This document shows positions 1 to 64,000 of a stretch of DNA of 64,000 bases, piece by piece. Each line of letters opens with the position of its first letter. Positions within the stretch are counted from its first letter, which is position 1. The position numbers and the translations under genes were made by a program. Source of the DNA: Chloroflexota bacterium. GTDB lineage: Bacteria; Chloroflexota; Anaerolineae; DTLA01. The notes under the pieces were generated by a model. The model saw nothing but the letters and a program-made list of their open reading frames with translations, searched no databases and was not told the origin of the DNA. The stretch lies in NCBI GenBank assembly GCA_014874485.1, contig JADBJK010000017.1:1-64000 (forward strand). Reading direction: 5' to 3'.

Positions 1-230
1 TCGTCAACCGAGATGCTTCGCTTCGCTCAGCATGACAGATGGAGCGTGAGATTGCTTCGCTTCGCTCGCAATGACATGAGAAGGCACGTGCGACGCACCT
101 CCGAGGTGCGTCGCACGTGGGGATTGCTTCGCTTCGCTCGCAATGGCGTGTTGTTCGTGGGCCCGTCTTCCCGCAAGAGGCGGAGCGTGTCGTGCGTGTC
201 GTGTCGAGTCAAAGGGGGCGAGGCATTTTT
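1..230. repeat. Composite dispersed repeat (copy 1)
   Basis: This gene-free stretch holds short inverted units of the kind ATTGC-TTCGCTTCGCTC-GCAAT at about 51-73 and 123-145. A related unit lies at 13-34. Between them sits a perfect palindrome, CACGTGCGACGCACCT (85-100), spacer CCG, then its reverse complement (104-119). The same arrangement, with AGAAGG just before the palindrome, recurs at 18990-19070 and 56717-56790. No open frame here looks coding. It is probably a non-autonomous REP-like element; that is inference from its dispersed copies. Confidence 0.8.
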
Positions 231-259
231 TTGACAACGGGCGTCTTTTGTGGTATAAG
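231..259 (+). promoter_or_regulatory. Sigma70-type promoter of the liv cluster
   Basis: A perfect -35 box TTGACA (231-236) and a -10 box TATAAG (254-259) are separated by 17 nt. Transcription would begin near 266, giving a leader of about 135 nt before livG. It is the only strong promoter I can see before the genes running to 9577. Confidence 0.75.
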
Positions 260-265
260 AGAATT

Positions 266-342
266 GTATCGTAATCTGATAGTACGTCTCGTATTATGAT
301 ACGTCGTCTTGTATCGCAGTAAGGCGTCCTGGATTGCGATAC
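266..342 (+). promoter_or_regulatory. Operator-like half-sites in livG leader
   Basis: Four copies of a GTATCRYA-like half-site lie just downstream of the predicted start: GTATCGTA (266-273), an inverted ATTATGATAC (293-302), GTATCGCA (311-318) and inverted TGCGATAC (335-342). The last pair forms an inverted repeat with a 16-nt spacer, and CGTAT-TATG-ATACG (290-303) is a tight palindrome. Repressor sites or an RNA fold are both possible. No regulator gene is adjacent. Confidence 0.45.
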
Positions 343-400
343 CTGCCTGGCCAGCGGTGACCGGTCCAGCGTCCCAGACACCTGACAAGGAGCGAAAACG

Positions 401-1122
401 ATGGCGTTTCTGAAGGTGCAAGGCCTCACCAAATCCTTCGGCGGGCTAATGGCGATACGCAACGTTGACCTGGAACTCCAAGAGGGTCAGATTCTCGGCC
501 TCATCGGCCCCAATGGCTCCGGCAAAACCACCCTCCTGAACCTCATCACGGGCTTCCTCAAACCCAACGCGGGCGCAGTCCATTTCATGGGTGAGAACAT
601 CACGGGCCTTCCGCGGTTCAAGGTCTCGCAGCGAGGCATTGCCCGCACGTTTCAGTTGACCAAGGCGTTCCTGGATTTCACGGCGCTTGAGAACGTCATG
701 GTGGGGCGGGTGTATGGGCAGCAGCCGGCCAAGAACCTGGCGCGGGCCGCCGAGGAGTCGCTGGAGATTCTGGACCGCGTGGGCCTTCTGGACAAGGCCC
801 ATGTCAAGGCCAGGAACCTGACCCTGATGCAGCGCAAGCGGTTGGAACTGGCGCGCGCATTGGCGACAAAGCCCCGCCTTCTCCTTCTGGATGAGTTCAT
901 GTCGGGCCTGAACCCCGGCGAAACCGAGGACGCCATGCAACTCATCCGCCAGATTCGCGACTCGCAGGTTACCCTCATCGTCGTGGAGCACATCGTCAAG
1001 GCGATCGTGGGGCTGTCGGACCGCGTCGTGGTGTTGAACATGGGCGAGAAGATTGCGGAGGGCACGCCTGTTCAGGTGTGCGAGGACCCGCACGTCATAG
1101 AATGCTATCTGGGGAAGGCGGT

Positions 1123-1135
<13 letters not shown>
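401..1135 (+). CDS. livG: Branched-chain amino acid-type ABC transporter ATPase LivG
   Basis: This is a cytoplasmic ATPase subunit of a hydrophobic-amino-acid/organic-acid (HAAT) importer, 244 aa, the usual length. Walker A is GPNGSGKT at residues 36-43 and Walker B ends in LLLLDE. The ABC signature is non-canonical: LTLMQRKRLELARAL replaces the LSGGQ/LSYGQ form. Similar LT-x-x-Q-RKRLE variants are, to my knowledge, found in some HAAT ATPases, so I do not read this as inactivation. The gene opens the liv operon and overlaps livF by 13 nt. The ATG at 401 follows an AAGGAG site. Transport of an aromatic or short-chain acid is as likely as leucine, given the catabolic genes downstream. Confidence 0.9.
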
Positions 1136-1824
<689 letters not shown>

Positions 1825-1837
1825 TGTGGAGGTGGTT

Positions 1838-2719
1838 ATGCTCGCGCCAATCGCGCAGAACCTGGCCTTTGGAATCCTGGTGGGCGGCCTGTACGGAATC
1901 GCGGCGGTCGGGCTATCACTGGTCTTCGGCGTTACGCGGTTCCTGAACGTCTCCCACGGCGAACTCCTCATGCTCGGCGGCTATGCCGGCTTCTGGCTGT
2001 ACACGCTGTACCACGTGGACCCGTTCGTGGGCCTTCCCATCGTGGTGCTCCTCATGGTGGTGCTCGGTGTCATCCTCTACAAACTCCTGTTCGCGGGCAT
2101 GGTGAAATACCCGGAAGAAACCAAGGTCAAGAACACGCTCCTCGTGGGGTTTGGGCTTGGGCTGGTGCTCCAGAACGTGGCACTTCGCCTGTGGACGGCG
2201 GACGACCGCGGCATCACGACCACCTATTCCTCGCAGGTCATCTCGCTCGTCGGGGTGCGATTCCCCCTTGTGCGCGTGGCCAGTTTCGTCATCGCCCTGG
2301 TTGTCCTGTTCGCGCTGCACCAGTTCCTGCAGCGGACGTACACGGGCAAGGCCATCCGGGCCACGGTGCAGGACTGGGAGGCGGCCACGCTGATGGCGAT
2401 TGACGTGCAGAAGGTGTACTTGTTGGCCTTCGTTCTGGGGACGGCCCTGGCGGGGATGGCGGGCGCGCTGGTGAGCGTGGGGTATTCCATCCAGCCGAAC
2501 ATGGGGTTGGAGTGGACCCTCATCACCCTGATCGTCATGGTGCTGGGCGGGCTGGGCAGCATCATGGGGACCTTCGTGGCCGGCATCATCCTGGGCGTGG
2601 CGCAGTCGCTCACGTCGTTCTGGCTGGGCGGTGCGTATCGCGACATCGTGGCCCTGGTTTTGTTTCTGCTGGTGCTGATCCTGCGGCCCCAAGGTCTATT
2701 TGGTGCAAAGGAGGGATAG
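1838..2719 (+). CDS. livH: HAAT permease LivH
   Basis: This inner-membrane permease has 293 aa and about eight hydrophobic segments, and begins MLAPIAQNLAFGILVGGLYG. The ATG at 1838 follows GGAGG at 1828-1832, so the longer in-frame extension upstream, which overlaps livF, is rejected. The stretch LGGLGSIMGTFVAG near residue 235 is the conserved cytoplasmic loop of BPD_transp_2 permeases that contacts the ATPases. It sits 13 nt after livF and just before livM, forming the expected permease pair. Confidence 0.92.
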   Translation: MLAPIAQNLAFGILVGGLYGIAAVGLSLVFGVTRFLNVSHGELLMLGGYAGFWLYTLYHVDPFVGLPIVVLLMVVLGVILYKLLFAGMVKYPEETKVKNTLLVGFGLGLVLQNVALRLWTADDRGITTTYSSQVISLVGVRFPLVRVASFVIALVVLFALHQFLQRTYTGKAIRATVQDWEAATLMAIDVQKVYLLAFVLGTALAGMAGALVSVGYSIQPNMGLEWTLITLIVMVLGGLGSIMGTFVAGIILGVAQSLTSFWLGGAYRDIVALVLFLLVLILRPQGLFGAKEG

Positions 2720-2723
2720 CCGC

Positions 2724-3683
2724 ATGAGGGCAAAGCGTCTCGCCGCGCTCGCTTTTGTTGTTCTCGTCATCGCCGCATTGGCTGTGTTGCCCCTTTTCGT
2801 GAAGAAAGACAACATCATCAACCTGGCCTCCTTGGCGCTCCTGTACGTGGCGCTGGCTTCCAGTTGGAACATCCTGGGGGGCTACGCCGGCCAGACCAAC
2901 CTGGGCCATGCGGCTTTCTTCGGCCTGGGGACGCTGCTGACGCGCTTCCTGTGGCTGGGAGGATGGCCGCTGTGGGCCGCGCTTCTCGTCGGGGCGGTTG
3001 TCCCTGTGATTCTCGCCCTCATCATCGGGGCGCCGGCTTTTCGGCTCAAGGGAGCGTACTTCGCCATCGGCACCCTGGCTCTGGCGCAGGTCCTCAACGT
3101 AACGGTTGCGAACCGATGGCCCATGATCACGTCCCTACCCGCCCGCTATCTGGCCACGTACCGCCTGATGCCTCGGTACTACCTGTTCCTGGCGGTGGCT
3201 GTCCTCACGGTCGGGGTGGCCTATTTCCTGGTCAAGTCCAGACTTGGCCTGGGGCTGATGGCAGTCCGCGAGGAGGAAGACGCGGCGGAATCGCTGGGGG
3301 TGAGCGGCCTGCGCCACAAGTTGCTGGCTTTTGGCGTCAGCGCATTCTTGGCCGGCCTGGCGGGCGGCGCCTTTGCCTTCTATCACGTGGGGTACTACCC
3401 CCAGTTTCCCTTCAGCCCGGCCTGGACCTTTGACGCGGTGATGGCGACTTACATCGGAGGCACGGGGACGATCGTCGGGCCCATCATCGGGGCGGTGTTC
3501 TACGTCATCGTGAAGGAACTGCTTGCGCTCAAAGTCGTGGAAGCGCACCTGATCATCTTCGGCATCCTATTCATCTTGGTAGTGCTGTTCCTACCCGGAG
3601 GGCTGCTAGAGGTCTGGAGCAAAATCCGGTCGGCACTTGGCGGCCGTGCGAAATCTCGGAAGGCTGCGCTCCCTGCGGGATAG
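2724..3683 (+). CDS. livM: HAAT permease LivM
   Basis: This is the second permease subunit, 319 aa, with about nine hydrophobic segments. The start at 2724 is 4 nt after the livH stop and has an AAGGAGGG site at 2707-2714. The motif NLASLALLYVALASSWNILG and the later GGTGTIVGPIIGA are typical of LivM. The C-terminus is short and basic. Together with LivH it forms the translocation path for the substrate delivered by LivK. Confidence 0.92.
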   Translation: MRAKRLAALAFVVLVIAALAVLPLFVKKDNIINLASLALLYVALASSWNILGGYAGQTNLGHAAFFGLGTLLTRFLWLGGWPLWAALLVGAVVPVILALIIGAPAFRLKGAYFAIGTLALAQVLNVTVANRWPMITSLPARYLATYRLMPRYYLFLAVAVLTVGVAYFLVKSRLGLGLMAVREEEDAAESLGVSGLRHKLLAFGVSAFLAGLAGGAFAFYHVGYYPQFPFSPAWTFDAVMATYIGGTGTIVGPIIGAVFYVIVKELLALKVVEAHLIIFGILFILVVLFLPGGLLEVWSKIRSALGGRAKSRKAALPAG

Positions 3684-3724
3684 CGCGGGAGCGAATGCGG
3701 AGCATCTGTGCTCTGCAAGCACGC

Positions 3725-3740
3725 GAAAGGAGGTGGTGTG
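3725..3740 (+). promoter_or_regulatory. Extra anti-SD-complementary site upstream of livK
   Basis: GAAAGGAGGTG (3725-3735) is an almost perfect complement to the 16S rRNA 3' end. It lies about 85 nt before the livK ATG, which has its own GGGAGG site. A possible 24-codon frame starts at the GTG at 3736 and ends in TAA at 3808-3810, 3 nt before livK. The 2-nt spacing is poor for initiation, so a ribosome-bound mRNA stabiliser is an alternative. A very similar sequence lies upstream of the BMP gene at 23999. Confidence 0.45.
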
Positions 3741-3813
3741 CACGAAACTCTTGTGGCTGGTTTTTCCTGTGGAAGATCAAGTCGTGAACCAGAATGAAAA
3801 GGGAGGATAAGGT

Positions 3814-5124
3814 ATGAGAGGCAAAGTGTCTATGGTAATCGCCGTTGTGCTCGTGTTGAGCACCCTGCTGGCGGCTTGCGGGCCGAAGGCTACGCCGACG
3901 CCGGTTCCGCAGCCGACGACCCCGCCGGCCCAGCCGACGACCCCGCCGGCGCAGCCCACTACCGCGCCGACGACCGCCCCGGCAAAGCCAGCGCCCGAGT
4001 TCATTGAAATCGGCGCGTCTATCCCGCTGACCGGCAAGTACGGGTCCCTGGGCTCGCAGGTGAAGGCCGGGTACGACATCGCCGTGGAGCACATCAACGC
4101 GGCGGGTGGCGTCTACGTCAAAGAATACGACAAGAAGATCCCGCTGCGGCTCACGGTTTACGACGACGAGTCGGACCCGACCAAGGCCGTCTCCAAGATG
4201 GAGACCCTGTTCGCCGAGCAGAAAGTGGTGGCCTACCTGGGCGGTGCCGCCAGCGATATGCATGCGGCTACCACGGCCATCGCCGAGAAGAACAAGGTCC
4301 CGTACCTGGGGGTCTCCTTCGCGCTGTATCAGATTCACCAGCAGGGCTACAAGTACCTGTTCTCGCCCTTCCCGAAGTCGCCTGCCCAGACCCGGGACGT
4401 GTTTGAAGTCCTGAACACGATCCCCGCCGACCAGCGGCCTAAGAAGATCGCCATCTTCCAGGAGAAGACGGACTGGGGTGTGGAACTGGGCAAGATGTGG
4501 ACGGAGAATGCCGCGAAGTACGGCTATGACATCGTGGTCCATGAAGAATACACCCCGAGGTCCACGGACTTCTCGGCGATGATCCTGAAGGCAAAGGCAG
4601 CGGGGGCCGAAGTGCTCCTGACCGTGCCTGCGCCGCCGGATGGCCTGGCCATGCAGAAGCAGATGGCCGAACTGGGCTGGACCCCCAAGTTCACCCTGAT
4701 GATCCGCGCTCCGGAGAACGTCTCCTGGACCGAGACCTTGGGCAAGGTCGGCGACTACGTAACCATGTTCGCCGGCTGGCACCACGGTGAGAAGTTCCCT
4801 GGCGTGGACAAACTCAACGCGGATCACCAGGCCAAGTTCGGTCGGCCTGCGGACCTGCTGACCGGCCCGGCGTATGCCTGCGTGCAGATCCTGGCCGACG
4901 CCATTGAGCGCGCGGGCACGCTGGATCGCGACGCGATTCGCGATGCCATCGCCGCGACCAACATGATGACCGTGATCGGCCCGGTTACCTTCAACCCCGA
5001 TGGGACCGGCAACGTGCTCAACCCACTGTCGCAGTGGATCAACGGCAAGTTGGAACTGGTCTGGCCGCCCGAGCACGCTACGGCCCCGTTGGCCTATCCC
5101 GCTGTGCCTTTTGACCAGAGGTAA
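3814..5124 (+). CDS. livK: HAAT substrate-binding lipoprotein LivK
   Basis: This is an extracytoplasmic solute-binding protein of 436 aa. It has a type II signal peptide with lipobox LAAC (Cys22), then a Thr/Pro/Ala-rich tether to about residue 60. A type I periplasmic-binding fold follows, starting EFIEIGASIPLTGKYGSLGS. The ATG at 3814 is preceded by GGGAGGATAA. The mature domain resembles receptors for branched-chain amino acids, amides and aromatic acids; the ligand cannot be read from sequence. The gene follows livM by 130 nt and precedes the catabolic genes, so the ligand is probably the substrate of the enzymes encoded next. Confidence 0.9.
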   Translation: MRGKVSMVIAVVLVLSTLLAACGPKATPTPVPQPTTPPAQPTTPPAQPTTAPTTAPAKPAPEFIEIGASIPLTGKYGSLGSQVKAGYDIAVEHINAAGGVYVKEYDKKIPLRLTVYDDESDPTKAVSKMETLFAEQKVVAYLGGAASDMHAATTAIAEKNKVPYLGVSFALYQIHQQGYKYLFSPFPKSPAQTRDVFEVLNTIPADQRPKKIAIFQEKTDWGVELGKMWTENAAKYGYDIVVHEEYTPRSTDFSAMILKAKAAGAEVLLTVPAPPDGLAMQKQMAELGWTPKFTLMIRAPENVSWTETLGKVGDYVTMFAGWHHGEKFPGVDKLNADHQAKFGRPADLLTGPAYACVQILADAIERAGTLDRDAIRDAIAATNMMTVIGPVTFNPDGTGNVLNPLSQWINGKLELVWPPEHATAPLAYPAVPFDQR

Positions 5125-5250
5125 GCACCGACTCTGAGGACCTGGTTGCCTGCGGCGGTGGCCGACGATGCACACAAAGGAACGCGCCATCGCCGCAGGC
5201 CCAGGCCTGCATCTGCTCCGAGTGAACCGGGGTTTCAGAGGATACTTCCG

Positions 5251-6375
5251 ATGCAAGGCATCCGGCCTGTAGACGTGCCCACGAACCGAATAACCGACGC
5301 GGTACAGCGGATTGATATGCGCAACACGGCCTACGGCCTGGCCGCACGCGGGGAGTACGGTCCCGTGGTGCAGCGGCACATGCAGCGGACGCTGCCGGAG
5401 AAGTACCCCCTGTCGGCGGCGCAGAAGGACATGGTGGACTACCTGGCCGCCATGGCGGCGAACCCGGTGGCCCCGCAGGTCGCGCCGATTCCCGCCGACC
5501 CGGAGGCGCTCGCCCGCCACATGAAGGCCGTGTGCACGTTCCTGAAGGCCGACGCCGTGGGCATCTGCCGGGTGCCGACGTATGCGTACTACAAGTGCGA
5601 CAAGCAGGGCAATCCGATAGAGCCGAAGTACCCGAACGCAATTGTCTTTGCCATGCGCAAGGACTGGCGGACGGTCCGCGCCTCAACCGGCCGCGACTGG
5701 ATCGGCGACCCGGTGTCGTTCCAGGCGTATGACCATCTGGCCTTGGTCGCCGAGACGGTGGCAAATTACATCCGGCGGCTGGGCTGGGATGCGTCGGCGC
5801 AGTACGGGCCTTCGTTCGTGAACCGCTACTCGGTTCTCATGCCGCCGCTGCTGCTGTGGGCCGGCCTGGGCGAGATCAGCCGGGCGGGGATCGTCCTCAG
5901 CCCGACGCTGGGCTTGGGGTTCAAGGCCGCGGCCGTCCTGACCGACATGCCCCTTGCCCCCGACAAGCCCATTGACTTCGGGTTGCAGCGGTTCTGCCAG
6001 GAGTGCCACATTTGCGCGGACAACTGCCCCAGCCATGCGATTCCCAGGGGCGACAAGATTCTGTACAACGGCTACGAGACGTGGAAATTGGATACGCAGC
6101 GGTGCGCCAGTTTCAACTTCACCAACGCCAAGGGCACCATGTGCAATCGCTGCGTCAAGGTTTGCCCGTGGACGGCGCCGGCTACCGGGTGCTATGGCCT
6201 GGTTCGGCGGCTGGCGACGCGTTCTGCCGTGATGCGGAGGGTGGCGATCCAAGCCGCCCCGCTTCTGGGGTTGCACGAGAGCCGCCCCGAGGAGAAATGG
6301 TGGTTTGACCTGGAGTACGTCGGCGACACGCTCCAGTCGCGGGATGCGAACGCCGACGCTCGGAATGCGCAGTAG
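5251..6375 (+). CDS. Reductive dehalogenase-like Fe-S protein, cytoplasmic
   Basis: The 374-aa protein starts at the ATG at 5251 after AGAGGA. Two cluster motifs sit near the C-terminus: C249-x2-C252-x2-C255-x3-C259-P, and C298-x2-C301-x3-C305-P preceded by C285. This order, the phrase FCQECHICADNCPSHAIP and the CPW after the second motif match the RdhA family (corrinoid-dependent reductive dehalogenases), and fit less well with epoxyqueuosine reductase. No Tat signal and no rdhB anchor gene are present, so it is not a classical respiratory enzyme. It could remove a halogen, or perform another cobalamin-dependent reduction, on a substrate brought in by LivGFHMK. Cobalamin binding is inferred from the family only. 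Confidence 0.7.
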   Translation: MQGIRPVDVPTNRITDAVQRIDMRNTAYGLAARGEYGPVVQRHMQRTLPEKYPLSAAQKDMVDYLAAMAANPVAPQVAPIPADPEALARHMKAVCTFLKADAVGICRVPTYAYYKCDKQGNPIEPKYPNAIVFAMRKDWRTVRASTGRDWIGDPVSFQAYDHLALVAETVANYIRRLGWDASAQYGPSFVNRYSVLMPPLLLWAGLGEISRAGIVLSPTLGLGFKAAAVLTDMPLAPDKPIDFGLQRFCQECHICADNCPSHAIPRGDKILYNGYETWKLDTQRCASFNFTNAKGTMCNRCVKVCPWTAPATGCYGLVRRLATRSAVMRRVAIQAAPLLGLHESRPEEKWWFDLEYVGDTLQSRDANADARNAQ

Positions 6376-6487
6376 GCATTATGCTTCTTGAGGTTTGCGA
6401 ACAAGTTGCCGGCGGTTGCGCGGGGACAGGACGGTCGCCCGCCCAGCCGCGCCGGGCAAGTCTCATAAACGCGAATTGGAGGTAGCC

Positions 6488-7162
6488 ATGTCGGAACTGT
6501 ACACGTTGGCGGAAGCCACAATGAAGGTCATCCAAGACCGTCGCAGCATCCGTTCCTTCACCGAGGAGCCGGTGTCCGAGGAGCACATCCAGATGATTCT
6601 GGAGGCGGCGCGGCAGGCTCCGTCGGGCGAGAACGCCCAGCCCTGGCGTTTCATCGTGGTGCGGGATGCCGAGACGCGGAAGGCGCTCGGAACCATCGGC
6701 GGGGGAGGCAGCGGCCGCCGCTTCACCGCCGAGTTCGTAACGAAGAAGATGCACGAGCGCTTCGCGGGGCTGCAAGACGAAGAGAAGAAAAAGGCCGCGT
6801 TTGAGAAACTCACGTCGGGCAACGTGTCGGCGTTCCTGGCCGACGCGCCGGTGGACATCGTCGTGTGCGGCCGGAAGAACGTCTGGGACCTGCCCTACGA
6901 CACATCGGCGGCGATTGAGAACATGCTGCTGATGGTAACGGCGCTGGGCCTGGGCGCGTGCTGGGTCATCGCGCCGTGCATTGACGTGCGCGACGAGGAG
7001 CGGCTGCACAAGTTGCTCCAGGTTCCCGATGACATCAAGATCGTGAGCATCATCGCCGTCGGGCATCCGACCCGCCCGCATCGCCCGCGGCCACGGCTGC
7101 CGCTGCACGAACTGGTGTACAACGAAGTCTGGGGAACCCCGTACTACAAGGAGGAAGCATGA
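6488..7162 (+). CDS. Nitroreductase-family flavoprotein
   Basis: This FMN-dependent oxidoreductase of 224 aa starts at 6488 after TTGGAGG. RRSIRSF near residues 18-24 is the N-terminal FMN-phosphate motif, followed by APSGENAQPWRF. GLGACWVIAP is the second conserved flavin segment. The family covers nitroreduction, enoate and iodotyrosine-type reductions, so the substrate is open. Its stop overlaps the next start as ATGA, implying translational coupling. With the Fe-S protein upstream and the ferredoxin downstream it suggests a reductive route. Confidence 0.8.
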   Translation: MSELYTLAEATMKVIQDRRSIRSFTEEPVSEEHIQMILEAARQAPSGENAQPWRFIVVRDAETRKALGTIGGGGSGRRFTAEFVTKKMHERFAGLQDEEKKKAAFEKLTSGNVSAFLADAPVDIVVCGRKNVWDLPYDTSAAIENMLLMVTALGLGACWVIAPCIDVRDEERLHKLLQVPDDIKIVSIIAVGHPTRPHRPRPRLPLHELVYNEVWGTPYYKEEA

Positions 7163-7620
7163 CACGCGAGAACATTCCCAGCGATTACGCAAACAGCGTG
7201 ATCTACGAGATTCAGAAGGCGTTCTGGGATGAACGCGGCAACGGCGCGCGGTTCCGCCTCACGACCGTGGGGCGCGAGTACTTCGCGGACAAGTGCCTGT
7301 CGCAGATTCATGGCGAGTCGGTCGCGGAGATTGTGAAGGGCATCGGCGCGGCGCTCGCGGAGCAGGGCATCGCCGCCGGCATGTCCCACGAGGAAGAGGA
7401 CCGCATCGTGCGGCTGAAGATTCCCGGCTGCCTGCACCAGAGCGTGGAGCGGCGATTCATCGCTGCCGGCGCCGAGCCGCTGATGTGCGTGCCCGCGAAC
7501 CTGGTGGTGCTGGCGGTGGAGGCCGTGCTGAAGCGCCCGGCGGAGATCGCGGAGATCAAGGTGGGCGACGACGGCTGCGAGGTCGCGATCGTGCTGTTTG
7601 AACCGCGCCCGGACCTGTAG
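7159..7620 (+). CDS. Small V4R-like protein, function unknown
   Basis: The 153-aa soluble protein has no close family I can name. Its C-terminal half, residues 109-148, has the spacing of the V4R/hydrocarbon-binding domain: C110-P, a hydrophobic helix, E133-x-K, G139-C140, then a beta strand. Cys46 and Cys91 are further candidates for metal or thiol chemistry. V4R domains bind small hydrophobic ligands and are found in sensors and chaperones for aromatic or tetrapyrrole substrates. It is coupled to the nitroreductase by a 4-nt overlap and lies 17 nt before the CoA-transferase, so a substrate-binding or regulatory role in this pathway is plausible. The fold assignment is my pattern reading only. 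Confidence 0.5.
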   Translation: MTRENIPSDYANSVIYEIQKAFWDERGNGARFRLTTVGREYFADKCLSQIHGESVAEIVKGIGAALAEQGIAAGMSHEEEDRIVRLKIPGCLHQSVERRFIAAGAEPLMCVPANLVVLAVEAVLKRPAEIAEIKVGDDGCEVAIVLFEPRPDL

Positions 7621-7637
7621 CGCAGGAGGCAGAGGAC

Positions 7638-8537
7638 ATGGACAAAGTCGTAACGCTCTCCGAAGCCGTTGCGTCCATTCCGAGCGGCTCGCATGTGGCG
7701 CTGTCCGGCTTCGCCATCACCCGCGCCACCATGGCCTTCGCCGCCGAAGTCCTGCGGCAGGGCATCCGGAACCTGACGGTGTCGCAGTGCGTTGGCGCGA
7801 TGGATGCCGACCTGCTGGTGAGCGGCGGCGCGGTGTCCCGCATCCTGTACGGCGGCGGGTCGCTGGACCGCTTCGGGCGGCTGGCCTGCGTGAACCGCGC
7901 CATTGAGGAAGGGAGCATCGTGGCGGAGGAGTACAGCAGTCTCTCCATGGTGTTCCGCTATGTCGCGGGGGCACTCGGCCTGCCCTTCATCACCATCCGC
8001 TCGCTGCGCGGCTCCGATGTGCTCAAGCAATTGGAAGAGAAAGCCCCTTCGGCGGTGGCCTACGTGGACGACCCGTTCACGGGCGAGAAGTGGCTGGCGC
8101 TGCGCCCCCTGAACCCCGACGTGGCGGTGGTGCAGGTGCAGGTGGCAGACCCCGAAGGCAACGCCTGGATTTACGGCCCGCGATGGGATAACGAGGAGCA
8201 GGTCAAGGCCAGCAAGCGCGCCATCGTCATCACGGAGCAACTGGTCCCGACCGAGGTCATCCGCCGAGACCCAGAGCGCACGGTGATCCACGGGTTCCGC
8301 GTATCCCATGTGGTGCATTTGCCGTTCTCGGCGCACCCCACGGCCGTGTACCGCGCGTACGATTACGATGCCGACCACATCCGCATGTACGCCGAGGCCG
8401 CCAAGACGCCCGAGGGCATGCGCGCGTACCTGGACAAGTACGTGTACGGCGTCAAGGATCACTGGGAGTATCTGGAACTCGTGGGCGGGGTGCGGCATCT
8501 GACCAAATTGGCCGCCGACCCGATCCTGGGCTACTGA
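7638..8537 (+). CDS. Family I CoA-transferase, alpha subunit (GctA/IpdA-like)
   Basis: The 299-aa protein starts at 7638 after GCAGGAGG. It has the glycine-rich N-terminal region of family I CoA-transferase alpha subunits (IPSGSHVALSGFAITRATMA) and the long C-terminal tail ending KYVYGVKDHWEYLEL seen in glutaconate CoA-transferase A and the related IpdA. The subunit would bind the CoA moiety while the beta subunit supplies the catalytic glutamate. Activation of a dicarboxylic or aromatic acid, or ring hydrolysis as in IpdAB, are both possible. It is followed directly by the beta subunit, whose alternative start overlaps its stop. Confidence 0.82.
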   Translation: MDKVVTLSEAVASIPSGSHVALSGFAITRATMAFAAEVLRQGIRNLTVSQCVGAMDADLLVSGGAVSRILYGGGSLDRFGRLACVNRAIEEGSIVAEEYSSLSMVFRYVAGALGLPFITIRSLRGSDVLKQLEEKAPSAVAYVDDPFTGEKWLALRPLNPDVAVVQVQVADPEGNAWIYGPRWDNEEQVKASKRAIVITEQLVPTEVIRRDPERTVIHGFRVSHVVHLPFSAHPTAVYRAYDYDADHIRMYAEAAKTPEGMRAYLDKYVYGVKDHWEYLELVGGVRHLTKLAADPILGY

Positions 8538-8551
8538 TGGAGGGACTGGAC

Positions 8552-9322
8552 ATGGGCACCGAAGTTGAGTACACCCCGTTTGAGTTGATGGCGGTGGCGG
8601 GGGCGCGCGAACTGAAGAACGGCGAGATCGTGGCCGTGGGGCTGGGTTTGCCCGTCGTGGCGACCTTCCTCGCCAAGCGCACCCACGCGCCCGACATCAC
8701 CATCATGTTTGAACTCGGCGTCATTGACCCCGAACCCATCCATACGGGCGTGGGCCTGGCCGACCCCAGGGTGTGGTATCGCGCCAAGGTGCTGAGCACG
8801 TTCGTGGACATGCTCGGTGGCGTGCTGCACGGCGGGCGCGTGGACGTGGGCTTCCTGGGTGGCCTGGAGACGGATGCCTACGGCAACCTGAATACGACGC
8901 TCCTCGGCGACCCGAAGGGCAAATTCCGCCACTTCGTGGGGAGCGGCGGGGCCAACGATATCGCCTCGTCGTCCAAGCGGACGATCATTATCATCCGCCA
9001 CGAGGAGCGAAAGTTGAAGGAGGCCGTGTCGTTCATCACCAGCCCAGGGTACATCCGCGGCGGGCAGGAGCGTGCGCAGGCGGGTCTCCCAGGCGGGCCT
9101 AGCCGCGTCATCACGGACAAGGCGATCTTCGGGTTTGACCCCGAAAGCAAGCGCATGACGCTGCTCTCCATCCACCCTGGCTGCACGCTGGAGGATGTGC
9201 TGGGGACGATGGGGTTCAAGCCGATTGTGCCCGAGCACGTGCCGTTTACCGAGCCGCCCACCGCCGAGCAGGTGCGGATCATTCGCGAAGAGATTGACCC
9301 CGAAGGGATTTACTCCGGCTAG
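8552..9322 (+). CDS. Family I CoA-transferase, beta subunit (GctB/IpdB-like)
   Basis: The 256-aa beta subunit starts at the ATG at 8552, which has GGAGGG at 8539-8544; an in-frame ATG at 8537 has no ribosome site. Glu54 lies in MFELGVID, at the position I recall as the catalytic glutamate of Acidaminococcus glutaconate CoA-transferase B, which argues for a transferase over an IpdB-type hydrolase. GSGGANDIASSS and the FGFDPESKRM region are typical of this family. It forms a heteromer with the preceding gene product. The acyl substrate is unknown. Confidence 0.82.
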   Translation: MGTEVEYTPFELMAVAGARELKNGEIVAVGLGLPVVATFLAKRTHAPDITIMFELGVIDPEPIHTGVGLADPRVWYRAKVLSTFVDMLGGVLHGGRVDVGFLGGLETDAYGNLNTTLLGDPKGKFRHFVGSGGANDIASSSKRTIIIIRHEERKLKEAVSFITSPGYIRGGQERAQAGLPGGPSRVITDKAIFGFDPESKRMTLLSIHPGCTLEDVLGTMGFKPIVPEHVPFTEPPTAEQVRIIREEIDPEGIYSG

Positions 9323-9361
9323 GGGCCGTTGCACTGACCAACGTAGAAGGACGAACCGAAC

Positions 9362-9577
9362 ATGCCGTATGTGGTAACCGACAAGTGTGAACAGTGTGGC
9401 ATCTGCGTGGCGGGATGCCCGGTGGGTGCCATCACCGAAGAGGCCACCAAGTCCGAGATTCACCCGGACATCTGCATAGAATGTGGCACCTGTTTTGACA
9501 ACTGCCCGTTTGGGGCTATCATCTTCGTGGAGGAGGACGAGCAGGTTCCTGCCGACGCTGAGAAAGCCGAAGCCTGA
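9362..9577 (+). CDS. 2[4Fe-4S] ferredoxin
   Basis: This 71-aa bacterial-type ferredoxin has two complete motifs, C9-x2-C12-x2-C15-x3-C19-P and C38-x2-C41-x2-C44-x3-C48-P, with an acidic C-terminal tail. It closes the cluster, 39 nt after the CoA-transferase beta gene. It is the obvious low-potential electron donor for the reductive-dehalogenase-like protein and perhaps the nitroreductase. No reductase for the ferredoxin is encoded nearby. Confidence 0.93.
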   Translation: MPYVVTDKCEQCGICVAGCPVGAITEEATKSEIHPDICIECGTCFDNCPFGAIIFVEEDEQVPADAEKAEA

Positions 9578-9822
9578 GGACGCGCCGAATCAATCCGGCA
9601 GGCGTGCGGTGCTCGGCGTCGGCCTTCCAGACGGTGGGGTAGGTGGTGCAGAGTCCTCGCCGGGTCATCTGCGCCTTCCTATGCGGGCGCCATCCCGGGT
9701 TATCCGCGGGTGGCGTCCGCGTTTTTCCGTGCCCCGCTTCCCAGCGCTTCGGTCCCGGGGGCGGTTGGCATGCGAGGGCGTGCAGCGTCCGCAGCGCCCC
9801 CGCACACCGGGGACTGCTTGGG

Positions 9823-9861
9823 TTCAGATGCGACGCACCTCCGAGGTGCGTCGCATCTGAA
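9823..9861. repeat. CCG-centred palindrome (copy 2)
   Basis: Arms of 18 bp (9823-9840 and 9844-9861) flank the same CCG spacer as in the copies at 85, 19012 and 56751. The core GCGACGCACCT-CCG-AGGTGCGTCGC is identical, but the outer arms are TTCAGAT instead of CACGT, with both arms changed together. It lies in the 406-nt gap between the ferredoxin and alaS and could act as a terminator or REP element. Otherwise the gap holds only the alaS promoter. Confidence 0.75.
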
Positions 9862-9919
9862 ACTGGGCTCCCCAAACGTCAACAAATCCTGGTGCCAAAC
9901 TTCTTCCCCGCCTGTGCGT

Positions 9920-9948
9920 TTGACACTTGCCCGCAGATGCTCTAGAAT
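9920..9948 (+). promoter_or_regulatory. Promoter of alaS operon
   Basis: TTGACA (9920-9925) and TAGAAT (9943-9948) are 17 nt apart. The start would be near 9955, leaving a 29-nt leader with GGAGGAGAGAAGGGG before the ATG. I see no T-box. Confidence 0.75.
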
Positions 9949-9983
9949 GCGGGCATTCCGGAGGAGAGAAGGGGTTTGAGGGT

Positions 9984-12713
9984 ATGAAGCGATTGACCAG
10001 CAAGGAATTGCGCGATGCCTTCCTGCGATTCTTCGCAGAGCGGGGGCATGCCATCGTTCCCAGTTCGTCGTTGGTGCCGGTCAACGATCCGACGCTGCTG
10101 TTCACCAACGCGGGAATGGTGCAGTTCAAGGATGTGTTCCTGGGCCTGGAGAAGCGCGAGTATACCCGCGCGGCCACGGCCCAGAAGTGCATGAGGGTCA
10201 GCGGCAAGCACAACGACCTGGAGACCGTGGGGCCGTCGCCGCGGCACCACACCTTCTTTGAGATGCTGGGCAACTTCTCGTTCGGCGACTACTTCAAGCG
10301 CGAGGCCATTCAGTACGCCTGGGACTTCCTCACGGGCGTGCTGGAACTGGACCCCGACCGCCTGTGGCCCACCGTGTACGAGGAGGACGACGAAGCCTTT
10401 GACCTGTGGCACACCATGATCGGCGTGCCGAAAGAGAAGATCGCCCGCATGGGCAAGAAGACCAACTTCTGGATGATGGGCGACACCGGGCCTTGCGGAC
10501 CGAACTCCGAAATCCACTACGACCGCGGCAAGGAGTTCTGCACCTGCGGCGACCCCAACTGCCGCCCCGAACTGGATAACGGCTGCGACCGCTGGTGGGA
10601 ACTGTGGAACCTGGTGTTCATGCAGTTCAACATGGATGAGAACGGGCAGATGACGCGGCTGCCGCGCCCGGGCGTGGACACGGGCATGGGGTTTGAGCGG
10701 CTCGTCTCGCTGTTGCAGGATGCGCCCAGCAACTACGATACGGACCTGTTCACGCCCATCATGCGGCGGATTCAGGAACTCCTGGGCCACTCGGACGAGG
10801 AGATGCGGAAGCGCATCGTAGGCTACCGCATCATCGCCGACCACGGCCGTGCGACAACGTTCCTGGTGGGCGACGGCGTGCGGCCTGGCAACGAGGGCCG
10901 AGGGTACGTGCTGCGCCTCATCCTGCGGCGAGCCGCCCGCCACGGCAAGATGTTGGGCTTCACCGAGCCGTTCCTGGGCGAAGTCGCCAAGGTCGTCATT
11001 GACCAGATGAGCGACCCCTACACCGAACTCAGCCTGCGCCGCGAGTTCATCCTGAAGGTCATCAACCAGGAGGAGGAGCGGTTCCAGCAGACCTTGAGCA
11101 CGGGCCTCGGACTCCTGGAAGAGATGATGGACAGCCTGAAGGCCGAGGGGAAGCGCGAAATCCCAGGCGAGCAGGCCTTTCGCCTGTACGACACCTACGG
11201 CTTCCCGCTGGATTTGACGCGGGAGGTGGCCGCCGAGCAGGGGTTCACGGTGGACGTGCAGGGGTTCCAGCGGGCACTGGCGGAGCAGCGGGAGCGGGCG
11301 CGCGCGGCGCAGCACTTCGGCCCGACGGGCGAGGAGGACCGCCTGGCGCGCTACCGTCAGATACTGGACAAACTCCAGGTGGAGGGCAAACTGCCTGCCC
11401 TGGGCGTGGTGCAACTGTGCTACGAGACCTACGAGGCCGATACGCGGCTGGCGGCCATCGTCCGCGACGACGCGCTGGTGGAGACCGCGCGCGAGGGCGA
11501 GGAGGTGGGTCTCATCCTGCCCGAGACGCCGTTCTACGCCGAGAAGGGCGGCCAGGTGGGCGACACGGGCATCATCGCGGGGTACGAGCGGGCGACCGAC
11601 GCCCTGACCTGGGAGTTTGAGGTCGTGGAGCCGCGAGAGGTGCTACCTGGCTTCATCGTCCATTTCGGCAAGATGACTTCGGGCACGGCCAGGGTCGGCG
11701 ATGAGGTGTGGGCGGCGGTGGACTACGAGCGGCGGCAGGACATCGCCCGCAACCACACGGCCACGCACATCCTGCACAGCGAACTGCGCTACATCCTGGG
11801 CGAGCACGTCCAGCAGGCGGGTTCCCTGGTTACGCCCGACTACCTGCGGTTTGATTTCACCCATTCGGCCATGCTGACGCAGGACGAACTGGATGCCGTG
11901 GAGCAGTCGGTGAACGACGCCATCCTGGCGAACTATCCCGTAACCGCCGAGGTGGAGCCGTACAAGGAGGCCGTCTCCAAGGGGGCCATCGCCCTGTTCG
12001 GGGAGAAGTACGGCGACCGCGTGCGCGTGGTGCGCATCGGGTCGGACGAGGAAGCCTTCAGCCAGGAGTTGTGCGGCGGCACGCACGTGGCCTACACGGG
12101 CGAAATCGGCCTGTTCCTCATCCAGAGCGAGAGCAGCATCGGCGCGGGGCTGCGGCGCATCGTGGCGGTTACGGGACGGGCGGCGCAGCGCATGGCCTCG
12201 CAACGGATGCGGACGCTGAATGCCGCTGCCGCGTTTTTGGGCTGCACCCCCGAAGAGGTGGACCGCAAGGTGTTGAGTTTGATGGAGCGCGTCCAGTCGT
12301 TGGAGAAATCGCTGGAGGCGTGGAAGCGCGCCCAGGCCCGCCAGCAGTTTGAGAGCCTCATCCAGCAGGCCGAGAAGGTGCGCGGCGTGCCTGTGCTCGG
12401 CGCGGTGGTCTCGGCGTCCGACATGGACACCCTGCGCGAGATGACCGACTGGTTCCGCGAGGCGCACCCGACAGGCGTGGTGCTGCTGGGCGCGGTCATC
12501 AACGAGAAGCCGAGCCTGGTGGCGGCGGTTACCGAGGATTTGGTGAAGCGCGGGTTGAGCGCGGCAGCCCTGGTGCGCGACGCGGCCCGCCTGATTGAGG
12601 GCGGCGGCGGGGGCAAGCCCACGCTGGCCCAGGCGGGCGGCCGCGATGTCAGCCGACTGAGCGAGGCGGTGCAGAGCGTAACGGCTTGGGTGCGCGAGCA
12701 CCTGCCTGCCTAG
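9984..12713 (+). CDS. alaS: Alanyl-tRNA synthetase
   Basis: The 909-aa cytoplasmic enzyme charges tRNA-Ala and edits misacylated Ser/Gly. The start at 9984 gives the canonical N-terminus TSKELRDAFLRFFAERGH. The class II catalytic core holds NDPTLLFTNAGM and GDTGPCGPNSEI. The editing domain has H591-x3-H595 (NHTATHILH) and the C697-x3-H701 zinc site (CGGTH). The C-terminal C-Ala domain with GGGGGKPTLAQAGG is complete. It begins an operon with the baseplate-J-like gene, ruvX and mltG. Confidence 0.97.
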   Translation: MKRLTSKELRDAFLRFFAERGHAIVPSSSLVPVNDPTLLFTNAGMVQFKDVFLGLEKREYTRAATAQKCMRVSGKHNDLETVGPSPRHHTFFEMLGNFSFGDYFKREAIQYAWDFLTGVLELDPDRLWPTVYEEDDEAFDLWHTMIGVPKEKIARMGKKTNFWMMGDTGPCGPNSEIHYDRGKEFCTCGDPNCRPELDNGCDRWWELWNLVFMQFNMDENGQMTRLPRPGVDTGMGFERLVSLLQDAPSNYDTDLFTPIMRRIQELLGHSDEEMRKRIVGYRIIADHGRATTFLVGDGVRPGNEGRGYVLRLILRRAARHGKMLGFTEPFLGEVAKVVIDQMSDPYTELSLRREFILKVINQEEERFQQTLSTGLGLLEEMMDSLKAEGKREIPGEQAFRLYDTYGFPLDLTREVAAEQGFTVDVQGFQRALAEQRERARAAQHFGPTGEEDRLARYRQILDKLQVEGKLPALGVVQLCYETYEADTRLAAIVRDDALVETAREGEEVGLILPETPFYAEKGGQVGDTGIIAGYERATDALTWEFEVVEPREVLPGFIVHFGKMTSGTARVGDEVWAAVDYERRQDIARNHTATHILHSELRYILGEHVQQAGSLVTPDYLRFDFTHSAMLTQDELDAVEQSVNDAILANYPVTAEVEPYKEAVSKGAIALFGEKYGDRVRVVRIGSDEEAFSQELCGGTHVAYTGEIGLFLIQSESSIGAGLRRIVAVTGRAAQRMASQRMRTLNAAAAFLGCTPEEVDRKVLSLMERVQSLEKSLEAWKRAQARQQFESLIQQAEKVRGVPVLGAVVSASDMDTLREMTDWFREAHPTGVVLLGAVINEKPSLVAAVTEDLVKRGLSAAALVRDAARLIEGGGGGKPTLAQAGGRDVSRLSEAVQSVTAWVREHLPA

Positions 12714-12728
12714 GGGGTCGGTTGTCGC

Positions 12729-14243
12729 ATGGAGCAGATCATCTACCTTGAACCGACCGACGACCTGCCTGCGATTCGGGATCGGCTGGACTGGGCCGAG
12801 GCCAAACGCGTGGTGCTGGTGCTGCCGAAAGGCCACACCGCGCTGCGCAACCCCGTGGGGCTGAGGCTCCTGGCGCGGCACGCCGCCGCGCGGGAGATGG
12901 AGATCGTCCTCGTTACGCGCGACCGCCTTGTCGCAGACCTGGCGCGGGAGCAGGGGATTGCCGTGTCGCGCTCGGTGGAGGGCGGGCAGCGCGTCCGCAG
13001 CGCGGCCGTGCCGTCGGTGGGCGCTTTCACTCCGCTGCCGTCGGCTGCGGTGCCTTCGGCGACTGCCCCCAGGGTCGCGCCGCGTGCCGCCGCGCGGGGA
13101 ACCCGCTGGGGGCAGATGGGCGTTGTCCTGGTGCTCATCGCCGTTGTGGGGCTGCTCCTGGTGGGCGTCGCGGTGGTGGTGCTCCCGTCTGCGGAAATCA
13201 TCGCGCAACTGCCCGCCGTGCCGCTGTCCGAGTCCACCCTCATGCAGGCCGACGCGCGCCTGACCGAGATGCAGCCCATCACGGCGGCCGTCCCCGCGCG
13301 CGACATCCGCGTGGAGCGACCGGGTACTGAACGCGTGCAGGTGTCCGGCCGCAAGGATGTGCCCGACGCGAAGGCTCAGGGCGAGATCGTGTTCTCCAAC
13401 AAGACGGACAGCGAGATAGAAATCCCCGCCGGTGTTGTGCTGGCTACCTCTACCGGCGTTATCGTGCGGTTCCAGACGGTGGAGACGGTTACCGTGCCGG
13501 CGGGCTTTGGGGCAAAGGCCGTGGCCAAGATTGAGGCGGTGGAGCCGGGCCTGGGCGGCAACGTCCAGCCCTACGTCATCAACCGCGTAGAGTACCCGCC
13601 CGGAATCGGGGTGGCGGCGGTGAACGAGAAGCCCACCAGCGGCGGGTCGGTCAAGAGCGTGCCCGTCGTGAGCAACGAGGACAAGGCTCGCGCCCGCGCA
13701 CAGTTGCTCCAGCGCATCCAGCAGGAGGCCTACCTGCTGCTCCGCAACGAGTTGCAGGAGCAGGAGTTCCTGCTGCCCGAGACGATGGTCGCCATCCCCA
13801 TCAGCGAGGTGTACGACAAGTTCACCGACGAGCCTGCCGAGGAACTGACGCTGGACATGATCGTGGTGGTGAAGGCGCTGGCCATCAGCGGCAAGGATGC
13901 CAACGCCCTGGCGCTGCAGGCGTTGGAACGCAAGGTCCCGCAGGGCATGGCGCTCGTCCCGCGGACGTTGCAGTTCCGCCCCACCGAGGTGAAGGCCGTG
14001 GAGGAGCAGCGCGTCATCTTCGTCATGGAGGCTTCGGGGACCGCCGCGCCCGTCGTGGACGAGACGGGGATTCTGAACGCGATCCGCGGCAAGCCGGTCT
14101 CATGGGCGGCGCAGTACGTCCAGTCGGCGTTGGGCCTGGAATCGCCGCCCGAAATCCGCCTGCGCAACGGGTGGCTGGGGCGCATGCCGCTGCTGACCAT
14201 GCGCATGACCTTGCACGCGCCGCTTCCGGGAGAGTCGCCGTGA
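12729..14243 (+). CDS. Membrane-anchored baseplate J/gp47-like protein
   Basis: The 504-aa protein has a cytoplasmic N-terminal domain (residues 1-80), a Pro/Ala-rich linker, one membrane segment (about 130-152) and an extracytoplasmic part. That part carries the baseplate-J-like pattern, including IPAGVVLATSTGVIVRFQT and VTVPAGFGAKAVAKIEAVEPG. It has no phage neighbours. It sits 15 nt after alaS and overlaps ruvX, an arrangement I associate with Chloroflexota chromosomes. A structural or envelope role is likely but unproven. Confidence 0.7.
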   Translation: MEQIIYLEPTDDLPAIRDRLDWAEAKRVVLVLPKGHTALRNPVGLRLLARHAAAREMEIVLVTRDRLVADLAREQGIAVSRSVEGGQRVRSAAVPSVGAFTPLPSAAVPSATAPRVAPRAAARGTRWGQMGVVLVLIAVVGLLLVGVAVVVLPSAEIIAQLPAVPLSESTLMQADARLTEMQPITAAVPARDIRVERPGTERVQVSGRKDVPDAKAQGEIVFSNKTDSEIEIPAGVVLATSTGVIVRFQTVETVTVPAGFGAKAVAKIEAVEPGLGGNVQPYVINRVEYPPGIGVAAVNEKPTSGGSVKSVPVVSNEDKARARAQLLQRIQQEAYLLLRNELQEQEFLLPETMVAIPISEVYDKFTDEPAEELTLDMIVVVKALAISGKDANALALQALERKVPQGMALVPRTLQFRPTEVKAVEEQRVIFVMEASGTAAPVVDETGILNAIRGKPVSWAAQYVQSALGLESPPEIRLRNGWLGRMPLLTMRMTLHAPLPGESP

Positions 14244-14659
14244 TCGTGATGGGCCTGGACGTGGGCCATAGGCGCATCGGCGTGGCGGCGAGCGACCCGA
14301 CGGGCTTCCTCGCCAGCGGCGTTCGGGTCATCCGGCGGGTTGCGCTCCAGAAGGACGTGGAGGCGGTGCGGAGCCTGGCCGAGTCGCTGGGGGCCGAGCA
14401 AATCGTCGTGGGGCATCCGCTGTCCATGTCGGGCGAAGTGGGGCCTCAGGCCGAGGAGACCGAGCGGTTTGTGGAGGCGCTCCGGGCGTGCGTGTCGGTG
14501 CCGGTTGTGCTGTGGGACGAGCGGCTGTCCACGCTGGAGGCCGACCGGCGAATGCAGGAGGCGGGCGTGAGCGGGCGGAAGCGCCGTCAGCGGGTGGATG
14601 TGGCGGCGGCGATTTTGATTCTGCAAAGTTATCTTGATCATATGCGGGGGCAACGGTGA
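14240..14659 (+). CDS. ruvX: RuvX/YqgF-type Holliday junction resolvase homologue
   Basis: The 139-aa protein starts at the GTG at 14240, overlapping the upstream stop. The N-terminus [19 protein letters not shown] carries the first catalytic aspartate of the RNase H fold. [13 protein letters not shown] and [10 protein letters not shown] (second and third acidic positions) follow, and [15 protein letters not shown] closes the domain. The family acts in pre-16S rRNA processing and possibly recombination. The stop overlaps the mltG start. Confidence 0.9.
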
Positions 14660-15804
14660 GGAAAACAATACGCGCGCTTATCTTCCTCGTGGCGATTCTG
14701 GCCGTTCTGGCGCTGTTCGTCGGGGGCGGGTACCTGGTCTGGAAGCAGATGTCGTCGGGGCCGAGGGTGGACGCCGGCACCCTTCCCACGCCGGACACCG
14801 GCGGCGTGGAGAAGCAACTCATCGGCGTGTACCTGCAACTCCGCCAGGCCGACCTGGAAACGCCCGCAGACCCAATGGGCAAGCCGGTGGCCTTCACGGT
14901 GGAGCCGGGTGAGACGGCGGCGGACATTGCTGCGAAATTGCAGCAGGCCGGACTGATCAAGGATGCGGACCTGTTCCGAATGCTGGTGCGGTACTACGAC
15001 ATGGCGAACCGACTGGAGGCGGGCGAGTACGAACTGTCGCCGGCGATGACCATGGTGGAGATCGCCGAGCGCCTGCAGCACGGCCGCCTGCGCGAGACGA
15101 CCATCACCATCCCAGAGGGCTGGCGGCTGGAACAGATCGCGGAGTACCTGGAGGAGCGCGGCATCGCGAGCCGCTCGGAGTTCATCGCGCTGGCGTCGCA
15201 GGATTGGCCGGAGTTCGCGTTCCTGCGGGATCGGCCCGCAGGCGCGTCGCTGGAGGGATACCTGTTTCCGGACACGTACCGCATCGGCCCGTCCTACGGG
15301 GCGCGCGAGGTCATCTCGCTCATGCTGTCCACGTTTGACCGGCGGGTTACGCCCGACCTGCGCGCCCGCGCCCAGGAGCAGGGAATGTCGCTCTACGAGG
15401 TGCTCACGGTCGCGGCCATCGTGGAGCGGGAGGCGGTGATTCCCGACGAGCGGCCCATCATCGCCGCCGTGTACCTGAATCGGCTGGAGGCAGGCATGTA
15501 CCTGGGCGCGGACCCCACGGTGCAGTACGCCATGGGGTTCAACCCGAACACGGGGCGATGGTGGAATCCGTTGACGGCGGAGGACTACCAGTCGGTGGAT
15601 TCGCCGTACAACACGTACACGCACCTGGGGCTGCCGCCGGGGCCCATCTGCAATCCGGGACTGGATGCCATCCGCGCGGTGCTGTATCCGGCCAGCGTGG
15701 ATTACCTGTACTTCGTGCGCAACGACGTGAAGGGGGATGGCTCGCACGTGTTCAGCCGAACGTTTGAGGAACACCTGGAGAATCAGGCGAAATACCGGCG
15801 CTGA
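14656..15804 (+). CDS. mltG: Endolytic murein transglycosylase MltG
   Basis: The 382-aa membrane-anchored lytic transglycosylase has a GTG start at 14656 overlapping the ruvX stop. It has one N-terminal membrane segment (about residues 5-27) and a LysM-like subdomain. The catalytic region [10 protein letters not shown] has Glu257 as the predicted catalytic residue, followed by [10 protein letters not shown] and [18 protein letters not shown]. It cuts nascent glycan strands. The ruvX-mltG pairing is common in bacteria. Confidence 0.93.
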
Positions 15805-15851
15805 TGGCGGGGGGTTGGGGCCGAACGTTTGCGAATCTTTACGTAAATCTG

Positions 15852-15880
15852 TAGACGCAGGCAGCGAAACGGTGTATAAT
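15852..15880 (+). promoter_or_regulatory. Possible promoter before the binding-protein-like gene
   Basis: TAGACG (15852-15857) and a perfect TATAAT (15875-15880) are 17 nt apart. The -10 box overlaps the best start codon of the next gene (GTG 15872), so either the promoter or that start is wrong, or the box is fortuitous. Confidence 0.4.
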
Positions 15881-16927
15881 AGGCCAGGGTCTGGAATTTT
15901 CAGGGGCGTAGTACTCTGTTTGCTACTGGCCGCGGCGGTTAGCCTTGCGTCCTGTCATGCCATAGCCCCGATTCCCCGCGTGGTCAAGATCGGGCTTGTG
16001 GGGTCGTTTGAGGGGCTGTACCGCAGTTACGGGTACGAGGCCCTGTACGCGGTGAAGGCGGCGCTGGCCGAGTGGAACGAACGCGGCGGCGTGGCGGGCC
16101 ATCCGGTGGAACTGGTCGCGCTGGACGATTCGGGAAGCCCGGAGCAGGCCCGCAGGCAGCCGTCCGAACTGGCGGCGGATCCCGACGTGCTCGGCGCTGT
16201 GGGCCACACGTTGCGCCACACGACAGCCGCGGCACTGGCCGAATATGCGCGCCTGGGCCTGCCGCTGGTTTCGCCGACGGCCTGGACGGACACGTCGCAC
16301 GCCGGGTGGGTGTATTTCGCAGGGGCATCGCACCTGCACGAGGCGTTGACGGCGGTGGAGGGGGCGGGCGTGGGACCCGGCGCGCGGTTGGCGGTCGTCG
16401 GCGGCGGCGAGGAGTGGCAGATGTTGAGCGCGTGGTGGGCCGCCGTGATGGGGCCCGGCGATCCCGTCCCGCCCGACGCGCAGGCCATCGTGCTGGACGT
16501 GCCGCCGGACCGCGCCGCCGAATGGGCGAAGGCCCACGCGGGCTTGGGCGTTCCGCTGGCGGGCGGGAGCGACCTGGCCGGGGACGTGTTCCCGGCCCTT
16601 GCGGGCGACGCCGCCACCGGCGTGTGGGTCGGGCGTGTCGCGGTTCAGGCGGACGCGGCGGCGCGGGAGCCGTTTCGGGCGCGGTATGCGGCGCTGGCCG
16701 GCGCGGAGCCGGGCCCGCTCGCGGTGGTGGCCTACGATGCGACGAACGTGCTGCTGGCGGCGATGGAGCGGGCGGCGGCGTCTGGGGACCTGACCCGGGC
16801 GGGCGTTGCGCGGGCGTTGCGCGAGACGGATTGGCAGGGCCTGACCGGGCGCATCGTGTTCGCGGGCAACGGGACGCGCGCCGAGGTGGATGTGGAGGCG
16901 GTGAGGCTGCCGCCGGCGCGGGAGTGA
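15872..16927 (+). CDS. Periplasmic-binding-protein-like lipoprotein
   Basis: With the GTG at 15872 the product is 351 aa and begins with a convincing lipoprotein signal: Arg4 and Arg11, a hydrophobic core, then LASC with Cys28. The mature part is a type I binding fold like LivK/Leu-Ile-Val receptors (VKIGLVGSFEGLYRSYGYEA, then GPLAVVAYDATNVLLAAMERA). It is very rich in Ala and Gly and lacks neighbouring permeases, so it may be a sensor or an orphan receptor. Downstream genes follow closely (9 nt to the GT4 gene). The start is uncertain because no clear ribosome site is present. Confidence 0.7.
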   Translation: MYNRPGSGIFRGVVLCLLLAAAVSLASCHAIAPIPRVVKIGLVGSFEGLYRSYGYEALYAVKAALAEWNERGGVAGHPVELVALDDSGSPEQARRQPSELAADPDVLGAVGHTLRHTTAAALAEYARLGLPLVSPTAWTDTSHAGWVYFAGASHLHEALTAVEGAGVGPGARLAVVGGGEEWQMLSAWWAAVMGPGDPVPPDAQAIVLDVPPDRAAEWAKAHAGLGVPLAGGSDLAGDVFPALAGDAATGVWVGRVAVQADAAAREPFRARYAALAGAEPGPLAVVAYDATNVLLAAMERAAASGDLTRAGVARALRETDWQGLTGRIVFAGNGTRAEVDVEAVRLPPARE

Positions 16928-16936
16928 GGTAACGGG

Positions 16937-18133
16937 ATGCGGGTTCTGATGTTCTCATGGGAATACCCGCCGCACGTGGTAGGCGGTCTGGGCAAGCACG
17001 TCATGGAACTGGCGCCCGCCCTCGCCGAGCAGGGGGCGGAGGTCCACGTCGTTACGCCTGCCTGGATGGGCGGCGCCCCGGAGGAACATTCGGGGAACCT
17101 GCACGTGTACCGCGTCGCGCCGCCCGAAGGTCCGTTTGACGATGTGCACGACTCCGCCGAGCGGACGAACGTGCGCCTGGGCGATGTTGCCGAGGCGCTG
17201 GTCGGTGACACAGGCCCATTTGACATAATCCACGCCCACGACTGGCTCGTGGCGTTCGCGGGCGAGCGGCTGAAGCACGCCCACAAGACGCCGCTCCTGG
17301 CGACGATCCACGCCACGGAGATGGGGCGCAACCACGGCCACCTGTACAACGACCTGCAGCAATCCATCCACAGCGTGGAGTGGTGGCTCACCTACGAGGC
17401 GTGGCGCGTCATCTGTTGCAGCCAGTACATGGCATGGGAAGTGCAGACGTACTTCCACGTCCCTGCCGACAAGATAGACGTCATCCCCAACGGCGTGGAC
17501 ACCGCGCCATTTGAGCGGTGGCGCGACGTGGATTTGGCCGACTTCCGCAAGAGGTTCGCGCTGCCGCACGAGAAGATCGTGTTCTACGTGGGCAGGGTCG
17601 TGTACGAGAAGGGGGTTCACGTCCTTCTGGACGCGGTGCCCAAGGTGCTGGCGGCGTTTCCGGACGCGAAGTTCGTCATCGCGGGCACGGGCGCGATGTT
17701 GGGGGACCTGAGGCACAGGGCACAGGAGCGCGGCTTGAGCGGCAAGGTGCTGTTCACGGGGTTCATCTCCGAAGAGGATAAGAACCGACTCTTCGCCCTG
17801 GCCGATTGCGTCGTGTTCCCCAGTCTGTACGAGCCGTTTGGCATCGTGGCGCTGGAGGCGATGGCGTCCCGCGCGCCGGTGGTGGTGTCTTCGGTGGGTG
17901 GGCTGGCCGAGGTGGTGCGGCATGCCGAGACGGGCATCACCGTGTACCCCGGCAACGCCGAGTCGCTGGCGTGGGGCATCCTGCACACGTTGCGGGAGCC
18001 GGAATGGGCACGCCAGCGGGCCGAAGCGGCCTACCGTATGGTGAAGGAGCAGTACAACTGGCGGCGAATTGCCGAACAGACGCTGGGCGTGTACGATAGG
18101 GTCGTTCGGGAGCGGGCGCAGGCCGACTGGTAG
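16937..18133 (+). CDS. GT4-family glycosyltransferase (glycogen synthase-like)
   Basis: The 398-aa retaining glycosyltransferase has a GT-B fold. The N-terminal MFSWEYPPHVVGGLGKHVMEL resembles starch/glycogen synthases and related GT4 enzymes. The C-terminal domain has FYVGRVVYEKGVHVLLDA and the E299-x7-E307 nucleotide-sugar motif in YEPFGIVALEAMA. It is cytoplasmic with no membrane segment. It could make an alpha-glucan or transfer to a small acceptor. It lies 9 nt after the binding-protein-like gene and 47 nt before a roadblock protein. Confidence 0.85.
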   Translation: MRVLMFSWEYPPHVVGGLGKHVMELAPALAEQGAEVHVVTPAWMGGAPEEHSGNLHVYRVAPPEGPFDDVHDSAERTNVRLGDVAEALVGDTGPFDIIHAHDWLVAFAGERLKHAHKTPLLATIHATEMGRNHGHLYNDLQQSIHSVEWWLTYEAWRVICCSQYMAWEVQTYFHVPADKIDVIPNGVDTAPFERWRDVDLADFRKRFALPHEKIVFYVGRVVYEKGVHVLLDAVPKVLAAFPDAKFVIAGTGAMLGDLRHRAQERGLSGKVLFTGFISEEDKNRLFALADCVVFPSLYEPFGIVALEAMASRAPVVVSSVGGLAEVVRHAETGITVYPGNAESLAWGILHTLREPEWARQRAEAAYRMVKEQYNWRRIAEQTLGVYDRVVRERAQADW

Positions 18134-18180
18134 CGCGAGACCATCGGTTCGCTCGCTCGCGGTACGGAGGGAAGGGTATC

Positions 18181-18858
18181 GTGATAGAGGAGCAAGAACA
18201 GCCGAAACTGGCGTTGACAGACGAGCAGATTGCGCTCCTGACGAAGCGGCTGCGGCAACTCCACGGCGAAGCCGGAGCCGAGTGCGCGTTCCTCTCGGAT
18301 CGGGATGGGAACATCCTGGCGCGCGCGGGCATGACCGTGGGGTTTGACCTGGAGACGCTGGCGCTGTTCGTGGGCAAGTGGTTCGCCGCCGCCGCCGAAA
18401 TCGGCTGGTATTTGGGCGACAGCGCCGCCTTTGACCTGAATTACCACGATGGCGTCTGGTACGACCTGTACGCGGCCAACATTGGCAAGTACCTTTTCCT
18501 CACGTTGATCTTCTCCAAGACGGCCCAGACGGGCAAGATCGGCATGGTGTGGGTGCTGACCCGGAAGGCCGTCGCCGAACTGCTCAAACTGGTGGAGTCG
18601 GCGGTGGTGGCCCCCAAGCCGCCCGAAGCCCCCGCTCCCACGCCGACGCCCGCCCGCGAACCTGCGCCGGCCCCCAGCGAAGCGGCGCCATCGCCCCTGC
18701 CCGCGCCGGCTCTGGACGAGTGGGAGCGGGATCTGTGGCGCGCTGCCGAGGAGTCGGGAAGCGAGGTCTTCAGCGGGCTGACGTTTGAGCAGGCGCGGCA
18801 GATGGGCCTCATCGGGGCGGACTGGAACGGCGAGGACCCGCGCCGCAACGGGAAGTAG
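18181..18858 (+). CDS. Roadblock/LC7-domain protein
   Basis: The 225-aa protein starts at the GTG at 18181 after GGAGGGAAGG. Residues about 15-135 form a roadblock/LC7-type domain (AECAFLSDRDGNILARAG, then KYLFLTLIFSKTAQTGKIGM). A Pro/Ala/Glu-rich linker (about 145-180) and a short acidic C-terminal helix follow. Bacterial roadblock proteins usually work with small Ras-like GTPases of the MglA type; no such GTPase gene is in the window. The role is therefore unknown. Confidence 0.7.
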   Translation: MIEEQEQPKLALTDEQIALLTKRLRQLHGEAGAECAFLSDRDGNILARAGMTVGFDLETLALFVGKWFAAAAEIGWYLGDSAAFDLNYHDGVWYDLYAANIGKYLFLTLIFSKTAQTGKIGMVWVLTRKAVAELLKLVESAVVAPKPPEAPAPTPTPAREPAPAPSEAAPSPLPAPALDEWERDLWRAAEESGSEVFSGLTFEQARQMGLIGADWNGEDPRRNGK

Positions 18859-18879
18859 TCTCGGCGGCCCGCGCTTCGG

Positions 18880-19200
18880 GCGCGACGCTTGACGTTGTCA
18901 TTGCGAGGGCGCGAGGTGCCCGAAGCAATCCTGGTAGGCTGTCATTCTGAGCGGCGCAGCCGCGAAGAATCTCGCCGACCGAGAGGTTTCGCTCGCAATG
19001 ATGTGAGAAGGCACGTGCGACGCACCTCCGAGGTGCGTCGCACGTGGGGATTGCCTCGCTTCGCTCGCGGTGGCCGCCTGACGCACAACTGTGGGCCTGC
19101 TTGACCTCACCTATCCCCACCCTGGCCCTCCCCTTTCCTCTCCGCCTGCGGAGAGGAAAGGGGAGGGTGCGGGAGGGGTTAGGTGAGGTAGATTCTGCTC
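18880..19200. repeat. Composite dispersed repeat (copy 3) and long hairpin
   Basis: This 484-nt gap holds the composite repeat, including the CCG-centred palindrome (19012-19027 and 19031-19046) followed by a GATTGCCTCGCTTCGCTCGC unit. A separate long inverted repeat follows: inner arms CCCTCCCCTTTCCTCTCCGC (19126-19145) and its complement (19148-19167) with a 2-nt loop, plus outer arms CCTCACCTA (19105-19113) and TAGGTGAGG (19180-19188). The second structure could terminate transcription of the upstream operon. No coding frame is convincing. Confidence 0.75.
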
Positions 19201-19261
19201 GGCAACCTAACGATGTTCGGGCTCCCGCCCCAGAACTGAAATGCACCCGAGTCCGCCCCGC

Positions 19262-19290
19262 TTCACGCGCGGCCTGCGATGTGCTATAAT
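19262..19290 (+). promoter_or_regulatory. Promoter of small membrane protein gene
   Basis: TTCACG (19262-19267) and a perfect TATAAT (19285-19290) are 17 nt apart. The transcript would start near 19297, with GAGGAGGG before the ATG at 19343. Confidence 0.65.
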
Positions 19291-19342
19291 CTGCCCAACG
19301 GCTAACGGCTCCTGAGTAGCGCATGCAAGCGAGGAGGGTATC

Positions 19343-19789
19343 ATGTCTGAGCGACCGCGCGATGAGAAGGAAGAGGAGAAGCGGCACGAGAAAGAGGACG
19401 AGAAGCGGGAAGAGAAGTCCGCGGAGGAGAAGTGGCAACGCGACCCGCTGGGGACGGTCATCTGGGCGGGCATCCTCATCTGGGCGGGCTTCATCCTGCT
19501 GACCGGCAACCTGGGCTACCTGGATGCGTGGGCGAAGCAACTGGGCGTGTCCGACCTGAGCGCCTGGAACTTCGTCTTCCTGGGCGCGGCGCTCCTGCTG
19601 GTGCTGGAGATTCTCCTGCGCCTGGCGATTCCGGCCTACCGCCGTCCGGTCGTGGGGACGGCCATCTTCGCCCTCATCCTATTCGGCATCGGGTTGGGCG
19701 ACCGATTTGGCTGGGAACTCATCTGGCCGGCGATTCTCATCATCCTGGGCCTGTCCATCCTGCTGCGGGGGTTCGTGCGGCGGCGATAG
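19343..19789 (+). CDS. Small four-helix membrane protein with charged N-terminus
   Basis: This 148-aa protein opens with about 33 residues that are almost all Glu, Lys, Arg and Asp. Four hydrophobic segments follow, roughly residues 38-56, 75-93, 102-118 and 124-143, arranged as two helical pairs, and the tail is RRR. The layout resembles the membrane region of LiaF/LiaI-type or DUF5668 proteins, which respond to envelope stress, but I cannot place it firmly. It has its own promoter and no operon partner. Confidence 0.7.
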   Translation: MSERPRDEKEEEKRHEKEDEKREEKSAEEKWQRDPLGTVIWAGILIWAGFILLTGNLGYLDAWAKQLGVSDLSAWNFVFLGAALLLVLEILLRLAIPAYRRPVVGTAIFALILFGIGLGDRFGWELIWPAILIILGLSILLRGFVRRR

Positions 19790-19795
19790 CCCCAC

Positions 19796-20941
19796 CTACA
19801 AGCGCCCCAGGTTGAAGGTCATGAACTCGTCCCACAGGTAGCGCAGGGGCGTGTGCCAGCGGTCGCGCCCGATGCACCGGAAGTAGGGCGGGCGCACCGC
19901 CAGGATGAGGTCGCCGATGCGGTACCGCGCCAAGATGGGTGTGGACACCACCAGGCTGCCCATCTCGCCCGCGCGCATCTCGTGGAGCATCTTCACGCCC
20001 GCGCGCGTCTGCACCTCAAAGAAGAACAGGTCGTAGTTGGGAACCCAGGCGCGGTGCTCGTCCATCTGCTGGCCGAACATCCCCTCGGTCGTGCCGTAGA
20101 TTTCGCGGATGGCGACGCGGCCGTACAGCGCCGTGAGCGAAGGTTCCAGGCGCGTGTTGATGCCCGGCACGCTCCCCAGCGTCATGATCTGCGTCTTCCA
20201 CAGGTCTTTGGGGTACACGCCGTGCGCCTTCTTGAGGTAGCGGGCGAACTTCAGGGCCGTCGGCGCGACCCCACCTACCAGGGTAACGTTCAGGTCCTTG
20301 CACTTCTGGTAGGCGAGTTCAAACCGCGCTTCCCAGTCGCGGATGGTCTTGCCCCCGCCCAGCGCGTCAATCTCCTGCTGCGACGGGACGGAGCGGATGG
20401 GCGTGCGCTCGGAGACGTACTTGGCGTAGATGCCGGAACTGTAGCCGTATGCCACCTCGCGGTCGCCCACCTTGACCGTGCCCACCACCGAGGGGAAGTT
20501 GAGGTTCAGGTTGACGCCCTGGAAGAGGTCAAAGCGCCGCGTGGCGAGGACGTAGTTGAGCATGGCGCGGCCCGCGCTGACGCGCATCTGGAGGTCGGTG
20601 GGCGTCATGGGGATGAACTTGGAGTCGCCGGTGGTGCCGCGGGTGATGGCCCAGCCGACGGGCGGCTCGGTGAGGAGCAGGCCCACGTCGCCGGCCATGA
20701 CGCGGTCTATCAGCGGCTTGTAGTCCGCGTAGGTCATGACGGGGAAGGCGCGGCGGAAATCCGCGATGGAGCCGATGTGCTCCGCGCCGTGCTGCCGGCC
20801 GTAGTGGGTGCCCGCGTAGATTTGCAGGTAGCGGTGCAGGACGGCCTCCTGGGCCGCGGCAGGGTTGGCCACGGCGTCGTGCCAGGGCTGCACCTGCGCC
20901 TGGAGCATGGCGAGCAGGTCGTGGGGAGCTTGGGCAATCAT
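19796..20941 (-). CDS. GH3-superfamily protein, short form
   Basis: The 381-aa protein resembles the plant GH3 family of acyl-acid amido synthetases (ANL-type adenylating enzymes). AITRGTTGDSKFIPMT is the ATP-binding loop and TLVGGVAPTALKFARYLKK, YGTTEGMFGQQ and RYRIGDLILAVRPPYFRCIG match the GH3 order. Full GH3 proteins are about 500-600 aa. Here the chain stops soon after the hinge, so most of the C-terminal closure domain is absent. It may act with a partner or catalyse only adenylation. The start overlaps the transposase relic stop as ATGA and has AGGAGG at 20945-20950. Confidence 0.75.
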   Translation of the reverse strand: MIAQAPHDLLAMLQAQVQPWHDAVANPAAAQEAVLHRYLQIYAGTHYGRQHGAEHIGSIADFRRAFPVMTYADYKPLIDRVMAGDVGLLLTEPPVGWAITRGTTGDSKFIPMTPTDLQMRVSAGRAMLNYVLATRRFDLFQGVNLNLNFPSVVGTVKVGDREVAYGYSSGIYAKYVSERTPIRSVPSQQEIDALGGGKTIRDWEARFELAYQKCKDLNVTLVGGVAPTALKFARYLKKAHGVYPKDLWKTQIMTLGSVPGINTRLEPSLTALYGRVAIREIYGTTEGMFGQQMDEHRAWVPNYDLFFFEVQTRAGVKMLHEMRAGEMGSLVVSTPILARYRIGDLILAVRPPYFRCIGRDRWHTPLRYLWDEFMTFNLGRL

Positions 20942-21413
20942 GGGGCCTCCTGTCCTGAATCATCGCCTGAGCGATGAGGATAGTACCGGCCTGTGTGCCA
21001 TTGCAATGGATTGTTGAGGATGTACTGCCGGATAGCGGTTAGCGCACGTTCGTTGCGAATGACGTGTTCGTAGTAGTTGCGCTGCCAGATGGGAGCGCCT
21101 GGGGAGTTGCGGATGTCGTTGATGTGCCGTGCGACGGCGGCCTTGAACGCGCGGACGATGGCGCCCAGAGATGCGGCGGCGTTTTCGTCGGGGTGCAACG
21201 CCGCGTACCGGCGGATGGCCGCGGTCTTGAACCATTCGTCGCGCGCGATTTTCCCCCACGCGTTCAGGTGCATTGTGCCTTCCACCACCTGCCCGAACAA
21301 CTCGGCGTGCTCGTAAGTGCAATCGTAACGAAATAGGCCCCGTAGCGGGTGTAGTCATACGCTTTGAGGCGGATGGGGCGCCGGTGGTATCGGAAAGGGT
21401 CGTGGGCACTCAA
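20938..21413 (-). pseudogene. Decayed REP-associated tyrosine transposase (RAYT)
   Basis: Read from a TTG at 21413 with a GGGAGGAAG site, the frame gives DPFRYHRRPIRLKAYDYTRYGAYFVTI, the usual RAYT/IS200-like start. A 1-nt deletion near 21320 then breaks the frame. The rest (LFGQVVEGTMHLNAWGKI to NNPLQWHTGRYYPH) is in the neighbouring frame. The central block that normally carries the HUH metal motif (PNHVHG) is missing, as AAIRRYAALH runs straight into GAIVRAFKAA. The tyrosine in IRQYI is kept. It is doubly disabled, and its end overlaps the GH3 start. Confidence 0.8.
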
Positions 21414-21476
21414 CTCGCATCTTCCTCCCAGCCGGCGGTCTCACCAACCCTCGCCGTTGGCCCGCGGCTGTTCGGC

Positions 21477-21504
21477 ATTATAGCGGGCTTCTGGGGCGTG
21501 TCAA
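21477..21504 (-). promoter_or_regulatory. Promoter reading into the RAYT relic and GH3 gene
   Basis: On the minus strand TTGACA (21504-21499) and TATAAT (21482-21477) are both perfect, with a 16-nt spacer. It is the only evident promoter for the GH3 gene, whose message would carry the transposase relic as its leader. Confidence 0.7.
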
Positions 21505-21520
21505 CGGCCCCCACGCCCGT

Positions 21521-21549
21521 TTGACGCGGCGCGCGCCTGTTTCTACAAT
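21521..21549 (+). promoter_or_regulatory. Promoter of the membrane-propeller fusion gene
   Basis: TTGACG (21521-21526) and TACAAT (21544-21549) are 17 nt apart, back to back with the minus-strand promoter at 21477-21504. The -10 box covers the ATG at 21548, which supports using the later ATG at 21575. Confidence 0.7.
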
Positions 21550-21574
21550 GTCTGTGGAACCGAGGAGCGAGCCG

Positions 21575-23689
21575 ATGACGGGAACCCCACGCGTGTCTCC
21601 ATTCTCCCGCCGCTGGTGGACGCGGCGCCGCGTCGTGGTCGCCGTGGTGGTCGTGGCGGCGCTGCTCCGGCTTTGGGCCGCGTGGCAACTGCCGGTGGAC
21701 TACGACGAGCCGGTGTACATCAAGGCGGCCTTTGACTACGCCGAGGCCATGCGCGCGGGCGACTGGAATGCCGTCATAGACTACGCGGGCAACCGCGAGC
21801 ACCCGCCGCTGGTGAAACTGCTGTACGGCGCGGGTGTGCTGGCGCTGGGCGACGCGGCCACGTGGGACAGCGCACTGATGGCGGGGCGGCTCATCTCGGC
21901 GGCGTTCGGGACGCTGGCCGTGCTCCTGCTGGCGCTGGCCGACCCGCTGGCGGGCGCGATGCTGGCGGTGCACACGCTGGCGGTCAAGTACACCGGCCAG
22001 GCGTACCTGGAGGCGCTGCCGCTGTTCGCGTGCATCGCGGCGGTGCTGGCACTGCGCCGCTCGGTGGGGCGCGACCGGTGGCTGTACCTGTCGGCGGCAG
22101 CGCTGGGCCTGGCGCTGGCGGGCAAACTGTCGTACCTGCCCATCCTGTTCGCCGTTGGGTACATCGCGCTGTGGGAAAGGCCCGCGCGCCGCTGGGATAT
22201 GGTCCCGTACCTGGCGCTGGCCGCTGCGGTGTTCCTGTTGCTGAACCCGACGCTGTGGCACGAGCCCCTGCCCCGCCTGGCCGAGACCCTCACCTTCCAC
22301 TCGCAGTACTCGCGCAGCGCCCACGTCCAGCAAATCGGGTATCCCTGGTTCCAGCCCATCCTGTGGGTGGCGTTCTCGGTTCCCTGGCATCCGGAGGTGT
22401 TCTTCTACGGCGGGTTTGATGGCCTCATCTTCCTGCTGGCGGTGGGCGGGGCATGGTGGCAGTGGCGCGAGCGGCGATGGGCCGTGGTGTGGGCGGGCAC
22501 ATCCATGCTGGCGCTCCTCGCGTGGCCCACCAAGTGGCCGCAGTACGCGCTCATCGTGGTGCCCGCGCTGTGCCTGATGGCGGCGGGGACGGCCCGGCGC
22601 GCGTACCGCTGGGTCGCCGAGCAGGAAGCCTACTGGGAGTGGCTGCGGGAGATGGTGCCCAAGCCGCCGAGGGCCTTCTGGGTCGGCCTGGGGCTAATCG
22701 CGCTGGCCTTTGTCGGCCTCTACGTGGCGGCTGGGGTTCAGGTGGCGCTGGAGCAGCGGCACTGGACGCACCTCACCGCGGCGAACACACCCCTGCCGTC
22801 CAACACGGTTCGGGGCATCGCCGCCGCGCCGGATGGACGGATGGCGCTGGCGACAGGCGCGGGCGCGGCCATCTGGTCGCCATCGGCTGCGGGCGGGCCA
22901 GAATCCTGGCAGGTGTTTACCCGCGCCAACTCGGACCTGCCCAGCGACGACGTGCTGGCAGTCGCCGCCGACCCATCGGGCGGCCTCTGGTTCGGGACGG
23001 GGGCCGGTCTGGCGCGTTACACGGGGGGCCGCTGGCGGGTCTTCCACGCCGCGGAGATGGGCGTGGGCAGCGACCGTGTGCTCGCCATCGCCGTCGGGCC
23101 AGATGGCCGCCTGTGGGCTGGAACCCAGGCGGGCGCAGCAGTCTTTGACGGCACAACCTGGGCGCCGCCCCCGCGGGGGTCCGGGCTTGCCGATGCGCTG
23201 GTGCTCTCCATCGCCGTGGAGCCGGCGGGCCGGGGCGTGTGGTTTGGCACGGGGGACGGAGTCCTGCGGCTGGGCGTGGCCGGCGGTACATGGGAGCGTT
23301 ACACGTCCGAGAACTCGCCGCTCGGCGTCGGCGGCGTGGCGGATGTGCTGGTGGATTCCGCCGGGCGCGTGTGGGCCGCGACGCTGGGCGGGGGCCTGGG
23401 CGTTTGGGATGGCGCCACCTGGCGCGTGTTCAACGTCGCCAACTCCCGCATCCCGTCCAACACGGTGCAGAGTGTCTTTGAGGACCGGGCGGGGACGCTG
23501 TGGGTGGGGTTCTCGTGGCCCACCCAGTTTGGCGGTGCGCTGGCCTCCTTTGACGGGCGGACGTGGAAGGGCTACCCTGCCGGCCGGATTGGCTTTTCGG
23601 GCGCTGAAGCCCTCGCCATCGCGCAGGACGCGATGGGTCGCATCTGGATCGGCACGCAGTCGGCGGGCATCCACATCTACAGCCCGTGA
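21575..23689 (+). CDS. GT-C-type membrane protein fused to seven-repeat propeller
   Basis: The 704-aa protein starts at 21575 after GAGGAG. Residues 1 to about 400 hold around ten membrane segments. The early periplasmic-loop motif LPVDYDEPVYIKAAFDYAE and REHPPLVKLLYG look like GT39/ArnT-type dolichyl- or undecaprenyl-phosphate glycosyltransferases, with the DxDE acid pair as the likely catalytic site. Residues about 425-704 hold seven repeats of the two-component-regulator propeller type (for example GRLWAGTQAGAAVFDGTTW, GTLWVGFS and GRIWIGTQSAGIHIYSP), enough for a closed seven-bladed outer domain. The fusion is unusual; the propeller may bind a glycan acceptor or act as a sensor. Confidence 0.75.
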   Translation: MTGTPRVSPFSRRWWTRRRVVVAVVVVAALLRLWAAWQLPVDYDEPVYIKAAFDYAEAMRAGDWNAVIDYAGNREHPPLVKLLYGAGVLALGDAATWDSALMAGRLISAAFGTLAVLLLALADPLAGAMLAVHTLAVKYTGQAYLEALPLFACIAAVLALRRSVGRDRWLYLSAAALGLALAGKLSYLPILFAVGYIALWERPARRWDMVPYLALAAAVFLLLNPTLWHEPLPRLAETLTFHSQYSRSAHVQQIGYPWFQPILWVAFSVPWHPEVFFYGGFDGLIFLLAVGGAWWQWRERRWAVVWAGTSMLALLAWPTKWPQYALIVVPALCLMAAGTARRAYRWVAEQEAYWEWLREMVPKPPRAFWVGLGLIALAFVGLYVAAGVQVALEQRHWTHLTAANTPLPSNTVRGIAAAPDGRMALATGAGAAIWSPSAAGGPESWQVFTRANSDLPSDDVLAVAADPSGGLWFGTGAGLARYTGGRWRVFHAAEMGVGSDRVLAIAVGPDGRLWAGTQAGAAVFDGTTWAPPPRGSGLADALVLSIAVEPAGRGVWFGTGDGVLRLGVAGGTWERYTSENSPLGVGGVADVLVDSAGRVWAATLGGGLGVWDGATWRVFNVANSRIPSNTVQSVFEDRAGTLWVGFSWPTQFGGALASFDGRTWKGYPAGRIGFSGAEALAIAQDAMGRIWIGTQSAGIHIYSP

Positions 23690-23870
23690 GGGCGCGGGAC
23701 CTGCCGGTGGGTCGTGGGGGCAGGGCGAAGGTGGGGCGAAATCGCTCATCGCGCACGGTTCTCGGCGGTCGGGTGGGGCGTTGAGCCACTGTGTGGGTCG
23801 CTCGGTGGGGGAAGATGGGGGCTTGGGGCCTGCCTTCGGCACTCGCATCGGACACGGGACACCGCCCGCG

Positions 23871-23899
23871 TTGACAGATTACGCGGATTGTGATATAGT
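23871..23899 (+). promoter_or_regulatory. Promoter of the BMP transporter operon
   Basis: TTGACA (23871-23876) and TATAGT (23894-23899) are 17 nt apart, giving a leader of about 190 nt. The rest of the 405-nt gap from 23690 holds nothing else I can name. Confidence 0.75.
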
Positions 23900-23998
23900 G
23901 AACGCGGCTCCACCAAGTTGGCAATCGGCTCTACCTCAACAAACGCCTGATACAGCGACGTGCCCACACGACGACGTGCCATACACAGCGGTTGGGAT

Positions 23999-24011
23999 AG
24001 GAGGTGATGTG
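23999..24011 (+). promoter_or_regulatory. Extra anti-SD-complementary site upstream of BMP gene
   Basis: AGGAGGTGATGTG is a complete complement to the 16S rRNA 3' end. It lies about 95 nt before the real start at 24095, which has its own AGGAGGAG. The only frame it could serve is five codons (ATG 24007 to TGA 24022-24024). It mirrors GGAGGTGGTGTG before livK. Confidence 0.45.
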
Positions 24012-24094
24012 TAGAGGCAACTGACGTCTTTCGGGTCCCCGGTTTGGAGTCCGTATCCTCACCCACAGTTTTGCGAATGGCTAGGAGGAGAAAC

Positions 24095-27000
24095 ATGATT
24101 CGCAACAAGCGTATTCTGTCAATGGTTGGCCTGCTGTTGATGCTCTCCCTGGTGCTCGCAGCGTGTGGCCCCAAGGCTACGCCTACCCCCACACCCACCA
24201 AGCCGCCTGCCACCACCGTTCCACCCAAGGCTGTCAAGGCGGCTTTTGTGTACGTAGCGCCCATTGGGGACCTGGGGTGGACGTGGGCGCACGACCAGGG
24301 TCGGCAGATGGTGGAGAAGGAGCTGGGCATAGAGACGGCGTACATAGAGAACGTGCCCGAGGGTCCCGATGCGGAGCGGGTGATTCGGGACTTTGCGCAG
24401 AAGGGGTACGACATCATTTTCACGACGAGTTTCGGGTTCATGGATCCGACGCTGACGGTGGCGCAGGAGTTTCCGGACAAGTACTTTGAGCACTGCTCGG
24501 GGTACAAGACGGCTGCGAACATGAGCACGTACTTTGGGCGGATGTACCAGCCGCGGTTCCTGTCGGGTCTTGTGGCGGGGAAGGCGACGAAGACCAACAA
24601 GATAGGGTACGTGGCGGCGTATCCGATACCGGAGGTGATTCGCGGGATCAACGCGTTCACGTTGGGCGTTCGGACGGTGAACCCGAAGGCGACGGTGCAC
24701 GTGGTATGGACGAACACGTGGTTTGACCCGGTGAAGGAGAAGGACGCGGCGGTGGCGTTGCTGGATGCGGGGTGCGACGTGATAGCCCAGCACCAGGACA
24801 CGACGGAGCCGCAGAAGGCTGCTGCCGAGCGAGGTGCGGTGAGCATTGGGTACGACTCGGACATGCGGGCCTTCGTTGGCGATACCGTCCTCACCTCGCC
24901 GGTCTGGAACTGGGGGCCGTACTACGTGAGCCGTGTGAAGGCGGTGATGGAAGGGACGTGGAAGAGCCAGCAGTACTGGGGGAGCATGAAGGACGGGGTT
25001 GTAGGGCTTGCGCCGTTCAGCCCGAAGGTGCCTGCGGATGTGGTGGCGCTGGTGGAGGAGTGGAAGAAGAAGATTCTGAGCGGTGAATGGGATGTCTTCA
25101 CCGGCCCCATCAACGGCCAGGATGGGAAACTCGCCATCGCCAAGGGTCAGAAGATGACCGACCCCGAGATGCTCTCCATGGACTGGTTCGTGGAGGGTGT
25201 CGTGGGCGAGGCGCCCGGCAAGCCGCCTGTGGCTCAGGTTACCACCAAACCGGTCAAGGCGGCTTTTGTGTACGTAGCGCCCATTGGGGACCTGGGGTGG
25301 ACGTGGGCGCACGACCAGGGTCGGCAGATGGTGGAGAAGGAGCTGGGCATAGAGACGGCGTACATAGAGAACGTGCCCGAGGGTCCCGATGCGGAGCGGG
25401 TGATTCGGGACTTTGCGCAGAAGGGGTACGACATCATTTTCACGACGAGTTTCGGGTTCATGGATCCGACGCTGACGGTGGCGCAGGAGTTTCCGGACAA
25501 GTACTTTGAGCACTGCTCGGGGTACAAGACGGCTGCGAACATGAGCACGTACTTTGGGCGGATGTACCAGCCGCGGTTCCTGTCGGGTCTTGTGGCGGGG
25601 AAGGCGACGAAGACCAACAAGATAGGGTACGTGGCGGCGTATCCGATACCGGAGGTGATTCGCGGGATCAACGCGTTCACGTTGGGCGTTCGGACGGTGA
25701 ACCCGAAGGCGACGGTGCACGTGGTATGGACGAACACGTGGTTTGACCCGGTGAAGGAGAAGGACGCGGCGGTGGCGTTGCTGGATGCGGGGTGCGACGT
25801 GATAGCCCAGCACCAGGACACGACGGAGCCGCAGAAGGCTGCTGCCGAGCGAGGTGCGGTGAGCATTGGGTACGACTCGGACATGCGGGCCTTCGTTGGC
25901 GATACCGTCCTCACCTCGCCGGTCTGGAACTGGGGGCCGTACTACGTGAGCCGTGTGAAGGCGGTGATGGAAGGGACGTGGAAGAGCCAGCAGTACTGGG
26001 GGAGCATGAAGGACGGGGTTGTAGGGCTTGCGCCGTTCAGCCCGAAGGTGCCTGCGGATGTGGCGGCGTTGGTGGAGGAGTGGAAGAAGAAGATTCTGAG
26101 CGGCGAATGGGATGTCTTCACCGGCCCCATCAACGGCCAGGACGGGAAACTCGCCATCCTCCACGGCGAGCGCATGACGGACGAGCAGATGCTGTCCATG
26201 GACTGGTTCGTGGAGGGCGTCGTGGGTGAGGCTCCGGGCAAGGCCCCCGTCGCCACGCTCCCGCCCAAGCTGAAGGTTGCCTTCGTGTACGTCGGCCCGC
26301 AGATGGACCTGGGCTGGTCCTACGCCCATGACCAGGGCCGCCAGTACCTGGAGAAGAACGTCCCCAACGTGGAGACCGCCTTCAGCGAACTGGTGAGCGA
26401 AGGGCCGGATTCCACCCGCATCATCCGCGACTACGCCCAGAAGGGGTACGACCTCATCTTCGCCACTTCGTTCGGCTACATGGATTCAGTGATAGAGGTG
26501 GCGCAGGAGTTCCCGAAGGTCGTCTTTGAGCACTGCACCGGCTACAAGACGGCGGCCAACGTGGGCACCTACGACGGGCGCGGCTACCAGGGCTGGTACC
26601 TGGCGGGCATGGTGGCGGGGAAGATGACCAAGAACAACAAACTCGGCTACATCGCGCCCTACCCCATCCCCGAAGTCGTGCGCAACATGAACGCCTTCAC
26701 GCTGGGCGCGCGGTCGGTGAACCCGAAGGTAACGGTCAAGCCGGTGTGGATCTTCACCTGGGTTGATCCCGTGAAGGAGCGCGAGGCGGCGACCGCCCTG
26801 GCCGACGCCGGCTGCGATGTCATCGCCCGCGAGAGCGACTCCACCGAGGCCGACAAACTGGCCCAGGAGCGCGGCCTCTACGCCGTCGGCTACAACACCT
26901 ACCTGCCCGACGTGGCCCCCAAGGCCCTGCTCACCGCTCCCATCTGGAACTGGGGCATCCTGTACAAGAAGATCGCCGAGGATGTCCGCAACGGGACGTG

Positions 27001-27262
27001 GAAGAGCGAGGCCATCTGGTGGGGCATGAAAGAGGGCCTGCTGACGATGGCCCCCTACGGCTCCATGGTGCCCGACGACGTGAAGGCGCTGGTGGAGGCC
27101 AAGAAGGCCGAGATCATCGCGGGCAAGTTTGACGTCTTCGTGGGCCCCATCAAGGATAACACGGGCAAGGAGCGCGTCGCGGCGGGCGTTACCATGACGG
27201 ACCCCGAGAAACTCTCGTTTGACTGGCTGGTTGAGGGAGTGGAAGGCACCATCCCGAAATAG
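24095..27262 (+). CDS. Triple-domain BMP-family binding lipoprotein
   Basis: The 1055-aa lipoprotein has the lipobox LAAC at Cys24 and a short Thr/Pro tether. Three tandem BMP/PnrA-type binding domains start at about residues 47, 387 and 726. BMP proteins bind purine nucleosides and similar ligands for ABC import. Each domain has the sequence order AFVYV-GDLGWTWAHDQGRQ, EGPDAERVIRDFAQKGYD and EHCSGYKTAANM or a close variant. Domains 1 and 2 are identical over most of their length; domain 3 is clearly diverged. BMP receptors are normally single-domain, about 330-380 aa. The ATPase and two permeases follow. Confidence 0.9.
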   Translation: MIRNKRILSMVGLLLMLSLVLAACGPKATPTPTPTKPPATTVPPKAVKAAFVYVAPIGDLGWTWAHDQGRQMVEKELGIETAYIENVPEGPDAERVIRDFAQKGYDIIFTTSFGFMDPTLTVAQEFPDKYFEHCSGYKTAANMSTYFGRMYQPRFLSGLVAGKATKTNKIGYVAAYPIPEVIRGINAFTLGVRTVNPKATVHVVWTNTWFDPVKEKDAAVALLDAGCDVIAQHQDTTEPQKAAAERGAVSIGYDSDMRAFVGDTVLTSPVWNWGPYYVSRVKAVMEGTWKSQQYWGSMKDGVVGLAPFSPKVPADVVALVEEWKKKILSGEWDVFTGPINGQDGKLAIAKGQKMTDPEMLSMDWFVEGVVGEAPGKPPVAQVTTKPVKAAFVYVAPIGDLGWTWAHDQGRQMVEKELGIETAYIENVPEGPDAERVIRDFAQKGYDIIFTTSFGFMDPTLTVAQEFPDKYFEHCSGYKTAANMSTYFGRMYQPRFLSGLVAGKATKTNKIGYVAAYPIPEVIRGINAFTLGVRTVNPKATVHVVWTNTWFDPVKEKDAAVALLDAGCDVIAQHQDTTEPQKAAAERGAVSIGYDSDMRAFVGDTVLTSPVWNWGPYYVSRVKAVMEGTWKSQQYWGSMKDGVVGLAPFSPKVPADVAALVEEWKKKILSGEWDVFTGPINGQDGKLAILHGERMTDEQMLSMDWFVEGVVGEAPGKAPVATLPPKLKVAFVYVGPQMDLGWSYAHDQGRQYLEKNVPNVETAFSELVSEGPDSTRIIRDYAQKGYDLIFATSFGYMDSVIEVAQEFPKVVFEHCTGYKTAANVGTYDGRGYQGWYLAGMVAGKMTKNNKLGYIAPYPIPEVVRNMNAFTLGARSVNPKVTVKPVWIFTWVDPVKEREAATALADAGCDVIARESDSTEADKLAQERGLYAVGYNTYLPDVAPKALLTAPIWNWGILYKKIAEDVRNGTWKSEAIWWGMKEGLLTMAPYGSMVPDDVKALVEAKKAEIIAGKFDVFVGPIKDNTGKERVAAGVTMTDPEKLSFDWLVEGVEGTIPK
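24233..26063 (+). repeat. Two 811-bp identical direct repeats inside the BMP gene
   Basis: Bases 24233-25043 and 25253-26063 are identical at an offset of 1020 bp (340 codons). The first differences are at 25044 and 25049. The linkers that follow differ at many sites, and the third domain differs throughout. Zero synonymous change points to a very recent duplication or gene conversion; an assembly artefact is possible. Confidence 0.9.
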
Positions 27263-27280
27263 GCTCCGTGGATGCGGTAC

Positions 27281-27314
27281 AGAGGTTCTGGCGGGGCGAC
27301 TCGCCAGAACCTCT
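27281..27314. terminator. Hairpin after the BMP gene
   Basis: A perfect 13-bp stem, AGAGGTTCTGGCG (27281-27293) and its complement (27302-27314), has an 8-nt loop. It lies 18 nt after the BMP stop and before the ATPase gene. With no U-run it is more likely to protect the upstream message from 3' decay and so raise BMP protein above the other subunits. The remaining gap to 27539 is empty. Confidence 0.6.
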
Positions 27315-27538
27315 CGCACCAGAAGCCCAGAGCACAGAATAAGAGGCGACTGCACGAATCGCCTCTCAATCGCCACCTACGACGCATTCGCGCTTTCAGT
27401 GGTTCGCAAATACTATGCCATGCAAATTGCCGCTTGTCAAGAGTTTGCGACGGCTGCCCAGTTTCTCGCTGATGCGGTGGGTTCGCATCGTGTAGGCTTG
27501 AACCATCCGTAGGCAGTCATCACTCAAGAGGGAGGACA

Positions 27539-29098
27539 ATGACCGAACACCAACCCACACCCGCCGTCCGCATGATCGGCATCGTCAAGCGCTTCCCGGG
27601 CGTCGTCGCCAACGACCACGTGGATTTTGAGGCGCTGCCGGGCGAGGTGCACAGCCTGCTGGGCGAGAACGGCGCGGGCAAGAGCACCCTCATGAACATC
27701 CTCAGCGGCCTGTACACGCCGGACGAAGGCGAGATTTACCTCTTCGGCCGGCCGGTGGTGCTGCGTTCGCCGCGCGACGCCATCACCCACGGCATCGGCA
27801 TGGTGCATCAGCACTTCATGCTGGTGGAGATGCACACCGTCGCCGAGAACATGGTACTGGGCCTCAACAAGCCGCGCTTCATCCTGAACCTGCGCGAGAT
27901 TGAGCGGGAGGTGGAGCAACTTTCGGCGCAGTACGGCTTGCACGTGGACCCCCGCGCGCGCATCTGGCAACTGTCCGTCGGTGAGCAGCAGCGCGTGGAA
28001 ATCCTCAAGATGCTGTACCGTGGCGCGCGCATCCTCATCCTGGACGAGCCGACGGCGGTGCTCACGCCCCAGGAAGTGGACGACCTGTTCGCCACCTTGC
28101 GCAAGATGACCACCGAGGGCAAGACCATCATCTTCATCAGCCACAAACTGGAGGAGGTGATGGCCATCTCGGACCGCATCACCGTCCTGCGCGGCGGCAA
28201 GGTCGTGGCGACGGTCCGCAAGGCCGAGACGTCGCCCGCGGAACTGGCGAAGATGATGGTCGGGCGCGAAGTGCTGTTCCGCGTGGAGAAGGAGGAGCGG
28301 GAGCCCGGCGAGGTGGTGCTGGAGGTGTCGGGCCTGTGCGCCAACAACGATAAGGGCCTGCCCGCCCTCAAGAACGTGTCGTTCACCATCCGCGAGGGCG
28401 AAATCCTGGGCGTGGCGGGCGTCGCCGGCAACGGCCAGCGCGAACTGGCCGAAGTCCTGACTGGCCTGCGCAAGGCCACCGCCGGCACGGTTACCGTCCT
28501 GGAGTGCGACGTAACCAACTGCTCGCCGCGCAAGATCATCGGGGAGAAGGTGGGGCACGTCCCCGAAGACCGCCTGGGCATGGGCCTCGTGCCCAACCTG
28601 CCGGTGTCCGACAACGTCATCATGAAGACCTACAAGGAGCGCCCCATCTCGGCAGGGCCGTTCCTGAACGGCGGAGCCATCGGGCGGTTCGCGCGGCGGT
28701 TGGTGGAGCAGTTCAACATTGCGACGCCCAGCGTGCAGACGCCGGTGCGTCTGCTTTCGGGTGGCAATCTGCAGAAGACCCTGCTGGCGCGGGAGATTTC
28801 CATCAGCCCCCGCCTGATGATCGCCATGCACCCGACGCGCGGCCTGGATGTGGGGGCCACCGAGGCGGTGCGCCGCCTTCTGCTGGAGCAGCGCAAGCAG
28901 GGCGCCGCGCTCCTGCTCATCAGCGAGGATTTGGACGAACTCCTGGAACTCGCCGACCGAATCCTGGTGCTGTACGAAGGCGAGGTGCAGGGCATCGTGC
29001 CCGCCAAGGACGCCGACGTGGGCGCCATTGGCCTGATGATGGCCGGCGTGAAACCCGGCGCGCCTGCAGCGACCGAGACGGAAAGGAGGCCCGCATGA
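27539..29098 (+). CDS. Nucleoside-type ABC transporter ATPase (double NBD)
   Basis: The 519-aa protein contains two ABC domains in one chain, as in the BMP/nucleoside and ribose importers. The first has Walker A GENGAGKST (residues 42-50) and LSVGEQQRVEILKML. The second has a degenerate Walker A (GVAGNGQRE) and a canonical LLSGGNLQKTLLARE. Such asymmetry is normal for the YufO/RbsA-like group. The start at 27539 follows GGGAGGAC. It overlaps the first permease by 4 nt. Confidence 0.92.
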   Translation: MTEHQPTPAVRMIGIVKRFPGVVANDHVDFEALPGEVHSLLGENGAGKSTLMNILSGLYTPDEGEIYLFGRPVVLRSPRDAITHGIGMVHQHFMLVEMHTVAENMVLGLNKPRFILNLREIEREVEQLSAQYGLHVDPRARIWQLSVGEQQRVEILKMLYRGARILILDEPTAVLTPQEVDDLFATLRKMTTEGKTIIFISHKLEEVMAISDRITVLRGGKVVATVRKAETSPAELAKMMVGREVLFRVEKEEREPGEVVLEVSGLCANNDKGLPALKNVSFTIREGEILGVAGVAGNGQRELAEVLTGLRKATAGTVTVLECDVTNCSPRKIIGEKVGHVPEDRLGMGLVPNLPVSDNVIMKTYKERPISAGPFLNGGAIGRFARRLVEQFNIATPSVQTPVRLLSGGNLQKTLLAREISISPRLMIAMHPTRGLDVGATEAVRRLLLEQRKQGAALLLISEDLDELLELADRILVLYEGEVQGIVPAKDADVGAIGLMMAGVKPGAPAATETERRPA

Positions 29099-30216
29099 GA
29101 ATCCGACTGGAACGCCGTCTCAAGCCTTCCAGGGCTGCCGGTGTGCTGGTGCCCCTCATCTCGCTCATCCTGGCGCTGGCGTTCGGCGGCCTCATCCTGC
29201 TGGCCACGGGCGCGAACCCGATTGTAACGTACAAGGCCATGGCCGTCGGGGCGTTCGGCGGCAAGTACGCCATCTCGGAGACGCTGGTCAAGGCGATTCC
29301 CCTCATCCTGTGCGGGCTGGGCGTGGCGGTGGCCTTCCGCATGCGGTTCTGGAACATCGGCGCGGAGGGGCAACTGGCCATGGGCGGGTTTGCGGCGGCA
29401 TGGGTCGCGCTGTTCCTGCCCGGTCTGCTGCCCAACCTGCCGCTGAAGTGGCTGCTGCCGCTAATGATCTTGGCCGGAATGCTGGCCGGTGCGCTGTGGG
29501 GGCTCATCCCGGCGCTCCTGCGCGCGTTCGTCGGCGTCAACGAAGTCATCACGACGCTGATGATGAATTACATCGCCATCCTGTGGATAGAGTACCTGTT
29601 CTACGGCCCGTGGCGCGACCCGAAGGGGTACGGCTTTCCGGGCACTGCGCCGTTCCCGCAGGAGGGGTGGCTGCCGCGCTATCCGGGGACGCGCGTCCAT
29701 CTGGGCCTGGTCTTTGCCATTGCCGCAGCCATCATCCTGTGGCTTGTGCTCACGCGCACCCGGTGGGGCTACGAGGTGCGGGTAATCGGCGAGAACCCGC
29801 GAGCGGCGCGGTATGCGGGCATTAGCCTGTGGCGCAACTTCCTGCTGGTTATGCTGGTCAGCGGGGCATTGGCGGGGCTGGCCGGCGTGGGCGAGGTGGC
29901 CGGAATCTCGCATCGGCTCCAGAAGGGCCTGACCGTCGGCTATGGCTACACGGCCATCATCGTGGCGTGGATGGGGCAACTGAACCCGTGGGGCGTGGTG
30001 CTGGTAGGGATACTCCTGGCCGGCCTGCTGGTGGGCGGCGACCAGATTCAGATTACGATGCGGCTGCCCGCGGCGGTGGCGCTCGTGCTCCAGGGGGCCA
30101 TTCTGTTCTTCATGCTCGGCGGTGTGCTGTTCAACCAGTACCGCCTGCGCGTGGACTGGGGGCTGCGCAGACGGCCCGTCCGTCCGACATTGCCCGCGGA
30201 GGGAGGCGAATCATGA
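29095..30216 (+). CDS. Nucleoside-type ABC permease (YufP-like)
   Basis: This 373-aa inner-membrane permease of the BPD_transp_2 family has about ten hydrophobic segments. The ATG at 29095 overlaps the ATPase stop and follows AAAGGAGG. FRMRFWNIGAEGQLAMGGFA and FVGVNEVITTLMMNYIAI are typical of the YufP side of BMP importers. It partners the next gene product and the double ATPase. Confidence 0.9.
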   Translation: MRIRLERRLKPSRAAGVLVPLISLILALAFGGLILLATGANPIVTYKAMAVGAFGGKYAISETLVKAIPLILCGLGVAVAFRMRFWNIGAEGQLAMGGFAAAWVALFLPGLLPNLPLKWLLPLMILAGMLAGALWGLIPALLRAFVGVNEVITTLMMNYIAILWIEYLFYGPWRDPKGYGFPGTAPFPQEGWLPRYPGTRVHLGLVFAIAAAIILWLVLTRTRWGYEVRVIGENPRAARYAGISLWRNFLLVMLVSGALAGLAGVGEVAGISHRLQKGLTVGYGYTAIIVAWMGQLNPWGVVLVGILLAGLLVGGDQIQITMRLPAAVALVLQGAILFFMLGGVLFNQYRLRVDWGLRRRPVRPTLPAEGGES

Positions 30217-31169
30217 CTATCGCACTCATCACGTCTATCCTGTGGGTTACCATCCGCGCGGGAACCTCGCTCCTGTACGCCACGGTCGGCGAAATCCTGA
30301 CGGAGCGGGCGGGCATCCTGAACCTGGGCGTGGAGGGAATCATGATCGTGGGCGCGGTTACGGGCTTCGCCGCCGCGTTCCACACCAAGCAGGTCTGGGT
30401 GGGCGTCGGGGTGGCGATGCTGGCGGGCGCGGCCATGGCGTCCATCCACGCCTTCCTGTCGGTGAGCCTGCGCGCCGAGCAGGTGGTGAGCGGTCTCGCG
30501 CTGACCATCTTCGGCACCGGCCTGGCGAACTATCTGGGCCAGCGGCTGGGGCCCAATGGCACGCCGCTCGTGGGCATGGTGGGCCCCAAGTTCACGCCCA
30601 TCTCCCTGTCTGACCTGGCCGAGATTCCGGTGCTGGGCAAGTCGGTCTTCAACCAGGACATCCTCACGTATGCCACATATCTCCTCGTGCCGCTCCTGTG
30701 GTTCTTCCTCAACCGCACGCGGCCCGGCCTGCATCTGCGGGCGGTGGGCGAGAACCCCCAGACCGCCGACGCCATGGGCGTCAACGTGGCGGGCATCCGC
30801 TACCTGTACACCATCGTGGGCGGAATGCTCATCGCCCTGGGTGGCGCGCACCTGTCGCTGGCGTACACGCCCGGCTGGACCGAGGGCCTCACGGCGGGCC
30901 GTGGCTGGATCGCCGTGGCGCTGGTCATCTTCGCCACGTGGGACCCGGTCCGCGCGGTCGTGGGCGCGATCCTGTTCGGCGGCATCAACGCGGTGCAGTT
31001 CCGGATGCAGGCCGCAGGGACCACCATTCCCGCGGCGTTCCTGAACATGTTGCCGTATGCTTTCACCATCGTGGTGCTGGTGCTCATCACGTGGTGGGAG
31101 GGCATCCGCAAGCGGGTGGGCGCGCCTGCCGCGTTGGGCCTGCCCTACGCCCGCGAGGAGAAGCGGTAG
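30213..31169 (+). CDS. Nucleoside-type ABC permease (YufQ-like)
   Basis: This second permease is 318 aa and starts at the ATG at 30213, overlapping the previous stop after GGAGGCG. The N-terminal GEILTERAGILNLGVEGIMI is the signature of the YufQ-type subunit, and SLRAEQVVSGLALTIFGTG follows. Eight to nine membrane segments are visible. It completes the importer, whose substrate is probably a nucleoside or related compound. Confidence 0.9.
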   Translation: MTIALITSILWVTIRAGTSLLYATVGEILTERAGILNLGVEGIMIVGAVTGFAAAFHTKQVWVGVGVAMLAGAAMASIHAFLSVSLRAEQVVSGLALTIFGTGLANYLGQRLGPNGTPLVGMVGPKFTPISLSDLAEIPVLGKSVFNQDILTYATYLLVPLLWFFLNRTRPGLHLRAVGENPQTADAMGVNVAGIRYLYTIVGGMLIALGGAHLSLAYTPGWTEGLTAGRGWIAVALVIFATWDPVRAVVGAILFGGINAVQFRMQAAGTTIPAAFLNMLPYAFTIVVLVLITWWEGIRKRVGAPAALGLPYAREEKR

Positions 31170-31362
31170 CAGAATCCCCTCGTTCCTCTCTCCGCCGCGC
31201 GGAGCGGAGGGCCACAGGCTGGGGGTGAGGGTTCGCCTTTCCCCTGCTCGCTGCGTACCATCGGGAACCTCTGGGGTGCGCTGCGCGTCCATTAGGCGAG
31301 ACCGCCTGTACTCTGGCGTTGGGCTGAGGGCGCAGGGCGGCTTCCGAAGGATGGAAAGCGAG

Positions 31363-31854
31363 ATGAAGATCCGAACGATTGCGTGGGGTTTGATGGTGCT
31401 GGTGGCCCTTGCGGGATGCGCGGCACAGTCGCCCGCGACGCTGAACGTGGACCTAGCAGGCGGCGCGGCGATTCTGCAACCCATGTCGTTGGAGCAACTG
31501 GCCCGCGACGCGGACCGAATCCTCGTCGGGACCGTCGTCCTGACCGAGAGCGCATGGAACGCCGACAAGACTGCGATCTTCACGACGGTGCGCCTGCGGG
31601 TGGGCGAGGCGGTGAAAGGCGCCAAGCCGCGCGAGGTCGTCCTGCGCGTGGAAGGCGGGCAGGTGGGCGACATCGCCCAGTCCGTGAGCGGCGGGCTTTC
31701 GTTCGCAGAGGGGCAGCAGGTGGTGCTGTTCCTGAAGGGCACGTCGGTGCTGGGCGGGCCGCAGGGGGTGTACGTGGCGTCCGGCGGCGAGGTGGGCGAC
31801 CGGTCGCTGGCGGATTTCCTGGATGATGTCCGCGCGGCGATGGCCAGCCGCTAG
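31363..31854 (+). CDS. Small lipoprotein, function unknown
   Basis: The 163-aa protein starts at the ATG at 31363 (an ATG at 31351 is also in frame). It has a type II signal with LAGC at Cys19. The mature part has one compact domain from about residue 45 (LARDADRILVGTVVLTESAW to AEGQQVVLFLKGTSVLGGP), beta-rich by eye. It resembles proteins described only as hypothetical. It lies 193 nt after the importer; no promoter is obvious. Confidence 0.65.
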   Translation: MKIRTIAWGLMVLVALAGCAAQSPATLNVDLAGGAAILQPMSLEQLARDADRILVGTVVLTESAWNADKTAIFTTVRLRVGEAVKGAKPREVVLRVEGGQVGDIAQSVSGGLSFAEGQQVVLFLKGTSVLGGPQGVYVASGGEVGDRSLADFLDDVRAAMASR

Positions 31855-31933
31855 GGCGCGGTGCTCCGCTGTGTGGTGTGGGCTGACCCCGCGCCCATCG
31901 CTGTCGGCTGATCGCTGATGGCCAGAAGCCCCA

Positions 31934-33571
31934 TCAGTTGGACGGCACGGCGAAGAACCAGTCAAAGTCCGCGTTCACACCTGGGTCTGACAGGTCTATG
32001 TTGCCATTCCACGCCCCCAGGCCGATCCTCGGCGTGGTCATCGTCTCGGCCGACAATGAACTGAAGAACGTCCAATTCTGGCCGTTGGCGCTGACGTAGG
32101 CCGTGTACTGCGCGTTGTGGCGCACCAGGCGCAGGTACATGACAGGGTACGGGCGCTCAAGCGATGTTGTCGTTTCCTGGTAATACAAGAGGTTTTGTCC
32201 GGGCTTGCGCTTGGCCAGCACCAGCACTTGCGCGCCGTTTTGATACCGCACGGTCAATTTCACGTAGTGGTTGGACTCCTGATATACCACCAGCCCTGCT
32301 TCGTGATAGTTGCGCGCCGGTGTCCATTCCAGGGCAGTTCGGATGTCAAAGTTGGGCGTTGGGAACTGCTGGAGCACGATGCTTCGCGCTGTGTCGTTGA
32401 AGTTCAGTTCGCCGATGTCCGTCTTGATGCGCAGGTAGCCAGAGCGCTCGGTCAGGCTCCACTTGCTCATGGCAGGCCGCAGCCACTGCCACCGGGGGTT
32501 GAGGGTCGGCGTTGAGAAGTGGTCGTACTTGTCAAACGGCTGGATGTTGAGGGTGTAGGACACGGTGTTGCTGGAGCCGCCATGCCCGTACACGTGGAAC
32601 ACGTAGTAGCCCGACTGGTTGACCACGTACCAGCCTTCTTCTGCCCCCGCGCCTTCGTGGTCAATGGATGCGACCGACTCGCCATCGGGGTTGAAGATTT
32701 CCAGCCCCAGGTCCAGGGTGGGGTGGTATAAGGTCAACGTTACGAACTTGGTGTCGTCAATCCACACGCCGTAGTAGTCCTCGTCGCTGGGCGTGCAGAT
32801 GTAGGCGTCGCTGAGGAAGATGGGCACGCCCATGAAGGCGGCGGCCGTCTCATACGAATCGTTCGGCTCGTACGGGTCGTAGCATGGGATGGGCGTGGGC
32901 GTGCGGGTGCGGGTCGGCGTGCGCGTGGGCGTGGCGGTGCCTGTGGGCGTGGGCGTCGCCGTGTGCTCGGGCGTGGGCGTGTGGGGCAGCGCCGCGAAGT
33001 CCAGGATGCGCACCGAGTAGCCGTAGTAGTGCCGCCACTGCACCTGCGGCGGGTTGAACGTATAGCCATCCTTCTCCGGCCAGACGGTTACGGTCTCGTC
33101 GCCGGGGATGGGCTGGAATGCGGACTGGTAGTAGCCGCTGGCGTCGGTGGTGGCGACGGGCACGGCCGGGTAGGACGCGAAGCGCCGGTAGATGGTAACG
33201 CCTGCAAGCCCTGGGCCCGATTGGTCATTGAGCCGCACGTACCCCTGCACGACGAGGCCCGGTCCCTGGGTGGGCGTGGGCGTCGCGGTGCGGGTCGCGC
33301 TGGGCGTGGCGGTGGGCGTCTGCGTTGGCGTGGCAGCCATGAGGGTGGAGGTTGGCGTCCGCGACGGCGTGCGGGTGGCGGTCGCCGAAGGGGTTCGTGT
33401 GGCGGTGCGCGTGGCAGTTGCGGTGGCGCTGCCGTTGCTCCCGATGGCGACGCATGGCAGGAAGACGCGCGATGGCAACGTTGCGGTCGCAGGGGCCGAG
33501 GCCCGAACGCCCGCAGCCACCACGCCAGCGGCAATCGCCAGCATTGCGATAATGAGTGCTCGCTTCCTCAC
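31934..33571 (-). CDS. Secreted Thr/Pro-rich multidomain protein
   Basis: The 545-aa exported protein has a Sec signal peptide (about residues 1-26) and two Thr/Pro/Arg-rich linkers (about 48-97 and 205-238). Between them is a carboxypeptidase-regulatory-like beta-sandwich (VQGYVRLNDQSGPGLAGVTI to DGYTFNPP). After the second linker, YEPNDSYETAAAF to GSSNTVSYTLNIQPF is a pre-peptidase C-terminal (PPC) domain. The last 190 residues resemble a concanavalin-like/DUF1349 module (NFDIRTALEWTP, then YHEAGLVVYQESNHYVKL). No catalytic domain is present, so a carbohydrate-binding or surface role is likely. Confidence 0.75.
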   Translation of the reverse strand: MRKRALIIAMLAIAAGVVAAGVRASAPATATLPSRVFLPCVAIGSNGSATATATRTATRTPSATATRTPSRTPTSTLMAATPTQTPTATPSATRTATPTPTQGPGLVVQGYVRLNDQSGPGLAGVTIYRRFASYPAVPVATTDASGYYQSAFQPIPGDETVTVWPEKDGYTFNPPQVQWRHYYGYSVRILDFAALPHTPTPEHTATPTPTGTATPTRTPTRTRTPTPIPCYDPYEPNDSYETAAAFMGVPIFLSDAYICTPSDEDYYGVWIDDTKFVTLTLYHPTLDLGLEIFNPDGESVASIDHEGAGAEEGWYVVNQSGYYVFHVYGHGGSSNTVSYTLNIQPFDKYDHFSTPTLNPRWQWLRPAMSKWSLTERSGYLRIKTDIGELNFNDTARSIVLQQFPTPNFDIRTALEWTPARNYHEAGLVVYQESNHYVKLTVRYQNGAQVLVLAKRKPGQNLLYYQETTTSLERPYPVMYLRLVRHNAQYTAYVSANGQNWTFFSSLSAETMTTPRIGLGAWNGNIDLSDPGVNADFDWFFAVPSN

Positions 33572-33627
33572 GATGCTCCCTCCTCCCCAGCGGCAAACGA
33601 AGGCCGCTCGTCCACGGTCTCAATTCA

Positions 33628-33657
33628 TTCTAGTGGACATTGGGGAGTCGGGGCAAT
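33628..33657 (-). promoter_or_regulatory. Possible promoter of the secreted protein gene
   Basis: On the minus strand TTGCCC (33657-33652) and TAGAAT (33633-33628) are 18 nt apart, about 57 nt upstream of the start at 33571. Confidence 0.5.
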
Positions 33658-33697
33658 GGGAAAAAAGGCCTGTTTCGCCGCGGAAACCCGACCGCAT

Positions 33698-33726
33698 TTG
33701 GCCGCTTTTACGGGCGAGGGTATAAT
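33698..33726 (+). promoter_or_regulatory. Promoter of the DUF362 gene
   Basis: TTGGCC (33698-33703) and a perfect TATAAT (33721-33726) are 17 nt apart. The leader of about 180 nt includes the CTGAC-type repeat at 33822. Confidence 0.65.
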
Positions 33727-33821
33727 TCTGGATGCGTTCACCGCGGAGACGCGGAGGCCGCAGACGGGCGCTGAATTGTGTCGCGCGGGCAAGTGATGCG
33801 CAGCCCGTGCCGGAGACGCCC

Positions 33822-33884
33822 ACTGATTGCCGACTGCTGACGGCTGATTGCTGATCGCTGACTGCTGACCGCTGACTGCCGACA
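33822..33884. repeat. Tandem CTGAYYGCYGAC-type short repeat
   Basis: Units of about 7-10 nt reading CTGATTGC, CTGATCGC, CTGACTGC and CTGACCGC follow each other here. Shorter fragments occur at about 31898-31920 and 34957-34980, on either side of neighbouring genes. The tract separates the promoter from the DUF362 gene. Confidence 0.65.
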
Positions 33885-33911
33885 GCCGTATCCCGAAAGG
33901 AGACCGTTGCC

Positions 33912-34940
33912 ATGAACGAAATAGACCGGCGCGAGTTTCTCCGCCGCATGATGATTCTGGGGTTCAGCGCGAGTGCGGCGACGCTGCTGGCGCGGTGCGG
34001 GGCAGCACAATCGCCGACGGCCCCGCCAACAGCCGTGCCCACGTCCGCGCCGACCGCCTCGCTGCCTGCGACGCCCACCGCAGGGCCCACGCCCGCGACC
34101 GCGCAGCCCCCCACGCCCGCGCCCGCCGTTGGCGACGCCTATCTGGCCGTGGCGCGCGGCGAAAGCCCAGCCGCCCTGGTGCAGGCGGCCATCCGCGCCA
34201 TCGGCGGGATAGAGCGGTTCGTGAAGCCCGGCGCCGACGTGCTCATCAAGCCCAACATCTGTGTGGCCTATCACGGGCCAGAGTACGCAGCCACCACCAA
34301 CCCCGAGGTCGTGGGCGCGCTGGTGGCGCTGTGCCTGGGCGCGGGGGCCAGGCGCGTGCGCGTGATGGACAACCCCTTCGGCGGCACGCCCGAGGCGGCC
34401 TACGCCCGCAGCGGCATCGCCGACGCCGTGAAGGCCGCGGGCGGCCAGATGGAAGTCATGTCCGAGATGAAGTACGCGACGGTGCCCATCCCACAGGGCA
34501 AGGATTTGAAGCAAATCCGCATCTACCGCGACGCGGTGGATGCCGACGTGTTCATCAACGTGCCCATCGCCAAGGACCACGGCCTGGCGCGGCTAACCCT
34601 GGGGATGAAGAACCTCCTCGGGGTCATCTGGGACCGCCCCGCCATGCACCGCAACATGGGCCAGCGCATCGCCGAACTGACCAGCCTGGTCCGCCCGACG
34701 CTGACGGTGGTGGACGCCGTGCGCATTCTGTTGGCGAACGGCCCGACGGGCGGCAGCCTCGCCGACGTGAAGCAGACCAACACGGTCATCGCCAGCGCCG
34801 ACATTGTGGCCGCCGACGCCTACGCCACGTCGCTTTTCGGGTTGACGCCGGCCGACGTGTCGTACATCCCCGCCGCGGCAAAGATGGGCCTGGGGACGAT
34901 GGACCTGGCGGGGGTGCGGGTGGAAGAAATCCACGTGTAG
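33912..34940 (+). CDS. Tat-exported DUF362 lipoprotein
   Basis: The 342-aa protein carries a twin-arginine signal (DRREFLRRMMILGFSASAA) ending in a lipobox-like LARC. A Pro/Thr-rich tether runs to about residue 72. The mature part is a DUF362 domain (VLIKPNICVAYHGPEYAATT to KNLLGVIWDRPAMHRNMGQR). Cytoplasmic DUF362 proteins often carry ferredoxin motifs; here none is present, and only three cysteines remain. The next gene encodes a membrane polyferredoxin, so the two probably form a membrane-bound redox pair in which this protein folds with its cofactor before export. The actual reaction is unknown. Confidence 0.8.
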   Translation: MNEIDRREFLRRMMILGFSASAATLLARCGAAQSPTAPPTAVPTSAPTASLPATPTAGPTPATAQPPTPAPAVGDAYLAVARGESPAALVQAAIRAIGGIERFVKPGADVLIKPNICVAYHGPEYAATTNPEVVGALVALCLGAGARRVRVMDNPFGGTPEAAYARSGIADAVKAAGGQMEVMSEMKYATVPIPQGKDLKQIRIYRDAVDADVFINVPIAKDHGLARLTLGMKNLLGVIWDRPAMHRNMGQRIAELTSLVRPTLTVVDAVRILLANGPTGGSLADVKQTNTVIASADIVAADAYATSLFGLTPADVSYIPAAAKMGLGTMDLAGVRVEEIHV

Positions 34941-34999
34941 GCATGTGGCCTGCAGCGGTCAGCAGTCAGCGGGGCTGACGGCTTCCATTGGAGAGACGC

Positions 35000-36508
35000 A
35001 TGACCCCACAATCTTGGCGACGCATACGGCAGGCGGTGCAGATTCTCGCGGCGCTCCTGTTCGCATACCTGCTCCTGGGCACGCGGCAGGGCCTGCCGAC
35101 GTTCCTGCCGCACGACCTGTTCTTCCGCCTGGACCCGTTGGTGGGGGCCGCGGCCATGCTCGCCAGCAGGCGGTGGATTCCGGCGCTGGCACTGGGGTTG
35201 GCGACCATCGCGCTGGCGGTGGTGACGGGGCGGGCGTGGTGCGGGTGGCTGTGTCCCCTCGGCGCGGTGCTGGACTGGATGTGCCCGCGCAAGCCCGCCG
35301 CCCAGGATGACCCGCGCGGCAACTGGCGCACGGCGAAGCACGCCCTGCTGCTGGTCATCCTGTCCGCCGCGCTCCTGGGGAATCTGACCCTGCTGATTCT
35401 TGACCCGCTCACCATCCTGTTCCGCACGATGACCGCGGCGGTGCTGCCCGCCGTCAACGCGCTGCTGATCGCGGCGGAGTCGGCGCTGTACGCCATCGGG
35501 CCGCTGCAGCGACCGCTGGAGTGGGCGGACGGCATCCTGCGGGGCGCGGGGCTGGTGGGCGGCGAGCCGGCGTTCCAGCAGGGCATCGTGCTGGCGCTGC
35601 TGTTCGGCGCAATCGTGGCGCTGAATGCGGTGCGGCCGCGGTTCTGGTGCCGCTACCTGTGCCCGCTGGGGGCGCTGCTGGGGCTTGTGTCCAAGGTCGC
35701 GCTCGTGCGGCACCGGGTGGATGCGGACACCTGCATCGCCTGCGGCAAGTGCGCCCGCGCCTGTCCCACCGGCACGATTGACCCCGCGCGCGGGTACGCC
35801 GCCGACCCCGCCGAGTGCACCCTGTGCCTGGACTGCGCGGCGGTGTGCCCGACGAACGCCGTGGGCTTTCACGGGCATCTGGTCCCCGCCGCGTGGCGCG
35901 ACTACGACCCGTCGCGGCGGCAGGCGCTGCTGGCGTTGGGCGCGGCGGTGGCGGGGGTTGGCCTGCTCCGCGCCGCACCGGCCGCGCGGCGCGAGAGTCC
36001 GTGGCTCATCCGCCCGCCCGGCGCGCGGGAGAACGGCCTGCTGGACAAATGCGTCCGCTGCGGCGAGTGCATGAAGGTCTGCCCCACGTCGGGCCTGCAG
36101 CCAAGCCTGTTCGCGGCGGGGCTGGAGGGGCTGTGGACGCCGGTGCTGGTGCCGCGCCTGGGCTACTGCGACTACTCGTGCCATTCGTGCGGCCAGGCGT
36201 GCCCCACGGGGGCCATCCCGCTCCTGTCGCTGGACGACAAGCGGCGGGCGGTGCTCGGCGTGGCCTACATTGACGAGAACCGCTGCATCCCCTGGGCCGA
36301 TGGCGTGGACTGCATCGTGTGCGAGGAGATGTGCCCCGTGCCCGAGAAGGCGATTCAACTGGACGTGCAGACGGTAACGCGGCCCGACGGTACGGTGGCC
36401 GAGGTGCGGCGCCCGCGCGTCGTCCGCGAGCGGTGCATCGGGTGCGGCATCTGCGAGTACAAGTGCCCGCTCAACGGCGAGGCGGCCATACGGGTGCGGG
36501 CGGCGTAG
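35000..36508 (+). CDS. Membrane polyferredoxin (NapH-like core plus 4Fe-4S domains)
   Basis: The 502-aa protein starts at 35000 after GGAGAG. The N-terminal half has several membrane segments and two C-x3-CP motifs (WCGWLCPLGA and WCRYLCPLGA), as in NapH/MauN-like proteins. Then come cluster motifs beginning CIACGKCARACP, CTLCLDCAAVCP, CVRCGECMKVCP, CHSCGQACP, CIVCEEMCP and CIGCGICEYKCP. This could hold several [4Fe-4S] clusters. It would carry electrons between a quinone or cytoplasmic donor and the exported DUF362 partner encoded 59 nt upstream. Confidence 0.85.
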   Translation: MTPQSWRRIRQAVQILAALLFAYLLLGTRQGLPTFLPHDLFFRLDPLVGAAAMLASRRWIPALALGLATIALAVVTGRAWCGWLCPLGAVLDWMCPRKPAAQDDPRGNWRTAKHALLLVILSAALLGNLTLLILDPLTILFRTMTAAVLPAVNALLIAAESALYAIGPLQRPLEWADGILRGAGLVGGEPAFQQGIVLALLFGAIVALNAVRPRFWCRYLCPLGALLGLVSKVALVRHRVDADTCIACGKCARACPTGTIDPARGYAADPAECTLCLDCAAVCPTNAVGFHGHLVPAAWRDYDPSRRQALLALGAAVAGVGLLRAAPAARRESPWLIRPPGARENGLLDKCVRCGECMKVCPTSGLQPSLFAAGLEGLWTPVLVPRLGYCDYSCHSCGQACPTGAIPLLSLDDKRRAVLGVAYIDENRCIPWADGVDCIVCEEMCPVPEKAIQLDVQTVTRPDGTVAEVRRPRVVRERCIGCGICEYKCPLNGEAAIRVRAA

Positions 36509-37256
36509 ACAACGCCCAGGCGCGAAAGAGCGCGGGGCTGAACCCCCGCGCGGGGCTAAACCCCCGCGCTGAAAGGGCGAAGCCCCGTCGGGGCTGGTCG
36601 TAGCCCGCAGGGCTTTGTCCATTTAGCCCGATGCTTTAGCATCGGGCGGCGGGGGCGCGAGTGGGGGCCGTTCGGATCGCGAAACCCGCGAAAGGGCACG
36701 AAAGGCGCGAAAGGGCGCGGGGCTAAACCCCCGCGCTGAAAGGGCGAAGCCCCGTTGGGGCTGGGCGCAGCGTGCGTCCCCACGGGCAGCCCGCAGGGCT
36801 TTGTGCGTTCAGCCCGACGGCTTCAGCATCGGGCGGGGCGTTTGGACCACGAAATCCGCGAAAGGGCGCGAAAGGCGCGAAAGAGCGCGGGGCTGAACCC
36901 CCGCGCTGAAAGGGCGAAGCCCCGCTGGGGCTGGCCGTAGCCCGCAGGGCTTTGTCCGTTCAGCCCGACGGCTTCAGCCTCGGGCGGGGCGTTTGGACCA
37001 CGAAATCCGCGAAAGGGCGCGAAAGGCGCGAAAGAGCGCGGGGCTAAACCCCCGCGCTGAAAGGGCGAAGCCCCGTCGGGGCTGGGCGCAGCGTGCGTCC
37101 CCACGGGCAGCCCGCAGGGCTTTGTCCGTTCAGCCCGACGGCTTCAGCCTCGGGCGGGGCGTCGCCGCGCGGGGCTAAACCCCCGTTGGGGCGGGGCGCA
37201 GCGTGCGTGCGTCCCAACCCGCCGCGTAGGGGCGCAGCGTGCTGTGTCCCTACCTG
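36509..37256. repeat. Four-unit hairpin-rich repeat array
   Basis: Four related units of about 150-170 bp are anchored by GAAAGGGCGAAGCCCC at 36571, 36738, 36908 and 37059, with a partial fifth after 37161. Each holds, in order, small hairpins of the kinds GCGGGG-CTRAAC-CCCCGC, AGCCCC-GT-CGGGGCT and AGCCC-GC-AGGGCT, then CCCGA-CGGCTTCAGCA-TCGGG. Some units have an insertion reading GCAGCGTGCGTCCCCACGGG. The 748-nt gap has no gene. Structured RNA or REP-like DNA are the alternatives. Confidence 0.8.
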
Positions 37257-38435
37257 CTAGATGATCCCCATCTCCTTCCCGACCTTCGCGAAGATGTCCA
37301 GCACGCGGTCCATCTGCTCGTCGGTGTGGGTGGCCATGTAACTGGTGCGCAGCAGCGCCATGCCAGGCGGCACCGCCGGCGAGATGACCGGGTTGGTGTA
37401 CACGCCCGCGGCGAACAGCGCCTTCCACGTCATGAACGTCTTGGTGTCGTCGCCGATGATGATGGGGATGATGGGCGTCTGGGTCTCGCCCACGTTGAAC
37501 CCCAGCGCCTTGTACCCCTTGCGCATCTTGTCGGCGATGGCCAGCAGTCGCTCGCGGCGCTCCGGCTCGGTCTGCATGATCTCCAGGGCCGCCAGGGCCG
37601 CTGCCGCGTTGGCCGCGGGGATGCTCGCGCTGAAGATGAGCGACCGCGCCGTGTGCTTGATGTAGTCAATCACCTTCGCCTTGCCCGCAATGAACCCGCC
37701 CAGCGACGCGAACGACTTGCTGAACGTCCCCATCACCAGGTCGGCGTCGTCGTCCATGCCGAAATGGGCCGCCGTCCCGCGCCCCTCGCCCAGCACGCCG
37801 ATGGAGTGGGCGTCGTCCACCATCAGGCGCGCACCGTACTTCTTGCAGATGGGGGCAATCTCCGGCAGCGGTGCGATGTCCCCGCCCATGCTGAAGACGC
37901 CGTCCACAACGACCAGTTTGCCCGCATCCTCGGGCAGCGACGCGAGGACGCGCTCCAGGTCGGCCATGTCGTTGTGGCGAAACCGCTTCATCTCGCCGAA
38001 GGCCAGCCGACAGCCGTCCACGATGCTGGCGTGGTCGTCGCGGTCGGTGATGACGAAATCGCCGCGCCCCACCAGCGACGAAATCGTGCCCACGTTGGTC
38101 TGGTAGCCGGTGCTGAAGACGAGCGCGGCTTCCTTGCGCATGAACGCCGCCAGCCGCCGCTCCAGTTCCTCGTGCAGTTCCAGCGTGCCGTTGAGGAAGC
38201 GCGACCCCGTGCACGATGTCCCGTAGCGCCGAATGGCGTCCAGCGCGGCCTCGCGCACCTTGGGGTGCGTCGTCAGGCCCAGGTAGTTGTTGGAGCCGAT
38301 CATGATGAGGCGGTGGCCGTTGATGACCACCTCTGTCCCTTCGGTATCCTGCAGCGGAATGAAGTACGGATAATACCCTGCCTTGCGGGCGTCTGCTGCC
38401 TGCGTAAACTGCTCACACTTCGCAAAGATGTCCAT
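37257..38435 (-). CDS. Alpha-oxoamine synthase (serine palmitoyltransferase/KBL/BioF family)
   Basis: This 392-aa PLP enzyme condenses an amino acid with an acyl-CoA and loses CO2. [38 protein letters not shown] and [12 protein letters not shown]-like text (here [12 protein letters not shown]) resemble bacterial serine palmitoyltransferase-like members more than Bio[17 protein letters not shown] holds the PLP-contacting Asp and His, and [12 protein letters not shown] the Schiff-base lysine. No bio or lipid-A genes are adjacent, so the substrate is undecided. It lies 94 nt downstream of the amidohydrolase on the same strand. Confidence 0.8.
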
Positions 38436-38529
38436 TTCCCTCTCCCGAAATCCAGAATGACTTGCGGAGTCGCCTCCGCTTATTCCCGAAAACCCGCCCG
38501 CGCCCCCGTGGTTACGGCCGACGTGCGGC

Positions 38530-39912
38530 CTACACCACCGGCCAGCGCGGGCTGACCCGCACGCCCGCCCGTTCGTACAGCGCCTCGGCCCGCGCCCGCG
38601 CCGTCTGCATCACCCGCTCCTCGTCCAGCGTCAGCACGCGCCCGTCGCGCACGACCGGCTTGCCGTCCACCACCACTAGCCGCACGTCGGCGCCGGTGGC
38701 GCAATGCACGACCGTGGACACGGGATTGGGCGACGGCGTCAGGTGCGGCTTGTTCATGTCCAGCACCACGAAGTCGGCCTTCTTGCCCGCTTCCAGCGAG
38801 CCGATTTCGTCCTCCCAGCCCAGCGCCTTCGCCCCGTTGATGGTGGCCATCTCCAGCGCCGTCTCGGCGGGCACGGTCTGCGGATCCAGCAGCCGCGCCT
38901 TCTGGAGATAGCACACCCAGCGCAGGTCGCGGAGCAGGTCGTAGGTGTTGTTGCTGGGGCCGCCGTCGCACCCCACGGACACGTTCACGCCCGCCTCCAC
39001 CATCTCGGCGATGCGGGCGAACCCCGACGCCAGTTTGGAGTTGGACGCGGGGTTGTGCGTAACGTGCGTGCCCGTCTCGGCGAGCATGCGGATTTCGTCG
39101 TCATCCACCCAGATGACATGGGCCAGGACGCGGCGCGGCCCCAGTAGGCCCACGTCCTGGGCGAACTCCACGGGCTTGCGCCCGTAGGTGCCCAGCAGGA
39201 ACTCGCGGTCGGCGCGCACCTCGGCCAGGTGCACCGTGATGCCCATGCCGCGCTTGTCGGCCAGGCGCGCGATCTCGCGGTACAGTTCGGGGCTGACACC
39301 GCCGGGCGTCCGCGGGCCGAACCAGATTTTCACCCGCCCGTCGCCCGCGCCGTCCCACCGGTCAAAGGCGTCCAACGCCTGGCGCAGGCTGACATCGCGA
39401 TCCTCGCGCATGCCCGGGTACATCCAGTCATCCTTGGACGCATAGGTGGCGGTGTCCATGACGATCTTGGACAGGACGCCGCGCATGCCCGACTGGATGA
39501 GGGCCTCGGCGATGCCGTCCAGCCCGTAGCGTCCGGCGATCATGCACTCCAGGAAGGCCGTCGTGCCCGACTTGAGCATCTCCACCATGCAGAGTTCGGC
39601 GCTGGCGCGGCCATCGGCCTCGTCGTAGTTGCCCTGGAGCACCCAGACGCGCTTGCCCAGCCACTCTATGAGTTCCAGGTCGTCGGCGCAGCCGCGGATC
39701 ATGGCCTGGGCCAGGTGCACGTGGGTGTCCACCAGACCGGGGATCACCACGTCGTCGCGCAGGTCTTCGCGGGGCTCGTCGGGGAAGGCCTGGGCCAGGT
39801 CGTAGGACTTGCCCACCGCGGCGATGCGCCCGTCGCGCACAAGGATGGCGCCGTCCTGGATGATGCGCCGGGCTTTGTCCACCGTAATCAGCGTGCCGTG
39901 CTCGTACAGCAT
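38530..39912 (-). CDS. Amidohydrolase, MtaD/AtzA-type deaminase
   Basis: The 460-aa metal-dependent hydrolase has the HxH motif in [16 protein letters not shown], a metal/substrate His in ITVHLAEV, another in [11 protein letters not shown] and the late Asp in GCDGGPSNN. These match the 5-methylthioadenosine/S-adenosylhomocysteine deaminase and AtzA/TrzN group, usually deaminating or dechlorinating purines or triazines. The length fits. Nucleoside uptake is encoded in the same window at 24095-31169. The start at 39912 follows GGAGGG. Confidence 0.82.
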
Positions 39913-39956
39913 GGTTTCCCTCCGTTGGGCGTAGGACTGTGGAGACGGTTAGGGGC

Positions 39957-39985
39957 ATTGTAGGCAAAGGGCATCGTGGGGTCAA
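39957..39985 (-). promoter_or_regulatory. Promoter of the amidohydrolase gene
   Basis: On the minus strand TTGACC (39985-39980) and TACAAT (39962-39957) are 17 nt apart, about 45 nt before the start codon. Confidence 0.7.
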
Positions 39986-39989
39986 ATCG

Positions 39990-40554
39990 GCGCAGGCGGG
40001 GGGCAATTGTAGGGGCGCAATCGGTGGGGCGGGATTGGCGGGGGCAATTGGCGGGGGGCAATTGTAGGGAATTGTAGGGGCGCAATTCAATTGCGCCCCT
40101 ACAATATGTTTCATTCAATTATTCCCGCAACATATCGCGGTTGAATTGCGCCAGCACGATGCGTTTCCGTTCAAATGGGACGCAATCGGCGGGGGCGGGA
40201 TGGGCGTGGGGGCGCGATTGGTGGGGGCGGGATTGGTCGGGGCGAATCGTGGGGGGCGATTGTGGGGGGGATTGGCGTGGGCGCGATTGTGGGGGCGCGA
40301 TTGGTGGGCCCAATTGTAGGGGCGCAATTCAATTGCGCCCCTACAATATGTTTCATTCAATTATTCCCGCAACATATCGCGGTTGAATTGCGCCAGCACG
40401 ATGCGTTTCCGTTCAAAGGGGGCGCAATCGGTGGGGGCGGGATTGGCGTGGGCGCGATTGGGGGGGCGCGATTGGTGGGCGCAATTGTAGGGGCGCAATT
40501 CAATTGCGCCCTACAATATGTTTCATTCAATTGCGCCCCTACATGCGTTTCCAT
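39990..40554. repeat. Direct repeats with ATTGTAGGGGCGCAATT palindromes
   Basis: A palindrome with arms ATTGTAGGGGCGCAATT, a single central C and the complement occurs at 40071-40105 and 40313-40347. A third copy at 40484-40517 lost one base. The first two each begin an approximately 100-bp direct repeat (to 40174 and 40417, offset 242 bp). They are separated by tracts of GATTGG, GGGGGCGG and GCGCGATTG words. The G-rich strand is very asymmetric. No gene lies in this 640-nt gap apart from the amidohydrolase promoter. Confidence 0.8.
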
Positions 40555-41475
40555 TCAAATTTGCCCTTGGGCGCGGAGGCGGGCCAGGACGGCGGCCAGG
40601 TCGTCCGGCAGGGGAGCCTGAAACTCGCGCCATTCGCCCGTGGATGGAAGGCGGAACGCCAGCCGCGCCGCATGAAGGAACAGCCGCGGCGCTTTGGCCC
40701 GCTGCTTGCGGAAGCCGTACACCGGGTCGCCCACGATGGGGTGGCCGATGAAGGCCATGTGGATGCGAATCTGGTGGGTGCGGCCCGTGAGGGGGTGCAC
40801 CTCCACCAGCGTGTGCGCGTCGTAGAATTCCAGAGCGCGGTACTCGGTCTGGGCCTGGCGCCCGCCGCGCGGCACCACCGCCATCTTCTTGCGCGCCCGC
40901 GGGTCCCGCCCGATGGGCGCGTCAATGAGGCCCGTCGGGGGCGACACGTGGCCTTCCACCAGCGCCAGGTACACCTTCTGCACCTCGCGCCCCTTGAACT
41001 GGGCCTGCAGGTCCCGCAGCGCCGCGTCGCCCTTCGCCACGACGATGAGGCCCGACGTGTCCTTGTCCAGTCGGTGGACGATGCCCGGGCGCAATTCGCC
41101 GCCCACGCCTGCCAGGTCGGGGCAGTGGGCCAGCACCGCGTTGACCAGCGTGCCGCTGGTGTGCCCGAACGCCGGGTGCACCACCATGCCCGCGGGCTTG
41201 TTTACCACCAGGATGTCGGCATCCTCGTACACGATGTCCAGGGGAATCGGCTCGGGCGCGATGCTCACGTCCACGGGCGGGGGAATCTCCACGGAGATGG
41301 CGTCGCCCGGCTCCAGGCGGTACGAGGCCTTGACGACCGCGCCGTTGACCAGGATACGGCCCTCGTCAATCAGGCGCTGCACGGCTGCCCGCGACAGGTC
41401 GGGCACGGCCTCGGCCACGTACTTGTCCACGCGGACGCCCCCGCGCTCGGCCTGAAGCACGATGCTGCGCTCCAT
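40555..41475 (-). CDS. rluD: RluD-type 23S rRNA pseudouridine synthase
   Basis: The 306-aa RNA-modifying enzyme starts at the ATG at 41475 after GGAGGACAC. An N-terminal S4 domain (RVDKYVAEAVPDLSRAAVQR) precedes the RluA/RluD catalytic domain with RPGIVHRLDKDTSGLIVVAK, in which the Asp after HRL is the nucleophile. HPLTGRTHQIRIHMAFIGHP is also conserved. It lies 21 nt downstream of the hybrid kinase and probably shares its transcript. RluD versus RluC/TruC specificity is assigned by general resemblance only. Confidence 0.85.
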   Translation of the reverse strand: MERSIVLQAERGGVRVDKYVAEAVPDLSRAAVQRLIDEGRILVNGAVVKASYRLEPGDAISVEIPPPVDVSIAPEPIPLDIVYEDADILVVNKPAGMVVHPAFGHTSGTLVNAVLAHCPDLAGVGGELRPGIVHRLDKDTSGLIVVAKGDAALRDLQAQFKGREVQKVYLALVEGHVSPPTGLIDAPIGRDPRARKKMAVVPRGGRQAQTEYRALEFYDAHTLVEVHPLTGRTHQIRIHMAFIGHPIVGDPVYGFRKQRAKAPRLFLHAARLAFRLPSTGEWREFQAPLPDDLAAVLARLRAQGQI

Positions 41476-41496
41476 GTGTCCTCCGTGCACGGTGGG

Positions 41497-44487
41497 CTAC
41501 GCCCCCAGGGCCTCGCGCACTTTGCGGGCCAGCGCGCGCCTGGCGAAGGGCTTTTGCAGGAAGCAAGCGCCCTCGTCCAGAATGTGGTTGTGGGCGATGG
41601 CGTTTTCCGTGTAGCCCGACACGTACAGCACTTTTGCGTCGGGGCAGATTTCGGCCAGTCGCTGCGCCAGTTCGCGCCCGTTCATGCGCGGCATCACCAC
41701 GTCGGTGATCAGCAGGTCAATGCGGCCGCCGCATTTCCTCGCGGCCTGCAGCGCCTCGGCGCCGTTGCCTGCCTCCAGCACGGTGTACCCGAGCGAGCGC
41801 AGGATGCGCGCCGCCATCTGCCGCACAGGTGCGTCGTCCTCGGTAACCAGCACCGTCTCGCTCCCGCCGACCAGGTCTTCCTCCTGGGCCTGCGCGGGCA
41901 GGGGCTGCGCCGCCTCGGCCACCTGGCGCAGGTACACCTTGAACGTGGTCCCTACCCCAGGCTCGCTGTACACGTAGATATTCCCCTCGTGCTGCTTCAC
42001 GATGCCGAACACGGTGGAAAGGCCCAGGCCCGTGCCCTTCCCCGGTTCCTTGGTCGTGAAGAACGGTTCAAAGATGCGCGACTTGACCTCGTCGGTCATG
42101 CCAACTCCCGTGTCCGTAACGGCGATGAGCACGTACTCGCCCAGGACGGCCCCCGGGTGGGTTCGCACGTAGGCGTCGTCCAGTATCACGTTGCTGGTCT
42201 CAATGGTCAGCGTGCCGCCGTCGGGCATGGCGTCGCGGGCGTTCACGGCCAGGTTCACCAGCACCTGCTCTATCTGCGCGGCATCGGCCCGGGTTGTCGC
42301 CGGCTTCGCGCCCGGGACGATGGCCAGGTCAATGTCCTCGCCAATGAGCCGTCGGAGCATCTTTCCCATGCCCCGGATGAGGTCGTTCAGGTCCACGATC
42401 TTCATCTCAAAAATCTGCTTGCGCGAGAAGGCCAGCAATTGCCGGGTGAGGTCGGCGGCGCGCGCCGCGGCGTCCAGAATCCCGTGCAGGTCGGCTGCTA
42501 CCGGGTGCTTCTGTCCCACCGTCTCCAGCGCGAAGTTGGCGTAGCCGGAGATGGCCGTGAGGAGATTGTTGAAGTCGTGGGCCACACCGCCCGCCAGCCG
42601 CCCGATGCCCTCCATCTTCTGCGCCTGGAGCAGCCGATCTTCCAGCGCCTTGCGCTCGGTGATGTCCAGCCAGGCGCCCTGGTAATGGGCAACCGTCCCA
42701 TCGTCGGCCCGCACCGCCTCCGTATAACTCTCGGTCCAGATGACGGTCCCGTCTCGGGCCTGCACGCGGAAGGTCAGTTGGAAGGTGTCCTCGCCCGCAG
42801 CCGCACGCCGCGCCAACTCATCGGCCACGCGCTGGCGGTCTTCGGGGTGAACCAGGGCATACAACGACAGCGGCCCCGTCAAAATCTCGTCGCGCGTGTG
42901 GCCGAAGCGGCCGATGTTGTCGGAGACGAACTCCATGCGACAAGGGGCCTTGGCATCGCAGCGGAACAGGGCCACCGGGCTGTGCTCCACGACCACCTTC
43001 GTCTGCCACAGGAGTTGCTCCAGGAGTTTGCGCTCGGTGATGTCGGTGAACACGGCCAGGGTGCCCACCTGGCGGTCGCCTTCCATGCGCGGGCCGCCGG
43101 CGATCTCCACGGTGATGCGCCGCCCGTCCTTGCGGATCAGGTCTACCTCGTAGCGGTCGCGCAAGCCCTGGCTGCGGCGCTCGGCGGCGGCCGCCTGAAT
43201 CGCAAGGCAGTCCGGGGCCACGATGGCTGCCCACCCTTGGCCCACCAGTTCAGCCGGTGAGTTGTAGCCGAGGATGGCCGCCGCTGCTGCGTTGGCGAAG
43301 GTGAACCGCCCGTCCATGTCATCCGTGAGTATGCCTTCCATCATGCTTTCAATCAGTCCTTCGCTGAAGTCCTTCATTCGGCGGACCTCCTCTTCGGCTC
43401 TGCGGCGATCCGAATCTCGCCGTTGCAATGCTTCGGCCATCTGGTCAAATGCGAGCGCAAGTTGACCGATTTCGCTCCGTTCGTGTCCCCAACGGACACG
43501 TGCGCCCAGGTCGCCCTCGGCAATGCTGCGGCTGGTAGCGATGATTCGCTGCACTGGCCGGACAATGCCCCAGCTCGACATGACCCAGGCGAACGCGGCG
43601 CCCAGTAGCGCCACCGCGGTGAGCACGGCAACGTTGCCCACGAACGTGCGCTGCGCGGCGCCGAAAGCCCTCTCCGCCGGCACGGCTACGAAGACGTGTA
43701 CGTCTTGGCCGGCGCTCTTGACAACCAGCGTCGCCGCCGCGTATAGGCGCTCAACCCCATCATCCCCGCGGAGGATGCGCGTCCCGTCCTTGTGAGATTT
43801 CAGGACGCTGAACACCGGATCTGCATCCAGGGGCTGGCCCAGAATGCCTGCTACATTGGGCCAATGTGCCAACACCGCGCCGTCATGGGATGCAACTGCT
43901 AATGTCCATTCCTCGCCGAGTGCGTGCAAACGCACCAAGTCGTCCAGCCATGCCCAGTTCAGCCATGCGATCAGAACGCCGGCCGTGCGGCCTTGATCGT
44001 CGTATACGGGATAGGCCAGGGGCGACGAAGGTTGCCCCGTCAGCGGGTCTGGCTCCCACTGACCCACTGCCTGCGTCCGCGCCGCGACGGCCGATTGGAA
44101 CCAGGCGCGGTCTCCGAGCGATAGCCCCGTCAGCGCCTCCGCAGACGCACAGCGAACCCTACCATCGGTCTCAGCCAGCGCCAACACCCTGATGCCTGGG
44201 TGCTCTTCCACTCCCTGTTCCAGTAGCGCGCCGCAGCCGGGTCCATGTCCCTGCAGGATAGCCGCCTGATGGTCAAGGGCATCCAGTAGCGTGATCGCAT
44301 CCTGAATGCGCTCATCCTGGCGGCTGGCAACATGCCTGGCCAATTCCATGGCCGCCTGTGCGAAATCGGCCTGTACCTGCTGCCGCTGGGATGTCAACGT
44401 GTAGGCCGACAAAGCCAGCGCGGGCACAAGCACGACGAGCAAAAGCAATGCGATATGAACCCGAAGGCTGCGAAGAGTCTGCAACAT
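41497..44487 (-). CDS. Hybrid sensor histidine kinase with receiver domain
   Basis: The 996-aa membrane sensor has a first membrane segment at about residues 10-30, then an extracytoplasmic Cache-like region (to about 285) and a second membrane segment (about 286-311). HAMP, two PAS domains (about 374-500 and 505-630), a HisKA box with [11 protein letters not shown] near residue 637, a HATPase with [11 protein letters not shown] and [11 protein letters not shown], and a C-terminal receiver ([13 protein letters not shown] near 929) follow. The HDFNNLL type often works in phosphorelays. The output regulator is not next to it. The start at 44487 follows GGGGAGGGG. Confidence 0.9.
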
Positions 44488-44585
44488 ACCCCTCCCCTTT
44501 GTGCCACGGTGATAGCGTTGACGGCAAGCGTCCGCCCGCCGGGGGGAATGGGCCGAGAGGCCGTGCTGGGCGGACTCACGGGGCT

Positions 44586-44614
44586 ACTTTATCACACCTT
44601 GCACGCAAGTGCAA
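44586..44614 (-). promoter_or_regulatory. Promoter of the hybrid kinase-rluD operon
   Basis: On the minus strand TTGCAC (44614-44609) and TAAAGT (44591-44586) are 17 nt apart, about 100 nt before the kinase start. Confidence 0.6.
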
Positions 44615-44658
44615 CTGTTGTGGCGACACCAACACACGGGGCAGGTCGTAGGGGCGGG

Positions 44659-44691
44659 TCGTAGGGGCGGGTCTCAGACCCGCCCCTACGA
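44659..44691. terminator. Perfect hairpin downstream of prsA-like gene
   Basis: Arms of 16 bp (44659-44674 and 44676-44691) with a single central C carry GTAGGGGCGGGTCT. A partial copy of the arm precedes it at about 44646. It is closely related to the hairpin at 50980. It lies 20 nt after the foldase gene and could end that transcript, although no U-run follows. Confidence 0.6.
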
Positions 44692-44711
44692 TCGATCACG
44701 ATGCGTATGGG

Positions 44712-45689
44712 CTACTCCCAGGCCATCAGTTCCTCAATTTTGGCCTGGTCGCGCTGGGCCGAGAACCACTCGCTGAACGCCTGCTCCTGCATCTGCTGGA
44801 GCGTCTCGGCGTCCAGCGGGCGCACTTCCTTGCCCAGGACCTTGATGATGTGGTAGCCGAAGTCCGTCTTCACCGGCTGGCTGACCTCACCGACGGCCAG
44901 GGAGAAGGCGGCCTCCTCAAATGCGGCCACCATCATCCCGCGCGGGAACCAGCCCAGGTCCCCGCCGTTGTCCTTGGAGCCGGTGTCCTGGGAGTACTGG
45001 GCCGCCAGTTCCTCAAACGTCTTGCCGGCCTTGAGTTCGTCCAGCACCTTGCGGGCGGTCTCCTCGTCGGCCACGAGGATGTGCTGCGCGTGGACCTGTT
45101 CGGCCTCGGTGGGGCCGCCGTGGCGCTTCACCAGTTCGTCCACGATCATGGAGTCCAGAATGCGGTCGTGGAAGTACTCGTCGGTGATCTTGTTCACGGC
45201 GAGGAAGTTGTCCCAGTCCGTGTACGTGCCGCTGGAGAGGATGGACTGGCGGGTGGACTCAATCTCCGCGGCGAGGGCGGCGTCGGTGATGGTGATGCCT
45301 TCGGCCTTCGCCAGTTGGCGCGCCAATTCCAGGTTGATGAGTTGCCAGTAGGTCTGCTGCTCAATCTGCGGCAGGTATGCCTGCATCTGTGTGTCGTTCC
45401 AGTCCAGACCGTACTGCTCGGTGATGTAGATGAGTTGCCGCTCCAGTTCGCCCATGTAGAGGGTAGACGGGATGGCGACGCCGTTGACCACGGCCACGTT
45501 GGGACCTGTGGGCTGGACGACGAGTTTCAGGGCCACGTCCACGCCGCCCACGGACGAGGTCGGCTCGGGGGTCGGGGTCTCGGTGGGTGTGGGGCTGGGG
45601 GTCGCGGTGGGAGTGGCTTTGTCGCCGCACGCCGCCAGCAACAGGGCAAGCGCCAGGGCGAAGGCCAGCGCCAAGGTTGTTCGTTTCAT
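44712..45689 (-). CDS. PrsA/SurA-like peptidyl-prolyl isomerase lipoprotein
   Basis: The 325-aa exported foldase starts at 45689 after GAGGAG. It has a lipobox LAAC at Cys21 and a Thr/Pro tether. A helical SurA-like N-terminal region spans about 60-200. A parvulin domain follows (HAQHILVADEETARKVLDEL, then NGGDLGWFPRG and PVKTDFGYHIIKVL). The residues typical of active parvulins are present. It would help fold secreted proteins outside the membrane. It has its own promoter and divergent plsY upstream. Confidence 0.88.
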   Translation of the reverse strand: MKRTTLALAFALALALLLAACGDKATPTATPSPTPTETPTPEPTSSVGGVDVALKLVVQPTGPNVAVVNGVAIPSTLYMGELERQLIYITEQYGLDWNDTQMQAYLPQIEQQTYWQLINLELARQLAKAEGITITDAALAAEIESTRQSILSSGTYTDWDNFLAVNKITDEYFHDRILDSMIVDELVKRHGGPTEAEQVHAQHILVADEETARKVLDELKAGKTFEELAAQYSQDTGSKDNGGDLGWFPRGMMVAAFEEAAFSLAVGEVSQPVKTDFGYHIIKVLGKEVRPLDAETLQQMQEQAFSEWFSAQRDQAKIEELMAWE

Positions 45690-45766
45690 CGGTTTGCTCC
45701 TCATAAAAATTGGGAGGGGCGCCGGCTGGCACCCCTCACAGTCCTGTGTATCGTGACAGCAAGGGT

Positions 45767-45795
45767 ATTGTACCACGCTTTGTGCGGAATGGGAA
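45767..45795 (-). promoter_or_regulatory. Promoter of the prsA-like gene
   Basis: On the minus strand TTCCCA (45795-45790) and TACAAT (45772-45767) are 17 nt apart, about 78 nt before the start at 45689. Confidence 0.55.
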
Positions 45796-45879
45796 ATCGG
45801 GTTTTGTCGGAAATCGCCAGAGGCGGGTGTTCAGTTGCGACGCGACCCTCGCAGACGACGGCGAACAGGCAGGCGCAAC

Positions 45880-45907
45880 TTGCCACAGCGGGCGGTGTTG
45901 TTGTAAA
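45880..45907 (+). promoter_or_regulatory. Weak promoter candidate before plsY
   Basis: TTGCCA (45880-45885) and TGTAAA (45902-45907) are 16 nt apart. The boxes are only moderately good; no better candidate is seen before plsY. Confidence 0.35.
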
Positions 45908-45946
45908 AAACGCGCCACGCGAATCTTCTCACAGAGGGACGCGATC

Positions 45947-46585
45947 ATGTGGACTGATTTGTTGGTCATCGCGGCAGGGTATCTGCTCGGCTCCATCCCG
46001 TTCGCCTACCTGGTTACGCGCGCGCTCACGGGCAAGGACATCCGCTACGAGGGCGAGGGGAACGTGGGATCGCGCAACGTGATGCACGTCGTTGGGCGCG
46101 GGCCTGGGTTCCTGGTGCTGTTCCTGGACGCGGCCAAGGGCGCGGCGGCCTACTGGGTGGGGCGGCGCTTCGGCTCTGGCGACATGGCGCTCTACCTGAC
46201 GGGGTTCGCGCTCATGTTCGGGCACGGGTTCCCCGTGTGGCTGGGCTGGCGCGGGGGCAAGGGGCTGGCCGCGGCGGCGGGTTTCCTGCTCCAGATGTGG
46301 CCCTACTCGGTGCTGGGCGCGGCGGCCATCCTGGTCATCGCCCGCATGTTCATCCCCGACTTCAACCTGGCGTTTACCGTGGCGGGTGCCGCGCTGCCCA
46401 TCCTGACCTTCCTGGAGGGCAACAACCTTCAGGGCCTGCTGTTCATCGTGCTCTTCCTGGGCGTCGCGGGCCTGAAAAAGGTGATAGACCTGCCCCACGA
46501 GCGGGCCATCCGCGCCAAGAGCGGCTGGATTGAGGGCCTGGATCACGTGCGGGAGCAGCGCAATCAGCAGGCGAAGCGCGGGTAG
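45947..46585 (+). CDS. plsY: Acyl-phosphate glycerol-3-phosphate acyltransferase PlsY
   Basis: This 212-aa inner-membrane enzyme makes lysophosphatidate from acyl-phosphate and glycerol-3-phosphate. The start at 45947 follows AGAGGGA. The three family motifs are present: LGSIPFAYLV, then EGEGNVGSRNVMHVVG (the usual second motif is GSGNxGxTN, so the TN is altered), then HGFPVWLGWRGGKGLAAAAG. Five to seven hydrophobic segments are visible. It is followed 11 nt later by a GT2 gene. Confidence 0.9.
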   Translation: MWTDLLVIAAGYLLGSIPFAYLVTRALTGKDIRYEGEGNVGSRNVMHVVGRGPGFLVLFLDAAKGAAAYWVGRRFGSGDMALYLTGFALMFGHGFPVWLGWRGGKGLAAAAGFLLQMWPYSVLGAAAILVIARMFIPDFNLAFTVAGAALPILTFLEGNNLQGLLFIVLFLGVAGLKKVIDLPHERAIRAKSGWIEGLDHVREQRNQQAKRG

Positions 46586-46596
46586 GAGACGCGGCC

Positions 46597-47751
46597 ATGT
46601 TCCTTTGGTATCAGGCTTTCGCCAGCGTTGTCATGGTCTACGTGGTGCTCACCACGCTGTACAACCTGCGGTTCATGCCGCGCCTGCCGTCGGATGCCCC
46701 TCTGCCCGAAGACCTGCCGCTGGTGTCGGTGCTGGTGCCCGCGAGGAACGAGGAGCGCAACATCGGCGCGTGCCTGGAATCGCTGCGGGCGCAGGACTAT
46801 CCCAACCTGGAGATTCTCGTGCTGGACGACGACTCGTCCGATGCGACGGCGGCCATCGTGGAGGCGATGGCGCGGCAAGACAGGCGGGTGCGGCTCCTGC
46901 GCGGCCAACCGCTGCAGCCCGGCTGGCACGGCAAGACGTGGGCATGCCACCAGTTGGCGCAGGCGGCGCGGGGCGAGTGGCTCCTGTTCGCCGACGCCGA
47001 CACCCGCCATCGGCCCAACTCGGTCTCCTCGGCGCTGGCGCTGGCCCATGCCCGCAACCTGGATTTGTTGAGCCTTATCCCCGACATGGGCCTCAAGGGG
47101 TTCTGGGAGCGGGTCATGATGTCGGTGATTCCCCTGGTGTTCGTGGGGTGCGTGCCCCACTTCCTGTTCACGCGGACGCGCACGCCGATTCTGGCGGCGG
47201 CCATCGGGCCGTTCATGCTGTTCCGCCGCGAGACCTACGAACGGTTCGGCGGCCACGAGGCGGTGCGCGCCGACATCGTGGAGGATGTGTTCATCGCGCG
47301 GTGGGTGAAGCGCGCGGGCGGGCGCATCGCCCTGGCCGACGGCGTGGATACGCTGCGCGTGGACTTCTACAACGGCTTCCGCGAGACGTGGAACGGCCTG
47401 AGCAAGAGCACCTTCGCGGCCTTTGACTACTCGCTGACGGGGATTCTGGCGGCCATCACGGCGTTCGTGGCGCTGTTCCTGGGGCCGTATGCAGTGCTGT
47501 ATCACGCCTGGCGCGCAGGGCTGACCGACCTGGCGCACTTCTCGCTGCCGTTCACGCAGGTGGTGCTGGCGTGGGTGGCCATGTGGTTTATCAACGGGCG
47601 GTTCACCATCCCGCGCCGCTACGCCATGCTCATCGGCCTAACCGTCCTCATGGCGGCCCTGTTCTGCTTCAACTCCATCGGGTCGTCTATGTTCGGCGCG
47701 GGCACGGTGTGGAAGGGTCGGGCCTATCAGTTCAGGCACCGTTCGGGATGA
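46597..47751 (+). CDS. Membrane GT2-family glycosyltransferase
   Basis: The 384-aa protein has an N-terminal membrane anchor and a GT-A domain with VSVLVPARNEERNIGACLES, LEILVLDDDSSDAT and the DxD-type LLFADADTRH. Three to four membrane segments follow the catalytic domain. VEDVFIARWVKRAG fits the acceptor-side ED motif. The set resembles CrtQ-like and hopanoid- or carotenoid-associated GT2 enzymes. It is coupled to plsY. Its 3' end overlaps the convergent mevalonate-pathway gene by 20 bp. Confidence 0.85.
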   Translation: MFLWYQAFASVVMVYVVLTTLYNLRFMPRLPSDAPLPEDLPLVSVLVPARNEERNIGACLESLRAQDYPNLEILVLDDDSSDATAAIVEAMARQDRRVRLLRGQPLQPGWHGKTWACHQLAQAARGEWLLFADADTRHRPNSVSSALALAHARNLDLLSLIPDMGLKGFWERVMMSVIPLVFVGCVPHFLFTRTRTPILAAAIGPFMLFRRETYERFGGHEAVRADIVEDVFIARWVKRAGGRIALADGVDTLRVDFYNGFRETWNGLSKSTFAAFDYSLTGILAAITAFVALFLGPYAVLYHAWRAGLTDLAHFSLPFTQVVLAWVAMWFINGRFTIPRRYAMLIGLTVLMAALFCFNSIGSSMFGAGTVWKGRAYQFRHRSG

Positions 47752-48709
47752 GGCGCGGGGCCGACCCAGGCCCGCACGGGATGATGAGCCGCACGTAGGG
47801 CAGCGCCTGGAGCCTTGCGGCCACGTGGGGGACGGCCTCGGGCAGCGTCAGGATGTGGACGTTTGGGCCCGCGTCTATGGTGAAGTAGCACGGCAGCCCC
47901 TCGGCCCGCCACTGCCAGACCTGGCGGATGAGTTCCACCGTCGCGGGCAGCCAGTAGAGCAGGGGCGGGGCAGAGGTTAACATAACCGCATGCATGGACA
48001 GGGCGTCGGCCTCGGCCAGCACGCCCAGCGCGTGGAAGTCACGCTCCAGGATGGCGCGGCGGACGGCGGGCAGCGCCCTCTCCACCTGGCTGAGCCGCGC
48101 CTGAAACAGCGGGCTGGACGCGGCCCGCTCGTGCCCCTTGGCCGATGGCACCGCCTTCGCCTCGGTGCTGACAACCGCCACCAGGTCGCGCACATCCCAG
48201 TGCTCGGGCGGCGCAATCTGCACCGCGTACGAGTCCTCGTGGGCCGTTCCGGGCAACCACTCGGCCCACCCGCCGATGACCGAGCGGCATGCCGACCCGG
48301 AGCCAAGCCGAGCCAGGGCGCTCAGTTCCCGCTCGGACAGGCGCAGGCCCAGCGCGGCAGCCGCCGCCACGGTGAGCGCCGCGAACCCCGACGCCGAGGA
48401 CGCGATGCCCGCGCCTTCGGGGAAGGTGTTGGCCGTCGCCACGAGCGCAGGGACGCGCACCCCCGCGAGCGCGCGCAGGCGGTCCAGGTGGGCCGACACG
48501 CGGGCCAGCGCCGCGCCGCCCGCCTCGCGGCCGTTGAGGACGAGCGTGTCGGACGTGAGCGTGGGGTCAAATCGCACCGTGGTGGTCGTCCGCGCTGCGT
48601 CCAGCGTCAGCGAGATGCTGCCGTTGGCGGGCAGGTTCAGCGCCGCATCCCGCGCCCCCCAGTATTTCACGATGGCGATGTTGGAGCCGGCCGTTGCGGT
48701 GGCCTTCAT
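47732..48709 (-). CDS. mvaD: Mevalonate-pathway decarboxylase (GHMP family)
   Basis: The 325-aa protein starts at the ATG at 48709 after GAGGGGGAT. SNIAIVKYWGARDAALNLP and the phosphate loop GIASSASGFAALTVAAAAAL are those of diphosphomevalonate decarboxylases; GSACRSVIGGWAEW and the late TIDAGPNVHIL follow in order. Some Chloroflexota relatives act on phosphomevalonate in an alternative mevalonate route (known from Roseiflexus), and the sequence alone does not settle which substrate is used here. No other isoprenoid gene is adjacent. Confidence 0.82.
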   Translation of the reverse strand: MKATATAGSNIAIVKYWGARDAALNLPANGSISLTLDAARTTTTVRFDPTLTSDTLVLNGREAGGAALARVSAHLDRLRALAGVRVPALVATANTFPEGAGIASSASGFAALTVAAAAALGLRLSERELSALARLGSGSACRSVIGGWAEWLPGTAHEDSYAVQIAPPEHWDVRDLVAVVSTEAKAVPSAKGHERAASSPLFQARLSQVERALPAVRRAILERDFHALGVLAEADALSMHAVMLTSAPPLLYWLPATVELIRQVWQWRAEGLPCYFTIDAGPNVHILTLPEAVPHVAARLQALPYVRLIIPCGPGSAPRLIPNGA

Positions 48710-48727
48710 GTCATCCCCCTCGCGCGT

Positions 48728-48756
48728 ATTGTACGAGGGTTGCGGCGCGACGCCAA
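48728..48756 (-). promoter_or_regulatory. Promoter of mvaD
   Basis: On the minus strand TTGGCG (48756-48751) and TACAAT (48733-48728) are 17 nt apart. The start would fall near 48721, only about 12 nt before the ATG. Confidence 0.55.
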
Positions 48757-48846
48757 CTTGCATCCCGCCCTCTAATCTGTTTCTAACCTTCGCGTGGTAT
48801 ACTTGGGCCGAATCTGTGCCAGAGTGTCGGAGGACCGGAGGTGAAT

Positions 48847-49395
48847 ATGAGCGATAGAACCCGAATCTACGTGATTGTTGGGGTCATCGCGGTTGCAGGG
48901 CTTTTGCTGAGCATACTCCTGGGCGCTGTCGCGGGCGGCGTCGCCGGGTACTTCGTGGGGCGAGAGCAAGCGCGCAGCGTGGCGCGGGATGAGTTGAGCG
49001 CGTGGCGCGGTTGGGCACAGCCGCAAGGCTCGCAGCCGTCTCCCACGCCGACGCCGGGGCCGGAGCGGACGCCGTTCACCCCACCGAGGGTGGAGATTCC
49101 CACCTTCGGCGCGCTGTTGACCCAGGTAACGCCCGACACGCCGGCGGACAAGGCGGGACTACGGCCCGGCGACATCATCGTGGCGGTGGACGATGAGCGG
49201 GTAACGCTGGCAAGCGACCTCGCCGACATCATCCGCAAGTACAAGCCCGGCGATGAGGTCCGCATCACCTATCGCCGCGACGGGCAGGAGAAGACGGTGC
49301 GCGTAACTCTGGGCCAGCATCCGGATGATCCCAACCGGCCGTATCTCGGCGTAACGTACACGTCGGCGCTCCAGCCCTTTGCCACGCCTCGGTAG
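48847..49395 (+). CDS. Membrane-anchored PDZ-domain protein
   Basis: The 182-aa protein starts at the ATG at 48847 after GGAGGTGA. One membrane segment (about residues 8-32, IYVIVGVIAVAGLLLSILLG) with a glycine-rich end anchors it. A short Pro/Thr linker leads to a PDZ domain (about 85-175) with ADKAGLRPGDIIVAVDDERV and IIRKYKPGDEVRITYRRDG, like the PDZ part of HtrA/DegP. No protease domain is present. It may bind exposed C-termini on the outer face of the membrane. Confidence 0.82.
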   Translation: MSDRTRIYVIVGVIAVAGLLLSILLGAVAGGVAGYFVGREQARSVARDELSAWRGWAQPQGSQPSPTPTPGPERTPFTPPRVEIPTFGALLTQVTPDTPADKAGLRPGDIIVAVDDERVTLASDLADIIRKYKPGDEVRITYRRDGQEKTVRVTLGQHPDDPNRPYLGVTYTSALQPFATPR

Positions 49396-49427
49396 GAGCG
49401 GGGAGCGCCGCAACGCGACACGGCATG

Positions 49428-49464
49428 ACCACAAGGGGCGAACCCGGCGTTCGCCCCTTGTGGT
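49428..49464. terminator. Hairpin between convergent PDZ and amidase genes
   Basis: A 15-bp stem, ACCACAAGGGGCGAA (49428-49442) and its complement (49450-49464), has a 7-nt loop. It lies between the convergent genes ending at 49395 and 49519 and can serve both as a terminator. Confidence 0.7.
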
Positions 49465-49518
49465 TGCGCAACAGTTCCCCTCGTCGCGGCCCGTTCTCCC
49501 GTGAGCCGATCTCACGCG

Positions 49519-50820
49519 CTACAGGCCGTACTGCGCCTTGACCAGCGGGGCCAGACCGAGTTTCTCCAGCGTCTTCATGGGCGCGAGCATGGTTACGGTA
49601 ACGACGCCGGGCAGGCGGCCGATTTCCACTGCGCCGGTCAGCGTTACGCGGTTGAGCACCTCGTCCTTGGACATGCCCAACAGGTCGGCCAGGCGGGCCA
49701 CGCCGTTGTCCGCGGCCTCGTTCAGGTTGGCGCCGGAGCCGACCATCTGGATGGGCGCGGCTTCCTCCAGCGTCTTCTGGCCGAAGCGGGCGGCCAGGGC
49801 CTTGGCGGCGGCCTTCTCGCCCGCCTTGTGCGGCCGGGCCAGGTAGGGCAGGTCCTCGGCAGGCGGCAGGAGGATAGGCCCGCCGATCTTGAGGCCCTTG
49901 AGGACATGCACCTCCACCGAGACGCGCGCGGAGACGTCGGTGGTGTGGCCGGCGATTTCGCCGTCGCCCTGCATGGCGTGGGCATCGCCCATGTACACCC
50001 CGCCGCCATCCACCTTGACCGGGCAGATGAGCACGGCGCCCGCCCGCACCGAGTCAATGTCCAGGTGGCCGTCGGTGCGGTGCTCCAGTTGCTCCTTGGA
50101 GATGCCGTACTTGTGGGGCGCGCCGACCAGGAACTGCCCGAAGTCGCCGGCATTGTGCGAGTCGGGCATGTCAATGGACGGGGTCGTGCCGATGTTGCCC
50201 AGGAACGGGCGCATGCGGGTAACGACGCCTGCGATGTCGGCGGGGCAGAGGGCCACCACAGGGTTCTGCTCGGACTTCTTGGGCAGGGCCATGAGTTTGG
50301 CGGCTTCCTCGGCGAGGCGCTTGGCCACTTCGGGGGCGACGGTTACGCCCACCTTCTTCGCGCCGTCCAGCACGATGGTGTAGCCGTTGGCGAAGTGGAA
50401 GGGGCTGACCTCGGCCCCGCACACGGCGCAGTGGATGGCTTCGGCCCCCACGCCCACGACCTTGGTGGGCGGGCTTTCGGTGCCGCAGACCGGGCACACG
50501 CGCGCCACGAACGGGTCGCCGACGTATCGCCCTTCCACTGCGATCATCGTGCCTGATGATGTTACGAGGGAAGTTACGCGGACGCGGCGGATGTGGATGG
50601 CGATGGCGTCGCCCACCCTTGCGCCCTCAACGGCGACGGGCGTCGTTACCTCGTGCCCGCCGTGGAACGAGGGGGTGATCATCGGGCCCCAGCAGCCGGG
50701 GGCGGTATCCGCGAGGATGCGCCCCCCGTCTGCGACCGGGCCGATCATGGGGATGCTCGGCCCAACGATGCCGCCTGTGAAGGTTCCCACGCGAACGGTC
50801 TTTCTCGCTTTTCCTGCCAT
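49519..50820 (-). CDS. Acetamidase/formamidase-family protein with zinc-ribbon insert
   Basis: The 433-aa protein starts at 50820 after AAAGGAG. The family hydrolyses formamide or short amides to ammonia. GDGEIAGHTTDVSARVSVEV and LVGAPHKYGISKEQLEHRTD belong to the FmdA/AmdA fold. Between about residues 103 and 134 two C-x2-C pairs (CPVCGTESPP and HCAVCGAEV) form a likely zinc ribbon. The physiological substrate is uncertain. It has its own strong promoter. Confidence 0.78.
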   Translation of the reverse strand: MAGKARKTVRVGTFTGGIVGPSIPMIGPVADGGRILADTAPGCWGPMITPSFHGGHEVTTPVAVEGARVGDAIAIHIRRVRVTSLVTSSGTMIAVEGRYVGDPFVARVCPVCGTESPPTKVVGVGAEAIHCAVCGAEVSPFHFANGYTIVLDGAKKVGVTVAPEVAKRLAEEAAKLMALPKKSEQNPVVALCPADIAGVVTRMRPFLGNIGTTPSIDMPDSHNAGDFGQFLVGAPHKYGISKEQLEHRTDGHLDIDSVRAGAVLICPVKVDGGGVYMGDAHAMQGDGEIAGHTTDVSARVSVEVHVLKGLKIGGPILLPPAEDLPYLARPHKAGEKAAAKALAARFGQKTLEEAAPIQMVGSGANLNEAADNGVARLADLLGMSKDEVLNRVTLTGAVEIGRLPGVVTVTMLAPMKTLEKLGLAPLVKAQYGL

Positions 50821-50905
50821 AGCCCACTCCTTTCGTGTGATGCTTGGGCCCCGTGGTTGCCCGCGGGGCGGCGGATACGGGAGTTCCACCGTTGAAACAG
50901 ACATG

Positions 50906-50934
50906 AGTGTAGCAGAGGTTAGGGGAGATGTCAA
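50906..50934 (-). promoter_or_regulatory. Promoter of the amidase gene
   Basis: On the minus strand TTGACA (50934-50929) and TACACT (50911-50906) are 17 nt apart, about 85 nt before the start codon at 50820. Confidence 0.7.
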
Positions 50935-50979
50935 TCGGGGATTTGGGGCAAATTGTAGGGGCAGGCAGCAGCAGTAGCA

Positions 50980-51008
50980 GTAGGGGCAGGTCTCAGACCT
51001 GCCCCTAC
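50980..51008. terminator. Perfect hairpin downstream of GNAT gene
   Basis: GTAGGGGCAGGTCT (50980-50993), a single C, then the complement (50995-51008) form a 14-bp stem. The first bases overlap the GNAT stop region. It is nearly the same sequence as the hairpin at 44659, with A-T replacing one G-C pair on both arms. Confidence 0.65.
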
Positions 51009-51559
51009 GAAGGCGGCTGTACCACCACCCGCTCCATCAACAACTCGTCGTAGTACACGCCGTCCACGCAGAGGGCCATGTGGTCCTCGCCGCAGACGGT
51101 GAACCCGCAGCGGGTGTAGCAGCGGATGGCGGGTGCGTTGACCTTCGCCACGCCCAGTTTGAGGATGACGATGCCGTTGGCGCACGCCCAGGCCGCGCAT
51201 TCCTCCAGGAGCGCCGCGCCTACGTGCAGCCCGCGCCAGTCGGGCTTGACATAAACACCCCACACCTCGCCGATGTGGCGGGTCTTGGGCCAGTGGCCGC
51301 GCGCCAGCCCTGCCATGCCGACCAGGTGGCCGCCGGCCTCGGCGACGGCGATGACGCCTGCGGAGTCCCTGGCGTATGTGGCGATGCGCTCGGCCCAGGT
51401 CTCCGCGGGCTGCGCGGCGGTGGTGTCGTGGTCGGCGGAGAAGGCGATGGGCTCGCCGGCGAGGGCGGCCAGGCGCAGTTCGCGCACGGCGGCCGCGTCA
51501 GCCTGGACGGCGGGCCGGATGGTGATGGGGCCGCGGGGTGTGGTGAGTGTGGTGGGCAT
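51005..51559 (-). CDS. GNAT-family N-acetyltransferase
   Basis: The 184-aa acetyltransferase starts at the ATG at 51559 after GAGGAG. ITIRPAVQADAAAVRELRLA is the usual N-terminal GNAT strand and helix. The acetyl-CoA loop is seen as VYVKPDWRGLHVGAALLEEC, followed by KLGVAKVNAPAIRCYTRCGF. The acceptor cannot be predicted. The frame stays open upstream through a repeat array, but the ribosome site supports this start. Confidence 0.85.
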   Translation of the reverse strand: MPTTLTTPRGPITIRPAVQADAAAVRELRLAALAGEPIAFSADHDTTAAQPAETWAERIATYARDSAGVIAVAEAGGHLVGMAGLARGHWPKTRHIGEVWGVYVKPDWRGLHVGAALLEECAAWACANGIVILKLGVAKVNAPAIRCYTRCGFTVCGEDHMALCVDGVYYDELLMERVVVQPPS

Positions 51560-51589
51560 GGCGTTCTCCTCTACGTCCGTAGGCACAGA

Positions 51590-51890
51590 TTCAGGGCGAA
51601 GGGCGAACACAAGGTTCAGGGCGAACACAGGGTTCGCCCCAACAAGGTTCAGGGCGAACACAAGGTTCAGGGCGAACACAGGGTTCGCCCCAACAAGGTT
51701 CAGGGCGAACACAAGGTTCAGGGCGAACACAGGGTTCGCCCCAACAAGGTTCAGGGCGAACACAAGGTTCGCCCCAACAGGGTTCGGGCGAACACAAGGT
51801 TCGCCCCAACAAGGTTCAGGGCGAACACAAGGTTCGCCCCAACAGGGCGAACACAAGGTTCGCCCCAACAGGGTTCGCCCCGACGATTGC
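51590..51890. repeat. 51-bp minisatellite between tyrS and the GNAT gene
   Basis: Words GGTTCAGGGCGAACACA and GGTTCGCCCCAACA alternate. Full units recur with a 51-bp period, for example GGTTCGCCCC at 51631, 51682 and 51733, then degrade after about 51780. Because 51 is a multiple of 3, the minus-strand frame stays open across the array. The words are partly complementary (GGGCGAAC and GTTCGCCC), so hairpins can form. No spacers as in CRISPR are present. Confidence 0.85.
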
Positions 51891-51896
51891 TTGCCT

Positions 51897-53078
51897 CTAC
51901 GCCCGGAGCCGCACAAAGCGACGCTTGCCGACCTGGAGGATGGCGTCCTTCGGCTCCACGAGGCGGTCCACGCTGTCCACGACGACATCGTCCAGCCGCA
52001 CGCCGCCCTGCTGGATGAGCCGCCGCGCCTCGCTCTTGCTGGCGGCGGTTCCGGCCTGCACCATGAGGTCCACGATGTTCAGGCCGTCGGGCGGGACGGT
52101 GAATTCGGGCATGTCGGTGGGGAGTTCGCGGCGCTGGAACACGCGCACGAATTCCTCTTCGGCGCGGGCGGCGGCCTCGGGCGAGTGGATGTAGCCCACG
52201 ACCTCGCGGGCCAGGCGCATCTTCACGTCGCGCGGGTTGACCGTTCCAGCGCGCAGGTCGGTCGCAATCTGCGCCAGTTCCTCGTCGGGGATGTCGGTAA
52301 CCAGGGTCAGGTAGTCCATGAGCATGTCGTCAGAGATAGACATAAGTTTGCCGTACATCTGGTCGGGCGGCATGCTCAGGTCCACGGTGTTGCCGAAGGT
52401 CTTGCTCATCTTGCGGCCGTCGGTGCCCGGCAGGAGGGGCACCAGGAACACGTCCTGGGGCCGCTGGCCGAGCATGGCCTGGAGTTCGCGCCCGGCCAGG
52501 ATGTTGAACTTCTGGTCGGTGCCGCCGAACTCCACGTCGGCCTGGATGGCGATGGAGTCGTAGGCCTGGAGCAGGGGGTACATGAGTTCCATGAGCGTCA
52601 GCGGCGAGCCACTTTCCCACCGCTTGCGGAAGGTCTCGTGGGCCATCATCTGCGCCAGGGTGAAGCGGCTGGTGAGGTTGAACACGTCGGCCAGGGTGAA
52701 CTTGCCGAACCACTCGCTCTGCCAGCGCACCTCGGTGCGGTTGCGGTCCACGATCTTGAAGAACTGGTCCATGTAGGTCTTGGCGTTGGCCTTGACCTCT
52801 TCGGGGGTGAGCATGGTGCGCGATTCGTCGCGGCCCGATGGGTCGCCGATTTGCGCCGTCCAGTCGCCGACGATGAGCACGACCTGGTGGCCCAGGTCCT
52901 GGAGTTGGCGCAGTTTGCGCAGCCCGACGGCGTGGCCGATGTGCAAATCGGGCTTGCTGGGGTCAAACCCCTGCTTGAGGCGCAGCGGCTTGCCCGAGCG
53001 CAGTTTCTGCAGGAGTTCTTCCTTGACGATGATCTCGGCGACTCCGCGGGTGAGAATCCATTCCAGGTTGTCGCGCAT
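51897..53078 (-). CDS. tyrS: Tyrosyl-tRNA synthetase
   Basis: This 393-aa class I enzyme charges tRNA-Tyr. The start at 53078 follows GAGGAGATGG. The HIGH motif is PDLHIGHAVG (residues 44-52) and the KMSKS equivalent is RKMSKTFGNT near residue 227. A C-terminal S4-type RNA-binding domain (VDLMVQAGTAASKSEARRLI) is complete. It belongs to the group of about 400 aa typified by TyrZ. The promoter lies at 53142-53170. Confidence 0.96.
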   Translation of the reverse strand: MRDNLEWILTRGVAEIIVKEELLQKLRSGKPLRLKQGFDPSKPDLHIGHAVGLRKLRQLQDLGHQVVLIVGDWTAQIGDPSGRDESRTMLTPEEVKANAKTYMDQFFKIVDRNRTEVRWQSEWFGKFTLADVFNLTSRFTLAQMMAHETFRKRWESGSPLTLMELMYPLLQAYDSIAIQADVEFGGTDQKFNILAGRELQAMLGQRPQDVFLVPLLPGTDGRKMSKTFGNTVDLSMPPDQMYGKLMSISDDMLMDYLTLVTDIPDEELAQIATDLRAGTVNPRDVKMRLAREVVGYIHSPEAAARAEEEFVRVFQRRELPTDMPEFTVPPDGLNIVDLMVQAGTAASKSEARRLIQQGGVRLDDVVVDSVDRLVEPKDAILQVGKRRFVRLRA

Positions 53079-53141
53079 GGCTCCATCTCCTCGGCTGGTG
53101 GGGTTCGGCATCGCGCGGCCGGATGCCGACCTGTTGCCGCC

Positions 53142-53170
53142 ATTATACCGTGGCGCGCCGGTTTGGGCAA
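53142..53170 (-). promoter_or_regulatory. Promoter of tyrS
   Basis: On the minus strand TTGCCC (53170-53165) and a perfect TATAAT (53147-53142) are 17 nt apart, giving a leader of about 58 nt. No T-box is recognised. Confidence 0.7.
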
Positions 53171-53179
53171 AGTGCGCGA

Positions 53180-53680
53180 TGGTCATTGCGAGAGGCGAAG
53201 CGGTGGCTCGCGATGGGGGCATTCGCGGTTTCTAGCCGTGCCGAGATTGCTTCGGGCGCTGCGTGCCCTCGCAAGGACAACTTCTGCCTGTCATTGCGAG
53301 CGAAGCGAAGCAATCTCCCGCTCCATCCGTCATGCTGAGCGAAGCGAAGCATCAGCGAAGCGAAGCATCTCGGTTGACGAGATTCTTCGCGGCTGCGCCG
53401 CTCAGAATGACAGCCACCGGAGATTGCTTCGGGCGCTGCGTGCCCTCGCGATGACAGTCCACCGGAGATTGCTTCGGGCGTTGCGTGCCCTCGCAAGGAC
53501 AACTTCTGCCTGTCATTGCGAGCGGAGCGAAGCAATCTCCCGCTCCATCTGTCATGCTGAGCGAAGCGAAGCATCAGCGAAGCGAAGCATCTCGGTTGAC
53601 GAGATTCTTCGCGGCTGCGCCGCTCAGAATGACAGCCCACCAGGATTGCTTCGGGCGCTGTGTGCCCTCGCAATGACTGT
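53180..53680. repeat. Duplicated REP-like block
   Basis: Two blocks of about 170 bp, starting near 53243 and 53465, are nearly identical at an offset of 222 bp. Each strings together ATTGCTTCGGGCGCTGCG, TGTCATTGCGAGCGAAGCG, GTCATGCTGAGCGAAGCG and GAGATTCTTCGCGGCTGCGC units, several of them inverted repeats. The same units appear at 1-150, 18900-19070 and 56460-56790. The stretch separates divergent tyrS and the LacI gene and carries no gene. Confidence 0.85.
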
Positions 53681-53688
53681 TGTTGCGC

Positions 53689-53717
53689 TTGTGGCCTGCT
53701 CGTGCATGCGCTATAAT
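53689..53717 (+). promoter_or_regulatory. Promoter of the LacI-family gene
   Basis: TTGTGG (53689-53694) and a perfect TATAAT (53712-53717) are 17 nt apart; the start would be near 53724. Confidence 0.6.
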
Positions 53718-53763
53718 ACATTTGTTCAGAATTGTCTCATATTCCTGTGTCCAGGAGGGCAGC

Positions 53764-54810
53764 GTGTCCAGCGAGGGTATTCCGAACCGCGGGCGGCCCG
53801 TAACCATCAAGGACGTGGCGCGCCTGGCCAACGTGTCGCCCAAGACGGTCTCCAACGTGGTGAACAATCGCCCCGTTGTGAAGCCCGCCACCCGCGAGCG
53901 CGTGCTCCAGGCCATCCGCGAACTCAACTACTATCCCAGCGCCGTGGCCCGCGGCATGGTAACGCGCAGTCGCCGCCTCATCGGGCTGGTGCTGGCGGAC
54001 ATCACCAACCCTGCGTATCCGGAGATGGTGGAGGGCGTGGCGAGCCTGGCGCGTCAGGCGGGGTTCATGGTCATGCTGTGCAACACGGGGCGCGACCCCG
54101 ATGAGGAGCAGCGGTACGTGCACCTGCTGATTGAGCAGCGGGTGGACGGCGTGATCATCGCCAGCAGCCGCATGGACAGCCAGGCGGCAGAGACCCTCTC
54201 CTCCGCGGGCATCAAGGTCGTGCTGTTCAACCGCCACCCGGAACGGTACTCGGTCAGTTTCGTGGGCGTGGACAACGAGAACGGCGGGTATTTGGCGACC
54301 AAGCACTTGCTGAACCTGGGCCACCGGCGGATTGCGTTCATGCGGGGGACGCGAGGGGCATCTACCAGCATTGAGCGCGAGCAGGGGTATCGGCGCGCGC
54401 TCGCCGAGTTTGGGATTGAGCCGTCGCCGGAACTCATCGCCTGGGGCGACTACCATCCCGACGTGGCGCGGACGGCAGCCGACCTGCTCCTGCGGATGAA
54501 GAATCGGCCCACTGCCGTGTTCGCGGCCAACGACGTGATGGCGCTCAGCGTCATAGACGCGGCGACGGCGCTGGGCCTGCGCGTGCCTGAAGACGTGGCG
54601 GTGGTGGGGTTTGACGACATCGCCATCGCATCTAACCGCCTCATCGGCCTGTCAACCATTCACGGCGACCTGGGCCAACTGTCGCGCGAGGCTACGACGT
54701 TGCTGTTGGAGGCGATCAACGGCAATCTGACCGAGCCGGTGCGCAAAATCCTGCCGGTTTACCTGGTGGTGCGCCGCACGTGTGGAGGCAAGCCAACGGG
54801 CGACTGGTAG
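53764..54810 (+). CDS. LacI-family transcriptional regulator
   Basis: The 348-aa DNA-binding regulator starts at the GTG at 53764 after AGGAGGG. The helix-turn-helix TIKDVARLANVSPKTVSNVV (about residues 11-31) and hinge (LNYYPSAVARGMV) precede a periplasmic-binding-like effector domain ending with VVGFDDIAIASNRLIGLSTI. It would repress in response to a sugar or nucleoside. The next gene starts 41 nt downstream on the same strand, so it may be a target or co-transcribed partner; no operator is recognised. Confidence 0.9.
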   Translation: MSSEGIPNRGRPVTIKDVARLANVSPKTVSNVVNNRPVVKPATRERVLQAIRELNYYPSAVARGMVTRSRRLIGLVLADITNPAYPEMVEGVASLARQAGFMVMLCNTGRDPDEEQRYVHLLIEQRVDGVIIASSRMDSQAAETLSSAGIKVVLFNRHPERYSVSFVGVDNENGGYLATKHLLNLGHRRIAFMRGTRGASTSIEREQGYRRALAEFGIEPSPELIAWGDYHPDVARTAADLLLRMKNRPTAVFAANDVMALSVIDAATALGLRVPEDVAVVGFDDIAIASNRLIGLSTIHGDLGQLSREATTLLLEAINGNLTEPVRKILPVYLVVRRTCGGKPTGDW

Positions 54811-54851
54811 GATGTCGTGGTGGGCAAAGCCGCCACGAGGGGAGTCTCCCT

Positions 54852-56447
54852 GTGGCTGCAAGTTGGTTCACGGGGCTGCAAGCGCGTGCTCGCGCGCTGG
54901 ACGTGCTGGCGCTCGTGCTGGTTGCCGTGTGCGGCCTTCTGCTGCTCCCGCTGCCTTTCGGGCGAGATCAGGGCATCTACGCGTATGGCGGGAGCGTGGT
55001 TCTTCGCGGGGGTATCCTCTATCGCGATGCGTGGCAAAACCCGTGCCCGGCCATCTACTGGACGTATGCGCTCGCGGAGGCGCTCTTCGGCCACCGCATC
55101 GTGAGCATCCGCATCGTGGAGTGGGCGGCCCTCTTGGCGAGTTGCTGGCTTGCGGGACGGGTGGCTCGCGCACTGTTTGGCCGAGGCGCCGGCTACGCGG
55201 CCATGGCGGCCTACGCGCTGCTGTACGTCCCGCTGGATCCATGGTGCACGGCGCAACCGGAGTGCTTCGCGAACGTGCTCGGCCTGGCGGGGTTGTACTC
55301 CTTGGTGGACCGGCAGGGGGAGGGACGACGGTGGAAACTGGCGCTTGCCGGCGGCATGTTCGGCGTTGCTGTGTGCTACAAGATGACGCTGGCGTTGTGG
55401 CCTGCGGCGCTGGTGGGTTATCTCCTGCTGCGGCATGGGCGGGATAAGCGGGCACGCGGGGTTAGGGATTCTGTGGCGTTCTGCGGGGGTGTGCTGGCGG
55501 TTCTCGCGGTGGTCGCGGGCTACTTTCTCGCGGCGGGCGCGTGGGGCGACCTGGTGAGCCAAGTCGGCACGTTCAACATCGCGATCTACCGAGAGACCGC
55601 GCGTTACCATTCGCTGTTCGCCTGGATGCGCGGACTGGCAGACGGCACGCTGGCAACCCTGCTGTCGGTGAACTGGGCGGGGTTCATGATTCTGGCCACG
55701 GCAACGGCGCTTTGGCTCCTGTTTATGCGGACGGCCAGAAGGGCGGCTCCTGTGTTGCTGATGGGCGCCACGGCAGTTCTCGCTGTGTACGCCCAGCCCC
55801 ACCAGTGGACGCACCACTGGATTCCTGCGCTCCCCAGCCTGGCTATCTTGGCGGCGCCTGTGCTGGCGGCCACGCCGCGATGGTTATGGGATGTGCGGCA
55901 TGATCTCCGCACCTGGGTTGTGGCGGCGGCAGTCTTGGTGGCGCTGGGCGGGGCTGGGTGGTACTCGGCCATGCGGGCATGGGATGCCGCCCGCGTGGCG
56001 GTTGGGTTGAGGCCGCCCACCGAGTTCTACGAGCGGTTCAGTACCTACGGGCGTGGCGACTTTTCTTTCGTGGCCGAGTTGGAAGTCGCGGCTTATCTCA
56101 AGGCGCATTCGTCGCCCGACGATTTCGTTCAGGTCTGGGGATTTGAACCGGGAATCAACTTCCTGGCGGAACGGTTTGCGCCGACGCGGTTCAGCATGAT
56201 CTGGCCGTTTCTCGTGGGGCCAAGGGGGCACCCGCTGCAGCAGCAGTGGTTTGCCGAGTTCCTCGCGGAGTTTGACCGTCGGCCCCCGCTCTACGTGGTG
56301 GTCGTGGAGCAGGACTACAGCCCGGTGCAGCGGGTGGATTCCAAAGGTGCGCTGGAGTGGTATCCCGCCATGGCCAAGCGATTGGATGGTGGGTATCGCG
56401 TGGAGACCGTGATAGAGCACTTCACGCTTTACCGGCGGGCGGACTAG
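54852..56447 (+). CDS. GT-C-type membrane glycosyltransferase-like protein
   Basis: With the GTG at 54852, which follows GAGGGGAG, the product is 531 aa with about ten membrane segments. The first outside loop has FGRDQGIYAYGGSVVLRGGI and LYRDAWQNPCPAIYWTYALA, where the Arg-Asp pair and the NPCPAIYW segment resemble GT39/ArnT-like and other GT-C enzymes that use polyprenyl-phosphate sugars. The C-terminal about 130 residues form a soluble domain (YLKAHSSPDDFVQVWGFEPG). A second GT-C-like protein is encoded at 21575. It follows the LacI gene. Confidence 0.72.
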   Translation: MAASWFTGLQARARALDVLALVLVAVCGLLLLPLPFGRDQGIYAYGGSVVLRGGILYRDAWQNPCPAIYWTYALAEALFGHRIVSIRIVEWAALLASCWLAGRVARALFGRGAGYAAMAAYALLYVPLDPWCTAQPECFANVLGLAGLYSLVDRQGEGRRWKLALAGGMFGVAVCYKMTLALWPAALVGYLLLRHGRDKRARGVRDSVAFCGGVLAVLAVVAGYFLAAGAWGDLVSQVGTFNIAIYRETARYHSLFAWMRGLADGTLATLLSVNWAGFMILATATALWLLFMRTARRAAPVLLMGATAVLAVYAQPHQWTHHWIPALPSLAILAAPVLAATPRWLWDVRHDLRTWVVAAAVLVALGGAGWYSAMRAWDAARVAVGLRPPTEFYERFSTYGRGDFSFVAELEVAAYLKAHSSPDDFVQVWGFEPGINFLAERFAPTRFSMIWPFLVGPRGHPLQQQWFAEFLAEFDRRPPLYVVVVEQDYSPVQRVDSKGALEWYPAMAKRLDGGYRVETVIEHFTLYRRAD

Positions 56448-56459
56448 TGCTGCAAACAG

Positions 56460-56790
56460 GGCGGGAGATTGCTTCGCTTCGCTCGCAATGACAGGCAGAG
56501 GTTGTCATTGCGAGGGCGCGGAGCGCCCGAAGCAATCCCCGGAGCGTGGGATTGCTTCGCTTCGCTCGCAATGACAGGCAGAAGTTGTCATTGGGACGGT
56601 GCGGAGCGCCCGAAGCAATCCCCGGAGCGTGGGATTGCTTCGCTTCGCTCGCAATGACAGGCAGAAGTTGTCATTGGGACGGTGCGGAGCGCCCGAAGCA
56701 ATCCCCGGAGCGTGGGATTGCTTCGCTTCGCTCGCAATGACGTCAGAAGGCACGTGCGACGCACCTCCGAGGTGCGTCGCACGTGGGCCG
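56460..56790. repeat. 83-bp tandem repeat ending in the CCG-centred palindrome (copy 4)
   Basis: Units beginning ATTGCTTCGCTTCGCTCGC recur at 56468, 56551, 56634 and 56717, an exact 83-bp period. Each contains TTGTCATTGGGACGGTGCGG (or a variant) and CGCCCGAAGCAATCCCCGGA. The last unit changes into the CCG-centred palindrome (56751-56766 and 56770-56785), arranged as at 85 and 19012. The 420-nt gap between the GT-C gene and glmS holds nothing else. Confidence 0.88.
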
Positions 56791-56867
56791 GCTGGATGGC
56801 TTCGCTCGCAATGACAGTGCAAGCCGTAGTCCGCGGTTCCCGTCCGAGATGCCGAGCCGATACCGCC

Positions 56868-58667
56868 TCAATCTACCGTCAGTGTCTTGCTCAGGTTGCG
56901 CGGGAAGTCGGGGTCAATGCCCCGCGCCACGCTCAGGTGGTACGCAATCAACTGCGCCGGGATGGTCAGCGCGATGGGCGCCAGGTCGCGCTCCGAAACG
57001 GGCACCGGCACATAGTCGTGGACGTTGGCACGCAGCGCCGGATGCTCCGCCGCGATGGCGATGGCACGGCCGCCCCGCGTCGTAACCTCGTTGACGTGGT
57101 TGATCATCATGGCCTCATCGCCAGGCGCGGTGATGAACAGCACGGGATACCCATCGTGAACCGCCGACAGCGGCCCGTGCTTGAACTCGCTGGAGAACAT
57201 CCCCTCGCAGTGGGTGTAGGTGATTTCCTTGAGTTTCAGCGCCGCTTCCAGCGCGATGGCGTGGGTGATGCCGTAGCCCAGGTAGTTCATCGCGCTCCAG
57301 TGCTGCAGGTAGGCCGCCACGCTGCGGGCGTAAGGTTCGCTTTCTTCCAGCGCCCGAGCCAGCAGGGCGGGCAGAGCGTGGAGCGGCTTGGTGTCGCGAC
57401 CCGCTAATCGGTAGGCCAGGTACAGGAACAGCACCGACTGGTTCACGAAGGTCTTGGTCGCGGGGACGCTGATCTCGTAGCCGCAGGCCAGGGGCAGGTA
57501 CACGTCGCTGTGGTGCATGAGCGACGAGCCGAGGACGTTGAGCACGCCCAGGACGCGGCCCCCCTGCCTCCGCATGACCTTGACCGCGTTGAGGATATCC
57601 TTCGTCTCGCCGCTCTGGCTGACGAAGACGGCCACGTCGTCGGGCCCCACGGCTGTGCCGCATTGCTCAATGAACTGCGGGCCGAGGAGCGGCACAGCGA
57701 CGCGCCCCGCAATCTGGCCGAAGTAGTAGGCCCCCAGCAGGCAGGCATGATAACTGGTGCCGCAGCCCACGAGGTACACGGGGCGCTCCCCGCACGCCTC
57801 AATCGCCTCCAGGAACCGCTCCACGTGCGGCGACCTGTCCAGCAGGTGGAGCAACTCGCGGGCGACGGTGGGCTGCTGGTGAATCTCCTTGAGCATGAAG
57901 TGGGGATAGCCCTCTTTCTCTGCTACCTCCACGGGGCCGTCGTACCATTCGGCCTGGCGGTGGATGGGCGCGCCGTCCTCCACGCGGTACAGTTCCAGCG
58001 CGTGGGGCGTCAGGACCACGATTTCGCCGTCGTAGATGCGGACGATGCGCCGCGTGAGGGGCAGGATGCTGGGCAGGTCCGAGGAGACGCAGGTGAACCC
58101 TTCGCCGATGCCCGCCACCAGGCCAGAGCCTTTCTTGATGGCGAACAGGCGATGGTCATCGCGGTGGGTGATGACGAAGGCGTAATCGCCCTCCAGGTCG
58201 GCGTAGGCGGCGCGGATGGCCTCCAGCATGCGGCCGCCGTTGCGGTCAAAGTGGCGCTCCACAGCGTGGACGCAGGTCTCGCCGTCGTTGGTGCCCCGCA
58301 CGACCAGTCCCTCGCGAATGAATATCTCGCGCAACTGGACGTTGTTCACGACGTTGCCGTTGTGGGCGCCGACCATGTCGCCGTCGGAGTCCAGGTGGGG
58401 CTGGGCGTTGGCGTAGGAAGGCGCGCCGAAGGTGGCCCACCGCAGTTGGGCGATGCCGCGAGCGCCGCGCATGGCGGGCAAGTCCAGGCGGGCGCTGACA
58501 TCGTCCAGCCGCCCCACGTCCTTGCGCAGGTCAATCGTGCCGTCGCGCGTGAGGGTCGCGCAGCCGACGGAATCATAGCCGCGGTAGGCTAGCCGCCGCG
58601 CCGCATCCACCAGGGTTGTGCCCAGAACCTGTTCGTTGTCCGTGATGATGCCGAAGATTCCGCACAT
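56868..58667 (-). CDS. glmS: Glutamine-fructose-6-phosphate aminotransferase
   Basis: This 599-aa enzyme makes glucosamine-6-phosphate, the entry to peptidoglycan amino sugars. The start at 58667 puts Cys2 at the N-terminus (MCGIFGIITDNEQV), the glutaminase nucleophile. RGYDSVGCATL and AHNGNVVNN are conserved; the usual TRWATHG reads LRWATFG here, so the His is lost. Two SIS domains follow (LVGCGTSYHACLLGAYY, FVSQSGETKDILNAVK). The terminal SKTLTVD matches the conserved end. The start codon is close to its own promoter; no glmS ribozyme was recognised. Confidence 0.92.
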   Translation of the reverse strand: MCGIFGIITDNEQVLGTTLVDAARRLAYRGYDSVGCATLTRDGTIDLRKDVGRLDDVSARLDLPAMRGARGIAQLRWATFGAPSYANAQPHLDSDGDMVGAHNGNVVNNVQLREIFIREGLVVRGTNDGETCVHAVERHFDRNGGRMLEAIRAAYADLEGDYAFVITHRDDHRLFAIKKGSGLVAGIGEGFTCVSSDLPSILPLTRRIVRIYDGEIVVLTPHALELYRVEDGAPIHRQAEWYDGPVEVAEKEGYPHFMLKEIHQQPTVARELLHLLDRSPHVERFLEAIEACGERPVYLVGCGTSYHACLLGAYYFGQIAGRVAVPLLGPQFIEQCGTAVGPDDVAVFVSQSGETKDILNAVKVMRRQGGRVLGVLNVLGSSLMHHSDVYLPLACGYEISVPATKTFVNQSVLFLYLAYRLAGRDTKPLHALPALLARALEESEPYARSVAAYLQHWSAMNYLGYGITHAIALEAALKLKEITYTHCEGMFSSEFKHGPLSAVHDGYPVLFITAPGDEAMMINHVNEVTTRGGRAIAIAAEHPALRANVHDYVPVPVSERDLAPIALTIPAQLIAYHLSVARGIDPDFPRNLSKTLTVD

Positions 58668-58734
58668 GGGCCTGTCCTGCTCCTTCGCGAAGGTGTGTGC
58701 CATCTGGCGGCCGTCGGGCTGCCACGGCGGGCCC

Positions 58735-58763
58735 ATTGTATCCCAACGGGCCGTTGTCGGCAA
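58735..58763 (-). promoter_or_regulatory. Promoter of glmS
   Basis: On the minus strand TTGCCG (58763-58758) and TACAAT (58740-58735) are 17 nt apart. The leader would be about 60 nt, too short for a glmS ribozyme. Confidence 0.6.
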
Positions 58764-58824
58764 GCGCGGGCCTTTCTCTGGTTCGCGTTCATTCGCGGGG
58801 ATTCGCGGGGCCTCGCCGTTCCGA

Positions 58825-58855
58825 TTGGCGGCGAACGGGATGGCCGTGCTATAAT
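58825..58855 (+). promoter_or_regulatory. Promoter giving a leaderless kinase message
   Basis: TTGGCG (58825-58830) and a perfect TATAAT (58850-58855) are 19 nt apart. The last T of the -10 box is 7 nt before the ATG at 58862, so the transcript would begin at the start codon. No ribosome site precedes it. Confidence 0.6.
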
Positions 58856-58861
58856 ACGGCC

Positions 58862-61003
58862 ATGCAGAAGCAACTTCCATTTGAGCCGAGCACGCCAAAA
58901 GGCGAAAAATCTATCGTTCCGCTGGAAAGCGCCGACGCCCTGCGCGAGCGGCAGATTCTCCAGCGCGAATACCTGCTGCACATCTCGCGGGAGATCAGCG
59001 CGGCGCTGGACCTGCCCACGCTCCTGCAGCGGGTGCTGCGCTACGCGGTGGAAATCCTGGCGGGACAGGCGGGCGTCATCGCGCTGCGCCGCGCCGATGG
59101 GACGTTCTTCGTCCACACGAGCGTGGGCCTGCCATCCGAGGCGGTCGCGGCCCTGGGGCCGTTCCTGGAGCGCCTGCCCCAGACCGTGGAACAGGGCGAG
59201 GCAACCAACTGGCAGTTCTCGGACGTGCGCGAGCAACTGGCGGGCGTGAGCCAGGTAACGGGCATGAGCCTGTCCCATGCGGTAGGGCTGCCGCTCCTGC
59301 TGGGCGACCAGTTCCTGGGCATGGTGTTCGTGTTCCGCACGACGGGCGCGGCGCTGTTCTCCAGCATAGACAAGACGCTCCTGCAGGCGTTCGCCGACCA
59401 GGCCGCCATCGCCATTGACAACGCGCGGCTGTACAGTCAGATGACCGCGCGCGCTAACGCGCTGTCCAAACTGTACCAGGCAGGGCTGGCGCTGGCCGAG
59501 CAGGGCACCGACTTGGACGCCACCCTGCGCCAGGTGGTGCGCCTGGCCAAGGACGCCGTGGAAGCCGATGGCGCGGCCATCCTGATGCGCGAGAACGGGC
59601 GCTTCGCCGTCTCGGTGGCCGAGGGAGTCCTGGACAACGACGACATCCGCCGCAGCCTCGCCGACCCCAGCCTCGCCGAGCCGCTGTCGCGGTGCGAGCC
59701 GTGGGTCATCAAGAACGTGGCCGATGAGCCCGCGCTGGCCCCCCTGGCCGCCCACGACATTCAGACGGGCGTGTGCGTGCCCATCGCCGTCGGCAGCGAA
59801 CAGTCAGGCTCCATGCTGGTGGTTACCCGAAACAAGTACGCGTTCCATCCTCAGGATGTCGCCCTGCTCAATGCGTTCGCCAACCAGTCGGCGCTGGCCA
59901 TCCGCAACGCGCGGCTGTATCACGACCTCTCGCTGCAGCACGAGCGCCTGTCGGCCATCCTGGCCAACAGCGCCGACGGCATCCTCATCCTGGACGAGGG
60001 CCAGCGCGTCCAGGACTTCAACGATGCCGTCGCGCGGATGACCGGCTGGGACATCAAAGACGCCGCGGGCCAGCCCGGAAGCGCCGTCATCCGCCTCACA
60101 AGTCCCCAGGGCGCGCCGATGCCCCTGCCGCAGCCCGACGCCCGCGCCTCGGTGGAAGGCTACCTGGCCCGGCGCGACGGCGAGCGCGGCCCGTACGTGA
60201 GCATCTCGCTCAGCCCCCTGCGCGACGCCCAGGGCCGGCCTGTGGGAGCCGTCGTGAACGTGCACGACATGAGCGCGTTCCGCCAGGCTGAGGAACTCAA
60301 GTCCACGTTCCTATCCGTCATCTCGCACGAACTCAAGACGCCGGTCGCCCTCATCAAGGGCTTCGCCGAGACGCTGTCGCGCGAGGATGCGACGCCCGAC
60401 GCCGAGACGGTGCGCGAGTTCGGGCACATTATCGCCGACGAGAGCGACCGCCTCACGCGCCTGATTGACAACCTGCTCACGGCAGCGCGTGTGGAGGCAG
60501 GCGGCATTTCCCTGTCGCTGGTGCCTGAGGTGCCGCTGGACAAACTGGCCGAACAGGCTGCTGCCGCCTTCCGCGAGCAGACCGACCGCCACCAGATTGA
60601 CGTGCAGTTCCCCGCCGACTTCCCGCTCATCACCGCCGACCCGCACTGGCTGCGCCAGGTGCTGGACAACCTGCTGTCCAATGCCATCAAGTACTCGCCC
60701 AGAGGCGGGCGCATCCGCATCAAGGGCTGGTACGACGATGCCAGTGTTCACGTCTCGGTCTCGGATGAGGGCCTGGGCCTGAGCGAGGAGGAGCAGAAAC
60801 ACCTGTTCACCCGCTTCTACCGTGCGCCCGGCAAGAAACGCATCAGCAAGGGCGCGGGCCTGGGCCTGTACCTCTGCAAGGCGGTCGTGGAGGCCCACGG
60901 CGGCCAAATCCGCGTGCACAGCGAAGAAGGCAAAGGCACCACCATCGCCTTCAGCATCCCGCGGCAACCCCATTCTTCGGAGCAGGAGGCCGCCCATGAG
61001 TAA
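58862..61003 (+). CDS. Cytoplasmic GAF-GAF-PAS sensor histidine kinase
   Basis: The 713-aa soluble kinase has no membrane segment. Two GAF domains lie at about 33-190 and 205-360 ([16 protein letters not shown] and [16 protein letters not shown] end them). A PAS domain (about 360-480) precedes the HisKA box with His489 in [17 protein letters not shown]. The HATPase domain has [23 protein letters not shown] and [18 protein letters not shown]. It overlaps its response regulator by 8 nt. GAF domains may bind a nucleotide, haem or other small ligand; nothing decides which. Confidence 0.92.
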
Positions 61004-61709
61004 TCCCTACGCCGGCCGGCTCATCCTGGTCGTGGACGACGAAAGCCGCATGGTGCGCTTCATCCAGACGAACCTGGAGATGGACGGCTTCCGCGTCATC
61101 AGCGCGTCCAACGGCCTGGAGGCGCTGGAGAAGGTGCGCACCGAACTGCCCGACCTGGTCATCCTGGACGTGATGATGCCGGAGATGGACGGGTTTGAGA
61201 CGCTGGAGATGATTCGCGAACAGAGCGACGTGCCGGTGATCATGCTCACCGTCAAGGGCGAGGAGCGCGACAAGCATCAGGCGTTCACGGCCGGCGCCGA
61301 TGACTACCTGACGAAGCCGTTCAGCCCGCGCGAACTCAGCGACCGGGTCAAGGCCGTCCTGCGCCGCGCCGGCGGGACATCGGCGGCCCGCAGCGAACCC
61401 ATCGTGGTGGACGACCGCCTGCAGATTGACTTCGCCCAGCGGGAAGTGATCGTGGAGGGCAAGCGCATCAAATTGCGCCCCACCGAGATGCGGCTGCTGT
61501 ACCACCTGGTGGAGAATGCCGGCTGGATCGTGCCCAACGAGGTGCTGTTGCAGAAGGTCTGGGGGCCGGAGTACGTGGACGACGTGCAACTCCTGCGCAT
61601 CTACATCGCCTATCTGCGGCAGAAGATAGAGAAAGACACGTCCAACCCGCAGTACATCCTCACCGAGCGGGGGTACGGGTATCGGTTTGTGAAGTTTGGG
61701 GAGAAGTGA
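60996..61709 (+). CDS. OmpR/PhoB-family response regulator
   Basis: The 237-aa regulator starts at the ATG at 60996 after GGAGG, overlapping the kinase. The receiver has [15 protein letters not shown], Asp58 in [13 protein letters not shown] and Lys in [14 protein letters not shown]. The C-terminal winged helix ([20 protein letters not shown] to [12 protein letters not shown]) is complete. It is the evident partner of the upstream kinase. Its last 50 bases overlap the convergent receiver-like gene. Confidence 0.95.
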
Positions 61710-62079
61710 ACGCCTCTCCCACTACCCGTACCACATCCCCCACCCGGAACGGCCTCACGAGGACTGCGAAGGCGTGGCGGCGCGCTTCGGCGTACTGCTC
61801 GCTCCCGTAGGCGCTCATGAGCAGGATCACCCTGCGCCCGTCCAGCGCCCGCACCACCTGCGCGGCCTGCTCGGGCGAGAGGCCCGATTCCCCGCCCAGG
61901 TCCAGCACCACCACCCGCGCCTCGGCCTCCCCCGTGAGCAGCGCCCGCAGCGTGGCCGCCGTGTCGGGCCACGCGCAGACGGACAGGCCCCGCTCCTCCA
62001 GTTCTGCCACGATGAGGGAGCGGGGCCTGGTTTCTTCCATCGCCACGGCTACGTCGTACACGCGCGCCTCCGGGACCAT
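61660..62079 (-). CDS. Small receiver-like protein
   Basis: The 139-aa protein, from the ATG at 62079, has a flavodoxin-like receiver pattern: [19 protein letters not shown], a possible phospho-acceptor Asp in [22 protein letters not shown] and [19 protein letters not shown], where Arg replaces the usual Lys before Pro. This suggests an atypical or pseudo-receiver. Its last 16 residues are antisense to the convergent regulator gene. It follows lon by 39 nt in the same reading frame. No good ribosome site is seen. Confidence 0.5.
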
Positions 62080-62118
62080 CGCCGCGCACTCACGGCAGCG
62101 GCCGCAGTGCCCGCGGGG

Positions 62119-64000
62119 TTACACCGCCTCGGGTTCGGGCACGGCCTCGGCTTCTGCTTCGGCCTCCTCCTGTGGCTCCTCCTTCGGCGGGCGCAGCGCC
62201 GCTTTCAGCAGTTCGTCCACCCGCTCCACCAGGACGAACTCCAATTCCTTGCGGACGTCCTCCGGAATCTCGTCCAGGTCGGCCTCGTTGCGCTTGGGTA
62301 GGATGACCACTTTCAGCCCCGCGCGGTGGGCCGCCAGCACCTTCTGCTTGACCCCGCCGATGGGCAACACCTGCCCGCGCAGCGTGATTTCGCCCGTCAT
62401 GCCCACGTCGGCGCGCACCGGCCGGTTGGTGAGCAGGCTGGTGATGGCCGTGATCATGGCCACGCCCGCGCTCGGCCCATCCTTCGGCACCGCGCCCGCG
62501 GGCACGTGGATGTGCAAGTTGCTCTTCTCAAACAGCGACGGGTCAATGCCCAGTTCGTGGGCCTTCGCCTGCACGTAACTGTAGGCGATCTGGGCCGATT
62601 CCTTCATGACGTCGCCCAGTTGCCCGGTCAGCGTCAGGCCGCCCTTGCCGGGCATCTTCGTCGCCTCTATGAACAGCACGTCGCCGCCGACGGGCGTCCA
62701 GGCCAGGCCCGTCGCCACGCCCGGAATCTCCGTCCGCTCGGCTGCGTCCGAGTAGTACTTGGGCTTGCCCAGGTACTCGCGCACCCGCTCCGGCGTGATC
62801 TCAATGCCATCGGAGACCTTGCCGGCGGCCACCTCCACCGCCACCTTGCGGCAGATGCTGCCGATTTCACGCTCCAGGTTGCGCACGCCCGCCTCCCGCG
62901 TGTAGTCGCGGATGATGGCCTTGATGGCGTCCTCGGTGAAGCGCACCTCGCCATCGCGCAGCCCGTTCACCTTCTGCTGGCGCGGGATCAGGAACTGCTG
63001 GGCGATGTGCACCTTCTCGTACTCGGTGTAGCCGTCCAGCCGGATGATCTCCATGCGGTCGCGCAGCGGCTCCGGAATCGGATCCAGCAGGTTGGCCGTC
63101 GTGATGAAGATGACGTCGCTCAGGTCAAAGTCCACGTCCAGATAGTGGTCGCGGAACGCATGGTTCTGCTGCGGGTCCAGCACTTCCAGCAGCGCGCTGG
63201 ATGGATCGCCCCGCCAGTCCATGCCGATCTTGTCCACCTCGTCCAGCATGAACACCGGGTTGCGCGTGCCTGCGCGCTTGATGGCCTGGATGATGCGGCC
63301 GGGCATGGCGCCGATGTAGGTGCGTCGGTGGCCGCGAATCTCGGCCTCGTCGCGCATCCCGCCCAGGCTCATGCGGGTGAACTGCCGCCCCAACGCGCGG
63401 GCGATGGACCGGCCCAGGCTCGTCTTGCCGACGCCGGGCGGGCCAACGAAGCACAGGATGGCGCCCATGGCCTCGCTCGCGTCGCCCTTCTCGGACTCGT
63501 CGGGCACCATGCCGCGCTCGGCCACCAGTTTCCGCACGGCCAGGTACTCCAGGATGCGGTTCTTGACCTCTTGCAGGTCGTAATGGTCCTCATCCAGCAC
63601 GCGCCGGGCGTTCTCAATGTCCAGGTTGTCCTCGCTCAACTTGTTCCAGGGCAGTTCTACCAGCCAGTCCAGGTAGGTCTTGATGACCGAGTACTCGGCG
63701 GCCTGCGGGGGCATCTTCTCCAGGCGCTTCAGTTCGCGCATGGCCTCCTTGTACGCCTCTTCGGGCAGGCCGGCCGCCTCTATCTTCTTGCGGTACTCCT
63801 CGGCCTCGGCGACGGCCTCGTCGGTTTCGCCCAGTTCGCGCCGAATCGCCTCCAACTGCTGGCGCAGGAAGTACTCGCGCTGCTGCTTGGTCATCTCCTC
63901 CTGGGCGTCCTCGGTGATCTTCTGGCCCAGCGACAGGAGTTCCCGCTCCCGCGTCAGGTGCGAGATCAGCCGCCGCATCTTGTCGTTGAGGTTGTCCAGT
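62119..64000 (-). CDS. lon: Lon protease, 3' part (runs off the window)
   Basis: The gene is cut by the window end; 626 codons are present, starting inside the coiled coil before the AAA+ domain ([20 protein letters not shown]). Walker A is [15 protein letters not shown]. The protease domain has [14 protein letters not shown] with the catalytic Ser and [14 protein letters not shown] with the catalytic Lys. The tail is unusually rich in Glu, Ala and Pro ([16 protein letters not shown]). Lon is an ATP-dependent cytoplasmic protease for damaged proteins. The N-terminal domain lies beyond 64000. Confidence 0.96.

Follow-up and report, generated by a model that had tools for sequence, protein, structure and literature searches.

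Descriptions of type I ABC importers usually assign each of them a single receptor, either soluble or lipid-anchored. Tandem receptor domains are, to our knowledge, found mainly in GlnPQ-like systems, and the GlnPQ domains belong to a binding-protein family other than BMP. According to two reports on GlnPQ (PMC8025302, PMC11331510), its tandem binding domains differ in preference, serve one translocator and can bind simultaneously. Within the BMP family, the nearest solved relatives of the receptor described here, by a wide margin in both sequence and fold searches, are AtzT of Pseudomonas sp. ADP and the Brucella protein 3s99, both single-domain members of PF02608 (cluster B-I binding proteins). 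The affinity of AtzT is 110 nM for guanine and 2.5 uM for adenine, and adenine has been modelled in the site of 3s99 (PMC6834077); a literature search on 3s99 itself found no paper. The BmpD/PnrA receptors have the PF02608 fold in common with our receptor but are single-domain, show 18-23% identity in the fold search and take nucleosides rather than bases as ligands.

The locus considered here lies in a 64,000-nucleotide window (the whole stretch of DNA analysed) from a Chloroflexota bacterium of the class Anaerolineae. Like GlnPQ, it sets several binding domains in tandem beside a single importer set; however, the GlnPQ domains are linked to the permease, whereas this array is a separate lipoprotein of three domains with no permease in the frame. 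It is best read as a three-headed version of a putative purine receptor that is two-headed across the class and, by analogy, as working like the GlnPQ tandem domains without belonging to the GlnPQ family. We think it likely that the locus encodes a tethered purine-base receptor, with two domains of type A followed by one of type B, that is made alongside a single ABC importer of the BMP type.

The receptor gene is a single complete open frame, with its ATG at 24095 and a stop codon ending at 27262, preceded by a ribosome-binding site (AGGAGGAG) at 24083-24090 (Table 1). Three full PF02608 stretches lie within it and total 643 bits in a Pfam profile search, which passes the gathering cut-off of 24.1. 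A preliminary description had proposed three tandem BMP domains on one lipid anchor feeding one importer; its coordinates were exact, and the arrangement is borne out by the three stretches in one frame, the lipobox LAAC, and the single ABC ATPase and two BPD_transp_2-type permeases downstream. The AlphaFold model contains three confident globular domains, with low confidence at the A1-A2 linker and at residues 23-42 in the tether region; given the low linker confidence and a pTM of 0.47, no fixed arrangement of the three heads is predicted. The gene upstream (21521-23689) joins a mannosyltransferase-like membrane part (a weak match) to a propeller of the two-component-regulator type.

Table 1. 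Positions in the window of the receptor gene, its parts and the neighbouring importer genes.
Feature	Positions	Strand	Basis
Promoter-like site, TTGACA-17-TATAGT	23871-23899	+	Consensus scan, 11/12 matches; pattern match only
Three-domain BMP lipoprotein gene (A1-A2-B), 1055 aa	24095-27262	+	Open frame, Pfam
Signal peptide, lipobox LAAC, Thr/Pro-rich tether	24095-24232	+	Read from sequence; same leader in congeners
Domain A1 (BMP, AtzT-like, pocket WSFEGWHD)	24233-25213	+	Pfam, pocket alignment
A1-A2 linker, unique sequence	25214-25252	+	Repeat comparison, structure model
Domain A2, sharing 811 identical bp with A1	25253-26233	+	Repeat comparison, pocket alignment
A2-B linker	26234-26272	+	Repeat comparison
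Domain B (BMP, AtzT-like, pocket WSFENWED)	26273-27259	+	Pfam, similarity search, pocket alignment
Strong hairpin in the gap between receptor and importer genes, 15-bp	27281-27314	+	Folding against shuffles; relatives compared
ABC ATPase, two nucleotide-binding halves	27539-29098	+	Gene calls, locus comparison, NCBIfam
Permease 1 (BPD_transp_2 type)	29095-30216	+	Locus comparison, NCBIfam
Permease 2 (BPD_transp_2 type)	30213-31169	+	Locus comparison, NCBIfam

The three-domain repeat is far beyond chance. With a period of 1020 bp, positions 24233-25043 recur exactly at 25253-26063 (811 bp), and beyond this identity A1 and A2 have four more differences, between 25044 and 25138; the two domains are 97.9% identical in protein, and domain B shares ~64% of its DNA and 58% of its protein sequence with either. 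Because the assembly is fragmented (122 contigs), an exact tandem repeat longer than short reads deserves suspicion, and both congeners carry only two domains, so that the second A copy might have been made by the assembler. We regard such an artefact as highly improbable: the end of A1, the linker and the start of A2 (about 25044-25252) form a unique junction, unlike that between A2 and B, which a single A-B gene cannot yield, the copies are set apart by four substitutions and two linkers, and G083, an independent genome from a different family, has the A-A-B order with its own linker sequence. Reasonable doubt attaches instead to whether more than two A copies exist, as an assembly loop may be traversed more often and the A copy number could still err upwards.

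It had been supposed that BMP receptors are normally single and that multi-domain forms are very unusual. The first premise is right outside the phylum, where 1 of 45 control genomes (G413) carries a multi-BMP frame, and wrong inside the class, where a search of relatives gave at least 30 frames with more than one BMP domain, spread over at least 26 of 100 genomes (Fisher p = 0.0004, for controls chosen because they carry the closest single-domain relatives and not at random); the second fails for the class on the same count. What is rare is the A-A-B order and not the multi-BMP receptor as such. The usual form in the class is an A-B lipoprotein (e.g. L027, L037, L046), which has the orthologous gene, the operon, and the A and B pockets of the window but one A only, and the A-A-B order occurs in 2 of about 25 genomes having the fused gene, among 396 class genomes. 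The second case, locus L031 of G083, comes from an unrelated family, has linkers of its own and contains A copies that are 99.8% identical in DNA; the two A-A-B genes arose separately. A literature search for multi-receptor lipoproteins in Chloroflexi, among open-licence full texts, returned nothing relevant.

Both congeners of the window genome (G001 and G002) carry A-B, and in trees A1 and A2 of the window are sisters next to the A of G001, a pattern best explained if the third head is a recent tandem copy of domain A in the window lineage. In G002 the B domain and the importer genes are 94-98% identical to those of the window, in DNA or protein, whereas the A domain has 73% protein identity to the window A and groups elsewhere in the tree; the A position was thus probably exchanged in the G002 lineage. 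This divergent A lies at locus L026 (G002:C12:3105-4100). Because A1 and A2 are nearly identical, the third head may contribute no more than dosage, if anything, and the extra A could then be a transient product of recombination without a role. Near-identical tandem BMP domains do recur among genomes of the class (L031, L034, L048, L049 and L070; DNA identity 98.8-100%), looking as if copies come and go, and G002, in which a different A stands next to a nearly identical B, marks the A position as mobile. However, the frame and all pocket residues are intact in both window copies, and A-A-B arose at least twice independently and in the same order. Neutral copy-number variation is on this evidence unlikely, and it is plausible that the third head raises capture capacity.

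The pockets were compared by mapping the guanine pocket of AtzT (PMC6834077) onto the domain alignment. All 27 B domains have the fingerprint W,S,F,E,N,W,E,D, while 88 of the 103 non-B domains have the A fingerprint W,S,F,E,G,W,H,D and most of the rest depart from it by one change. Since the two fingerprints are conserved and differ from each other at the counterparts of AtzT Asn169 and Asn218, the array carries two different conserved pockets, and the split of specificity suggested earlier, with domains 1-2 set against domain 3, is likely. In a quick tree of 91 domains, built without bootstraps and with L038, L131 and L097 left out, the B domains, which take the last position, group in a single clade (100% support) that is confined to Chloroflexota or unnamed bins, and the A domains are scattered among single-domain proteins from many phyla; the monophyly of A and B was not judged from a first tree, which contained the long-branch rows L038, L080 and L081. 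The best explanation is that A and B are old paralogues that would have been fused long ago in the class. In the Caldilineae A and B are encoded by separate neighbouring genes (L094, L095, L096, L098 and L112), which suggests that the domains also work unfused. These split genes nest among the fused ones, which makes fission of a fused gene no less likely than independent fusion, and the tree does not firmly polarise the fusion order.

Two other fusion types were seen in passing. One has a divergent BMP domain (pocket WSFEHWGD) ahead of an A-type domain (L038:6411-8738, and L131/L209); in the other (L202:366-2438 and L097) an A-type domain comes first and a distant BMP domain second, and the A domain is interrupted by one stop codon close to its beginning.

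There is reason to think that the ligands are purine bases. AtzT (6pi5/6pi6; target-normalised TM 0.94, Foldseek) and 3s99 are the best matches in structure as well as sequence (TM 0.93-0.94 and about 50% identity for the pair), and domain B aligns to 6pi5 with full-length similarity (E 3e-96). The aromatic sandwich and the Ser-Phe-Glu of the purine pocket are common to all of them: among the purine-contact residues of AtzT, Ser97, Phe98, Glu165 and Trp194 are kept and Trp replaces Tyr45. The residues at Asn169, Asn218 and Asn220 differ, and because Asn218/Asn220 become His/Asp in A and Glu/Asp in B the exact ligand is not readable from sequence. At the seven positions that the alignment covers (S, F, E, G, W, H, D), the A fingerprint is that of 3s99. 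Sequence and fold thus point to purine bases, with A probably binding adenine or a similar purine and B another purine. An adenine deaminase gene (PF13382) is the direct neighbour of the receptor gene in nine different related genomes (L031, L040, L041, L044, L050, L051, L052, L091 and L097), including the other A-A-B genome, and also lies near a single-domain BMP gene of a spirochaete (L105). The window operon has no adjoining purine gene, and the adenine deaminase of the same genome is on another contig.

It might be expected from the NCBIfam results that the system serves pyridoxine (B6), as the best models for the receptor, the ATPase and both permeases are those of a putative B6 transporter, and other solved BMP proteins bind nucleosides or riboflavin, so that a nucleoside or another aromatic heterocycle could also be considered. 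The B6 models score well under their cut-offs (196/400 for the receptor; 497/670, 201/400 and 193/465 for the importer proteins), the aromatic pair and the Ser-Phe-Glu of the pocket match purine-base binders, and the adenine deaminase neighbourhood of relatives argues against a non-purine ligand; a ligand outside the purine bases seems distinctly unlikely. Membership in the putative B6 ABC transporter family was rejected, no protein reaching the curated equivalog cut-off of NCBIfam.

Nearly all related loci have one ATPase-permease-permease set downstream of the receptor. The hairpin between the receptor and importer genes folds, with its flanks, at -37.1 kcal/mol (z -5.96; none of 200 shuffles was equally stable), and a comparably strong hairpin of unrelated sequence occupies the same position in most of the 20 loci examined, those of L041 and L045 being weaker. 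Hairpins in binding-protein operons raise the level of the receptor above that of the importer, and a hairpin after the receptor stop codon is consistent with more receptor than importer being made here. An Rfam search of 23690-27560 found no riboswitch, and the 5' leader (23900-24049) folds more weakly than its own shuffles. In the mechanism that we favour, the three purine-base-binding domains of the lipid-anchored receptor, in the order A-A-B, would be made together with the ATPase and the two permeases, and each would bind ligand alone on its flexible tether. A1, A2 and B would take turns at docking on the one permease pair, so that the anchor could hold a high local concentration of loaded receptors while two ligand preferences share one importer.

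The A copies also carry a strong shift at synonymous sites. Window A and G001 A have 93% protein identity, yet 71% of their four-fold sites differ, near the saturation value of 75%; B differs at 26% of such sites and a second operon at 18-28%. Four-fold composition is G 0.68 and C 0.19 in the window A copies, as against G 0.38 and C 0.57 in B of the same gene, and the shift runs from C to G, with ATC to ATA/ATT, and not from C to T. Among 112 distinct non-B domains compared, it is confined to the two triples (the window and L031) and a split gene of G209 that is spread over two contigs (L204/L216). The shift would be explained if the A module had been imported from a donor of other codon preference; no such donor was found in the 396 class genomes. 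A C-to-G shift as a general mark of recent tandem duplicates was rejected, as L048, L070 and L034 are C-rich. Duplication of A driven by an R-loop or G-quadruplex was considered as well: GC skew is +0.26 in A1 and +0.02 in B, and there are no G4 motifs.

Receptor fusions extend beyond BMP pairs. In the window genome, a 659-aa frame (L029:6067-8043; G000:C80:48066-50042) joins PhnD (PF12974) to BMP ahead of a BMP-type ATPase and two permeases; it is present in all three genomes of the genus (L028 and L030 in the congeners) and, being 96-97% identical across them, is real. Further combinations in the class are BMP-SBP_bac_5, BMP-BMP-SBP_bac_8, SBP_bac_8-BMP-BMP, BMP-BMP-PhnD, BMP-SBP_bac_3-PhnD and BMP-Peripla_BP_6 (heterotypic loci L032, L033, L034, L035, L059, L063, L064, L066 and L121), and a search of open-licence full texts found none reporting class-wide fusions of BMP with receptors of unrelated fold. 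Considering the duplication of A in two lineages, its exchange in G002 and these heterotypic joins, we tentatively suggest, though the odds are somewhat against it, that Anaerolineae arrays may represent a general strategy in which recombination alters how many heads, and of which like or unrelated folds, are carried on one lipid anchor, giving one importer tunable multi-ligand capture. The natural one-, two- and three-headed forms of one gene offer a comparative series for the effects of tethering and head number on uptake rate, affinity and competition, and the heterotypic fusions raise the question of whether, and if so how, unrelated folds share one permease pair. In seven loci of the class BMP is fused directly to a BPD_transp_2-type permease (L058, by Pfam; L061, L062, L067, L068, L069 and L073, by similarity to the window permease), which is a GlnPQ-like layout.
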